Of a stretch of DNA of 40,114 nucleotides, positions 1 through 40,114 are shown one piece after another. The translations under genes and the position numbers were made by a program. The stretch covers positions 1 through 40,114 of the forward strand of contig JAJRRY010000035.1 of the NCBI GenBank assembly GCA_024279095.1. The letters are read 5' to 3'. This stretch comes from Alphaproteobacteria bacterium. GTDB taxonomy: Bacteria; Pseudomonadota; Alphaproteobacteria; Rhizobiales; Aestuariivirgaceae. How positions within the stretch are numbered: position 1 is the stretch's first letter; the number at the start of each line of letters is the position of its first letter. The notes below the pieces were generated by a model. It was not told the origin of the DNA. It ran no database searches and worked only from the letters and a program-made list of their open reading frames with translations.

Positions 1-244
1 CGACGACCTTGCCCGCCTGCTGCGGCACAATCTGGACGAAGCGGTTCAACAGGCGGACAGGACACGACGGATGAAGGAGCAGGATACTGCCATACTCCGT
101 GACCGGCATATGCAGATGAAGCGCATTGAGCGGCTGAGCCGAAATGCCGGACGCGAGCTGCGTGACAGCCTGCACCGGGACGAACTGCTGGATATCGTGG
201 AACGAGCCGTTGAATCCTCCCGCGGCCCCGGAGGACGAAGCTGA
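1..244 (+). CDS. C-terminal fragment of a charged helical protein (5' end outside window)
   Basis: An open frame enters from the left edge (first full codon at 2) and ends at TGA 242-244, leaving about 80 residues. The visible part is rich in Arg, Asp, Glu and Leu with no membrane segment, for example QADRTRRMKEQDT and MKRIERLSRNAGREL, and is probably helical or coiled coil. It is too short for the ORF track because the start is missing. The next gene belongs to the flagellar operon, so a flagellar role is possible by position only. I do not recognise the family. Confidence 0.55.
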   Translation, partial: DDLARLLRHNLDEAVQQADRTRRMKEQDTAILRDRHMQMKRIERLSRNAGRELRDSLHRDELLDIVERAVESSRGPGGRS

Positions 245-272
245 CCGCCTTTCCTTCAACATCATGGTGACG

Positions 273-294
273 CAAGTTTGCCACAAGTTTGACA
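273..294 (+). promoter_or_regulatory. Direct repeat CAAGTTTG x2 running into TTGACA
   Basis: CAAGTTTG occurs at 273-280 and again at 284-291, an 11-base period that puts both copies on one face of the helix. The second copy runs into a consensus -35 hexamer TTGACA (289-294). No good -10 lies 16-18 bases downstream. It sits in the 88-base gap before the rod-binding protein gene and could be an activator site for that operon. This is inference from pattern only. Confidence 0.3.
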
Positions 295-332
295 CCATAG
301 GCTCGAAGCGTCCCGAAGCCTGAAGGAGCGCC

Positions 333-989
333 GTGCGAGCCATGTCCATCTCTCCGCCATCGGACCTGATCCTCGACGTCATGAAGGCCGCCGATCCGCA
401 ACGCATGCAGGAGGCGACCCTGCGGCTGAAGGACATGGTGGCGGCCCGCACCGCCACTGCGGAAACGGGTGCCGGCAAGTGGAAGGAAAGTCTGAGGATG
501 GCCGGCTTCTCTCCCGCTGAAGCCGGACAGAAGATCAGTACCCCCCATCCTGATGCCGCTTCCGGCACCCGTTCCCCCGTGGCTGCGCCTGCGGAGATGG
601 CCACGATGCGGGCGCACAGCCGTTCCCCGGTGGAGGGAAGCATCTCCGGGGATGCCGTGCGCCGCATGCGCGATGGCTATGCCGCTCTCGAGGGCGTGGT
701 TCTGGAGAACATGCTGGACGGCATGCTTGGCGGTTCGGGCTCCAGCGTATTCGGTGAAGGACTGGCAGGGGAATACTGGAAGTCCATGATGGCACGGGCC
801 ATCGCTTCGCAGGTGGCACGCCGTGGCGGCATGGGACTGGCCGAGGCGCTGGTGCGCCGCGCCGGTGGGCCGGACGGGCCGGCGGGGGCGGCCAGCGCAC
901 TGGGCATGAGCCAGCGGCTGGAGAGGGCATTTCTCGACACGCTCGAGCATGAGGTTCCGGCTGGCGAGCACCGCAAGGAGGTGTCCTGA
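333..989 (+). CDS. flgJ: Rod-binding protein, FlgJ N-terminal / CheL type
   Basis: Predicted periplasmic flagellar rod-capping or rod-binding protein. The C-terminal half (residues ~115-180) matches the FlgJ N-terminal domain: a helix YAALEGVVLENMLDGML, then SSVFGEGLAGEYWKSM and a terminal RRGGMGLAEALVRR. There is no muramidase domain, so this is the short form usual in alphaproteobacteria, where it is often called CheL. The N-terminal ~100 residues are low complexity. The GTG at 333 has GAAGGAG four bases upstream; an ATG at 342 is an alternative start. The stop overlaps the next start (TGATG), so it is translationally coupled to the FlgN-like gene. The domain call is firm; the exact symbol is less so. 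Confidence 0.8.
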   Translation: MRAMSISPPSDLILDVMKAADPQRMQEATLRLKDMVAARTATAETGAGKWKESLRMAGFSPAEAGQKISTPHPDAASGTRSPVAAPAEMATMRAHSRSPVEGSISGDAVRRMRDGYAALEGVVLENMLDGMLGGSGSSVFGEGLAGEYWKSMMARAIASQVARRGGMGLAEALVRRAGGPDGPAGAASALGMSQRLERAFLDTLEHEVPAGEHRKEVS

Positions 990-1387
990 TGAATGCACAT
1001 GCACGGACAGCGAAGGCACCGGCAGGTTTGCCGGAAACGTTCGGCAAGCTCCTGTCCCGGCTCGTGGAAGTGCTGGAGCGGGAGAATGCCGATCTGCGCA
1101 ACAACAACCTCTCGATGTTTTCCGAATACGTTCGGCAGAAGGATCTGCTTCTTCTGGACCTTTCCCGCCTTTCCCGCATGCACGGGGAATCGGCGCAGCT
1201 TCGCGCGCTTCTGGATGGCGAGCTGCGGCGGGTGAAGGAGGCTCTGGCGGAGAATGCCCGACTGCTCGAACTGCATCTCGGTGCAGCACGCGAATTTGCC
1301 AGTTTCCTTGAGGATTCCATCCGCAGGCACCGTTCCGACGGCACCTATTCGCGCAACGTGGCACGTGGCGGGTACGGAAAATGGTGA
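989..1387 (+). CDS. flgN: FlgN-like flagellar export chaperone
   Basis: 132-residue helical protein, probably the cytoplasmic chaperone that delivers hook-associated proteins to the flagellar export gate. An N-terminal helix LLSRLVEVLERENADLRNN resembles the FlgN start. It is followed by a long helical hairpin, a second E-N-A-R-L-L-E-L stretch, and a C-terminal GTYSRN resembling the Tyr-containing tail of alphaproteobacterial FlgN proteins. It starts at ATG 989, overlapping the stop of the rod-binding gene. Its own stop overlaps the next start by seven bases, so it sits inside a tightly packed operon. The family call rests on helix pattern and context, because FlgN sequences are poorly conserved. 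Confidence 0.6.
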   Translation: MNAHARTAKAPAGLPETFGKLLSRLVEVLERENADLRNNNLSMFSEYVRQKDLLLLDLSRLSRMHGESAQLRALLDGELRRVKEALAENARLLELHLGAAREFASFLEDSIRRHRSDGTYSRNVARGGYGKW

Positions 1388-1848
1388 AGACCGTGATCGT
1401 CGGCGTCTGGGCGGCCCTGGTGGCGCTGGGGTCGTTCTATGGCGTGATGCTGTGGAAGGCCGGGGCGGAGGCCAAGGTGGCCCCGAAGGAACTGTTCACC
1501 ACACTGGAGCAGGTCAAGACGGACGTCGTCAGCGTGCCCATGATCAGCAATGGTGAGGTGCAGGGATACGTGCTGGCCCGGTTCGCCTATCTCATCGACG
1601 GCAAGAAGTTGAAGAAACTTTCCATACAGCCGGACGTGATCCTGACCGACGAGGCGTTCCGGATCATCTACAGCAGCCCGATTCGCGATTTCCAGCGCAT
1701 CGAGAAGTACGATCTGGCAAAGCTGACCGAGCGGCTGAAGGAGAGTGTCAACAAGCGTCTGGGGGCAAAACTGGTTCATGACGTTCTGGTCGATTCCATC
1801 AACTATGTGGCCCGCAGCGAAATCCGCTACAAGGGACTGAAGCAATGA
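1381..1848 (+). CDS. Membrane-anchored flagellar operon protein, FliL-like topology
   Basis: 155 residues with one N-terminal membrane segment (residues ~4-24, VIVGVWAALVALGSFYGVML) and a soluble, presumably periplasmic domain. The soluble part has a beta-rich half, then SPIRDFQRIEKYDLAKLTERLKESVNKRL and a last strand LVDSINYVARSEIR. That layout (single membrane pass, strands, a helix after an I-R-D motif, closing strand) resembles FliL, the stator-associated stomatin-like protein, but sequence similarity is too weak to name it. The start overlaps the upstream gene by seven bases, and the stop overlaps the next gene as ATGA. A flagellar basal-body or stator role is inferred. Confidence 0.65.
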   Translation: MVKTVIVGVWAALVALGSFYGVMLWKAGAEAKVAPKELFTTLEQVKTDVVSVPMISNGEVQGYVLARFAYLIDGKKLKKLSIQPDVILTDEAFRIIYSSPIRDFQRIEKYDLAKLTERLKESVNKRLGAKLVHDVLVDSINYVARSEIRYKGLKQ

Positions 1849-2384
1849 ATCCGCTTTCGGCGCTCGTCCGCTTCATGAAGACCTATTCCACCGGGGTGGT
1901 GGCGGCCACCATATCGGTATCCTTTGCCGCCTACATGCTGATCACCGGTGGCGACGGCAACGGCCTGATGATCGACAAGCCGGTCGTGGTGCATCATGTC
2001 CCGGTCAAGAGTCCGCTGAAGGAACGGCTGGAGATCGCCATCGCTCCCACCCGCAAGACCACGGACGAAAAGCCTCTGGTCATCGAAGACATGCTGATCA
2101 CCGGATCCATCCAGAAGACCACGCCGAAAGAACCTTTGCGCAAGCCCCTGCGCAGCGCCCGCAAGCGCCCCGGCGGGCGCACCACGCCTCATTATGTGCT
2201 GCGCTTCGCAACCCCGGATGTGGCACTCGTGGAGGGCAGCGGTCGATTGTGGAGTGTCGAGCCGGGCGACATCCTGCCCGGTGCCGGGCGCATCATCCGC
2301 ATCGAGAACCGCGGCCATGATCACTGGGTGGTGAAAGCCTACGACGGGCGCACCATCCGTGAAATCGGCTCCCGTCAGGACTGA
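1845..2384 (+). CDS. Membrane-anchored protein of unknown function in flagellar operon
   Basis: 179 residues. One membrane segment near the N-terminus (residues ~15-35, STGVVAATISVSFAAYMLIT) is followed by a basic, Pro-rich linker to about residue 122. A compact C-terminal domain then reads YVLRFATPDVALVEGSGRLW and EPGDILPGAGRIIRIENRG. The last part is built like the small beta domains of GspC/PilP-type periplasmic proteins, but I cannot assign a family. It is the last gene of the operon and is coupled to the gene before it by ATGA. Its stop lies inside the end of the convergent fliI, with ten bases of overlap. Confidence 0.6.
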   Translation: MNPLSALVRFMKTYSTGVVAATISVSFAAYMLITGGDGNGLMIDKPVVVHHVPVKSPLKERLEIAIAPTRKTTDEKPLVIEDMLITGSIQKTTPKEPLRKPLRSARKRPGGRTTPHYVLRFATPDVALVEGSGRLWSVEPGDILPGAGRIIRIENRGHDHWVVKAYDGRTIREIGSRQD

Positions 2385-3814
2385 CCGGCGGGCACGGCCG
2401 CCGCGCCCTGCTGTGTCGGCTCGCGGTTTTCCTCCCGCCGGCCACCACCATCCGCTCCCGCGGCGCGCAGGGCTTCCGCCAGCACCGTGAAGGCATCCCG
2501 GGATTCTTCCTCGCCAGGGCTCTGCTTCAGCACCTCGTAGATGCGTGGCACCCACTCCACGGCCCTGTCCAGCTCCTCGTCCATGCCGGGCCGGTAGCCG
2601 CCCAGCAGACGCAGGTCGCGGGTGTCCTCGAAGCGCGCGATCAGGGCGCGCAGCATCAGCACCAGGTTCTCCTGCTCCTTCGTCCAGGCGCGCCGGGCCA
2701 GTCGAGACACGGAAGCCAGGATGTTGATCGCCGGATAACGCCCCTGTTCGGCGATCTCGCGATCCAGCACGATGTGGCCGTCCAGGATGCCGCGGATACT
2801 GTCGGCCACCGGGTCGTTGTGATCATCGCCGTCTACCAGAACGGAAAGAAAGGCGGTGATGGAACCCGCTCCCGCCTCACCCGGCCCGGTGCGTTCCAGC
2901 AGGCGCGGCAGGTCGGAGAAGATCCCTGGCGGATAGCCCCGCGCCACGGGGGCCTCACCGGCGGCCAGCAGGATGTCGCGGCAGGCGTGAGCATAGCGGG
3001 TAATGGAATCTGCTATCAGCAGAACGTTCTCGCCACGATCGCGAAAGTATTCCGCCACGGTAATGGCCGTCTTCAGGGCCAGCCGGCGCATCATCGGACT
3101 TTCGTCGCCGGTCGCCACGATGCCGATGGAGCGGGCCCGCTGCCGCTCGCCGATGGCCTCCTCGATGAATTCCCGCACTTCGCGGCCGCGCTCGCCGATC
3201 AGCGCGAAGACCACCGTGTCGAAACCCTCGGCCCCGGCCAGCATGGCCAAGAAGGTGGACTTTCCGACGCCGGATCCGGCGAAGATGCCCATTCGCTGCC
3301 CCGCACAGACGGGCGTGAAGATGTCCACCGCGCGCACCCCGGTGCGCACCGCTCCGCCAATCGGGTTTCTGCGCAATGCCTGCGGCGGCTGCCGCTCCAC
3401 GCCCAAGGCCCGCGGTCCTGGCAGCAGGGCTTCCCCATCGTCCGCGGGTTCGCCGAGGGCGTTGATAACCCGTCCCTTCCAGCTCTCGTGCGGCCGGATC
3501 CGGAACGGCCCGCGGTGCCAGACCGGCATGCCGATGCGGATGTCCGGCTCCGCATCGAAGGGCTTGACCATGATCCCGTCCGGGCCGATGTGCACCACCT
3601 GTCCGATATGCATGCCGGTCTCGGCTTCGATCTCCACACAATCCCCCAACGAGGCGAATCGCGACAAACCCCGCACACGGCACACTGCGGGCGAGATCTC
3701 CGTGATCCGCCCGCCGCAGCGCAGCAGGGGAGCATCATGGGCAAGCTGCAGTGCCGCCCGCCGCAGTCGCCCCAGCGGCCCGGCATCGAGAACGGCGCCC
3801 GGTTCCGTCGTCAC
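2375..3814 (-). CDS. fliI: Flagellum-specific ATPase FliI
   Basis: 479-residue ATPase of the flagellar type III export apparatus, homologous to the F1 beta subunit and active at the cytoplasmic face of the export gate. The N-terminal beta-barrel region contains GDCVEIEAETG. The Walker A motif is GIFAGSGVGKST, followed by ALIGERGREVREFIEEA, the LLIADSITRYAHACRDI region with the Walker B aspartate, and ARGYPPGIFSDLPRLLERTG, all characteristic of the family. The C-terminus has an extra low-complexity tail (GGGRREENREPTQQG). It starts at ATG 3814 and overlaps the flgF stop by four bases (ATGA). Gene order flgF-fliI is that of rhizobia. Confidence 0.95.
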   Translation of the reverse strand: MTTEPGAVLDAGPLGRLRRAALQLAHDAPLLRCGGRITEISPAVCRVRGLSRFASLGDCVEIEAETGMHIGQVVHIGPDGIMVKPFDAEPDIRIGMPVWHRGPFRIRPHESWKGRVINALGEPADDGEALLPGPRALGVERQPPQALRRNPIGGAVRTGVRAVDIFTPVCAGQRMGIFAGSGVGKSTFLAMLAGAEGFDTVVFALIGERGREVREFIEEAIGERQRARSIGIVATGDESPMMRRLALKTAITVAEYFRDRGENVLLIADSITRYAHACRDILLAAGEAPVARGYPPGIFSDLPRLLERTGPGEAGAGSITAFLSVLVDGDDHNDPVADSIRGILDGHIVLDREIAEQGRYPAINILASVSRLARRAWTKEQENLVLMLRALIARFEDTRDLRLLGGYRPGMDEELDRAVEWVPRIYEVLKQSPGEEESRDAFTVLAEALRAAGADGGGRREENREPTQQGAAAVPAGQS

Positions 3815-4539
3815 GCGCCCGTCCCCCCGAGGGTCCGTATGGCCTCAAGGGCGGTGCGCTCGCTATCCTCCATGGCGCTGGAGAGTCTGCGGAAGGCACC
3901 GGTCGCCTCGATGAGCCGGATCATTTCCATGGGGCCGCTGACGTTGGCTTCCTCGATGAAGCCCTGCATCACTCCGGCCCGGCGGAAGTCCACCACCGGT
4001 TCCGGTTCACGGTCGGGCACGACACCGGAATTGCCGAAGCGCGACAGCTTCGCCTCGTCCGGCATGCGGAACAGCCCGATGGCGCCGATCTGCGTACCGG
4101 CCTGGGTGATCATGCCGTCACGGGCGATAGTCGGCGGCCCCGCCTTGGGCTTCAGCGTGATGGGCGCCCCGCCCACGTCGAGCACGGGATAACCCTCCAC
4201 GGACACTAGCTCGCCTGTGGGCAGCATGCGCATGCGCCCATCGCGGGTGTAGACCGGGCCGTTCGGTCCCTGGACGGCCATCCATACATCACCGCGTACC
4301 GCCACGTCGAGCGGATTTCCTGTCTGCTTCAGGGCTCCGGGCCGCGTGTCGATCCAGGTCTCGCCAGCCGAGACGAAGCTCACCGACGTCGGCTGCTGCC
4401 GGGAGACCATGGCGGCAAACCGACTGCCGTCGGCCCGAAAGCCCGGCGTGGTCATGTTGGCCACGTTGTTGGCGATGGAGGACAGCCGGTTCTGCATGGC
4501 CAGCTGCCCGGCCACGGCCACGTGAAGCACCACCTTCAT
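3811..4539 (-). CDS. flgF: Flagellar proximal rod protein FlgF
   Basis: 242-residue flagellar rod component exported without a cleaved signal peptide. The N-terminus carries the rod/hook family signature (LSSIANNVANMTTPGFRA, residues ~20-37), and the C-terminus the matching helix with EEANVSGPMEMIRLIEATGAFRR. The middle GNPLDVAVRGDVWMAVQGPNG, TRDGRMRMLPTGELV and GNSGVV are typical of FlgF rather than FlgG. It is translationally coupled to fliI downstream (four-base overlap) and lies four bases after the DUF1217 gene, so the three form one - strand operon. Confidence 0.9.
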   Translation of the reverse strand: MKVVLHVAVAGQLAMQNRLSSIANNVANMTTPGFRADGSRFAAMVSRQQPTSVSFVSAGETWIDTRPGALKQTGNPLDVAVRGDVWMAVQGPNGPVYTRDGRMRMLPTGELVSVEGYPVLDVGGAPITLKPKAGPPTIARDGMITQAGTQIGAIGLFRMPDEAKLSRFGNSGVVPDREPEPVVDFRRAGVMQGFIEEANVSGPMEMIRLIEATGAFRRLSSAMEDSERTALEAIRTLGGTGA

Positions 4540-4543
4540 GGCA

Positions 4544-5374
4544 TCATCCTCCCGATATCTTGAGGGTCTGAAGAGTCTGCAGGATGTCCTGGCTGATCCC
4601 GGTCTCCAAGGGAGCCGAAATCAGTGCATTGGGGGCTGCTGCGGTTGTGGCGGAGCCGCCCCCGTTCATCTCCCACATGGTCGCGAAGCGGGCCAGGAAA
4701 CGTTCCAGTTTTGCCGGGTCCTGGAATTCGGAGATCTTCAGCTTTTCCTCGACGACTTTCGCATTGCGATCAATGTCCCCTTGCGCCAGCGAGTAACCGA
4801 GGACGGTTTCCGCCACTTTCATCAGGGCCGGATCCGCGAGAATGTCGTAGCCGGTGCGAATGCCGGGGGCCTTGCGCTGGAAATAGAGGGCGAGGCGCAC
4901 ACCCTCGTTGCTTTCCCCGGCATCTTCCTCCAGTTTCAGGCGCATGTAGTCGTCCACGACTTCCTGCTGTGCCCGCTCGAAGGTGGTGGCAGCGGAACCG
5001 TAGCTCTTGAAGTTGAAACGCCGTGCGAAATCCCGGAACCGGGTATCGGCAAGCTGGTTGGCAAAACTGTCGGGATTCTCGATGCCCTCTTCGAGAACCT
5101 TCCGCATGAAGGCCTTGGCATAGATCATGTCGCCCAGTCCGGAAGCCTCCATGGCGAAACGGTAGACGCGATCGTCAGCCAGGAACTCGTCGATCGTGTC
5201 GATCTCTCCGATCCGGGAGAGGTAATATTCCGCCTCCCGGGCCACCTGCGGCTGCTCGGAGACCCTTTTCAGGGATGCATCGAGATTGTTGGCGATGAGC
5301 TGATAGTCGGCAAGCGTGGTAAGCATGATCTCCGGCCCCGTAATCACATGTCGAGATGCTGGTCCGGATGACAT
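4544..5374 (-). CDS. DUF1217-family flagellar protein
   Basis: 276-residue protein of the DUF1217 type, found in rhizobial and related flagellar loci between motA and flgF, where it is needed for motility but biochemically uncharacterised. Recognisable stretches are MLTTLADYQLIANNLDASLK at the start, AEYYLSRIGEIDTIDEFLADDRVY, and FARRFNFKSYG. The C-terminus is Ala/Gly rich before a last helix ISQDILQTLQTLKISG. I chose ATG 5374 because a GGCGGAG lies eight bases upstream. ATG 5326, 16 codons later, is an alternative with a nearer GGAG. The longer ORF-track start at 5527 would overlap motA and adds no family sequence. Confidence 0.85.
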   Translation of the reverse strand: MSSGPASRHVITGPEIMLTTLADYQLIANNLDASLKRVSEQPQVAREAEYYLSRIGEIDTIDEFLADDRVYRFAMEASGLGDMIYAKAFMRKVLEEGIENPDSFANQLADTRFRDFARRFNFKSYGSAATTFERAQQEVVDDYMRLKLEEDAGESNEGVRLALYFQRKAPGIRTGYDILADPALMKVAETVLGYSLAQGDIDRNAKVVEEKLKISEFQDPAKLERFLARFATMWEMNGGGSATTAAAPNALISAPLETGISQDILQTLQTLKISGG

Positions 5375-5398
5375 GATCCCATCTCCGCCTTGTCCGTG

Positions 5399-5431
5399 GC
5401 TTGCGCGCTCGCCGGCCAGTTTCGCGCAAGC
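5399..5431. promoter_or_regulatory. Inverted repeat in divergent DUF1217/motA promoter region
   Basis: GCTTGCGCG (5399-5407) and CGCGCAAGC (5423-5431) form a perfect nine-base inverted repeat with a 15-base centre. It lies in the 122-base gap between two divergent flagellar operons. The spacing of the half-sites fits a dimeric regulator, and rhizobia control these operons with LuxR-type VisN/VisR and Rem. Assignment to any regulator is speculative. Confidence 0.4.
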
Positions 5432-5496
5432 CTCGCCGGATAGGCCTGTGGAAAGAGGCAATCCTTCACGTTCTGACGGGCAGGGGAGATTCCGAC

Positions 5497-6378
5497 GTGA
5501 CCATCCTTCTTGGCCTGCTGGTGACACTGGGCTGCATGATCGGCGGCTTCGTGGCCATGGGCGGCCACGTTTCGGTTCTGGTGCAGCCCTGGGAATTCGT
5601 CATCATCGGCGGCTCCGCCTTCGGCACCTTTCTCATTGCCAACCCGATGAAGACGGTCAAGGACACCGGCAAGGCCCTGGTGGAGGCCTTCAAGGGCAAG
5701 ACACCGAAGACCCGCGACTATCTGGACGTGCTCGGCGTTCTCTTCGCCCTGATGCGCGAGGTGCGCGGCAAGTCCCGTGGCGAGGTGGAGGGGCATATCG
5801 ACAATCCGGAGGAATCGGAAATCTTCCAGCAGTATCCTGACGTGCTGAAAAACAAGGAGCTGACTACCTTCATCTGCGATTATGTGCGCCTCATCCTGAT
5901 TGGCAACGCCAAGACCCACGAGGTGGAGGCGCTGATGGACGAGGAAATCCAGACCATCACCCATGACGCCATGGAGCCGGTGCACGCCATGACCGCCATC
6001 TCGGAAGGTCTTCCGGCGCTTGGCATCGTCGCCGCCGTGCTCGGCGTGATCAAGGCCATGGGCGCGCTCGACCAGTCGCCGGAGGTGCTGGGTCACCTGA
6101 TCGGCGCCGCTCTGGTGGGCACTTTCGCCGGCATCTTCCTGTCCTATGCGGTGGTCGGCCCGGTGGCCACCAAGATCAAGGTGGTGCGCGACCACAACCT
6201 GCGCCATTTCACCATCGTCAAGCAGACGCTGCTGGCATTCATGAACGGCGCCATGCCGCAGGTGGCACTGGAGTTCGGACGCAAGACCATCGCCTCCCAT
6301 GATCGCCCGACCATCGACACGGTGGAGGAGGAAACCCTCAATCCGGGCTCGGCGGGTGAAGAGAAGAAGGCGGCCTGA
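5497..6378 (+). CDS. motA: Flagellar motor stator protein MotA
   Basis: 293-residue inner-membrane stator subunit that conducts protons with MotB. It begins with [21 protein letters not shown], then [22 protein letters not shown], a cytoplasmic domain with charged segments ([20 protein letters not shown]), and a second pair of membrane helices around [20 protein letters not shown] and [21 protein letters not shown]. The ORF track starts too early at 5401. I use GTG 5497 because GGGGAG lies eight bases upstream and the protein then starts as rhizobial MotA does. motB is not in the window. It begins the motA-fliM-fliN-fliG-flhB operon, with fliM three bases downstream. Confidence 0.93.
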
Positions 6379-6381
6379 TCC

Positions 6382-7362
6382 ATGACCATGCCGGCAACCA
6401 GCAGCGAAGAGATCGCGGTGACCGCCCCCACGGACGACGACCTGCTGATCTCCGCCTCGGGGCACGTGCCACCGGAGCGGTTGCGACTGCTCCAGTCGCT
6501 TTTCGGGCGCGTCTGCCAGACATTGCGCGACCGCTTCTTCGAGATCGCCGGTGTTCCCTTCGAGGTGACGCTGGAGGAGCTGGACGTGATGCCGGTGGAG
6601 CAGGCCGGCATGAGCGGTGCGGAATGGCTCGTCGCCCTGTGCTCCATCGAGCGCCAGAACACCCTGAGCTGCATCGGGCTGGACGCCGGAGCGATCAATC
6701 TGGTCATCGAGGCCTTTCTCGGTGGCGGAGCGCAGGGGCGCAGCGCGCCGCCGCCCCGCGACTGGACGCCGTTCGATCAGCTCATGACCGGACATGCTGC
6801 GGAGACGGTCATCGATACCATGACCGAGGTCTTTGCGCCGTCGGTCGACTTCGTGATGCGGATGGACGAGATCCGGCGCGCGGATGCTGCAAGGGAACTG
6901 ACACTCGAGGAGCGGCCCGTCCTGACCGCCCGGCTGACCGTGCAGGCATTGGGGGATGGCGGCACGATGGTCGTGGTGCTGCCGCCCGGACTGTTCAGCA
7001 GCATGCGCCTTTGCGCTACCGATGCAGGAAGCGCCGATGCCGTCGCGGATCAGGAGGAAAATCCGTGGGCACGGGCCTTGGACAGTCAGCTGAAGGCCTC
7101 GGAGGTGATCTGCCGGGCAGTGCTGGATGGTGGCGAGATCACGCTGGGTGATGTTGCCCGGTTCCGTCCGGGCCAGATTCTCGAACTGGACGTGCGTTCC
7201 GATGCGCCTGTGCGTCTGGAATGCGATGGCGAGACCCTCTTCCATTGCGATCTCGGGCAGGCCGGTGGCGCCTTCGTGCTGAAGCTGCGCCGGCCGGTCA
7301 GCAGCGAGGAGGAATTCCTGGAATCCGTGATGGGGGCGAAAGGGGCGAATGGCAATGAGTGA
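6382..7362 (+). CDS. fliM: Flagellar motor switch protein FliM (divergent rhizobial type)
   Basis: 326-residue C-ring protein linking CheY binding to FliG and FliN. The middle domain is divergent, but the Glu/Leu-rich start of the CheC-like fold (RVCQTLRDRFFEIAGVPFEV) and the central WLVALCSIERQNTLSCIGLD are recognisable. The C-terminal SpoA domain is clear (ITLGDVARFRPGQILELDV, then LFHCDLGQAGGAFVLKL). The canonical N-terminal CheY-binding segment (LSQxEIDALL) is not visible in residues 1-30. Position between motA and fliN supports the call. The stop overlaps the fliN start by eight bases. Confidence 0.85.
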   Translation: MTMPATSSEEIAVTAPTDDDLLISASGHVPPERLRLLQSLFGRVCQTLRDRFFEIAGVPFEVTLEELDVMPVEQAGMSGAEWLVALCSIERQNTLSCIGLDAGAINLVIEAFLGGGAQGRSAPPPRDWTPFDQLMTGHAAETVIDTMTEVFAPSVDFVMRMDEIRRADAARELTLEERPVLTARLTVQALGDGGTMVVVLPPGLFSSMRLCATDAGSADAVADQEENPWARALDSQLKASEVICRAVLDGGEITLGDVARFRPGQILELDVRSDAPVRLECDGETLFHCDLGQAGGAFVLKLRRPVSSEEEFLESVMGAKGANGNE

Positions 7363-7822
7363 CGCAACCGATATTGCGAACCGGGAAGAAGCGGGGACGG
7401 AGAATGCTGCCGGGGGACAGGCCGGAGAGGCTGGCGGTGCGGCAATGCGCGATGGGGCAGGAAAGGCCTCCGCGGAAGAGACCGCACGGCAACGCACGCT
7501 GGGCGATTCCCTGTAGCAGGAAGCGGTGGAAAAGATGGGACGGCAGGTGGCGGAAGGCGAGGGGCCGGGCATCGATCTGGTCATGCGCATTCCGGTCACC
7601 GTGCAGGCTGTGCTCGGGCAGGCCCGCATGCCCATCGCCAGCCTCATGAAGCTGGGGCCCGGGTCGGTGGTGCCCCTGGACCACAGGGTTGGCGAGCCGG
7701 TGGATGTGGTGGTCAACGGCCGTTTGGTGGCGCGCGGCGAGGTTGTGCTGCTGGAAGAGGACAGCGAACGTTTCGGCATCTCCCTGACGGAGATCGTGGA
7801 GCCTGGAAGCAGATCGTGCTGA
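7355..7822 (+). CDS. fliN: Flagellar motor switch protein FliN, frame interrupted by an in-frame TAG
   Basis: The SpoA domain of FliN is intact in the C-terminal half: LVMRIPVTVQAVLGQARM, VPLDHRVGEPVDVVVNGRL, ARGEVVLLEEDSERFGISL. FliN forms the lower C-ring with FliM. A natural ATG at 7355 overlaps the fliM stop by eight bases, as coupled switch genes usually do, and opens an acidic Ala/Gly-rich leader like that of rhizobial FliN. Codon 54 (7514-7516) is TAG, flanked in frame by CTG and CAG, after which the same frame runs on to TGA 7820-7822. The ORF track therefore shows only the part from GTG 7526 (98 residues), which has AGGAAG in front and would keep the whole SpoA domain. It may be read through, reinitiated at 7526, or mutant. 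TAG acts as a normal stop elsewhere in the window. Confidence 0.8.
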
Positions 7823-7841
7823 CCGGAAAGATGGGGTGAGG

Positions 7842-8855
7842 ATGATGGCCCGCCAAACCGGACACGTCTCTGCGCGAGCGCGCGAGCTTCCCGGCGCATG
7901 GAAGGCCGTGACCGTCCTCAACGTGCTGGATGGCCCCACCCTCTAGAAGCTGGTGAAGTACCTCGATCAGGAGGACATCGCCCGTATTCGTTCCCTGGAC
8001 ATGGAGCTGGAGCCTGTTGCGGCGGAGGAGTTTGCCGCCATCATCGAGGAATTCGCCGGCCGTTTCGTGCGCCGTCTGCGCATGGTCGGCGACTACCGCA
8101 GCCCGGAAGGGATTCTCGAGGAGGTCCTCGACCCGGACGAGCTGGAAAGGCTCACCAGCGGTGAGGACGATGGCCCTCCGGTGTGGGAAGACGATCGCTT
8201 CGCGTCCCCCGAGGTGCTCCAGCCGCTGGTGGAGCAGGAACACCCGCAGATGGCGGCCTTTCTGCTGTCACGCATCGATCCGGATCTGGGGGCAGGTGTG
8301 ATGAAGGCTGTGGAGGAAGGGCGGCGCAACGAGATTCTGCTGCGCATGCTGGACATGCGCCCCGTCTCGCCTGGTGTCACCATGGTGGTCGAGCAGCACA
8401 TTCGGGTTTCCTTCATCGAGGATACCTCGGCGGCGCGCAATGCCGAAGCCCGCGCCCGCATCGCCAGCATCGTCAACCGCATGGACAAGGAGCTGGCGGA
8501 ACAGTTCCTGGAGGCTCTGAAGCAGACCCGTCCGGAGGAGGCGAAGGAAATCGGCAGGATGCTCTTCTCTTTCGAGGACATCGTGCGGTTGTCCGAAAAG
8601 GACCGCCTGGTGCTGTTCGACAAGGTGCCGGCGGAGCTTACCATCAAGGCTCTGCACGGGGTATCCGAAGAGCTCGTGAACCTGGTTCTGGAGGCGTTGG
8701 GCGGTCGCATGCGCAAGATGGTGGAGGCGGAGCTCTCCGCCGGCAATCCGCCGCCCGAGGAGGAAGCGGCAGAGGCGCGCCGGGAGATTGCCGCAATGGC
8801 GCTGGAACTGGCTGCCGCCGGCGAAATCGTCATAGAGGACGGCGAGGAGGCCTGA
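7842..8855 (+). CDS. fliG: Flagellar motor switch protein FliG, frame interrupted by an in-frame TAG
   Basis: FliG joins the MS ring (FliF) to the C ring and carries the torque helix. Downstream of 7953 the frame holds the FliG middle domain (EHPQMAAFLLSRIDPDLGAG, an EHPQ motif) and the C-terminal domain (MLFSFEDIVRLSEKDRLVLF, then TIKALHGVSEELVNLVLEAL). In the same frame, ATG 7842 opens 34 codons (AWKAVTVLNVLDGPTL) matching the start of the FliG N-terminal domain. Codon 35 (7944-7946) is TAG, then KLVKYLDQEDIARI continues the domain. From memory, the stretch lines up without gaps with rhizobial FliG (KAAAVLLAMG...KLLKYF), so the TAG replaces one variable residue. Starting at GTG 7953 would delete the first FliF-binding helices. 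Readthrough or a nonsense mutation are the choices. Confidence 0.8.
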
Positions 8856-8880
8856 AGGGCTCTCTGCCGAGCTGCACGCC

Positions 8881-9957
8881 ATGGCGGAAGAGGCCGACAA
8901 GGACAGCAAGACCGAGGAACCCAGCGAGAAAAAGGTTTCCGACGCCATCCGCAAGGGCAACGTTCCCTACTCGCGGGAACCCGCGATCCTCGCCTCCTTT
9001 CTGGCCATGCTGCTGGTCGCCGCCTTCCAGATCGGAAGCGGTGGCCTTTCCATCTCCGGCGGCCTGATGATGCTGCTGGAAAAGCCCGGGCAGTGGCATC
9101 TCGACGAGGGGGGCGTGGCTCTCCATCTGATGCGGCAGGTCACCTTTCTGGCGCTCGGTTTCCTGGTGCCGATCTTCGTCATGTTCATCGTCGCCGCGCT
9201 CGCCGCCTCCTTTTCGCAGAACCTGCCGCGGGTGGTGTTCCGGCGTATACGCCCCGACTTCTCGCGCATCTCGCCACGCAAGGGATTGAAGCGCATCTTC
9301 GGAGCCCAGGGGTGGGTGGAATTCCTGAAGGCCATTTTCAAGTTCACGGCCGTTTCCGTCATCGTTGCCGTGCTCCTGAAATCCGAAGCCGGCTACGTCA
9401 TGGCCACGCTGCTGCAGAGCCCCCGGACTCTCCCGGAGGTGCTGCTGGCGCTCTCCATGAAGCTGCTGGCCGCCGTGGTGCTGGCTGCTGTGGTGCTGGC
9501 GCTGGCGGACTTCGCCTGGTCGCGGCGCTACTGGTGGATCAACCTGCGCATGACCCGTCAGGAGGTCAAGGACGAGCGCAAGGAGCTCGACGGCGATCCG
9601 ATCGTCAAGGCCCGCCGCCTGTCTCTGGCGCGTGACCGGCTGCGGCGCTCCATGATGGCGGCGGTGCCGCAAGCCACCGTGGTCATCGCCAATCCCACCC
9701 ATTACTCCGTGGCGCTTCGCTATGACCGGGCGCGCGACCCGGCCCCCGTGGTGGTGGCCAAGGGCCAGAACCTGATTGCCTTGAAGATCCGCGAAATCGC
9801 GCAGGAGAACGACGTGCCGGTGATCGAGAACCGCACCCTGGCCCGGGCCCTGTATGCCCAGGCGGAGGTGGACCAGATGATCCCCGAGGAATTCTATCCG
9901 GCCGTCGCCGAAATCATCCACTACGTCTTCTCGATGGAGCGCAACAGGACACGCTGA
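8881..9957 (+). CDS. flhB: Flagellar export gate protein FlhB
   Basis: 358-residue inner-membrane protein that switches export substrate specificity. The N-terminus is the usual charged leader (DKDSKTEEPSEKKVSDAIRKGNVPYSRE), followed by four membrane segments between residues ~35 and ~215. The cytoplasmic domain contains VKDERKELDGDP and the autocleavage site NPTHYSVALRY (cleavage between N and P). It ends soon after the core domain, without a long C-terminal tail. It lies 25 bases after fliG at the end of the motor switch operon; no strong ribosome binding site is seen. Confidence 0.93.
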   Translation: MAEEADKDSKTEEPSEKKVSDAIRKGNVPYSREPAILASFLAMLLVAAFQIGSGGLSISGGLMMLLEKPGQWHLDEGGVALHLMRQVTFLALGFLVPIFVMFIVAALAASFSQNLPRVVFRRIRPDFSRISPRKGLKRIFGAQGWVEFLKAIFKFTAVSVIVAVLLKSEAGYVMATLLQSPRTLPEVLLALSMKLLAAVVLAAVVLALADFAWSRRYWWINLRMTRQEVKDERKELDGDPIVKARRLSLARDRLRRSMMAAVPQATVVIANPTHYSVALRYDRARDPAPVVVAKGQNLIALKIREIAQENDVPVIENRTLARALYAQAEVDQMIPEEFYPAVAEIIHYVFSMERNRTR

Positions 9958-10148
9958 AAAGCGGCAAGCCGCTTCCGCTCGTCGAGGGCATCCTCGACGC
10001 CCTGCTCAAGCAGGCTGCAAAGGAGGGTCATGCGGTGATCCCTCCTCGCTCCGGAGCGTCCGGCCAGCGCGTGCACCAGTTCGCCGAAGCTGCGTCCGCC
10101 GTACTGCCCGCCGTTTCTTTCAAGTCGCCTGGTATCTGCGCAGCGCAT
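9921..10148 (-). CDS. Small protein of unknown function, antisense to the flhB 3' end
   Basis: A 75-codon frame whose third positions are almost all G or C, as in the real genes here, while the opposite strand shows no plausible gene between flhB and 10120. The product looks like a soluble helical protein (SFGELVHALAGRSG, then LLEQGVEDALDERKRLAAFQ). The start is uncertain: ATG 10148 overlaps the end of the PilZ gene upstream, suggesting coupling, and internal starts at a GTG or at ATG 10031 are possible. It ends in TAG inside flhB, overlapping it by 37 bases. No family recognised. Confidence 0.45.
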   Translation of the reverse strand: MRCADTRRLERNGGQYGGRSFGELVHALAGRSGARRDHRMTLLCSLLEQGVEDALDERKRLAAFQRVLLRSIEKT

Positions 10149-10473
10149 AGTACTTTCCCGCCAGGGCGGCATGTGCCGGTCCCGATCGCAGGCAGCCCCG
10201 CTCGCCCTCCGCAAAGGCGAGGCCGACCTCGTTGCCCCGCTGCCAGACGACGCGTGCGACGTGCAGCGTGCCAAGCTCGTCGTCGAAGAACTTCACGTGC
10301 TCGGGAAGACGGATGCGTCCGGCCAGCCGAATACGCACGCCAAGAGGCGAGCGGTCGAAGATCAGACAGTCCGAAATGAAGCGATTCTGAAGGGTGGCCG
10401 TCTTGCCCGAGCGCAGGCGGGTCCGCCTGCGGGGCGCCTTGCGTCGGTTGCCTGTGCCGCACATTGTGGACAT
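10120..10473 (-). CDS. PilZ-domain protein (predicted c-di-GMP receptor)
   Basis: 117 residues forming essentially a single PilZ domain. The c-di-GMP-binding elements are visible: an Arg-rich RRRTRLRSG segment (residues ~15-24) matching RxxxR, and DRSPLGVRI matching the D/NxSxxG motif, followed by the barrel strands and ARVVWQRGNEVGLAF. There is no output domain, so it would act by binding a partner. It sits just behind the flagellar switch operon, where PilZ proteins often adjust motility in response to c-di-GMP; that role here is inferred. It starts at ATG 10473. Confidence 0.8.
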   Translation of the reverse strand: MSTMCGTGNRRKAPRRRTRLRSGKTATLQNRFISDCLIFDRSPLGVRIRLAGRIRLPEHVKFFDDELGTLHVARVVWQRGNEVGLAFAEGERGCLRSGPAHAALAGKYYALRRYQAT

Positions 10474-10803
10474 GACGGATGATTCGATCCCTGCGTGTCC
10501 CGTATTGTGAAAAAGGCCGGAGTACCGGCCCGTTCGGACGAATTATGATGCAGGGAAAATGAAGGAAGGTTTAAGGATATACGCGGCATGAAATTCGATT
10601 GAAAAGGGAATTGCACAAATGAAAACAATCACAGATTGAAGCAACTTAATCAAGACCATGAAAAGAATTCATATTATGCCTCAAATATCAATCTATTGTA
10701 GTATGCGAGTTGTATAGATTTGATTTTTCTCATGGATAATGATGTTTCTCCATTTCTGCTATGGTATTTCATCTAGATATGTAATTCTTCATTCAGTACT
10801 ATA
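10474..10803. other. AT-rich intergenic region between divergent PilZ and LuxR genes
   Basis: 330 bases without a convincing gene. About 10540-10800 is markedly more AT-rich than the coding sequence around it, so it is the likely promoter region for the LuxR-type gene on + and possibly for the PilZ gene on -. Two ORF-track entries here (10362..10628 on -, and the + frame) lack family features or coding-type third positions. No clear -35/-10 pair stands out. Confidence 0.5.
10510..10530 (-). terminator. Hairpin plus T-tract in the leader of the PilZ gene
   Basis: GGCCGG-AGTA-CCGGCC (10515-10530) is a perfect six-base stem with a four-base loop. Read on the - strand it is followed by five T (10514-10510), the form of an intrinsic terminator. 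No - strand gene lies to its right, so it would act 37 bases before the PilZ start, either as an attenuator or to block stray transcription from the AT-rich region. Confidence 0.5.
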
Positions 10804-10845
10804 ATGAGAATCGCTGGATCCACCGGGGGCATGGGTGGTAGGGAG

Positions 10846-11583
10846 ATGAAACAGTTGGATATAATATCCAACCTCGTGCACCTGTGTGCTCGCCTGCAAC
10901 AGAAAAGCGACAAGAAGAAAGTCCTGATTGCCGCCCGGGACCGGTTCGGCCTGAAAGACATCCTCTATCTGCACCCGGACGGAACCCGGCCTACGGAAAA
11001 CGCGCTGCTGTTCGTGCATACCCGCGATGAAACGTGGGAGGAGGATCTCAGGCACAGGCATCCATGGATGCTGCAGGAGCTCCTGCGCCTTGGTCGCGAG
11101 CGCGTCCTGCCACGCGACATGTCAGGGCTGGACGAGGCCCGTGCGCTGCTGTCCGACCTCGGCCTCGGGCCGCATGGGCTGCTGATTCCGCTGCATGGGC
11201 CGGCGGGGCAGTTCGCCGTGCTGCTGGCCTTTGCCGACGGGCAGGATGACGAGGGCGGGAGCCCGGCCGTGGATGTGGCGGCCTTGCATTTCTTCGCCGT
11301 ACACTATTTCGAGAATGTCATGACCGCCATTGGCGAGGCGCAGCGCCGGACCTCTGAGCCGCTCTCGCGGCGTGAGACGGAATGTCTCTACTGGTGCGCT
11401 CAGGGCAAGAGCTACTGGGAGACGTCGGTCATTCTCGGCATTGCTGAGCGGACGGTGAATCACCACATGAAGATGGTGCGCAGGAAACTGGGCGTTCAGA
11501 CCAATGCGCAGGCAGTCGGGCGCGCTTCGATGCTGGGGCTGTTCCTCGATTGTGGCATTGCCGAGGACGTGGCGGGACGCTGA
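10846..11583 (+). CDS. LuxR-family transcriptional regulator (autoinducer-binding-domain type)
   Basis: 245 residues. The C-terminal GerE helix-turn-helix is clear: LSRRETECLYWCAQGKSYWE, ILGIAERTVNHHMKMVRRKL, then TNAQAVGRASMLGLF. The N-terminal ~160 residues have the size and pattern of the LuxR ligand-binding domain, with GLLIPLHGPAGQFAVLLAF in the usual place, but the Trp/Tyr/Asp set expected for acyl-homoserine lactone binding is not evident, so the ligand is unknown. No luxI-type synthase is in the window. Its place beside flagellar and PilZ genes recalls the rhizobial VisN/VisR motility regulators. I prefer ATG 10846; ATG 10804 and 10831 are possible, none with a good ribosome binding site. 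Confidence 0.8.
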   Translation: MKQLDIISNLVHLCARLQQKSDKKKVLIAARDRFGLKDILYLHPDGTRPTENALLFVHTRDETWEEDLRHRHPWMLQELLRLGRERVLPRDMSGLDEARALLSDLGLGPHGLLIPLHGPAGQFAVLLAFADGQDDEGGSPAVDVAALHFFAVHYFENVMTAIGEAQRRTSEPLSRRETECLYWCAQGKSYWETSVILGIAERTVNHHMKMVRRKLGVQTNAQAVGRASMLGLFLDCGIAEDVAGR

Positions 11584-11783
11584 ATCGTCCCTTCCCGCAA
11601 TTGACTCGATTTTTCGCTATGCTGTTAGGGGTTTTCTCGGACACGTCCATCAGAATGGCTGCTACGGGAAAGGGCGGAAACGGATGTTCCCTCCTTCCTG
11701 CGCCGGAAGAATGCAAACTGGCATGATGCCTGAAGGTCCCTGCCCGGCATGTTGTTCCCCGAACGACCCGCGCAGGTAATGTC

Positions 11784-12017
11784 ATGCCCCGCCAGCAATG
11801 CGCGCGCCACCGCGCCATCGCCACCATTCCGTTTCTGCTGATCCTTCTGGCGGTTGGAGGACTGCCCCCCGCCTTTTCCCTTTCTGCCGGTGCGGCGGAG
11901 GTAAGCGCCCGGCTGAAGGTGGGACTGAAGATCGTGCCCCGTATTGCCGACATGCGTCGTCGCATGCCGGTGCCTCCTCTCCCCAGGCCCCGCCCTCCCG
12001 GCCTTGCGAAACGCTGA
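11784..12017 (+). CDS. Small predicted secreted protein
   Basis: 77 residues with a basic start (MPRQQCARHRAIATIP), a hydrophobic core (FLLILLAVGGLPPAFSL) and a likely signal peptidase site at SAGAAE, leaving a mature peptide of about 38 residues. The mature part begins EVSARLKVGLKIVP and ends in a Pro/Arg-rich tail. Codon third positions are mostly G/C, in favour of a real gene. AGGTAA lies eight bases before ATG 11784. No family is recognised. Confidence 0.5.
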   Translation: MPRQQCARHRAIATIPFLLILLAVGGLPPAFSLSAGAAEVSARLKVGLKIVPRIADMRRRMPVPPLPRPRPPGLAKR

Positions 12018-12449
12018 AGGGCCTCGCTGCAACCTGTTTCATCACGAAACGGAAGAAGCCGGTCTGCCGCAGCCGGCGAAACCGTTTTCCTGCCGGTGCC
12101 TGACGTGATTTCATATGCTTTTCCATCCGAATGCCGGTTCGCGGCATCCGGCGCGAGAGTCCCGTCACATGGACAATAATAATACGTATACTGTAAATAA
12201 TGTACAGTTTATAGAGATTCCAAATTGCCATAATATTGAAAATCTCAAGGTATTTGATCAAAAATTGCATTTGAAATATATTCAAATTTTGATATCAATG
12301 CTGCAAATCGGAATGGCATTCGGCATGCAGAACCTGTCGGAGGTCGGCGTATACCATATTGATCGGAATAGTCCTCTCATGTCGGAAGCAGGCACGCTCC
12401 TTGCTCCGTCCTGCGCAAACGTCAAACTGCGCAGAGCCGTGAATTTCCA
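12018..12449. other. Intergenic region with an AT-rich island (about 12165-12310)
   Basis: 432 bases without a gene I trust. The centre is far more AT-rich than the rest of the window and contains several small palindromes, among them ACTGTA-N7-TACAGT (12190-12208) and TTGAA-ATATA-TTCAA (12271-12285). An ORF (12115..12465 in the track, with an internal ATG at 12171) crosses it but overlaps the next gene and lacks coding character. It probably serves as a promoter or operator region for the gene at 12450, or is a remnant of transferred DNA. Confidence 0.45.
12190..12208. promoter_or_regulatory. Palindrome ACTGTA-N7-TACAGT, lux-box-like
   Basis: A perfect six-base inverted repeat with a seven-base centre inside the AT-rich island. 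The arms resemble lux-type boxes (CTGTA...TACAG), although the total length of 19 rather than 18 or 20 bases is not the classical spacing. A LuxR-family regulator gene ends 600 bases upstream. Function inferred from pattern only. Confidence 0.35.
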
Positions 12450-13169
12450 ATGTCACAGGACATGAACAACGATTTTTCCGAAAGATACCAGACGCTGCGG
12501 GCGGTGGCGGACAGGGTACTTGATGCCCTGGAGGCTTGCGCGCGCGAAAGATGTGGAAGAAACTTCTTCCATCTTGCCCGTCACTGTTTTCCGGGGCGTT
12601 CGGCGGACGGCACGATCCGGCATGAGGAACTTTTCCTGCCTTGGGCCGTATTTGGCTGGAACCCTCCGGCTGACCTGCGGAAGCTCCCGGAGGCATGCGC
12701 CTGTGATCTGCCGTCCGGGCCGCTGGCACTGGAGTGGCTGCAGACGGAAGGGCCCGACACCGACATGCTGGCAGTACGCTTCGTGCATGCTGCCACCGGG
12801 GCGCTTTTCCGGTTTCTGAGAGTCGAAGGGCACGATAACGGCGTGATGGTGCTGGAGGACATGCTCGACCCGGGCGTCATGCTGAGGATGCCGGCCCGCG
12901 AGGTGCCGGAGGCGCTCCGCGCCGGCGACATGATTTTCTGTCACGCGGTGACGGTGGACGGCATCACGGTTTCCACCCATCCACCACTCGATGTTTCGGG
13001 ATGCACCCGGGACCCCGAGACCAGGGCGCGTTTCGAGGAGCTGCTCGCTCTAGTGGTCGCGGAATTGCGGGCCTCCGGCACCGGACGCAGTCCTGAAGAC
13101 CGGCGCATGCTGGAAAACCTGCTCTTCATGCATGCCCGCTACTGCGGCAGCCTGCCGGTGAAGGTGTAA
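12450..13169 (+). CDS. Conserved-looking protein of unknown function
   Basis: 239 residues, soluble, no signal peptide or membrane segment. The middle (residues ~110-180) reads FRFLRVEGHDNGVMVLEDML, then an acidic beta stretch and EALRAGDMIFCHAVTVDGIT. This resembles the small domain found beside SEC-C motifs in uncharacterised bacterial proteins (a gene for "what follows a ledger of strands then G-D-hydrophobic"), but no SEC-C Cys/His cluster is seen, so that is only a suggestion. The start is ATG 12450 or ATG 12462, the latter with AGGA just ahead. It ends in TAA, one of the few TAA stops here, followed by a strong hairpin. Confidence 0.6.
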   Translation: MSQDMNNDFSERYQTLRAVADRVLDALEACARERCGRNFFHLARHCFPGRSADGTIRHEELFLPWAVFGWNPPADLRKLPEACACDLPSGPLALEWLQTEGPDTDMLAVRFVHAATGALFRFLRVEGHDNGVMVLEDMLDPGVMLRMPAREVPEALRAGDMIFCHAVTVDGITVSTHPPLDVSGCTRDPETRARFEELLALVVAELRASGTGRSPEDRRMLENLLFMHARYCGSLPVKV

Positions 13170-13201
13170 GGTGCAGGCATGCCGGCGGTTCCGGAAAGGG
13201 T

Positions 13202-13236
13202 GAACGGCCGCATGCCATGCGGGCATGCGGCCGTTC
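13202..13236. terminator. 15-base-pair perfect hairpin after the unknown gene
   Basis: GAACGGCCGCATGCC and GGCATGCGGCCGTTC form a perfect 15-base stem around a five-base loop, 33 bases after the TAA of the gene at 12450-13169. There is no T-tract, so it may protect the mRNA 3' end or terminate inefficiently. It lies between convergent genes. Confidence 0.5.
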
Positions 13237-13326
13237 GGCACCGGACCGGACGTCCGGAAGTGGAGACCGCACGCGCCCCGGGGCTGGGGGTGGGGCTGAG
13301 CGGGCGTGATGCGGCCGCCACGGTTC

Positions 13327-13347
13327 GGGTGATGGGCGACATCACCC
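13327..13347. terminator. Hairpin downstream of the - strand Asp/Gly-rich gene
   Basis: GGGTGATG-GGCGA-CATCACCC is a perfect eight-base stem with a five-base loop, about 29 bases past the stop of the - strand gene at 13376. No T-tract follows on either strand. It is probably a 3'-end hairpin. Confidence 0.35.
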
Positions 13348-13375
13348 GGGCATGCGGGAAGAGCATGCAGCAGGA

Positions 13376-13687
13376 TCAGTCATGGTCGCCGCCGTCGGAG
13401 TCGCCACCATCGGAATCGCCTCCGTCATGGTCGCCGCCATCGTGGCCGTCGGAATCTCCATAACCGCCATCATGATCATCATCGCGATCATCGTCGTAGC
13501 CGTCATGGTCGTCCATGGAACCGTAGCTGCCGGACATCTGTCCACCGCCGTTGGAGGAAGATTTTGTGGAGGTGAAATTGTAGCTCTTGTTGTCGGGCGA
13601 AGCCACGGCGGCGCTCTGGGAGGCCATGAGGACGCCGGCGGCACCAAGCATGGCGATCAGGGAGGGGGCGATCATCTTCTTCAGCAT
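13376..13687 (-). CDS. Secreted Asp/Gly/His-repeat protein
   Basis: 103 residues. A signal peptide (MLKKMIAPSLIAMLGAAGVLMASQSAAVAS) is followed by a Ser/Gly-rich part and an acidic tail built from D, G, H and S (DDHDGYDDDRDDDHDGGYG, then GGDSDGGDSDGGDHD). The tail is likely disordered and could bind divalent metals, but does not fit the RTX nonapeptide. The ORF track starts 17 codons early; ATG 13687 has GAAGGAG nine bases upstream. It is divergent from another gene with almost the same GGDSDGGDS repeat, which precedes a two-component system, so the two are probably co-regulated. Function unknown. Confidence 0.7.
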   Translation of the reverse strand: MLKKMIAPSLIAMLGAAGVLMASQSAAVASPDNKSYNFTSTKSSSNGGGQMSGSYGSMDDHDGYDDDRDDDHDGGYGDSDGHDGGDHDGGDSDGGDSDGGDHD

Positions 13688-13947
13688 GTCTTCTTTCTCC
13701 TTCGGACTTTCGTTCTTTCCGGGTTCGGCTCTTTTCATGTGTGATCTGGTGAGACCGTTTTCCGGCGGCCGTTGCCGGTCGCCGCATCGAGCGACGGGAT
13801 TTCCGTGCTCGATGTCCGCACCCTAATCGCTCCGTGCTGACATGCTTCTGACTTGGTCTGTCAGGAAAAAGTCATGTATGAGATTCCTAGAATGGGTCAC
13901 GAATTGCGCCCCTTTATTCTTTCCGCCCGAATATATCGGTAACGCCC

Positions 13948-14436
13948 ATGGGCAAGATCCTGAGAAGACTCTTCCTGATGTTGCTGCTTACCATCGCCTC
14001 CGCGCAGACGCTCCTGCATGTCACGCCGGCATGGGCCGATGATGATGGCGGCGATGGGGGGGATGGCGGCGATTCGGATGGCGGAGATTCCGACGGCGGC
14101 GATGGGGGGGATTCCGACAGTGGCGATTCCGATGGCGGTGATGGAGGTGATGAAGGGACTTCCGGTCATGGCATGGATGACGGAGACGGTTACAACGATG
14201 ATGACGACCAGGAACAGGCCCGCGCAGGCAGGGCTTCCGGGACACTGCTGCCGCTGGATGCCATACTGGCCAAGGTGCGTCGACGCTATCCGGGAACCGT
14301 GCTGAAGGTGCGCCTGAAGCGACGGGGCGGCACCGCATACTATGAAATCCGCATTCTCGACAGGCGGGATCGCGTGCGCACGGTGACCGTGCCGGCAGGC
14401 CCGCGAAGGAAGGGGAACTGGACATCCCGCAGGTGA
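13948..14436 (+). CDS. Exported Asp/Gly-repeat protein with a C-terminal PepSY-like domain
   Basis: 162 residues. The signal peptide (residues 1-30, LRRLFLMLLLTIASAQTLLH then ends near AWA) is followed by ~55 residues of Asp/Gly/Ser repeats (GGDSDGGDSDGGDGGDSDSG) and a PepSY-like domain at ~100-150: LDAILAKVRRRYPGTVLKVR, GGTAYYEIRILDRRDRVRTV. PepSY proteins beside two-component genes are thought to modulate the sensor. The domain breaks off oddly after VTVPA; another frame continues the expected tail and overlaps the response regulator start, so a frameshift near 14400 is possible. Two runs of seven G (14056-14062, 14104-14110) lie in the repeat and could allow slippage. Confidence 0.7.
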   Translation: MGKILRRLFLMLLLTIASAQTLLHVTPAWADDDGGDGGDGGDSDGGDSDGGDGGDSDSGDSDGGDGGDEGTSGHGMDDGDGYNDDDDQEQARAGRASGTLLPLDAILAKVRRRYPGTVLKVRLKRRGGTAYYEIRILDRRDRVRTVTVPAGPRRKGNWTSRR

Positions 14437-14488
14437 TCGCGGCTGAAGGCCGCCTTGCATGCCGAGGACGGACGGGGGATATGGAAGA

Positions 14489-15160
14489 ATGCGCGTACTG
14501 ATCGCTGAAGATGAGGAGGCCATCGCCCGGGATATCGGGCACAGCCTCACACAGGCCGGATACGTGGTGGATTACGCCCTCGATGGCGAGGAAGCGGACT
14601 TTCTCGGATTCACGGAGGATTACGATGCCGTCATCCTCGACCTCGGATTGCCGAAAATGGATGGCCTGACGGTTCTGCGCAACTGGCGACGCGAGGGACG
14701 CGCCTTCCCCGTGCTGGTGCTCACTGCGCGCGGGAGCTGGCAGGAGCGGGTGGAAGGCATCGATGCCGGCGGAGACGACTACGTGGTCAAGCCCTTCGAG
14801 ATGGAGGAGGTTCTGGCGCGGCTGCGCGCCATCATCCGCCGTTCACGGGGGCTCTCTTCAACGATCGTCACCTTCGGGCCGCTGGTCCTGGACACCCGTG
14901 CCGCGCGGGCCACGCTTGACGGCCGTCCCCTGTCGCTGACGCCCATGGAATTTCGCCTTCTCAACTATCTGGCTCACAATCCGGGGCGCGCCGTTCCGCG
15001 TACCGAGTTGATGGAACATATCTACGAAGCCGATTCGGAGCGCACCTCCAATACGCTGGATGTGCTGATCGGCCGCCTGCGCCGCAAGATCGGTCCCGGT
15101 CTCATCGAGACCCGCCGTGGTCACGGGTACATGCTGACCAGCCCGGAAGAGGATGCATGA
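14489..15160 (+). CDS. OmpR/PhoP-family response regulator
   Basis: 223 residues. The receiver domain has the acidic pocket (AEDEE near residue 7-10), the phosphoacceptor Asp51 in AVILDLGLPKMDG, the conserved T/S in VLVLTARG, and Lys in DDYVVKPF. The C-terminal winged helix contains LSLTPMEFRLLNYLAHNPG and TLDVLIGRLRRKIG. I start at ATG 14489 rather than the track's 14459, since MRVLIAEDEE is the normal start. The last bases overlap the kinase gene as ATGA. It probably controls the adjoining PepSY and Asp/Gly-rich genes. Confidence 0.92.
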   Translation: MRVLIAEDEEAIARDIGHSLTQAGYVVDYALDGEEADFLGFTEDYDAVILDLGLPKMDGLTVLRNWRREGRAFPVLVLTARGSWQERVEGIDAGGDDYVVKPFEMEEVLARLRAIIRRSRGLSSTIVTFGPLVLDTRAARATLDGRPLSLTPMEFRLLNYLAHNPGRAVPRTELMEHIYEADSERTSNTLDVLIGRLRRKIGPGLIETRRGHGYMLTSPEEDA

Positions 15161-16545
15161 TCCTGCCCGCCATGCCGAAATCCCTTCGTCTGCGTCTCAT
15201 CCTGCTGTCCGTCCTGGTCATTCTGCCAGCACTCGCGCTGTTTGCATGGCAGCTCTCCCGGGAATTCGAGCAGGACGTGGAGCGCCGCGTGCACCGGGAG
15301 CTGGAAAATCACCTCAATCAGCTCATCGCCCAGGTGGAGGTGGAACCTGGCGGAAGAGTGAAGGTTTCGCGCCCCCTCAGCGATCCGCGTTTCGCCAAAC
15401 CCCTCAGCGGTCTCTACTGGCAGATCAATGAAGGTGATCGCGCCATTGCGCGTTCCCGCTCGCTGTGGGATTCGGTGCTGAAGATCAGCTCCCGCATGCT
15501 CACCCGCAGCGGCGTGCATGAATATACGCTGAAAGGGCCCCGCGGCGAGGAACTCTATGCCCTCGTGCGTGGTGTCTGGCTCGACGGCAAGGGCGGAGAG
15601 CACCGCTACATCTTCACCATTGCCTTGGATCATGGAGACATTTCCTCCGCGGTGCGTGCCTTCGGCCATCAGCTCTATGTCGGGATTGCCATGCTTGCCG
15701 TGATTCTGATCGCCGCCCTGCTGGTGCAGGTGTCCTGGGGATTGCAGCCACTGGCTGCCATTCGTCGCCAGATCGCCCGTATCCGCGCCGGTCAGCAGGA
15801 GGGGCTGGACAATCCGGGACTGGAAGAGCTGGCGCCCCTGACGGAGGAGCTCAATGCCCTGCTGGCTGCCCAGCGCAAGGCCATGGAAGGGGCTCGGGCC
15901 CGTGCCGCCGATCTGGCCCACGGCATGAAGACGCCGCTGGCGATCCTCTCCGCAAGGGCCCGCGGACTGAAGGAGCGGGGACTGAAGGAGGAGGCGGAAG
16001 AAATCGCCCGACAGGTGCGCGTTCTCAGTCGGCATGTCGAACGTGAACTGGCCCGTGTGAAGATTCATGGCAGCCGCCCGGGCACGGCCCCGCTGTCAGA
16101 CGGTGCGCAGGCCGTACGCGCCATCGTGAAGGCTCTTGCGCCCATGCGCGAGAACGGCGATCTCTCCTGGGAGCTGGATGTGCCCGAACATGTGCCCGTG
16201 CCCATGGAGAAGGGAGACTTCATGGAGTTGGCCGGGAACATACTGGAGAACGCCAGCAAGTGGGCCCGTAGTCGGATTCGTGTGAGCCTGCGGGCCGAGG
16301 ACGGTGCAGACGTGCGTCTGCTGGTGGAGGACGACGGTCCCGGCGTGGCCGAAAGCGATTATGAAACCATGCTCGTGCGTGGAGGACGCCTGGACGAGAA
16401 CGTGCAAGGCACGGGGCTCGGACTGGCCATTGTCCGCGATATCGTCGAATCCTACGGATATAGTCTGAAGTTCGGCCCCTCCGGACTGGGGGGGCTGGCG
16501 GTGCGCATCGATTTTGCGCGCGGACGGGACGAGACGTCTGCGTGA
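15157..16545 (+). CDS. PhoQ-type sensor histidine kinase
   Basis: 462 residues, inner-membrane sensor. The first membrane segment is at ~10-30 (LRLRLILLSVLVILPALALF) and the second at ~172-192 (LYVGIAMLAVILIAALLVQV), enclosing a periplasmic sensor of about 140 residues. The H box is ADLAHGMKTPLAIL, in the PhoQ style where the His is followed by G-M-K-T-P. Catalytic boxes follow: N box NILENASKWA, G boxes VEDDGPGV and GTGLGLAIV. It is coupled to the response regulator by a four-base overlap. PhoQ-type sensors often respond to divalent cations or acidic peptides, notable next to two acidic repeat proteins; the signal here is unknown. Confidence 0.9.
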   Translation: MILPAMPKSLRLRLILLSVLVILPALALFAWQLSREFEQDVERRVHRELENHLNQLIAQVEVEPGGRVKVSRPLSDPRFAKPLSGLYWQINEGDRAIARSRSLWDSVLKISSRMLTRSGVHEYTLKGPRGEELYALVRGVWLDGKGGEHRYIFTIALDHGDISSAVRAFGHQLYVGIAMLAVILIAALLVQVSWGLQPLAAIRRQIARIRAGQQEGLDNPGLEELAPLTEELNALLAAQRKAMEGARARAADLAHGMKTPLAILSARARGLKERGLKEEAEEIARQVRVLSRHVERELARVKIHGSRPGTAPLSDGAQAVRAIVKALAPMRENGDLSWELDVPEHVPVPMEKGDFMELAGNILENASKWARSRIRVSLRAEDGADVRLLVEDDGPGVAESDYETMLVRGGRLDENVQGTGLGLAIVRDIVESYGYSLKFGPSGLGGLAVRIDFARGRDETSA

Positions 16546-16560
16546 GATCATGCGGAAAAG

Positions 16561-16590
16561 GGAAAATCCTCCCGGAAGGGGGGATTTTCC
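16561..16590. terminator. Bidirectional hairpin between the kinase gene and the Tad genes
   Basis: GGAAAATCCTCCC and GGGGGGATTTTCC pair over 13 positions (one G-T wobble) around a GGAA loop. The stem base is A/T rich on both sides, so it can act in both directions, between the convergent kinase (+) and TadE/F-like (-) genes. Confidence 0.6.
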
Positions 16591-16645
16591 ACTTGCAGCG
16601 GACGTCCTGCCCGTCCGCCTGGTTGGCAAGGTTTCCCGAGACCGC

Positions 16646-17251
16646 TCACGAACAGTCCGAACAGGTGATCGTGTCGGTCTCTCTCGGGCGCAGGAAGACG
16701 AAATTGGACAGTTGCATGGCCTCCCGGCTGAAGACCAGCGTGCTGTAGGCCGGGATGTTCATGCAGCTGACGGTGACGATGATGTCGAGGCCCGGCGAGA
16801 GGACGGTCTTGACCTTGTCCTCGATATCGGCGGGCAGATTGCAGGTGATGGAGCCTTCCGAGAAGCTCCACTTCTGTTCGGGATTTCCCGCGGCATCGAG
16901 CGAGTAGGCGGCGACCGTGATGCCGAACTGATCGTCCGTCCAGGGCATCAGGATCGGCTTCGCGATGTTGTAGATGCCGCTCAGCTCTGCCTCGGTGATT
17001 TCCCCATCATCCTTCTGGCTGATCAGGTCGCCGATGGTGCTGGCCGCAAGCATGGTCTTGCGGTTTGCCGAAAAGACCTGCGTAAGGTCGGCGGCGGCCA
17101 CCATCATAAGCAGCAGCACGGGCAGCGTGAGTGCCGCCTCCATGGCTGCCAGCCCGCGGGTGTCCCGGATCAGGCGGCGGCAGAGAATGTTCCAGCGCCG
17201 CCGCAGGCGCTGCATGAAGATTCCCGTTCCCATGTTTCCGTTTCCGCTCAT
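16646..17251 (-). CDS. TadE/TadF-like minor pilin, second of pair
   Basis: About 200 residues of a Tad-pilus pseudopilin-like protein. A short basic N-terminus with RDTRGLAAMEAALTLPVLLL (the G-x4-E region used by TadV-type prepilin peptidase) leads into one membrane segment. A periplasmic domain follows, with VFSANRKTMLAASTIGDLI and two Cys near the end (CSDCS). ATG 17251 has AGGGAA eight bases ahead; an upstream GTG at 17278 would overlap the TadE stop by four bases and is the track's choice. It is in an operon with the TadE-like gene. Confidence 0.75.
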   Translation of the reverse strand: MSGNGNMGTGIFMQRLRRRWNILCRRLIRDTRGLAAMEAALTLPVLLLMMVAAADLTQVFSANRKTMLAASTIGDLISQKDDGEITEAELSGIYNIAKPILMPWTDDQFGITVAAYSLDAAGNPEQKWSFSEGSITCNLPADIEDKVKTVLSPGLDIIVTVSCMNIPAYSTLVFSREAMQLSNFVFLRPRETDTITCSDCS

Positions 17252-17274
17252 GACGCGTTTCCCTGTCTGCCGCC

Positions 17275-17874
17275 TCACTTGTAGGGTTCGTTGCGGAAGG
17301 CCGCGGCGGTGGAGAGCAGCACCAAGCCGTCGTTCACCGTGTCCTGTTTCAGCAGATCCGCGACGAAGGGCACCAGCATTTCCCAGAGATAGAATACCCG
17401 GATGCCGACGATGGAACCGGCGGTGCCGACGCCGGTGGTGAAGTCACCCTCGACGCTTTCATCGAAAACCTCGCGGGTTTCCGTCGTCGTGCTGCCGTCC
17501 GGATTGGTCACCGTGACGGTCTCCTCCTTGACCGGATCGGCGAACTGGATGCTCGCGTAGTCGGGGAAGGTTTTCACCTCCACGAACAGACGCTCGGTGC
17601 AGGTTCCCTTGAAGACGATGAGGCGGTCGCAGATGCGGGTCTTGAACTGGTCGAGCGTCACGCCTGCGCTCTGCACCTGCCCGGTGCGGATCTGGCGGGC
17701 CACGTCGGCGACGGCATTGTCCAGCTGATAGTTGCCGAGCAGCAGCAGGCTGACGTCCAGGATGCCGAGAATCAGCAGGAACAGCGGGAACGCCAGGATG
17801 GCGAACTCCACGGCCGTGGTGCCGTCCTCGTTTTTCCGGATGATCCGTCCGGCAAGGGGAATTCTGATACGCAT
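17275..17874 (-). CDS. tadE: TadE-family pilus assembly protein
   Basis: 199 residues of a Flp/Tad pilus minor pilin. The N-terminal region RKNEDGTTAVEFAILAFPLF is a clear TadE signature: Gly followed four residues on by Glu, then a hydrophobic helix to about residue 48. The helix leads into LDNAVADVARQIRTGQVQS, typical of TadE. The periplasmic part has two Cys (CDRLIVFKGTC) and an acidic Thr-rich insert. It is the first gene of a two-gene operon. The main Tad secretion genes (ATPase, TadB/C, secretin) are not in the window. Confidence 0.85.
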   Translation of the reverse strand: MRIRIPLAGRIIRKNEDGTTAVEFAILAFPLFLLILGILDVSLLLLGNYQLDNAVADVARQIRTGQVQSAGVTLDQFKTRICDRLIVFKGTCTERLFVEVKTFPDYASIQFADPVKEETVTVTNPDGSTTTETREVFDESVEGDFTTGVGTAGSIVGIRVFYLWEMLVPFVADLLKQDTVNDGLVLLSTAAAFRNEPYK

Positions 17875-18018
17875 CGCTCACTCCCTGCATCCGCCATGGC
17901 GCGGGCGCCAACACCGGATCCGCTCCGTGCCGGCCATGCCGCCCGCAACAAGCGGGGAACCCCGCCCGTGATCACGCATCCGGGCGGGTGTGTCCTCGCG
18001 CCACAGTGCCCACTCTAG

Positions 18019-18042
18019 TTGCAAAGGCTTGAGACTTTGCAA
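18019..18042. promoter_or_regulatory. Inverted repeat TTGCAAAG-N8-CTTTGCAA
   Basis: A perfect eight-base inverted repeat with an eight-base centre, 145 bases upstream of tadE and 117 bases past the end of the CpaC-like gene, in a 284-base intergenic stretch that holds no gene. The - strand T-tract precedes rather than follows it, so it is more likely an operator than a terminator. No regulator can be named. Confidence 0.4.
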
Positions 18043-18158
18043 AAAAGCTTCGTAAAATTTCCGGAAAAACGCGACGGGAGAAAGAACGCGAACCGGCTGG
18101 CCCGGCCCGCCGCTCATGGGGCACGGCTTCGGACGGTTCTCCCGCAAAGGGAGCGGCA

Positions 18159-18629
18159 TCAGTTCCCGGCCGCCTTGCGCGCCGTCTCTATGGTGGTCAG
18201 GAGCTGCTTGGCGACATTGCGGCTGTCACTGTCTCCGGCGGTGAGAACGCGGCTGCATTCCGGCACGCAGAGATAGGTATAGCGGGCACCTTTCTTGTAC
18301 ACGCGCACCTCCTCGTCGGCGGGGCGGTCCACCGTGACATCAAGGTTGGCCAGCATCTTGCCCTCGTCATCGAGGATCCGGATGTTCGTCCGACCGAGGT
18401 TGCGCCCCTGAATCAGCACCTTGTCATCAAGGATCGTGGCATCCGCGTAGACCGGATTGCCAATGATCACCGTGGCCGGTGCCTTAGCCAGGGTCAGGAG
18501 AGTGTTTCCGTCCGGCGCTACTCGGATTTCCGCCGCCTGCGCCGTGGCGATGCCCGCCAGCATAAGAAGCCCGGCGGCGATGCCGCAGGCTGCCGTCCTC
18601 TTGCGCTCCTGCCGGTTGATTGCTCGCAT
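18159..18629 (-). CDS. Stand-alone CpaC/RcpA N-terminal (pilus secretin N-domain) protein
   Basis: 156 residues. A signal peptide (ACGIAAGLLMLAGIATAQA) is followed by the N-terminal domain of Tad-type secretins: IRVAPDGNTLLTLAKAPATV, IIGNPVYADATILDDKVLIQ, GRNLGRTNIRILDDEGK. The secretin pore domain is absent. The C-terminus has two Cys (YLCVPECSRVL) and a short helix. Such short proteins accompany some alphaproteobacterial Tad loci as periplasmic accessory factors. I start at ATG 18629 (GAGGA eight bases upstream) because the track start at 18674 would place 15 residues before the signal peptide. Confidence 0.8.
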   Translation of the reverse strand: MRAINRQERKRTAACGIAAGLLMLAGIATAQAAEIRVAPDGNTLLTLAKAPATVIIGNPVYADATILDDKVLIQGRNLGRTNIRILDDEGKMLANLDVTVDRPADEEVRVYKKGARYTYLCVPECSRVLTAGDSDSRNVAKQLLTTIETARKAAGN

Positions 18630-19253
18630 GCTCGCATCCTCTTTCTGGAAAACATGTATGGCTGCATCGGCCATCAGACCCGCAAGTCATGGCCACTTTT
18701 CCGTCATTTCGGTGCCAATATGCCAGCATATGGTGAATGCTTGGTTACCAGAACTGCCGTATCCAGTCGTCTAGGAGCGCATCCGTGGCGGAGTTTCCGA
18801 AGCCGCTTGGCTGTACGGCCCCCGATGATAGTGGCTTGGGCAACTATAAGGAGTTGTGGGCGGCGTGTATCCCGCCGGGAACGACATGCGGCGGAAACAT
18901 GAAGACTTCATGGCACTCCGCTGTGACAGGCATGCAGGAAGTGGAATGTCGGTTGTGATTCTACCACCGGGATGCCATGAGCATGGCTTGGCGGGTGTGA
19001 GGTCTGGGAATGTGAAGGTTGGGGAATTAATGAATACTACGATGATAGAATTTTATATTATGAATTAATAAGAGATTAACTAGAGGTTCCGTCTGGGAAA
19101 GAGATTTCGCATGCTCGTTATCGAGTTTACTTGATATTAATTCGGTCCCGATACGTTGGCCATGGTTCCAGGGTGGTCGGGCTGGACATTCGCAACGAGG
19201 ACCGGCGCCCGAGCCAAGTGCTGAAAACGTGAGTAATCCAAGGAGACAGAAAC
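18630..19253. other. Intergenic region upstream of the Flp pilin gene
   Basis: 624 bases without a gene I can support; ORFs at 18654..18902 and 18737..18958 show no family features. A palindrome ATATGC-CA-GCATAT lies at 18718-18731. From 19020 to 19135 the sequence becomes AT-rich and holds two copies of GAATTAAT (19024-19031 and 19062-19069) plus the CtrA-type site listed separately. It is most likely a long regulatory region for flp on + and for the CpaC-like gene on -. Confidence 0.5.
19065..19080 (+). promoter_or_regulatory. CtrA-type site TTAA-N7-TTAAC upstream of flp
   Basis: TTAA (19065-19068), a seven-base spacer and TTAAC (19076-19080) match the full consensus of the alphaproteobacterial cell-cycle regulator CtrA. 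The site lies 174 bases before the Flp pilin start, in an AT-rich segment. Caulobacter pilA, the equivalent Flp pilin gene, is directly activated by CtrA, so the match fits the gene. Binding is inferred. Confidence 0.6.
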
Positions 19254-19415
19254 ATGAAGAAGATCGCCCGCTTTGTGAAGGACGAGTCCGGTGTGACCGC
19301 CATCGAGTACGGTCTGATCGCCGCTGCCATCGCCATGGTGCTGATCGTCAGCGCCAAGCCGCTGGGCAACGCCATCGGCGCCCTGTTCAACAACGTGAAG
19401 GACAACATCTCCTGA
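19254..19415 (+). CDS. flp: Flp-type pilin (major Tad pilus subunit)
   Basis: 53 residues, too short for the ORF track. It reads MKKIARFVKDESGVTAIEYG and continues as a single hydrophobic helix (IAAAIAMVLIVSA) to a short tail ending NNVKDNIS. The Gly before VTAIEY, with Glu and Tyr at mature positions 5 and 6, is the Flp processing site cut by the prepilin peptidase CpaA/TadV. A strong AGGAGA lies eight bases before ATG 19254. It is followed by an intrinsic terminator, so it is monocistronic and probably highly expressed. Only part of the Tad system (tadE/F-like genes, a CpaC-like protein) is nearby. Confidence 0.93.
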   Translation: MKKIARFVKDESGVTAIEYGLIAAAIAMVLIVSAKPLGNAIGALFNNVKDNIS

Positions 19416-19509
19416 GGATGTCCCTTCCGCCTGCGGAGAGCTGCGCAGCGATGCGCCCCTTTCCGCGGGCGAACCTTCTTTCGCCGCGCCTCGTGCTGCG
19501 GCGACAGGG

Positions 19510-19542
19510 AAATGCCGCCGGTTCCAGCCGGCGGCATTTTTT
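19510..19542 (+). terminator. Intrinsic terminator after flp
   Basis: AAATGCCGCCGG and CCGGCGGCATTT form a 12-base stem around a six-base loop, ending in a T-rich tract. It is the strongest terminator in the window, 95 bases past the flp stop. It also precedes the end of the convergent mscL and can serve both strands through its A/T-rich base. Confidence 0.85.
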
Positions 19543-19616
19543 GTCGTCAGTCAGTTCGCGACAGATGGCGCGGACGCGCAAGGTGCATTGCCCGTACGGT
19601 CTTGTGCCTGCCGCTC

Positions 19617-20039
19617 CTACTTCTTCTGCTGGGCAAGCAGATCGCGGATCTCCTCCAGCAGAACCTCCTGACGCGGCGGTGCGGGCGGTTCGGCTGGCTT
19701 CTCCTCCTCCTTGCGCCGCAGGCTGTTCAGCGCCTTGACCATCAGGAAGATGACGAAGGCGACAATGAGAAAGTTCACGGTCACAGTGATGAAGTTGCCG
19801 TAGGCCAGGACCGCGCCCTGCTTCTTCGCTTCCGCCAGCGTCGTCGCGGTCACGGAGTCGGACAGCGGGATGAACAGATTGGAAAAGTCCACCCCGCCGG
19901 TGACCGCACCGACAATCGGCATGATGATGTCATCCACCAGCGACTTGACGATGAGATTGAACGCGCCGCCGATGATCACCGCCACGGCGAGATCGACGAC
20001 GTTGCCCTTCATGATGAATTCCTTGAATTCCTTGAGCAT
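19617..20039 (-). CDS. mscL: Large-conductance mechanosensitive channel MscL
   Basis: 140 residues, normal length for MscL. The cytoplasmic N-terminal helix [20 protein letters not shown] leads into the first membrane helix ([24 protein letters not shown]), a periplasmic loop ([22 protein letters not shown]), the second membrane helix ([22 protein letters not shown]) and a C-terminal bundle helix ([14 protein letters not shown]) with a Pro/Glu-rich linker. It releases solutes on sudden osmotic downshift. It ends in TAG, evidence that TAG is a normal stop in this genome. Confidence 0.96.
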
Positions 20040-20178
20040 GTCTGTGCCCCCTGATTATGCATCCAGTTGCATTGCGCCTTTCGGCACAGGAAAGAATGCC
20101 GCATTTCATGCGGGAAATTCAAGAAGAAGTGGCAATAAAAAAGTGGACAACTTGAGAATGATGCCTCAAGAAAGTCAC

Positions 20179-20685
20179 ATGATCAGGATCTCCCATGTCT
20201 TCGACGAAGATGCCTACATTGCCGCCAGTCATGCCATGTGGTGGCGGAAGCGGCAGACGGCCCGCACGAAATATCTCGGCATCGCCTTTCTTGCCGCCCT
20301 GCCGGTTTCCCTGTGGCTGGCCGTCACCCGGGGGATGCATTTCACGTTCCTGGCGGTGCTGGCGGTCAACCTTCTGCACTGGGTCTTCGACTGGCCGCTC
20401 ACCCGCGCCATCGTGCGTCGCCGATTTGCGGAGATGCCCTCTGCCGGCCGGCGCATCGCCTGGGAGATCGGCGAGGACGGGCTGACGGTTTCCACGGACA
20501 CCGGCGAAAGCGGGACCTTCGGATGGGAGATGGTGCGCGACGCCTGGGAAAGTCCCTTCGGTTTCGTTCTGGCGCAGGACCACAACGTCACCCACTGGCT
20601 GCCGAAGTCGGCTTTCGCCTCGGAAGAGGATGTGGAAAAGATGCGCGATCTTCTGTGGCAGAAGGTCAGGTCGACAGCAGCCTGA
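20179..20685 (+). CDS. YcxB-like membrane protein
   Basis: 168 residues with two close membrane segments (residues ~34-55 and ~57-75: YLGIAFLAALPVSLWLAV, FTFLAVLAVNLLHWVF) and a soluble C-terminal part with IAWEIGEDGLTVSTDTGESG, FGWEMVRDAWESPFGFVLA and LPKSAFAS. This is the layout of the YcxB-like family (PF14317-type), whose function is unknown. The ORF track starts far upstream at 19870, inside the mscL region. I take ATG 20179; ATG 20161 is an alternative, both with weak ribosome binding sites. The 3' end overlaps convergent cbbR by 20 bases. Confidence 0.7.
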   Translation: MIRISHVFDEDAYIAASHAMWWRKRQTARTKYLGIAFLAALPVSLWLAVTRGMHFTFLAVLAVNLLHWVFDWPLTRAIVRRRFAEMPSAGRRIAWEIGEDGLTVSTDTGESGTFGWEMVRDAWESPFGFVLAQDHNVTHWLPKSAFASEEDVEKMRDLLWQKVRSTAA

Positions 20686-21592
20686 CACCTTCGGTGCGCA
20701 GAAAGTCGAGGAAGGCCTGTGCGACCATGGACAGCCGCTTGCCCTTCAGATGCACCGCAAACCATTTGCGCCGCAGCGGGAAGTGCTCCACGTTCAGCAC
20801 CGTGACCTCGCCGCTCTTCAGTTCCCGTGCGATGTTGTGCAGCGGCAGGACCGAAATGCCCAGTCCCGCAAGTACCGCCTGCTTGATGGCCTCCGAGGAC
20901 CCGAGCTCCATGGTCGGGCGCACGTTCAGTCCATGCTCGGCAAAAAGATTGTCCACCGCCAGCCGCGTTCCCGAACCCGGTTCGCGCACCAGAAAACGGG
21001 CCTGCGCCAGCCGTGTCAGGGAGATGTTCTTCAGCTGCCGGAATTCGTGATCGGGCGGCGCCACCACGACCAGCTCGTTCTCCAGAAAGGGATGAGCCTC
21101 GACCTCCAGCCCGGCCGGCACACGGCCCATGACGATGAGATCCTCCTCTCCGGTGGTCAGAAGCCGGATAACCCTGGCCCGGTTGGTGACTGACAGATGG
21201 GGCTCCACGTTCGGATGCTCCTTGAGGAATTCTCCAAGCAGTCGTGGCAGAAAGTACTTGGCGGAAGTCACCGCCGCGATCCGCAGATTGCCCCGCACTT
21301 CCCCGGACAGGCTCCGGCATTCCTCCTCCAGCCGATGGAGGCGGTCGAAGATGTCGCCGGCGGTTTCCAGCAGCCTTTCCCCCTCCGGCGTGAGGCCGAG
21401 GGAGCGCCCGCTCTGTTCGAACAGTTCCGCCCCCATGGCATCCACCAGTTTCTTCACCTGCATGGAGACGGTCGGCTGCGTCAGATGCAGGGCGTCCGCG
21501 GCAGCGGTATAGCCGCCATGGCGTGCCACGGCCATGAAGATCTCCAGCTGTCGCAGCGTGATGTGACGGGCCAGCCGGCTGCGCATGGTCAT
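20666..21592 (-). CDS. cbbR: LysR-type regulator CbbR
   Basis: 308 residues. The N-terminal winged helix-turn-helix is typical of Cbb[41 protein letters not shown]. The effector domain follows ([58 protein letters not shown]), the last two being hallmarks of CbbR. It is divergent from cbbL across 186 bases, the standard arrangement, and should activate the cbb operon in response to a metabolite such as NADPH or RuBP. The 3' end overlaps the YcxB-like gene tail. Confidence 0.93.
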
Positions 21593-21613
21593 AGATATTC
21601 CTCTATGTACGGT

Positions 21614-21628
21614 ATCGAAATAATCGAT
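21614..21628. promoter_or_regulatory. Palindrome ATCGA-N5-TCGAT in cbbR-cbbL intergenic region, possible CbbR site
   Basis: A perfect five-base inverted repeat with a five-base AT centre, 22 bases upstream of the cbbR start and 150 upstream of cbbL. It contains T-N11-A spacing, the LysR-type box form. Its position would allow autoregulation of cbbR and activation of cbbL. The surrounding 60 bases are AT-rich compared with the genes. Confidence 0.45.
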
Positions 21629-21778
21629 TTTTCCTATAGCAGAAAATGTGCTCTAGATACAGGAGACGGCGGGAACGGTCGACGACCTGCATGCGGCGGG
21701 TGCGGATCGACAGCTCTGCCGGATGATCCCTTCGCTGACGAGGGGGACGGGAAATGCAAACGACGAGGGAGCCACGTC

Positions 21779-23197
21779 ATGGCAAAGAAGTATGAAGCTG
21801 GCGTGAAGGAGTACCGGGAAACCTACTGGGATCCCGACTACACGCCGAAAGACAGCGACGTGCTGGCCTGCTTCAAGGTGGTGCCGCAGCCCGGCGTGCC
21901 GCGCGAGGAAGCGGCTGCTGCTGTGTGTGCCGAGTCCTCCACCGGCACCTGGACGACGGTGTGGACGGACCTGCTGACGGATCTGGACTATTACAAGGGG
22001 CGCGCCTACGCGGTAGAGGATGTGCCGGGCGACGACGAGGCTTTCTATGCCTTCATCGCCTACCCCATGGGCCTGTTCGAGGAAGGCTCGGTGGTGAACC
22101 TGTTCACCTCGCTGGTGGGCAACGTGTTCGGCTTCAAGGCCGTGCGCAACCTGCGCCTGGAGGACGTGCGCTTCCCGCTGTGGTTCGTGACCACCTGCTT
22201 CGGTCCGCCCAACGGCATCCATGTGGAGCGTGACAAGCTGGACAAGTACGGCCGTCCGCTGCTGGGCTGCACCATCAAGCCGAAGCTGGGCCTGTCGGCC
22301 AAGAACTACGGCCGCGCCATCTACGAGGCTCTGCGCGGCGGCCTGGACTTCACCAAGGACGACGAGAACGTCAACTCCCAGCCGTTCATGCGCTGGCGTG
22401 ATCGCTTCCTGTTCGCTCAGGAGGCCATCAACAAGGCCGAGGCCGAGACCGGCGAGCGCAAGGGTCACTACCTGAACGTCACCGCCCCGACGGTGGAGGA
22501 GATGTTCAAGCGCGCCGAGTTCGCCAAGGAGATCGGTTCGCGCATCATCATGTCCGACTACCTCACCCTGGGCTGGGCGGCACACAACTCGCTGTCCCGC
22601 TGGTGCCGCGACAACGGCATGCTGCTGCACGTGCACCGCGCCATGCATGCGGTGATCGACCGTCATCCCAAGCACGGCATCAACTTCCGCGTGCTGGCCA
22701 AGCTGCTGCGCCTTCTTGGCGGCGATCACCTGCATTCCGGCACCGTGGTGGGCAAGCTCGAGGGTGATCGCCAGGCGACCCTTGGCTGGATCGACCTCCT
22801 GCGTGACCGGTACGTGAAGGAAGACCGCGCCCGCGGTATCTTCTTCGATCAGGACTGGGGTCAGATGCCGGGCGTCTTCCCGGTGGCCTCGGGCGGCATT
22901 CACGTCTGGCACATGCCGGCGTTGGTCTCCATCTTCGGCGATGACTCGGTGCTGCAGTTCGGCGGCGGCACGCTGGGCCATCCGTGGGGCAACGCCGCTG
23001 GCGCGGCGGCAAACCGCGTGGCGCTGGAGGCCTGTGTGCAGGCGCGCAACGAGGGTCGCGAGCTGGAGAAGGAAGGCAAGGACATCCTTACCAAGGCCGC
23101 GAAGCACTCTCCGGAGCTCAAGATGGCGATGGAGACGTGGAAGGAAATCAAGTTCGAGTTCGATACCGTGGACAAGCTGGACGTGGCGCATCGCTGA
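21779..23197 (+). CDS. cbbL: RuBisCO large subunit, form IA
   Basis: 472 residues, catalytic subunit fixing CO2 onto ribulose 1,5-bisphosphate. Catalytic features are all present: [15 protein letters not shown], the carbamylated Lys with its metal ligands in [20 protein letters not shown], loop 6 [11 protein letters not shown], and [13 protein letters not shown]. Sequence style ([34 protein letters not shown]) is green-type form IA, not the red-type IC/ID common in many alphaproteobacteria. The track ORF begins 194 codons early; ATG 21779 has GAGGGAG eight bases upstream and gives the normal length. With cbbQ/cbbO downstream and no carboxysome genes, this is the non-carboxysomal IAq arrangement. 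Confidence 0.98.
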
Positions 23198-23264
23198 GGC
23201 GCTGCTCTGCGCTCCGCACGGACCGAGGAACGCGAACATATCATACTGATCGAAGGAGGACGAC

Positions 23265-23660
23265 ATGTCCGAAGTCATGGATTATCCCTCGCGGCTTTCT
23301 GACAACAAGAGCCGCAAGTTCGGCACCCTTTCCTATCTGCCGCCGTTGACGGACGAGGAAATCCGCAAGGAGGTGGAGTACATCGTCCAGAAGGGCTGGC
23401 AGCCGATGATCGAACACACCGAGCCGGAAAACGCTTCCCTGCACTACTGGTACATGTGGAAGCTGCCGATGTTCGGCGAGACGGATGTGGATGCCATCCT
23501 GGCGGAACTGGAAGAGTGCCGGAAGGCCAATCCCGGCCATCACATCAAGCTGGTGGGACTTGACAATATCCGTCAGACGCAGGGCACGGCACTGGTTGTC
23601 TATCGTGGTGATCCGCCCGAGATGGTCATGTGCGCCGAGCGTGTCAAACCCGGCTTCTGA
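23265..23660 (+). CDS. cbbS: RuBisCO small subunit
   Basis: 131 residues. Small-subunit motifs: [60 protein letters not shown] and [17 protein letters not shown]. It completes the L8S8 form I holoenzyme. It lies 67 bases after cbbL with a strong GGAGG six bases before ATG 23265, and is followed by a terminator that separates it from cbbQ. Confidence 0.97.
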
Positions 23661-23700
23661 TGACGCCACGGCGGTTGTTGTCATGACGACCTTTGCGAAG

Positions 23701-23729
23701 GGGGCCGCCGGGTGACGGCGGCCCCTTTT
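23701..23729 (+). terminator. Terminator between cbbS and cbbQ
   Basis: GGGGCCGCCG-GGTGA-CGGCGGCCCC-TTTT: a perfect ten-base GC stem followed by four T. It lies inside the cbb operon, 40 bases after cbbS and about 145 before cbbQ. Partial readthrough would give abundant cbbLS and lower cbbQO, which suits structural subunits versus activase. Confidence 0.8.
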
Positions 23730-23873
23730 GTGCGCCCGCATATGGCGGCGGAAGCTTTACCGTCGTGAAGATGCCGGACAGGCACCTGCCGGGCCGGAAA
23801 GGTGGAGGTCTGCGGCACGAGGACATTCCGTGACATGCGCGAACACGAAGCAGAATCTGAGGAGCGGAAGACC

Positions 23874-24701
23874 ATGAGCGAAAGCAGCGTGCAGGAATTC
23901 AACAAGGAGGACTTCGTCATCTCCGAGGAGCCCTACTACCATCCGGTGGGGGACGAAGTGGAGCGCTACATGGCGGCCTATGACGTCCGGATGCCCGTGA
24001 TGCTGAAGGGGCCGACGGGCTGCGGCAAGTCGCGCTTCGTGGAATACATGGCCTGGAAGCTGAAGCGCCCCCTGATCACCGTGGCCTGCAACGAGGATAT
24101 GACGGCAGCCGATCTGGTGGGTCGCTTCCTGCTGGACGTGAACGGCACCCGCTGGCAGGACGGGCCGCTGACGGTGGCCGCACGCATCGGCGCCATCTGC
24201 TATCTGGACGAGGTCGTGGAAGCCCGTCAGGATACCACGGTGGTCATCCATCCGCTGACCGATCATCGTCGCGAGCTGCCGCTGGAGAAGAAGGGCGAGC
24301 TGGTGAAGGCGCATCCGGACTTCCAGCTGGTCATCTCCTACAACCCCGGCTACCAGAGCCTCATGAAGGACCTGAAGCAGTCCACGAAGCAGCGCTTCGG
24401 TGCGATGAGCTTCGACTATCCTTCCCATGAGGTGGAGACCGAGATCGTCGCGCATGAGGCCGGCGTCGACGCCGACGTGGCGGCAAAGCTGGTGCAGATC
24501 GCCGAACGCTCGCGCAACCTGAAGGGACACGGTCTCGATGAGGGCATGTCCACCCGTCTGCTCATCTATGCCGGCCAGCTGATCGCAAAGGGCATCAGCC
24601 CGGCCGCCGCTTGCCAGATGGCACTGGTTGAGCCGCTCACGGACGATCCGGATATGCGCGACACTCTGCAGGCCGCTGTGCAGACCTTCTTCGGCGAGTG
24701 A
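23874..24701 (+). CDS. cbbQ: RuBisCO activase subunit CbbQ (MoxR-type AAA+ ATPase)
   Basis: 275 residues, AAA+ motor of the CbbQO RuBisCO activase, which removes inhibitory sugar phosphates. Walker A is [10 protein letters not shown] and Walker B is [10 protein letters not shown]. Sensor 1 lies in VISYNPGYQ, and the arginine-finger region around [17 protein letters not shown]. It starts at ATG 23874 with GAGGAG upstream; the track's 23802 lies in the leader. It lies 63 bases before cbbO. Confidence 0.95.
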
Positions 24702-24764
24702 GAAGCAGGCCGCCCTCTGTCCGGGCGACCTGCCGGTTCGGGCGAACAACGGCGGGAGTGAACC

Positions 24765-27098
24765 ATGAGCGTCGATGTGGATGAATACCGCGAGGAGCTG
24801 GTGGCAGCGGCTCCGGAGCTGGAGGATCATCTGGACACCCTGGTGCATGAGGCCGCGCGCTACATGTCGCCACGCGGGATGTCGGATTACCTGGATGGTG
24901 CGCGCGCCTTCGCCCGCTTGAAGAAGGATCCGCAACTGGTCGTCTCGTGGCTCGACGAAATGCCGGAAGTGGTGCGTGAAGTGGGCGAGGATGTCATCCG
25001 GGATGTGGCGACCAGCATCCTGAAACTGGCATCCATGACCTCCGGCTCGGTCCTGACGCTGATGGTGGACACCATGCCGCTGGCCGCCCGGAGACTGGGC
25101 GACGCCACCTTGCTGCGCGCCTATCTGCAGCTGCTGCACCGCATGGCGGCCAAGGCCCCGCGTGGCCTGAGGCCCATGCTGGAGGTGCTTGACGAACTGC
25201 TGACCAAGCTGACGCTCTCTGGCCTGCGCAAGTGGATCGATTTCGGGGCCGAGGCCTATCGCCGCGATTTTGCCAGGCAGGCGGACTATTTCGGCTTGAA
25301 AACGGAAGATTCCCGTGCCGTTCTGCAGCAGGAGCGCAAGGGGACGCTGTTCATCGACGTGCAGCGCAAGATCAACTTCTACCTGCGGGCCTTCTGGGGG
25401 CGGGACTTCTTCCTGCGTCCGGCCAGCGCCGATCTGGAGGGGTTCCGCCCCTATATCGAAGGGCGGGCCCTGCATCTGCCCGATGCGGTGGACGATTTCG
25501 GAGATGTCTCGGGGCTCGAACTGTATCGCGCCATGGCGGCGCACATGGCGGCGCATGTGGTATATACGGACGCTCCACAGGGTGACGCCGACATGCTGAG
25601 TCCGGCGCAACGCTTCTTCATCGGACTGGCGGAGGATGCGCGGGTGGAATACTGCGCCGGGACGGAATTCCCCGGCATGAAGACGGTATGGCGCCGGCTC
25701 ATGCCCGATCCGAATGATGGCCACAAGCACGAGCACCGCGGCATGGCGCTCATCGAGGCCATGGTGCGGCATCTGCTGGATCCGCAGGCGCGCACTGGCG
25801 ATCCGGAAGCCGATGCCATCATCGCGCGTTTCCATGAACAGATCCCGCAGCGGGATCTGGACACGACCTTTTCGCGTGATATCGGGCTGGAGCTGTTCAA
25901 TCTGCTGAGCGGCCGGCGCGATATGCCCTCCCTGCGCATCCTGGAGAGGCTGCGGGTGCCCTATCGCGACGACAATCGGCTGATCTGGTCGTCCGAGGAG
26001 GAGGACTGGTATGACACCACGGCCTATCTGCCGCACAAGGAGCAGGTGCGCAAGTACGTTTCGCTGATGGAGTTCGTCAATGAGGTGGACGTCGAAACGG
26101 CCGGGGACGATGCACAGGAGATCTGGGTGCTCGGTTCCGAACTGTTTCCCTATGAGGACGAGGGCGTCTCCTACAACGAGATGGAGGGCAAGGAACCGAT
26201 CATCGGCCCGTTCCACTATCATGAATGGGACTATCAGGTGCAGTTGCACCGCCCCTCGTGGGTGAGCGTCTATGAACACCGTCCGAAGCGTCTGCAGCCT
26301 GATGTCATCGACGGGATTCTGGCCGAACATCGCGGTATCGTCCACAGATTGCGCCAGATCATCGACAAGCTGCGTCCCCAGGGGCTGACCCGCGTGCGCA
26401 AGCTGGAGGATGGCGACGTGCTCGACATCAATGCCGCGGTGGATGCCATGGTCATGCTGCGCATAGGTCTCAACCCGGATCCGCGCATCACCATGCGCTA
26501 CCAGTTCAACCGGCGTGACCTGGCGGCGCTCATCCTGCTGGACCTCTCCGAATCCACCAATGACAAGGTGCGCGATTCCGACAAGACGGTTCTGGAACTG
26601 ACGCGCGAGGCCTGCGCGCTGCTCAGTTTCGCCATCGAGGGCATCGGCGATCCCTTCGCCATCCACGGGTTCAGTTCGGATGGCCGGCATGACGTACGCT
26701 ACTGGCGCTTCAAGGATTTCGATCAGCATTTCGACGACGAGGTGAAGAGCCGTCTGGCCGGCATGCAGGGCGGACTGTCCACGCGCATGGGGGCCGCCAT
26801 GCGCCATGCCGGTGCAAAGCTGCTGCAGCGGGGCGAAAAGCACAAGCTGCTGCTCGTGATCACCGACGGCGAACCGGCCGACATCGACGAGCGCGATCCG
26901 CAATATCTCCGGATGGATACGCGCAAGGCGGTGGAGGAGTTGCGGCGCAACGGCATACAGAGCTATTGCCTCACGCTCGACCCCCATGCCGACATGTATG
27001 TTTCGCGCATCTTCGGTGCCACGAACTATACGGTCATCGACAACATCAAGCGCTTGCCGGAAAAACTGCCCACCCTGTTCGCATCTCTGACCCGGTGA
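24765..27098 (+). CDS. cbbO: RuBisCO activase adaptor CbbO (VWA domain)
   Basis: 777 residues. CbbO links the CbbQ hexamer to RuBisCO. The C-terminal von Willebrand A domain has an intact MIDAS: LILLDLSESTNDK, the Thr in GGLSTRMGAAMRHAGA, and LLLVITDGEPADIDE. The N-terminal ~500 residues are helical and include FFIGLAEDARVEYCAG and HKHEHRGMALIEAMV, typical of CbbO/NorD proteins. ATG 24765 has GGGAG seven bases upstream. It is the last gene of the cbb operon. A 1076-residue antisense ORF across it in the track is a GC-rich shadow. Confidence 0.95.
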   Translation: MSVDVDEYREELVAAAPELEDHLDTLVHEAARYMSPRGMSDYLDGARAFARLKKDPQLVVSWLDEMPEVVREVGEDVIRDVATSILKLASMTSGSVLTLMVDTMPLAARRLGDATLLRAYLQLLHRMAAKAPRGLRPMLEVLDELLTKLTLSGLRKWIDFGAEAYRRDFARQADYFGLKTEDSRAVLQQERKGTLFIDVQRKINFYLRAFWGRDFFLRPASADLEGFRPYIEGRALHLPDAVDDFGDVSGLELYRAMAAHMAAHVVYTDAPQGDADMLSPAQRFFIGLAEDARVEYCAGTEFPGMKTVWRRLMPDPNDGHKHEHRGMALIEAMVRHLLDPQARTGDPEADAIIARFHEQIPQRDLDTTFSRDIGLELFNLLSGRRDMPSLRILERLRVPYRDDNRLIWSSEEEDWYDTTAYLPHKEQVRKYVSLMEFVNEVDVETAGDDAQEIWVLGSELFPYEDEGVSYNEMEGKEPIIGPFHYHEWDYQVQLHRPSWVSVYEHRPKRLQPDVIDGILAEHRGIVHRLRQIIDKLRPQGLTRVRKLEDGDVLDINAAVDAMVMLRIGLNPDPRITMRYQFNRRDLAALILLDLSESTNDKVRDSDKTVLELTREACALLSFAIEGIGDPFAIHGFSSDGRHDVRYWRFKDFDQHFDDEVKSRLAGMQGGLSTRMGAAMRHAGAKLLQRGEKHKLLLVITDGEPADIDERDPQYLRMDTRKAVEELRRNGIQSYCLTLDPHADMYVSRIFGATNYTVIDNIKRLPEKLPTLFASLTR

Positions 27099-27105
27099 GG
27101 CGTTG

Positions 27106-27489
27106 TCACGAATGCCGGGACAGACGGTCGGCCAGAGCGGAGGACAGACATTTCATCGCCGGGGCGCGCAGATGAGTGGCCATGTAGTGATAGTAATTGA
27201 GGGTGCAGGAGATGTCCTCGTGCAGGGAGGCCCGACACTTCAGGGCGGAAAAGTCCGTCCATGCAAGGACGGGGACGCCATGTCGTGTTTCATCGATGAT
27301 GCACCAGGCAGGATCCTCGAGTATGAGGTGCATGCCCGGCATCCCCGGCAGGGGGAATTCCGCGTGCGGCCCCGTCCGCAGGCGCAGACGGCGCCAGAGA
27401 TTGTAGATGCGCGCATCAATTCTGTCGGGGCGTGCTGCAAGAACGGGCACGTCCCGAAGACGCCTGGCAATTCCGATCTTCAGAGCCAT
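27106..27489 (-). CDS. Uncharacterised protein, paralogue of 30592-30945
   Basis: 127 residues, soluble, unknown family. It shares with the protein at 30592-30945 the order NLWRR, EFPLPG/EFPLEARPG, an acidic aromatic segment, D(E/A)T(R/Q)xGxPxLxW, LHEDISC/LHADVPC and (N/Q)YYxYxxxxxRxxA. The two are clearly homologous over ~90 residues, so this - strand ORF is real although it faces cbbO (end to end, eight bases apart) and is divergent from the aldolase gene. No catalytic motif is recognised. It starts at ATG 27489. Confidence 0.7.
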   Translation of the reverse strand: MALKIGIARRLRDVPVLAARPDRIDARIYNLWRRLRLRTGPHAEFPLPGMPGMHLILEDPAWCIIDETRHGVPVLAWTDFSALKCRASLHEDISCTLNYYHYMATHLRAPAMKCLSSALADRLSRHS

Positions 27490-27575
27490 GCGCCCATTAT
27501 ACGCCGGAATGCGTCGAAAGCCATCCCTGCGGAAACGGCGGGCAGAACCGTGAACGGAAAGGGAGAGATAGCATC

Positions 27576-28751
27576 ATGCCGCTTGTGAACATGAAGGACA
27601 TGCTGGAGCATGCCCATGCCAACGGCTACGCCGTGGGAGCCTTCGACCTGGTGTCGCTGGACTTTCTGGAGGCCATCATGGCGGCCGCGGAGGAGGCCCG
27701 TGCACCGGTGATCCTCAGCCTGGCGGAATCCCACTTCGAATACTTCGACTTCGAGCTGGCCATGGCGGCGACGGTGCGCGCGGCGCGGCGGGCCTCCGTT
27801 CCGGTGGCCATCCATCTGGACCATGGGCATTCCCTTGAAAAGGCCGTACAGGGCATCCGCTACGGCTGCAATGGCGTCATGGTCGACGCCTCGCATCATC
27901 CCTTCGAGGAGAACGTGCGCATCACCCGCGAGGTGGCGGAAATGGCCCATGGCTGCGGCGTGCCTGTGGAAGGCGAGCTCGGCTACGTTCCCGGCGTGGA
28001 GGGTGAGGACGCTGAGCGCCATCCCGGGGAGATCGCCTACACCACCCCGGAGGAGGCGGAGCGTTTCGTACGCGAGACCGGCGTGGATTTCCTTGCTGTC
28101 TCCATCGGCACCGTGCATGGCCGCATGAAGGGCGAGCCGCGGCTGGATTTCGAACGGCTGAAGGACATCAACGCGCGCCTCGGCATCCCGCTGGTCATCC
28201 ATGGCGGAACGGGACTTTCGGACGAACAGTTCCGCAGGCTGATCGCTGGTGGTGTCACCAAGATCAACTACTATACAGCGCTTTCCGATGCCGCCGCTGG
28301 GGTCATTCGGGGCAATGCGGCCACGGATGCGAAGGGCTATACCGCTCTGGTCGCCGGCATCCGGGAGGCCATGAAGGCGGAGTGCCTGCGCTGCATCCGC
28401 CTGTGGGGTTCGGAGGGGCGGGCGGAGGAGGTGCTTGAGCACGCCCGACCGTGGCGCGAGGTGGAGCATCTCATCGTCTACAATGTGGAGGGCATCGACG
28501 AGGACGAGGTGCTGGCCCGCGCCGAGGAGGGCCGTCGTGTGCTCGGGGCAATTCCCGGCGTGCGTTCCGCGGAGACCGGCGTGGCCGTGAACGGGGATGC
28601 GAAATACCGTTACTGCTGGCTGGTACGGTTCTGTCATCCGGCGGTGATAGACAGCTATCGCGACCATCCGGACCATGTCCGGTTTGCCGATGAGAAGTTT
28701 CGTCCCGTGGCGGGTGACCGGATCAGCATCGACTTCCTGCTCGACGAATGA
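27576..28751 (+). CDS. fba: Class II aldolase (fructose-bisphosphate/tagatose type) fused to a Dabb domain
   Basis: 391 residues. Residues 1-280 form a zinc-dependent class II ketose-bisphosphate aldolase: VNMKDMLEHAHANGYAVGAF, the zinc-site HLDHGHSLEKAV, DASHHPFEENV, the metal-binding His in SIGTVHGRMKG and in VIHGGTGLSDEQ, then VTKINYYTALSDAA. The normal enzyme ends there. Residues ~295-390 add a Dabb (stress-responsive alpha/beta barrel) domain: VEHLIVYNVEGIDEDEV, GAIPGVRSAETGVAV, VIDSYRDHPDHVRFADEKFR. The track starts 48 codons early; ATG 27576 has GGGAGAG ahead. Location just after cbbLSQO suggests use in the Calvin cycle; substrate is not provable from sequence. Confidence 0.88.
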   Translation: MPLVNMKDMLEHAHANGYAVGAFDLVSLDFLEAIMAAAEEARAPVILSLAESHFEYFDFELAMAATVRAARRASVPVAIHLDHGHSLEKAVQGIRYGCNGVMVDASHHPFEENVRITREVAEMAHGCGVPVEGELGYVPGVEGEDAERHPGEIAYTTPEEAERFVRETGVDFLAVSIGTVHGRMKGEPRLDFERLKDINARLGIPLVIHGGTGLSDEQFRRLIAGGVTKINYYTALSDAAAGVIRGNAATDAKGYTALVAGIREAMKAECLRCIRLWGSEGRAEEVLEHARPWREVEHLIVYNVEGIDEDEVLARAEEGRRVLGAIPGVRSAETGVAVNGDAKYRYCWLVRFCHPAVIDSYRDHPDHVRFADEKFRPVAGDRISIDFLLDE

Positions 28752-28906
28752 GCATGGGGCGTTTCGCCCTGCATCTGCGCCGTCCGCACACGGAAAAGAG
28801 ATCCGGGTCGCGGAAACTGGCGCAATCGTGAAAATGCGTGGCTTGCATCCGGCGTTACTGTCACCGCATGTTTTCCGGTGATCGAAAACAGGCGGAGAAA
28901 AGTTTC

Positions 28907-29827
28907 ATGCGCTGGCGATTCAAAACGGATCTGACGGAAAACGATGTGACGCCGGAAGAGGTTTTCCGCGCCCGGCGCCGGTTCATGGCGGCGGCCGCAG
29001 GCGCGGCGGCAGTGGGTGTGCTGGCGGGCCGAACCGCTGCGGCCAGCCGCTCCGACGCCGTTTTGAAGGACGAGCCGACGCGCTATGAAGATGCCACGAC
29101 CTACAACAATTTCTACGAGTTCGGTACCCGCAAGAGCGATCCGGCGAGGCTGGCCGGGCAGCTGACGGTCAGGCCCTGGACCGTGCGCATTGATGGGCTG
29201 GTGGACAGACCGCTTGAATTGTCGCTCGATGATCTGCTGAAGGAGATGGAGATCGAGGAGCGCATCTACCGGTTCCGCTGCGTCGAAGGCTGGGCCATGG
29301 TGGTGCCTTGGAACGGCTTCATGCTGCGCGATCTGCTGCGGAAGGCCGGCGTACGCAAGGAAGCGCGCTACGTGGCCTTCGAGACGCTGTTGCGGCCCTC
29401 CGAGATGCCCGGACAGAAGGGACGTCTGCTGGAATGGCCCTACCGCGAGGGATTGCGGCTGGACGAGGCCATGCATCCGCTCACTCTCATGGCCACCGGC
29501 ATGTACGGAAAGCCGCTGCCGAAGCAGAACGGGGCGCCTTTGCGTCTGGTGGTACCGTGGAAATACGGCTTCAAGTCCATCAAGTCGGTGGTCCGCATCA
29601 CCCTGACCGAGAAACAGCCGCCTACCACTTGGAACATGATGGCGCCGGACGAATACGGGTTCTATGCCAACGTCAATCCGAACGTCGATCATCCGCGCTG
29701 GTCGCAGGCCACGGAGCGGCTGCTCGGCAGCGGCCTGTTCGCCGGCAGCCGCCCCACGCGCATGTTCAACGGTTATGACGAGGTGGCAGAGCTCTACAGG
29801 GGCATGGATTTGAGGAAATACTTCTGA
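28907..29827 (+). CDS. msrP: Protein-methionine-sulfoxide reductase catalytic subunit MsrP (YedY)
   Basis: 306 residues, periplasmic molybdenum enzyme that repairs oxidised methionine in exported proteins. A Tat signal is visible ([21 protein letters not shown]). The Moco-binding Cys is in [18 protein letters not shown]. Other family stretches are [24 protein letters not shown]-type [12 protein letters not shown], and [20 protein letters not shown] 28907 has GGAGAAA nine bases upstream and gives the usual length. The stop overlaps the start of msrQ, its membrane electron donor. Confidence 0.95.
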
Positions 29828-30486
29828 TGACATTCGCGCAGACACCGATGGGCCGCACGGGCGGCATGGCGGCACGCATCGGACGGCTGGCCGGGCATGT
29901 GCCTGTGGCCACCGTGTATGTCGTCGGCATTCTGCTGATTGCATGGCCCTTCATGCAGGCGCTCACCGGTGCGCTGGGGCCCGATCCGGTGCGCACGCTG
30001 GAGCAGAAACTGGGGCTGTCCGCGCTGCAGGTTCTCGTCGTCATGCTGGCGCTGACGCCCCTGCGGCGTTTTGCCTGGATCAATCTCCTGCGCTTTCGCA
30101 GGGCGCTGGGACTGACGGCGCTGATGATCGTCTCCGCGCATCTGGCTGTCTGGCTGTTTCTCGATGTGCGAGATCCGGCACGCATATGGAACGACATCCT
30201 GCGCCGGCCGTGGATCACCGTCGGCATGGCCGCTTTCCTCATGATGCTGCCGCTGGCGGCCACCTCTTCCGGTGCCGCGATCCGCAGGCTCGGAGCCGCC
30301 GCATGGCGCAGACTGCACATGCTGACATACGTCCTCGTGCCGCTGGCCGCGGTGCATTTCGTCATGGTGCGCAAGGGCTGGCAGATAGAGCCGCTGATCT
30401 ATCTGGCATTCATCGTTCTGCTTCTGACGCTCAGGCTGGAGCAACTTCTGCCACGACGCCGGAACAAGAAGCGCTCTCGTCCGTGA
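29827..30486 (+). CDS. msrQ: MsrP haem-binding membrane subunit MsrQ (YedZ)
   Basis: 219 residues with five or six membrane helices and the ferric-reductase-like fold. Haem-ligating His candidates are in LMIVSAHLAVWLFLD and in RLHMLTYVLVPLAAVHFVMV. The start of the domain reads VLVVMLALTPLRRFAWINLLRFRRALG. It passes electrons from the quinone pool or a flavin reductase to MsrP. It starts at ATG 29827 with TGATGA overlap of msrP, so the two are one transcript. Confidence 0.94.
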   Translation: MTFAQTPMGRTGGMAARIGRLAGHVPVATVYVVGILLIAWPFMQALTGALGPDPVRTLEQKLGLSALQVLVVMLALTPLRRFAWINLLRFRRALGLTALMIVSAHLAVWLFLDVRDPARIWNDILRRPWITVGMAAFLMMLPLAATSSGAAIRRLGAAAWRRLHMLTYVLVPLAAVHFVMVRKGWQIEPLIYLAFIVLLLTLRLEQLLPRRRNKKRSRP

Positions 30487-30591
30487 GCGCCCTTTCGGGC
30501 GGGACGACGGGCCGCAGCAGACAGCCGCCGCGGAAGCTGGTATGAGAAGGGAGACTGAAACGCATTCGCAAGAGAACCGGAGATCCGGACC

Positions 30592-30945
30592 ATGAACGCG
30601 CCCTTTGCCGGCATTCCCTTTCTGCGGCGTACCGAGGACGCCATTCCGGCTGCCACGTGGAACCTGTGGCGCCGCTGGCGCAAGCGTCATGACGGGCCTC
30701 TCGAGTTTCCCCTTGAGGCGAGGCCCGGTACCAAGGTACTGATTACCGACGAGTGCTGGCTCTACTATGATGCCACGCAGGGGGGCATGCCGCTGATTCT
30801 CTGGCTCGAGTTCCGGCAGGACCGCGATGCCCTGCATGCGGACGTGCCCTGTTACGTGCAGTACTACGACTATCCCGGGGCGCGCTTCCGGGATGCGGTG
30901 CTGCGCGAGGCTGCCGAACGCATGGAGCGTGATCTCGCCAGATGA
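30592..30945 (+). CDS. Uncharacterised protein, paralogue of 27106-27489, coupled to trpF
   Basis: 117 residues, soluble, unknown family. Aromatic-rich: ATWNLWRRWRKRHDGPLEFP, DECWLYYDATQGGMPLILWL and YVQYYDYPGARFRDAVLREA. It is homologous to the - strand protein at 27106-27489, including the NLWRR, EFPL, G-x-P-L-x-L-W and YYxY elements. It overlaps the trpF start by four bases (ATGA), so it is translationally coupled to phosphoribosylanthranilate isomerase; whether this reflects shared function is unknown. ATG 30592 is 105 bases after msrQ. Confidence 0.75.
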   Translation: MNAPFAGIPFLRRTEDAIPAATWNLWRRWRKRHDGPLEFPLEARPGTKVLITDECWLYYDATQGGMPLILWLEFRQDRDALHADVPCYVQYYDYPGARFRDAVLREAAERMERDLAR

Positions 30946-31589
30946 ACGTAAAGGTCAAGATCTGCGGCATCCGGGACGAGGACACCTTGGAAACCGTCAT
31001 CGATGCCGGTGCCGACTTTTTCGGGCTCGTCTTCTTTCCGCCATCCCCCCGTCACGTGGACATGGAAACTGCCGCACGTCTGGCCGCTCAGGCGCGCGGG
31101 CGCATCTCCATCGTCGCCCTGACGGTGGATGCAGACGATGCGTTGCTGCAAGAGATCGCACAGAGAGTTCGTCCGGATTTTCTGCAGCTCCATGGAGCGG
31201 AAACACCGGAACGTGCGGGCCACATTTCCGAAATTCTGGAAGCGCCATTGATAAAGGCCTTCCGCATTCGTTCCATGCAGGATCTGGAAGCGGTCCGACC
31301 TTGGCGGGGGCACATGGCCTTCCCGCTGTTCGATGCCTGGGTGGACGAGGCGCGGGCGCAAGGGCTGCCCGGGGGCACGGGGCATGCCTTCGACTGGTCG
31401 CTACTGGAAGGTTGGGACGGCGACTTCATGCTGGCGGGGGGGCTGACCCCGGAGAATGTCGGGGAGGCAATCCGCACCACCGGTGCATCCATGGTGGATG
31501 TCTCCTCCGGCGTGGAAAAGGTGCGGGGCGTGAAGGATCCGGACAGGATTCGGGCATTCGTGAAGGCGGTACGGGCGGCAGCACCCTGA
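30942..31589 (+). CDS. trpF: Phosphoribosylanthranilate isomerase TrpF
   Basis: 215 residues, TIM barrel enzyme of tryptophan synthesis. Signature motifs: VKICGIRDEDT with the catalytic Cys, FFGLVFFPPSPRHV, FLQLHGAETPE, FPLFDAWVDEA with the catalytic Asp, GGTGHAFDWSLL, LAGGLTPENVGEA and MVDVSSGVEKVRGVKD. In many alphaproteobacteria trpF is followed by trpB; here a hairpin and an unrelated - strand gene follow, so it is separated from other trp genes. Confidence 0.95.
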   Translation: MNVKVKICGIRDEDTLETVIDAGADFFGLVFFPPSPRHVDMETAARLAAQARGRISIVALTVDADDALLQEIAQRVRPDFLQLHGAETPERAGHISEILEAPLIKAFRIRSMQDLEAVRPWRGHMAFPLFDAWVDEARAQGLPGGTGHAFDWSLLEGWDGDFMLAGGLTPENVGEAIRTTGASMVDVSSGVEKVRGVKDPDRIRAFVKAVRAAAP

Positions 31590-31602
31590 ATATCGTGAAG
31601 AA

Positions 31603-31621
31603 AGGGGCCGCGAAGGCCCCT
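31603..31621. terminator. Hairpin after trpF
   Basis: AGGGGCC-GCGAA-GGCCCCT, a seven-base stem with a five-base loop, 14 bases after the trpF stop, followed by the T-rich CTCTTGTTC. It lies between convergent genes. Confidence 0.55.
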
Positions 31622-31659
31622 CTCTTGTTCACTGTCAAGAAATTTCCGTTCCGCAAGGT

Positions 31660-32430
31660 TCAGCTCGCTTTTTCCTTCTTCTTTGCGGGTGAGGCTGAAG
31701 CGCGGGCATTGGAAAGAATGTTCTTGATGAGTGCAAGATTCTCGAACTGCTCGTCGATCTCCGAGAGCCATTTGCGCACGTATCCGCGCAGTGTGAAGGA
31801 ATAGTCAGCCTTTTCGCCGTCCGGCGTGCGGTTGTTCACGAAATCGGTGAAGGTCACGCCATTCAGGTCCACGGCTTCGTAGGCCATCTCATTGAGTTTC
31901 GGAACCTCGATCTCATGAGCGTTGTTGAGGTTGGCGAAGTATTTCTTGTACGTCGCCTCGTCCCACTCGAAGAAGTTCGTGTCGTTGATGAAGTTGCGGG
32001 CCACCACATAGTCGATTCCGTTGACGTAGCGGTTGACCTCCTGCAGCTCGTCCAGCGAGGCCACGGCCGGACCGACCACGTGAAACATGCCGATGTCGAA
32101 CATGCCGTCGCGGGCCGCCTCGAAAACGCCGATACGCTCGAAGATCTCCAGAGTCCGCCCCAGAGCGCCGGCCTTGAAATCGACGATGGTCACCTTCTCC
32201 GAAGCCGACTCCAGCGTATCCAGTACCTTCATCTGGTCGGCCACCTCCTCGATGTCGATGATCTCGGTGGAGCCGGGATAGAAGCGATGCAGCGTGCCGC
32301 GGGGGTTCTCGGTATCGAAGGCGCGGGCCAGAATGTTGCGGCGCGCGAGAAAATCCATCAGTGCACGGGAAATAGTGGTCTTGCCTACGCCGCCCTTGTC
32401 GGCGCCGACCAGGATCAGTGTCGGTTTCAT
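31660..32430 (-). CDS. ParA/MinD-like P-loop ATPase of unknown role
   Basis: 256 residues. The deviant Walker A motif with the signature Lys is at the N-terminus (VGADKGGVGKTTISRALMDF), followed by ARAFDTENPRGTLHRFYPGS and the hydrophobic strand VTIVDFKAG. The C-terminal half has WDEATYKKYFANLNNAHEIE and a helical Lys-rich end (SPAKKKEKAS). No parB or plasmid gene is adjacent, so it is an orphan of the SIMIBI family rather than a partition protein. It appears to be transcribed alone. Function unknown. Confidence 0.75.
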   Translation of the reverse strand: MKPTLILVGADKGGVGKTTISRALMDFLARRNILARAFDTENPRGTLHRFYPGSTEIIDIEEVADQMKVLDTLESASEKVTIVDFKAGALGRTLEIFERIGVFEAARDGMFDIGMFHVVGPAVASLDELQEVNRYVNGIDYVVARNFINDTNFFEWDEATYKKYFANLNNAHEIEVPKLNEMAYEAVDLNGVTFTDFVNNRTPDGEKADYSFTLRGYVRKWLSEIDEQFENLALIKNILSNARASASPAKKKEKAS

Positions 32431-32675
32431 GGGGTACCCTCTCGATGTTGCATCAGGATGGGCAGCCTGTCTTTCCCGTTAGCGCAGCAAGGCCGAAAAG
32501 GAAAGGACCGCCGGGAGCTTTCAGGGTACTGAACTTATCACGCCGATGGGCACATTGCCAGATCGTGGAAGCGGTGTCGGATGCCCTTGAATTGCATTTT
32601 TCCGTTCCCATATTCACTTTGCGCGGAGAGATCCTGAAGTCTTCGCGCGCAGGTTGAATTCGAGAGGTATTGCGC

Positions 32676-32933
32676 ATGGCCAGAAAGATGGAAAGGAAGA
32701 TCCTCAGTCCGCTGGAGTTCGCCATGCTGGGCGGTGGAGAGATCGCCTACATCAGGCCCATCAGACCGGAGGAGGCGTCGCGCCTGATCGGCGCGCCCAT
32801 CGATGTGGAGAAGGACGCCAAGCTGTTCTGCGTGTGCCATGCCGACGGCACTCCGCTGGCCATCACGGACAGTCGCGCAGGGGCGCTGGCGAACGTGCTG
32901 GAGAACGATCTTCAGCCGATCAGCGTGCACTGA
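32676..32933 (+). CDS. DUF1150-family protein
   Basis: 85 residues, small protein of the DUF1150 family confined mainly to alphaproteobacteria. Recognisable segments: LSPLEFAMLGGGEIAYIRPI, then VCHADGTPLAITDSRAGALANVLEN. ATG 32676 is preferred, with GAGAGG eight bases upstream, over the TTG at 32670 in the track. In other species it often lies beside small heat-shock genes; here it is alone, followed by a good terminator. Function unknown. Confidence 0.8.
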   Translation: MARKMERKILSPLEFAMLGGGEIAYIRPIRPEEASRLIGAPIDVEKDAKLFCVCHADGTPLAITDSRAGALANVLENDLQPISVH

Positions 32934-32984
32934 GCGGATGAGCGGTCGGTGGCCTTTGCAGGCCGGACCGCGAGAAAGAATGCG

Positions 32985-33019
32985 AAAAGGGGCTCCGCCA
33001 TGGTGACGGAGCCCTTTTT
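32985..33019. terminator. Bidirectional terminator between the DUF1150 gene and secB
   Basis: GGGCTCCG and CGGAGCCC pair around a nine-base loop, with AAAA before the stem and TTTTT after it, so it works on both strands for these convergent genes. Confidence 0.8.
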
Positions 33020-33043
33020 CATTGTCGGATGAATGGCCGGATG

Positions 33044-33556
33044 TCAGCTGCCGGCCTGCTGGTCGCCTTCCTGCGGCTGCTGGGCCTGTGCGGCGCGCTG
33101 GGCGTACATGGCAGCGAAGTCGATGGGATCGAGTAACAGGGGCGGGAAGCCGCCATCCCGCGTGGCGTCCGCCAGAATGCGGCGGGCGAACGGGAACAGC
33201 ATCCGCGGGCACTCCACGAGCACCACGGCACCCAAGGCGTCCTGCGGGATGTTCTGGAGACGGAAGATGCCGCAGTAGGTCATCTCCACATTGAACACCA
33301 CCTTGTCTTCGTGTTCGGCCTTGGCCTCGATCTCGAGGGAGACCTCGAAGTCGTTCTCGCCAAGCTGGTTGGCGTTGACGTTGACGCCGATGTTGATCTG
33401 CGGCTGGCCCTGCAGGGCGAGGGAATTCGGCGCATTGGGATTCTCGAACGAGAGATCCTTCAGATACTGTCCGAGGATGCCCATCTGCGGGGCGGTCTGT
33501 TCTTCCGTGGTGGCGGCGCCGCCGTTGCCCTTGGCGGCATCGTTGCTGTCAGCCAT
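33044..33556 (-). CDS. secB: Protein-export chaperone SecB
   Basis: 170 residues, tetrameric cytosolic chaperone delivering preproteins to SecA. Family motifs: [70 protein letters not shown] and [15 protein letters not shown]. The C-terminal tail is Gln rich. The track start at 33838 runs into fxsA; ATG 33556 has AGGA upstream and gives the normal length. SecB next to fxsA and a Tim44-domain gene is typical of alphaproteobacteria. Confidence 0.96.
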
Positions 33557-33701
33557 GGTCCTGTTCCGTCCTTCCGTATGTCGATGAATGAATGGTATGC
33601 CCGGATGCACGCGCCGGACATGCGCTCTGCACGCCCCGCACGCCTCGCGAACCCTGCCGATGTGGCTAACACGCCGTGCTTCCGCACGCAAGCGGCTGGG
33701 A

Positions 33702-34178
33702 CTACTTGTCCTTCCATGGCGAATCCCGATGCTCCAGCCTTTCGGGATCCTCCACGACCTCCACCACCTCCGCCTCGATGACCGTTCCGCCCGGTGTTTC
33801 GCGCACGCGCACCTCGGCCTTTTCCGCGAGCCGTGCAAGAATCAGGGTGGCCAGCAGCCGGCGCAATGGTGGCACCAGCAGCAGGAACCCCGCCGCATCG
33901 GTGACGAAGCCGGGAATCAGCAGCAGGATGCCGGCCAGCAGCAGCAGTGCGCCGGAGACGATTTCCAATACCGGCGGGCGCCCTGCGTCCATCGCCTGCT
34001 TCAGCTCCTCCAGGGCCCTGAAGCCCTGCCAGCGCACGAGAACGACGCCGAGAAAGGCGGTCAGAAAGGTGAAAGCCACCGTATTGAAGACGCCGACCGC
34101 CGCGCCGACCCGGATGAAGGTGGCGATTTCCACGGCAGGAATGCCGACGAACAGCACCAGCAGAAGCAGAAGGACCAT
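33702..34178 (-). CDS. fxsA: FxsA family membrane protein
   Basis: 158 residues with a membrane start ([20 protein letters not shown]) and three further hydrophobic segments. The FxsA signature is [22 protein letters not shown], followed by [21 protein letters not shown] and PPLRRLL. In E. coli FxsA affects exclusion of phage T7 by F plasmids; the cellular role is unclear. The C-terminus is soluble and acidic. It ends in TAG. It is divergent from the Tim44-domain gene. Confidence 0.9.
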
Positions 34179-34399
34179 GAAACTTTCTCCACGAAACGCC
34201 CCGCCGTGTTGCGCAAAGGCACGCCATGGGGCAGAAAACGCCGACAGATGCCGTCAGGCCATTGTTTGCGCCGGAGCCGGGGCTATATACTGTTGGAAGC
34301 CAATATAGGCGCTCGCGGCGCCGATTTCACGCTCCGGGCCGAATTTTCGCGGATTCCGGAGCCCGGACAGCTTCAGGGAACAGGGCCGGAAGGACGTTC

Positions 34400-35122
34400 A
34401 TGAACCAGGTTTTCGATCCGCTCAATCTTCTGCTCCTCGCCATTGCGGTCGTGGTCTTTTTCAAGCTGCGCTCCGTACTGGGCACGCGCACCGGGCATGA
34501 AAAGACCATCGACTTTCCGCCGGTGGAGAAGAAGCCGGCCTCCGCCAATGGCGCCGACGACCGCGTGATTTCCTTTCCCGGCACGGGGGAGGAACCGCCG
34601 CACGGACTGCCGCCGGAGGACGAGCCGCCCGTCTGGGAGGGTGTGGCCGAGGAAGGCTCTCCGCTGGCCCGCACTCTCGAACGCATGAAGGAGCTGGACC
34701 CGTCCTTCTCCGTGAAGCACTTCCTAGACGGGGCCGGAGCCGCTTACGAGATGATCGTCACCGCCTTTGCCGAAGGCGACAAGAAGACCCTGAAGCCTCT
34801 GCTCTCGAAGGAAGTCTACCAGGGGTTCGTGCAGGCCATCGACGAGCGCCGGCAGAAGGGCGAGACGCTGGAGCTGGAATTCGTGGGGCTGGACGAGGCG
34901 AAGGTCATCGATGCCGAAGTGCGGGATGGCACAGGCGCCCTGACCGTGAGGTTCGTTTCCGAGGTCATCACCGCCCTGAAGGATGCCGAAGGCAACGTCA
35001 TCGACGGTGATCCGAACCGCCTGACCACGGTCACCGACATCTGGACCTTCGAGCGCGACATGACCTCGCGCGATCCCAACTGGAAGCTGGTGGCCACCGA
35101 AGCCGCCGACGACGGGGAATAG
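34400..35122 (+). CDS. timA: Tim44/TimA-domain adaptor protein
   Basis: 240 residues. An N-terminal membrane segment (PLNLLLLAIAVVVFFKLRSVLG) is followed by a Pro/Glu-rich linker and a Tim44-like domain (FSVKHFLDGAGAAYEMIVTA, LKPLLSKEVYQGFVQAIDER, TDIWTFERDM). Alphaproteobacterial TimA is the presumed ancestor of the mitochondrial Tim44 anchor. ATG 34400 has GGAAGGA upstream; the track start at 34226 reads through the leader. The gene ends in TAG immediately after the domain's normal end, another case of TAG used as stop. Its neighbours fxsA and secB support a link to export. Confidence 0.88.
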   Translation: MNQVFDPLNLLLLAIAVVVFFKLRSVLGTRTGHEKTIDFPPVEKKPASANGADDRVISFPGTGEEPPHGLPPEDEPPVWEGVAEEGSPLARTLERMKELDPSFSVKHFLDGAGAAYEMIVTAFAEGDKKTLKPLLSKEVYQGFVQAIDERRQKGETLELEFVGLDEAKVIDAEVRDGTGALTVRFVSEVITALKDAEGNVIDGDPNRLTTVTDIWTFERDMTSRDPNWKLVATEAADDGE

Positions 35123-35175
35123 TCCCGGCTTCCCGGCCCTCGCCGTCAATCCGCAGCGGTAAGGCGCACGTGGAA

Positions 35176-35207
35176 ACGGCCGCCATCCGGTTGGAAATGG
35201 CGGCCGT
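35176..35207. terminator. Hairpin between timA and grpE
   Basis: ACGGCCGCCAT and ATGGCGGCCGT form a perfect 11-base stem with a ten-base loop between convergent genes. It lacks a T-tract. Confidence 0.5.
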
Positions 35208-35261
35208 GAAGTCACGCTTTCTTCTGCAGCGGCCGACAGCCTGCCGGGGATCAGAAGCGGC

Positions 35262-35891
35262 TCAGCCGTCCTTTTTCTCCTGTTTGGCCACGCCGACCAT
35301 GGCCGGACGCAGCACCCGGTCGTGGTGGGTGTAGCCGTCCTGCATCACGTGCACCACGGTGCCGGTCTCCGCATCGGTGTCGGTGACCTCGAACATGGCC
35401 TCGTGGAAATTGGGATCGAATTTCTCGCCCATGGGGCGGATGCGCCGGATGTTGTGCCGCTCGAAGGTGTTGAGCAGCTCCTTCAGCGTCATCTCGACGC
35501 CTTCGATCAGGTTCTTCAGGAATTCCGAGCCCTCCTCGCGCTTTTCCGGGGGCACGGCTTCCAGAGCGCGGGAAAGGTTGTCGGAGACGGAGAGCATGTC
35601 ACGGGCGAACTGGGCGGCGGCATACTTCACCGCTTCTTCCTTCTCGCGCTCCAGCCGCTTGCGCAGGTTGTCCATGTCGGCCATGGCGCGCAGCAGCTTC
35701 TCCTTCAGCTCGGCATTCTCCGCAAGCAGGGCGGCAACGTCCTCCTCACCCTCGGCGGAAGCGGTCTCGCCGCCTTCGGGAGCTTTCTCTTCCGCAGCTC
35801 CCGGGGCGGACTCCATGTCCGCGCCTCGCGCCCATCCGGACTGCGTCTTTTCTCCGGCCTGCTCGCCCGCCTTCCTGTTTTCGTCGGTCAT
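35262..35891 (-). CDS. grpE: Nucleotide exchange factor GrpE
   Basis: 209 residues, cofactor of DnaK. The acidic, disordered N-terminus is followed by the coiled coil (LLAENAELKEKLLRAMADMD, NLRKRLEREKEEAVKYA) and the beta domain with IRRIRPMGEKFDPNFHEAMF and VVHVMQDGYTHHDRVLRPAMVGV, the GrpE signature. It lies about 100 bases after hrcA on the same strand, forming a heat-shock unit. No CIRCE element was seen nearby. Confidence 0.97.
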   Translation of the reverse strand: MTDENRKAGEQAGEKTQSGWARGADMESAPGAAEEKAPEGGETASAEGEEDVAALLAENAELKEKLLRAMADMDNLRKRLEREKEEAVKYAAAQFARDMLSVSDNLSRALEAVPPEKREEGSEFLKNLIEGVEMTLKELLNTFERHNIRRIRPMGEKFDPNFHEAMFEVTDTDAETGTVVHVMQDGYTHHDRVLRPAMVGVAKQEKKDG

Positions 35892-35992
35892 CGTCTCTTG
35901 CGTCCTTCCTCGCGAATATCCCTCGTGCGCGGGGCATCATGCCCCGGATGCGTTCCATGTCGCGACAGATATCTGCACGCAGGCCTGAAAAA

Positions 35993-37054
35993 TCAAGAGA
36001 ACAGGCGGGAGATCGCCTGCGCCGTGTAGTCCACCACCGGGATGATGCGGCCATAGGGCAGGCGCGTCGGGCCGATGACGCCGAGCACGCCCACCACGTC
36101 GTGACCGGTATCGCCATAGGGCGCAACGATGACCGAAGAACCGGAGAGGGAGAACAGCCGGTTCTCGCTGCCAATGAAAATGCGCACGCCTTCGCCTTCC
36201 TCGGCCAGCGACAGCAGCTCCGTGAGGCCGCTCTTCTCCTCCAGGTCCTCGAAAAGCCGGCGCAGGCGTTCCAGGTCATCCAGCTTTTCGGCGTCGGTGA
36301 TGAGATTGGCCTGTCCACGCACGATGAGACGGCGGTCTTCCGGCGAGTTCCCGGACCACACCGCCAGTCCTGCCGCCACGACCTCGGCGGACAGGGCATC
36401 GAGCTCCCGGCGGAGGTTCTCCAGTTCCTCGCCCAGCCGGCGTCGGGTCTCGCTGAGCGTCAGGCCGCTGTAGCGCATGTTGATGTAGTTGGCGGCCTCG
36501 TTCAGGGCCGAAGTGGACATGTCGGGCGGGACCTCGATGGCCCGGTTCTCCACCGTTCCGTCCTCGCCGACGAGTATCACCAGTGCGCGCTCCGGCGACA
36601 GTCGCACGAACTCGATATGCCGCAGACGCGGATCGGTGCGCGGGGTGACAACGAGGCCGGCGCAATGGGAAAGTCCGGAAAGGATGGCCGAGGCCTGTTC
36701 CAGCGCCCGGTCCAAGCCAGCGGCCGGATCGATCTCCGCCAGGTGCGCGTCGATGCGTGCCTGCTCCTCCGGCGGCAGCACGGCATGTTCCATGACCGCG
36801 TCCACGAAGAAACGCAGGCCCTGCTGGGTCGGCATGCGACCGGCGGAGGTGTGCGGGGCGTAGATGAGGCCGAGATCCTCCAGATCCGCCATGACGTTGC
36901 GTACCGAGGCCGGAGAGAGGTTGATTCCCGGGGTGCGCGAAAGGGTCCGCGAACCGACCGGTTCGCCGGTGGCAATGTAGGTCTCCACGAGGCGGTGGAA
37001 AATTTCCCGTGCTCGCTCGCTGAGATCGGCCAGTCCCGGTTGCGCCTTCGTCAT
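35993..37054 (-). CDS. hrcA: Heat-inducible transcription repressor HrcA
   Basis: 353 residues. The N-terminal winged helix reads LSERAREIFHRLVETYIATG, VGSRTLSRTPGINLSPASVR, NVMADLEDLGLIYAPHTSAG, RMPTQQGLRFFVD, the HrcA pattern. The C-terminal part includes GLVVTPRTDPRLRHIEFV and VVGVLGVIGPTRLPYGRIIP. HrcA represses groE-type operons by binding CIRCE. The track's 663-residue version starts far upstream at 37984; ATG 37054 is the natural start and leaves a 102-base divergent promoter region before the enoyl-CoA hydratase gene. Confidence 0.96.
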   Translation of the reverse strand: MTKAQPGLADLSERAREIFHRLVETYIATGEPVGSRTLSRTPGINLSPASVRNVMADLEDLGLIYAPHTSAGRMPTQQGLRFFVDAVMEHAVLPPEEQARIDAHLAEIDPAAGLDRALEQASAILSGLSHCAGLVVTPRTDPRLRHIEFVRLSPERALVILVGEDGTVENRAIEVPPDMSTSALNEAANYINMRYSGLTLSETRRRLGEELENLRRELDALSAEVVAAGLAVWSGNSPEDRRLIVRGQANLITDAEKLDDLERLRRLFEDLEEKSGLTELLSLAEEGEGVRIFIGSENRLFSLSGSSVIVAPYGDTGHDVVGVLGVIGPTRLPYGRIIPVVDYTAQAISRLFS

Positions 37055-37156
37055 GGTATGTTCCCGTGCGTGATTGACCGCAGCCGTCCGGTGCGTCAGA
37101 CAATGTAGTGATTTATTCGGTCGAGGCAAAGGCACCAGGGGAAGGAGGGCCGGGGC

Positions 37157-37930
37157 ATGTCCCACGAACACATCAGGGTGGAACGCGAGGGAGAGGTCGG
37201 TATCGTCAGGCTGCACCGGCCGAAGGCGCTCAACGCCTTGTGCGATGCACTGATCACGGAGCTGAACGCGGCGCTGCGGGCATTCGAGGAGAACGCCTCC
37301 ATCGGCTGCACCATCATCACGGGATCGGAGAAGGCCTTTGCCGCCGGAGCGGACATCGCCGAAATGCAGGATCGCACGTGGCCGGCCATCTGGCAGGAGG
37401 ACTTCCTGGCGGATTGGGACAGGGTGGCAGACGTGCGCAAGCCGTTGGTGGCTGCGGTCTCCGGCTATGCCCTGGGCGGCGGTTGCGAGCTGGCCATGAT
37501 GTGCGACATCATCATTGCGGCGGAAAACGCCCGTTTCGGCCAACCGGAAATCCGCCTCGGCATCATCCCCGGAGCTGGCGGCACGCAGCGGCTGATCCGC
37601 GCCGTCGGCAAGGCAAAGGCCATGGACCTGATCCTGACCGGCCGCATGATGGATGCCCATGAGGCAGAAGCCTGCGGCCTGGTGGCGCGGGTGGTGCCGG
37701 TGGAGCAGCTGATGGAGGAGGCGCTGAGTACCGCGCGGGAGATCGCCGGGCATTCGCGAACCGCCGTTCTGGCTGCCAAGGAGGCGGTGCTGCGTGCCTT
37801 CGAGACGCCTTTGCAGGAGGGATTGCGTTTCGAGCGGAGGCTGTTCCACGCACTCTTTGCCACGCCCGACCGGAAGGAGGGCATGGAAGCATTTCTGGAG
37901 AAGCGCCCGCCACGCTGGTCGGGACGGTGA
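37157..37930 (+). CDS. Enoyl-CoA hydratase/isomerase family protein
   Basis: 257 residues, crotonase fold, predicted to hydrate trans-2-enoyl-CoA in beta-oxidation. Crotonase motifs: GIVRLHRPKALNAL, EKAFAAGADIAEM (the oxyanion-hole region), and both catalytic Glu positions in GYALGGGCELAMMCDIIIAA and FGQPEIRLGIIPGAGGTQRL. Both Glu are present, favouring a hydratase. It is divergent from hrcA and precedes rpsT; this echA-rpsT order is common near the replication origin in alphaproteobacteria, though no dnaA follows here. Confidence 0.9.
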   Translation: MSHEHIRVEREGEVGIVRLHRPKALNALCDALITELNAALRAFEENASIGCTIITGSEKAFAAGADIAEMQDRTWPAIWQEDFLADWDRVADVRKPLVAAVSGYALGGGCELAMMCDIIIAAENARFGQPEIRLGIIPGAGGTQRLIRAVGKAKAMDLILTGRMMDAHEAEACGLVARVVPVEQLMEEALSTAREIAGHSRTAVLAAKEAVLRAFETPLQEGLRFERRLFHALFATPDRKEGMEAFLEKRPPRWSGR

Positions 37931-37946
37931 CGGTGAAGGAAGCCGG

Positions 37947-37975
37947 TTGACGGGGTGCATCCCTGCCGGTATAAG
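37947..37975 (+). promoter_or_regulatory. sigma-70 promoter for rpsT
   Basis: TTGACG (37947-37952), a 17-base spacer, then TATAAG (37970-37975): close to consensus at both hexamers with ideal spacing, the best promoter match in the window. Transcription would start near 37982, giving a leader of about 97 bases before rpsT. Confidence 0.75.
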
Positions 37976-38033
37976 CCCCGGCACGGAACAGTCGCGGGAC
38001 GTGCCGATGGTCGGCGCGCGCCCGCCATTTTGA

Positions 38034-38055
38034 CGTGACGGCCCGGGCCGTCACG
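38034..38055. promoter_or_regulatory. 22-base perfect palindrome in the rpsT leader
   Basis: CGTGACGGCCCGGGCCGTCACG is a perfect 22-base palindrome 24 bases upstream of the rpsT start, inside the predicted leader RNA. As RNA it would form a tight hairpin; as DNA it could bind a dimer. It may serve S20 autoregulation, which is known in E. coli, but the mechanism here is inferred. Confidence 0.5.
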
Positions 38056-38079
38056 GCGCAAATGGACAGGTAACGCAAG

Positions 38080-38361
38080 ATGCCCAATACACGCACAGCC
38101 AAGAAAGCCATGCGCCAGACGGCGCGCCGCACCCTGATCAACAAGGCCCGCAAGTCCCGCGTGCGCACCTTCATCCGCAAGGTGGAGAAGGCGATCGCCG
38201 ATGGTGATGCCGCCGCCGCGAAGGAGATGCTGCGCGTCGCCCAGCCGGAGATCATGCGTGGGGCCCAGAAGGGTGTGCTGCACAGGAATGCCGCGGCGCG
38301 CAAGATTTCCCGCCTCAGCAAGCGTATCAAGGCGCTGGAGACGGCTGCGCAGACCTCCTGA
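38080..38361 (+). CDS. rpsT: 30S ribosomal protein S20
   Basis: 93 residues, very basic three-helix protein binding 16S r[43 protein letters not shown] and [22 protein letters not shown] are clear S20 signatures. It has a strong promoter and is followed by an intrinsic terminator, so it is monocistronic. Confidence 0.98.
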
Positions 38362-38399
38362 GCCTGCAAGCCGGACAGTACAGTTTTTGCAAATGAACG

Positions 38400-38433
38400 A
38401 GGGCCGCACCTGCCAACGTGGAGCGGCCCTTTT
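38400..38433 (+). terminator. Terminator after rpsT
   Basis: AGGGCCGC and GCGGCCCT pair across a 15-base loop and run into TTTT, 39 bases past the rpsT stop and before the convergent hydrolase gene. Confidence 0.7.
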
Positions 38434-38457
38434 CTCGTGCAGGTGCTGCAGAACCGG

Positions 38458-39258
38458 TCAGGCGTTCTGATCGGCCCGTGCGCACAGGGCCAGCACCACC
38501 TCGTGCAGCAGTCGGAGATCGCGCGGCGAGGAGAGCCGGTGGTCGGCGCCTCGGATCAGGGTGAAGGTGACGTCCTCGCCACGCAGGGCGCGGTAGACCT
38601 TCAGGCCGTGTTCCCAAGGCACGTCGCGGTCGGCTTCTCCCTGCAGGACGCGGACAGGAAAGGGCACGTCCAGTCCTTCCTCCAGCATCAGGTGCCGGCG
38701 GCCCTCTTCGATCAGATCGCGGGTGATGAGATAGGGTTCGTCGCCGTAGTCGCTGGGGACGTGCACATGCCCTTCCGCCTCCAGCGTCCGGCGCATGTCC
38801 TCCGGGAACTTGTCCCACATGAGATCCTTCGTCATGTCCGTGGCCGGAGCCAGCAGCACCATGCCGCGAATGCGCGCGGCCTCTTCCGCAGCGTTTCGCA
38901 TCAGACGACGGGCCAGCAGCATGGCGATCCAGCCGCCCATGGAGGAACCTACGAGAATGCGCGGTCCGCGGGCAACCTGGCGGAAAACGGTCTCCGCCTC
39001 GTCGAGCCAGCGGCCGATGGTGCCGTGGGAGAAGGCACCGGAGGAGGCGCCATGGCCGGAATAGTCGAAGCGCACCGAAGATCGCCCGGTCATCGCCGCC
39101 ACCTGGCCGAGGGAGGTGGCCTTGGAGCCCTCCATGTCGGACATGAAGCCGCCGAGCCAGAACAGGCCGCAGGGGGCGTCGTCGGCCGGCGCGGTGCCAT
39201 CATTGATCCATGCGATGGCATCGCCGGCGGGGCTGGTCAGGGTGGAAATTTCAGTCAT
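38458..39258 (-). CDS. Alpha/beta hydrolase (serine esterase)
   Basis: 266 residues. The nucleophile elbow is LVGSSMGGWIAML (Ser in G-S-S-M-G). The catalytic Asp is probably in VLQGEADRDVPWEHG and the His in IRGADHRLSSPRDL. The oxyanion region is FWLGGFMSDMEGSKA, followed by RFDYSGHGASSGAF. The layout resembles the ABHD10-type esterase/acyl-protein thioesterase group common in alphaproteobacteria. The substrate cannot be told. No signal peptide, so cytoplasmic. It is divergent from infC. Confidence 0.88.
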   Translation of the reverse strand: MTEISTLTSPAGDAIAWINDGTAPADDAPCGLFWLGGFMSDMEGSKATSLGQVAAMTGRSSVRFDYSGHGASSGAFSHGTIGRWLDEAETVFRQVARGPRILVGSSMGGWIAMLLARRLMRNAAEEAARIRGMVLLAPATDMTKDLMWDKFPEDMRRTLEAEGHVHVPSDYGDEPYLITRDLIEEGRRHLMLEEGLDVPFPVRVLQGEADRDVPWEHGLKVYRALRGEDVTFTLIRGADHRLSSPRDLRLLHEVVLALCARADQNA

Positions 39259-39315
39259 CTGATGGTCCTTGTGGTGCAGACTGCGATTATTGTTCTGTCG
39301 TGGCGTTTATACAGC

Positions 39316-39347
39316 TTGACTTGAGCGCTTCGATCAAGATGTATATT
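39316..39347 (+). promoter_or_regulatory. Possible infC promoter
   Basis: TTGACT (39316-39321) with TATATT (39342-39347) 20 bases downstream. Both hexamers are good but the spacer is longer than usual, so this is tentative. It lies in the 159-base gap between the divergent hydrolase gene and infC. Confidence 0.35.
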
Positions 39348-39417
39348 GCATTCGTCGGCGTGATGCTTTTGCGCTGGCGATTCGATTGCACGTAGTCAGG
39401 AAAAAGGAGGCGATACC

Positions 39418-39960
39418 ATTCGCAGGCCATACAGAGGACCGGTAAAGCCCCGTGACGAGGGACCGAGAGTCAACGGCCGGATCACGGCGGCGGAAGTGCT
39501 GGTGATCGACGAGAACGGGGAGAAACGCGGCGTGCTGCCCATCCAGGATGCGCTGGCGCTGGCCGAGGAGGCCGGCCTCGATCTGGTGGAGGTGGCGCCG
39601 AATGCGAATCCGCCGGTATGCAAGATTCTCGACTACGGCAAGTACAAGTATCAGGCCCAGAAGAAGGCCGCCGAGGCGCGCAAGAAGCAGAAGACCGTCG
39701 AGGTCAAGGAAATCAAGATGCGCCCGACCATCGACACCCATGATTACGAGGTGAAGATGAAGGCGCTGAAGAAGTTTCTTTCCAAGGGCGACAAGGTCAA
39801 GGTTTCGGTGCGCTTCCGCGGCCGCGAGATGGCACATGCCAATCTGGGGCGCGAGCTTCTGGAGCGCGTCGTCGGAGAGCTTGACGCGGACGAGGTCAAG
39901 GTCGAGCTGATGCCCAAGATGGAAGGGCGTCAGATGGTCATGATCCTGGCTCCGAAATGA
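39418..39960 (+). CDS. infC: Translation initiation factor IF-3, ATT start codon
   Basis: 180 residues. IF-3 blocks premature subunit joining and proofreads start codons. The N-terminal domain reads [40 protein letters not shown], and the C-terminal domain [37 protein letters not shown]. The ORF track starts 26 codons late at 39496 (GTG). In frame upstream there is no ATG, GTG or TTG at the natural start, but an ATT at 39418 preceded by AAGGAGG with seven bases of spacing, and the first residues encoded after it are the normal IF-3 N-terminus. infC is known for its rare AUU start, used for autoregulation. Confidence 0.93.
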
Positions 39961-39982
39961 GGATGTGCGACCGCCTTTTTGC

Positions 39983-40012
39983 TTGACTCCGTAGAGGAAA
40001 TGCGGGCATACG
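39983..40012 (+). promoter_or_regulatory. Possible promoter downstream of infC
   Basis: TTGACT (39983-39988) with CATACG (40007-40012) 18 bases on. The -35 is good, the -10 weak. It would drive genes beyond the right edge, usually rpmI-rplT after infC, but these are not in the window. Confidence 0.3.
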
Positions 40013-40027
40013 CACGCCCACGCGGAA

Positions 40028-40060
40028 GCGGACGGAAAAAAGGGATCCGTCCGCACTTTT
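40028..40060 (+). terminator. Hairpin downstream of infC
   Basis: GCGGACGGA and TCCGTCCGC pair over nine bases around an A-rich loop, followed by ACTTTT. It could terminate infC transcripts or act as an attenuator or leader element for the ribosomal protein genes expected to follow. Confidence 0.5.
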
Positions 40061-40114
40061 CCGTTGCCCAAGGCTGACAACAACGACAACAAGCGAAGTC
40101 CGCCGGGGAAACCC

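Follow-up and report, generated by a model that had tools for sequence, protein, structure and literature searches.

A DbfQRS-like PepSY module in the Aestuariivirgaceae with a divergent exported partner that shares its N-F motif and tail type

Within the window (the whole stretch of DNA analysed, 40,114 nucleotides from an alphaproteobacterium of the order Rhizobiales, family Aestuariivirgaceae), two small exported proteins with acidic repeats are encoded on opposite strands beside an OmpR-type regulator and a sensor kinase. Does this locus belong to a known kind of system, and what might its divergently encoded protein add? The preliminary description had picked out the four genes, and all were confirmed in place:

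13376..13687, minus strand: divergent exported acidic partner, 103 aa, with signal peptide, N-F motif and Asp/Gly/His/Ser tail; counterparts in relatives
13379..13519, minus strand: low-complexity acidic Asp/Gly/His/Ser tail of the partner, net charge about -19
13562..13585, minus strand: N-F motif of the partner (SYNFTSTK), close behind its signal peptide
13688..13947: intergenic region between the divergent genes, 260 bp
13837..13853, minus strand: TGTCAG-N5-TGTCAG box with 1 mismatch (AGTCAGAAGCATGTCAG), oriented towards the partner
13859..13875, plus strand: second TGTCAG-N5-TGTCAG box with 2 mismatches (TGTCAGGAAAAAGTCAT), oriented towards the PepSY operon
13948..14436, plus strand: exported PepSY protein in DbfQ-like position, 162 aa, with signal peptide, linker and PepSY domain
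about 14038-14208, plus strand: acidic linker of the PepSY protein, reading DDDGGDGGDGGDSDGGDSDGG...
14248-14385, plus strand: PepSY domain (PF03413), residues 101-146
14410..14433, plus strand: C-terminal N-W/N-F tail KGNWTSRR of the PepSY protein, its Asn invariant in 13/13
14489..15160, plus strand: OmpR/PhoB-type response regulator with receiver and Trans_reg_C domains
15157..16545, plus strand: sensor histidine kinase (HisKA/HATPase_c) with a PhoQ-like catalytic half and its own periplasmic sensor domain at about residues 34-172

The partner open reading frame spans 13376-13738 on the minus strand, and the ATG at 13687, with an AAGGAG Shine-Dalgarno sequence, is the likelier start. The protein has an N-terminal signal peptide and its C-terminal end reads ...GGDHDGGDSDGGDSDGGDHD. 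Two candidate identities for it, nec1 and ZrgA (Pfam/NCBIfam), were rejected; their scores were far below the cut-offs and came from low-complexity stretches only. The linker of the PepSY protein is about 57 residues long (42% Asp+Glu, 39% Gly), and the acidic tails of partner and PepSY protein carry net charges of about -19 and -22, respectively. The PF03413 match of the PepSY protein scores 24.2 bits, just above the cut-off of 24. This domain had been described as ending the protein: the domain is there, and after it comes the short basic C-terminal tail with the N-F/N-W motif. The AlphaFold model has a helix and three strands at residues 103-149, with linker and C-terminus disordered, which hints faintly that the linker and N-F tail might be a flexible docking segment. 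A structure search with this model gave zero matches at E<=0.001. The calcium-binding RTX repeat is a nonapeptide, GGxGxDxUx, in which U is a large hydrophobic residue; the window repeats read GGDSDGGDS, by inspection without the hydrophobic position, and RTX membership was rejected. Rfam and tRNA scans of the window found no matches. At 12450-13169 lies an open reading frame of 239 aa, convergent with the acidic gene and free of Pfam or NCBIfam matches.

The three-gene core has a close parallel. A 2025 report on Vibrio cholerae (PMC12714742) describes DbfQ, an exported PepSY protein of small size whose gene lies immediately before dbfRS; DbfQ binds the DbfS sensor domain and shifts DbfS to phosphatase. 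DbfS responds to outer-membrane damage, and DbfQRS-like modules are reported to be widespread. The window likewise encodes a small Sec-exported PepSY protein directly upstream of the OmpR-type regulator and kinase genes, the window protein being 162 aa long whereas DbfQ has 135 aa and a single PepSY domain (PMC12714742). Across 80 relatives, the kinase was matched in 77 genomes and the PepSY protein in 42; in many cases the PepSY match lay about 1 kb upstream of a kinase match, with a regulator between them. An order-wide PepSY-domain profile matched 136/398 genomes. A pattern search of the species-level collection found no relatives of the PepSY protein and, for the kinase, only distant kinases. 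Given the same module in the literature, the triad is not new: it is DbfQRS-like, known in kind and widespread in the order. The idea of a sensor-modulator unit put forward in the preliminary description is well supported by the likeness to DbfQRS and the conserved linkage, but a unit of that kind is already described (PMC12714742). The source genome (G000) also has a further PepSY-regulator-kinase triad at about 767-3445 of contig C105 (L084), with a Pro/Arg-rich linker and without an N-F tail or a good TGTCAG box.

New are the divergent partner, the motif common to both exported proteins, and tails that match and can switch type; the accessible part of PMC12714742 describes neither such a partner nor an N-F motif, and neither tail matching nor a box in common. 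A divergent exported low-complexity partner adjoins the operon in 12 recovered modules: those of the window, G001, G003, G005 (two), G006, G007 (two), G008, G010, G002 (second module) and G030. G030 belongs to another genus of the family and the other 11 modules all belong to the genus of the window. The contigs of the first G002 module and of G009 end too early to show a partner, and G004, a genus member with a complete genome, lacks the module. The arrangement is more than chance, since it recurs in relatives. The preliminary description had named a lack of conserved linkage as grounds for refutation, and the four genes do stay linked, both within the genus and in a single genome from a different one. 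G015 and G053 encode divergent acidic exported proteins at the same place, without the N-F motif. Three further features were seen around these modules. An exported EF-hand protein with a Met/Gly-rich tail is encoded directly beyond the partner gene in G003 (L074 1339-1977). Downstream of the G030 kinase (L086, oriented 4737-5237) lies a gene for an exported Met/Gly/Gln-rich protein whose C-terminal part looks PepSY-like, without a Pfam match. The module kinase on contig C77 of G009 is split over two frames, a frameshift or an assembly error.

The modules fall into two tail types. G002, G005 and G007 carry a second module, and the kinases of these second modules form a separate clade (support 1.0). 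In the window type (A) an Asp/Gly linker pairs with an Asp/Gly partner tail, and in the paralogous type (B) Met/Gly pairs with Met/Gly, the PepSY linker being Gly/Met (MGGGGMGGGGG...) and the partner Met/Gln/Gly-rich. The type B module of G005 is split over contigs C50 and C74, its pairing being assumed. The kinase differs as well: the Glu and EL-x-NH residues that type A has in the helix past the first membrane span are lost in type B. Linker and partner-tail compositions correlate at r=0.98 for Met, 0.88 for Asp+Glu and 0.81 for Gly (n=12); because the matching rests on about two clades, these values reflect mainly the one A/B split plus G003, and are not 12 independent points. In G003 both tails contain Asp, His and some Met.

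The preliminary description had overlooked the N-F motif common to both proteins, the regulator box and the Met-type paralogue. N-F stands shortly after the signal peptide in 12/12 recovered partners, as in SYNFTSTK of the window, RVNFRSRS of G003 and VQNFNTSR of G007 type B, where it sits behind a Met/Gln-rich stretch. The PepSY tails of the same modules end in N-F or N-W (GNWTSRR, RVNFRSRR and IYNFNTGR, respectively), and the Asn is invariant throughout the 13 PepSY tails. Among the PepSY proteins of the order that were picked up automatically upstream of a regulator, N-F or N-W occurs in the last 20 residues of 12/12 from partner modules and 0/34 from other modules. G030 and G061 are sisters in the kinase tree (support 1.0); G030 has both motifs and G061 has neither. 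The residues beside N-F match between partner and PepSY tail (permutation p about 0.003-0.006), with the true partner ranked first by this matching in only 4/12, and co-variation of these residues is suggestive only. Codons of matching motifs in the two genes differ synonymously, which makes recent gene conversion or other DNA copying between the motifs unlikely. N-F was also rejected as an N-glycosylation sequon, Ser/Thr at +2 being missing in most copies. The same motif joined to the same repeat tail, in an Asp or a Met version, suggests a matched periplasmic pair, possibly tuned to different metals.

Could the partner be an unrelated secreted acidic protein, merely co-regulated with a DbfQRS-like module, and the likeness of the tails be owed to G+C-rich base composition and repeat slippage? 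Asp/Gly linkers are indeed common in the PepSY proteins of many partnerless relatives, and the DNA of the two Asp/Gly repeats, both of which score as tandem repeats, forms an imperfect inverted repeat (59 nt, 80% complementary). However, N-F tail and N-F partner co-occur, the Met/Gly paralogue matches in the same manner, and frame-shifted GATGGC repeats would give Met-Ala-Ala and not Met/Gly. We consider this explanation somewhat unlikely.

The preliminary description had proposed a metal buffer beside a PhoQ-type cation sensor: bulk binding of divalent cations to the poly-acidic proteins would set the free-ion level, which the kinase would sense directly. Among NCBIfam models PhoQ fits the kinase best (158.2 bits, cut-off 497, residues 169-458 only), the PhoQ catalytic domain is its best match in the PDB, and the regulator scores 189.8 against the PhoP cut-off of 336. 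The label thus holds for the cytoplasmic half and fails for the sensor domain, which lies outside the match, and strict PhoPQ membership was rejected since both curated cut-offs were missed. The high negative charge of the tails (about -19 and -22) and the EF-hand protein beside the G003 module would suit a buffer, as would the periplasmic Fe2+ binding of BqsS, the kinase of a related system (PMC12666569). The existence of Asp and Met tail versions and the TGTCAG box before cytochrome b561 operons would also lend the metal idea indirect support. In BqsRS/CarRS of Pseudomonas aeruginosa with PA2658/PA2659 (PMC12714742, PMC12666569), PepSY genes lie upstream of a metal-sensing two-component system as they do here, but there are two of them, and the kinase uses an ExxE site. 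The acidic metal-binding face of UipA from Microbacterium offers another parallel, whereas its tandem PepSY domains, membrane span and uranium/iron binding set this PepSY protein apart, and no partner is described there (PMC8963506). Inspection of the periplasmic segment of the window kinase, which past the first membrane helix reads EFEQDVERRVHRELENHLNQL, found none of the ExxE metal sites of iron-sensing kinases. A buffer also leaves the shared N-F motif unexplained and needs a different metal added for the Met-type paralogue, and we regard it as improbable.

The TGTCAG-N5-TGTCAG box is a direct repeat with the 11-bp period usual for OmpR-family sites, and we infer that the module's regulator binds it. 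Both window copies are imperfect; several relatives have exact copies ahead of the corresponding operon. Across the order, about 22/56 loci reach a box score of 12/12, and most reach 10/12 or more. With at most one mismatch the genus has 51 box sites versus 9 for the reversed control pattern, and with at most two mismatches the source genome has 105 versus 85, a small excess. A box with one or two mismatches lies upstream of the PepSY_2 gene in 4/4 genus members having that gene, which is followed by cytochrome b561 in the source genome (G000 contig C100, L003 1228-2221) and in G005; judged by its box, the G000 operon is a likely trans target of the regulator. A box also precedes the cytochrome b561 gene lying directly after the kinase in G010, and in outgroups PepSY_2 is divergent to the triad, in G076 and G053 with cytochrome b561. 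Several TGTCAG half-sites stand in a row in G010 (L083 4213-4330), between the kinase stop and the cytochrome b561/dihaem cytochrome c gene. A redox or envelope-damage module, with Met tails as oxidant sinks, cytochrome b561 shuttling electrons and the kinase reading damage as DbfS does (PMC12714742), would fit the boxes before cytochrome b561 operons, but it seems very unlikely given that Asp-type tails are not oxidant sinks and that by eye, in short flanks, no methionine sulfoxide reductase gene was recognized beside type B modules. Most other box sites of the genus are inside genes or lack a clear downstream gene, and hence we claim no wide regulon.

In FeuN/FeuPQ (Sinorhizobium), CpxP/CpxA and MgrB/PhoQ, too, a kinase is adjusted by a small protein of the envelope, in many cases through feedback; FeuN, CpxP and MgrB are not PepSY proteins, and we know of no matched-tail partner in these systems. 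The reading we prefer, at a probability of roughly 0.5, is a DbfQRS-like module with a fourth gene, in which the two exported proteins are under the regulator's control, kinase activity is modulated by the PepSY protein, and the partner competes in feedback or acts as a co-ligand, its tail matched by metal type. The regulator would bind the boxes between the divergent genes and thereby control the partner gene as well as the operon that encodes it, and would act in trans on the PepSY_2/cytochrome b561 operon through the same box. By analogy with DbfQ, the PepSY protein would dock on the kinase's periplasmic domain, setting the kinase/phosphatase balance. The partner has the same N-F motif and the same tail type and therefore would most likely address the same surface or ligand, binding either the site bound by the PepSY protein or a site on a common ligand; most likely it would provide feedback as a competitor or co-ligand under the regulator's control. 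The role of the Asp/Gly/His or Met/Gly tails is probably to bind the type of metal ion to which the module responds, and tail chemistry would assign hard or borderline cations to Asp/His tails and Cu(I), or reaction with oxidants, to Met tails.

PepSY proteins beside two-component systems are widespread. One could go further and see here a paired PepSY modulator and partner with a common docking motif, duplicated and switched between Asp and Met as a unit, whose tail chemistry sets the metal or stress answered by the kinase, a proposal we put forward tentatively and ourselves rather doubt. The genus provides a natural experiment on such sensing, because a single cell can contain both paralogues of the module, one with matched Asp tails and the other with matched Met tails, and the motif is common to both.

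Follow-up and report, generated by a model that had tools for sequence, protein, structure and literature searches.

The gene at positions 27576-28751 (+) of the window, by which we mean the whole 40,114-nucleotide stretch of DNA analysed here, encodes a class II aldolase fused to a C-terminal Dabb domain, and it belongs to a genuine protein family that is linked to RuBisCO by both co-occurrence and gene neighbourhood. Within this family the aldolase and Dabb sites have been lost independently and repeatedly, and the Dabb site is usually the better conserved of the two. Both domains are known families, whereas no published description of the architecture or of its RuBisCO link was found in the open literature library that was searched for the aldolase-Dabb fusion, for Dabb with RuBisCO, and for cbbQ/cbbO with an aldolase. 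In the explanation that we prefer, and to which we would give an even chance, RuBisCO-based autotrophs use the fusion as an accessory enzyme with two separable active modules.

Gene and domain architecture

The open reading frame encodes 391 aa, its start codon being supported by an M-P-[LM]-V N-terminus common to 10 relatives. The ATG is preceded by a purine-rich, ribosome-binding-like stretch (AAAGGGAGAG; 27558..27567, +), and a promoter scan around the gene yielded scores no better than those of shuffled sequence. Pfam assigned residues 4-282 (27585..28421, +) to the class II, Zn-dependent aldolases (F_bP_aldolase, PF01116; E 6e-92, 308.5 bits against a cut-off of 25.5), in line with PDB relatives and Foldseek, and residues 297-387 (28464..28736, +) to Dabb (PF07876; E 6e-11, 43.4 bits against a gathering score of 25), in line with the structure. 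When the C-terminal 106 aa were searched on their own, Dabb was recovered at E 4e-12. The Pfam boundaries and the AlphaFold2 model place an inter-domain linker at residues 283-296 (28422..28463, +). The domain search thus bore out the first-pass annotation, which had read an aldolase core followed by a Dabb domain of about 95 residues; 91 residues were matched. The AlphaFold2 model of the whole protein had a pLDDT of 92 and a pTM of 0.91, and the Dabb part modelled alone as a single chain reached a pLDDT of 96.6. Among solved Dabb structures, Foldseek matched this part best to 3bde (E 7e-10, TM 0.85). The fusion gene contains the only Dabb domain of the genome.

The host is an alphaproteobacterium from the same genus as Thermopetrobacter sp. 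TC1. Of the 10 other sampled genomes of this genus, 8 have the fusion as one contiguous gene, as do genomes of other families, so that a chance fusion, a frameshift or an assembly artefact could be ruled out.

Linkage to RuBisCO

In the window, the fusion gene follows a cbb cluster consisting of a cbbR-type LysR regulator gene (20666..21592, -), cbbL for the form IA RuBisCO large subunit (21779..23197, +), cbbS (23265..23660, +), cbbQ for the AAA+ activase subunit (23874..24701, +), cbbO for its activase partner (24765..27098, +), and a gene for a small conserved protein that matched no family (27106..27489, -). Both Alpha- and Gammaproteobacteria have further loci with the order cbbR, cbbL, cbbS, cbbQ, cbbO, small gene, aldolase-Dabb. 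Elsewhere the fusion comes after a form II cbbM-Q-O set (L061), adjoins form IC RuBisCO (L058, L098, L137, L147, L150, L165), or adjoins a divergent cbbR without RuBisCO. Taken over 103 fetched loci, cbb genes were present on 54 (47 with RuBisCO or cbbQO, 7 with cbbR only); the other 49 had no cbb genes nearby in the available DNA, many of these being short contigs.

The co-occurrence at genome level is consistent with this neighbourhood. A scan of named-species genomes with the Dabb part returned 75 fusion loci. Nearly all of these belong to Alpha- or Gammaproteobacteria, and many of the hosts are sulfur-oxidising autotrophs by name or by relatedness; the hosts include Sedimenticola, Thiodiazotropha, Thiosymbion, Thiohalobacter, Thiogranum, Chromatiales, Thiotrichales and a Gallionellaceae MAG. 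In a class-level sample of Gammaproteobacteria the fusion was found in 46 of 321 genomes, and RuBisCO was encoded by 44 of these 46 as compared to 106 of the 275 genomes lacking the fusion (Fisher p 3e-14, in a test that ignores relatedness). Within the order of the window, where the fusion is absent from the remaining sampled genera of the host's family and is carried by a few other families, RuBisCO was present in 7 of 7 fusion genomes and in about 79 of 291 genomes, weak matches judged to be RuBisCO-like proteins having been excluded by hand. Moreover, among 50 fusion genomes picked mostly because the fetched locus lacked RuBisCO, 48 encoded it elsewhere. The expectation that the fusion would track with cbb genes, rather than occur mostly in non-autotrophs, was therefore supported.

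Several other features of these loci were noted. The small protein encoded between cbbO and the fusion gene (127 aa) has a paralogue of 117 aa at 30592-30945 (+), and neither copy was matched by Pfam or NCBIfam. In about 20 loci a homologue occupies the interval from cbbO to the fusion gene on the + strand, and in L054, L081, L082 and L094 a homologue is located just downstream of the fusion gene. The first copy is inverted in the window. A second conserved protein, of about 108 aa and likewise without a Pfam or NCBIfam match, is encoded at L062:3000-3326 and in 13 further loci, in many gammaproteobacterial clusters between cbbS and cbbQ. Downstream of the fusion gene (28838-30486, +), a gene for an MsrP/YedY-like molybdopterin oxidoreductase (PF00174) was found, followed by one for a membrane protein that is MsrQ-like as judged by eye.

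Active-site residues of the two halves

All catalytic residues of the aldolase superfamily are kept in the window protein, as determined by alignment with solved class II aldolases. These are D82-H83 in HLDHG (27819..27824, +), which in this family serve as the catalytic acid/base and the first Zn ligand, respectively; H181 in GTVHG (28116..28118, +), a Zn ligand that is Q in some relatives; H209-G210-G211 in HGGTG (28200..28208, +), providing a Zn ligand and the phosphate loop; and N231 in N231-Y-Y-T234 (KINYYTALS; 28266..28277, +), a family-specific variant of the KINxxT motif. At this last position the fusion family has KIN(Y/F)(Y/F)T, as opposed to the KIN-V-N-T of solved fructose-bisphosphate aldolases (FBAs). 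The replacement of H181 by Gln, together with E132 by Val or Ile, was seen in L139, L140, L143, L145, L146, L148 and L178; according to structure titles, the FBA of H. pylori has been crystallised with H180Q, which is probably the same position.

The protein passed TIGR00167 (243.7 bits against a cut-off of 215.6) and fell short of the cut-offs of all NCBIfam equivalogs for FBA or tagatose-bisphosphate aldolase, including those of the Calvin-type FBA TIGR01521 (129 bits against 496) and the fructose-bisphosphate aldolase TIGR01859 (268.6 bits against 343). Foldseek placed the aldolase core among the class II FBP, sulfofructose-phosphate (SqiA) and YdjI aldolases. A literature search on the substrate residues of FBA gave no paper. 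The absence of a 'YDxRK' segment was considered as a marker of a substrate other than FBP and was dropped, as a tagatose-bisphosphate-aldolase-like relative lacks the segment too.

The Dabb half resembles olivetolic acid cyclase (OAC). In profile alignments to OAC chains, H298 (28467..28469, +) is the equivalent of OAC His5, and Y361-RDHPD-H367 (28656..28676, +) contains the equivalents of Tyr72 and His78, which in OAC form the acid/base pair of the aldol cyclisation (PMC7962319). The position of OAC His57 is occupied by Y346 and is weakly conserved, being H or R in some relatives. When the Dabb profile of the family was compared with solved structures, Mll5499 was matched at 4e-11 and OAC at 6e-8, and the nearest folds with known chemistry in Foldseek include OAC and the hydroxynitrile lyase of Passiflora, both of which are C-C bond enzymes. 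The conserved His/Tyr/His set and the presence of hydroxynitrile lyase among the nearest folds suggest that a catalytic or ligand-binding Dabb domain is more likely than a bare dimerisation module. In addition, the fusion family has its own signature FRPxAxxR (F375-R-P-V-A-G-D-R382; 28698..28721, +), the arginines of which are missing from Mll5499 as aligned and might suit a phosphorylated ligand.

Independent loss of the two sites

Alignment of all fusions revealed that many lack aldolase catalytic residues, while the Dabb signature of the family (H298, N303, IPGV, W348, RF, YxxHPxHV, FRPxAxxR, D386) is untouched. Among 105 relatives that were classed, both sites were intact in 71, the aldolase was broken and Dabb intact in 22, the reverse applied to 3, and both sites were broken in 9. 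The direction of loss is less lopsided than these totals, since the named-genome scan was baited with Dabb and favours an intact Dabb, and both kinds of loss are present in the gammaproteobacterial set that was collected with a whole-protein profile. On a quick tree, parsimony required the aldolase state to change 9 times and the Dabb state 7 times, although the exact placement of these changes is unsure owing to several long branches. For pairs of aldolase-broken, Dabb-intact copies with usable dS, dN/dS amounted to 0.21-0.39 in the aldolase and 0.03-0.11 in Dabb (one pair, 0.56 and 0.24), compared to about 0.07-0.14 for the aldolase of intact pairs. In fourteen genomes every fusion copy detected at E 1e-12 was aldolase-broken, most of these genomes being MAGs that are possibly incomplete (G331, G332, G333, G336, G338-G341, G344, G345, G352, G355, G365, G450). 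In G328, one paralogue is aldolase-broken and Dabb-intact, and the other is aldolase-intact and Dabb-broken. L041 contains near-tandem fusion copies (7179-8348 and 9218-10303), of which both aldolases are strongly degenerate and the Dabb parts very similar.

The degenerate copies could be pseudogenes or decaying paralogues that are uninformative on function, a reading in keeping with the nine relatives in which both sites are broken and with the frameshifted L155 locus. We consider it very unlikely, because the frames are open, Dabb remains under low dN/dS in aldolase-broken lineages, the Dabb signature is perfect in the very diverged copies of L041, L060, L077, L090 and L157, with Pfam still calling Dabb where scanned, and the broken copy is the sole one in the fourteen genomes. 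Pure relaxed decay of the broken copies is likewise not favoured by the low dN/dS of their Dabb parts.

The same data bear on a structural or regulatory protein, in which Dabb would be a dimerisation or oligomerisation module only and the aldolase fold a scaffold, for example for the binding of RuBisCO or CbbQO. Dabb proteins are as a rule dimeric, some lineages can do without the aldolase site, and the gene often comes after cbbQO, all of which agree with such a role. It is nevertheless rather doubtful, as all aldolase-broken, Dabb-intact copies have kept the pocket-type His/Tyr/His residues and not surface features only, and as 71 of the 105 relatives retain a full aldolase site under the selection given above. 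Dimerisation or sensing, which the first-pass annotation had suggested for the added domain, thus appears disfavoured relative to an active or ligand-binding role by the conserved catalytic-type residues and the stronger selection on Dabb.

Possible function

The first-pass annotation had also raised the idea of a Calvin-cycle-adapted aldolase. Its autotrophy part stands, given the RuBisCO co-occurrence described above, whereas a role as FBP/SBP aldolase is weakened by a canonical FBA elsewhere in the genome and by the repeated loss of the Zn ligands of the fusion with Dabb intact. A canonical Calvin-type class II FBA of 354 aa adjoins pgk on contig C6 of the same genome and is expected to supply the FBP/SBP aldolase activity. 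Of 50 fusion genomes tested, 45 encode such an enzyme (at 65-90% identity, with three fragments among them), by which the fusion was ruled out as the only FBA of the cell. The fusion could still be an extra Calvin-cycle FBP/SBP aldolase that Dabb merely stabilises or regulates. Its complete class II core is nearest to FBAs and is linked to cbb genes, and genomes with the CBB cycle are generally enriched in aldolase copies (PMC7895386). Yet this is unlikely in view of the separate canonical enzyme, the broken aldolase site of 31 among the 105 relatives, some of which are the sole copy of their genome, and a KIN motif unlike that of solved FBAs.

Since either half can lose its active site, the fusion probably serves as an accessory enzyme related to RuBisCO, rather than simply as the aldolase of the Calvin cycle. 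In this preferred explanation, the N-terminal Zn-dependent aldolase would make or break a C-C bond in a DHAP-type sugar phosphate, while the C-terminal Dabb domain would form a dimer and present a pocket of its own, in which the OAC-like set H298, Y361 and H367 may have a catalytic or ligand-binding role. Dabb may act on or bind the same metabolite as the aldolase or a neighbouring one, in a pathway that the two halves would share. The metabolite would most likely be a RuBisCO-tied side product or minor intermediate and not FBP itself, and the aldolase and Dabb would represent two steps, or two activities, each of which can be retained without the other. Several observations speak against this explanation: persistence of the gene after loss of the aldolase site could mean that only oligomerisation or regulation matters; about half of the loci (49/103) show no cbb genes in the DNA available; and the OAC-type Tyr and His are shared by further Dabb proteins of unknown function, Mll5499 among them. 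A bolder version, which we hold to be improbable, is an enzyme with two active sites that chemoautotrophs would dedicate to a side product or inhibitor of RuBisCO, with the aldolase and the OAC-like Dabb catalysing linked C-C steps and the functions divided between paralogues or kept singly by lineage.

What is known of RuBisCO upkeep in chemoautotrophs concerns mainly CbbQO and, in the case of xylulose-1,5-bisphosphate (XuBP), a RuBisCO misfire product, CbbY. Removal of XuBP would be a specific form of the accessory-enzyme explanation: retro-aldol cleavage would yield DHAP and glycolaldehyde phosphate, and Dabb would handle the reactive aldehyde. Such a cleavage is chemically possible, as its reverse, an enzyme-catalysed aldol addition that joins DHAP and glycolaldehyde phosphate, is used in the laboratory to synthesise XuBP (PMC10212915). 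In plants, additional enzymes that remove XuBP have been postulated (PMC10212915), RuBisCO misfire products in chemoautotrophs have been called likely and unexplored (PMC4660213), and a HAD phosphatase gene adjoins or lies near the fusion gene in L061 and L034. However, no sequence feature indicates XuBP, and the fusion genomes also hold a CbbY-like HAD protein, a label based on similarity only, such that we regard this reading as highly doubtful. The CbbY-like phosphatase was found in 42 of 44 genomes with fusion and RuBisCO and in 93 of 106 RuBisCO genomes lacking the fusion; replacement of CbbY by the fusion was thereby ruled out, and no gap in the known removal of side products is visible, which also counts against the accessory-enzyme explanation. 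Same-strand CbbY-like HAD genes adjoining or near the fusion gene were recorded at L061:10309-11015, directly after the cbbM-cbbQ-cbbO-fusion cluster, L034:5939-6796 and L097:268-1068.

A widespread RuBisCO-linked protein with two catalytic-type sites, one often lost and the other strongly selected, suggests that sulfur-oxidising autotrophs have an unrecognised step around RuBisCO, and the natural single-site variants of the fusion offer a means to find this step.

Comparison with known systems

The fusion shares its fold, the Zn ligands H83/H181/H209, D82, the phosphate loop and N231 with the class II fructose/tagatose-bisphosphate aldolases (TIGR00167; PDB 7ncc, 7nc7, 3q94), which are 41-45% identical to its core in the best Foldseek alignments but lack the C-terminal Dabb and the KINYYT motif. 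The canonical Calvin-cycle class II FBA of the same genome belongs to this superfamily as well, is 31-37% identical to the core, and has no Dabb domain. CbbY, the XuBP phosphatase, and the CbbQO activase are possible functional neighbours in RuBisCO upkeep and sometimes genomic neighbours; their folds are unrelated to that of the fusion, and the CbbY-like gene co-occurs with it and is not replaced. For the Dabb half, the best match in both sequence and fold is Mll5499 (3bde), with which it has YxxHPDHVxF in common, although Mll5499 is a standalone protein without FRPVAGxR. Finally, the plant enzyme OAC has a fold at TM 0.84 to the Dabb of the fusion and the equivalents of His5, Tyr72 and His78 are kept, whereas it is only about 25% identical, stands alone, has a hydrophobic polyketide pocket (PMC7962319), and does not share FRPxAxxR, the fusion family's own motif.
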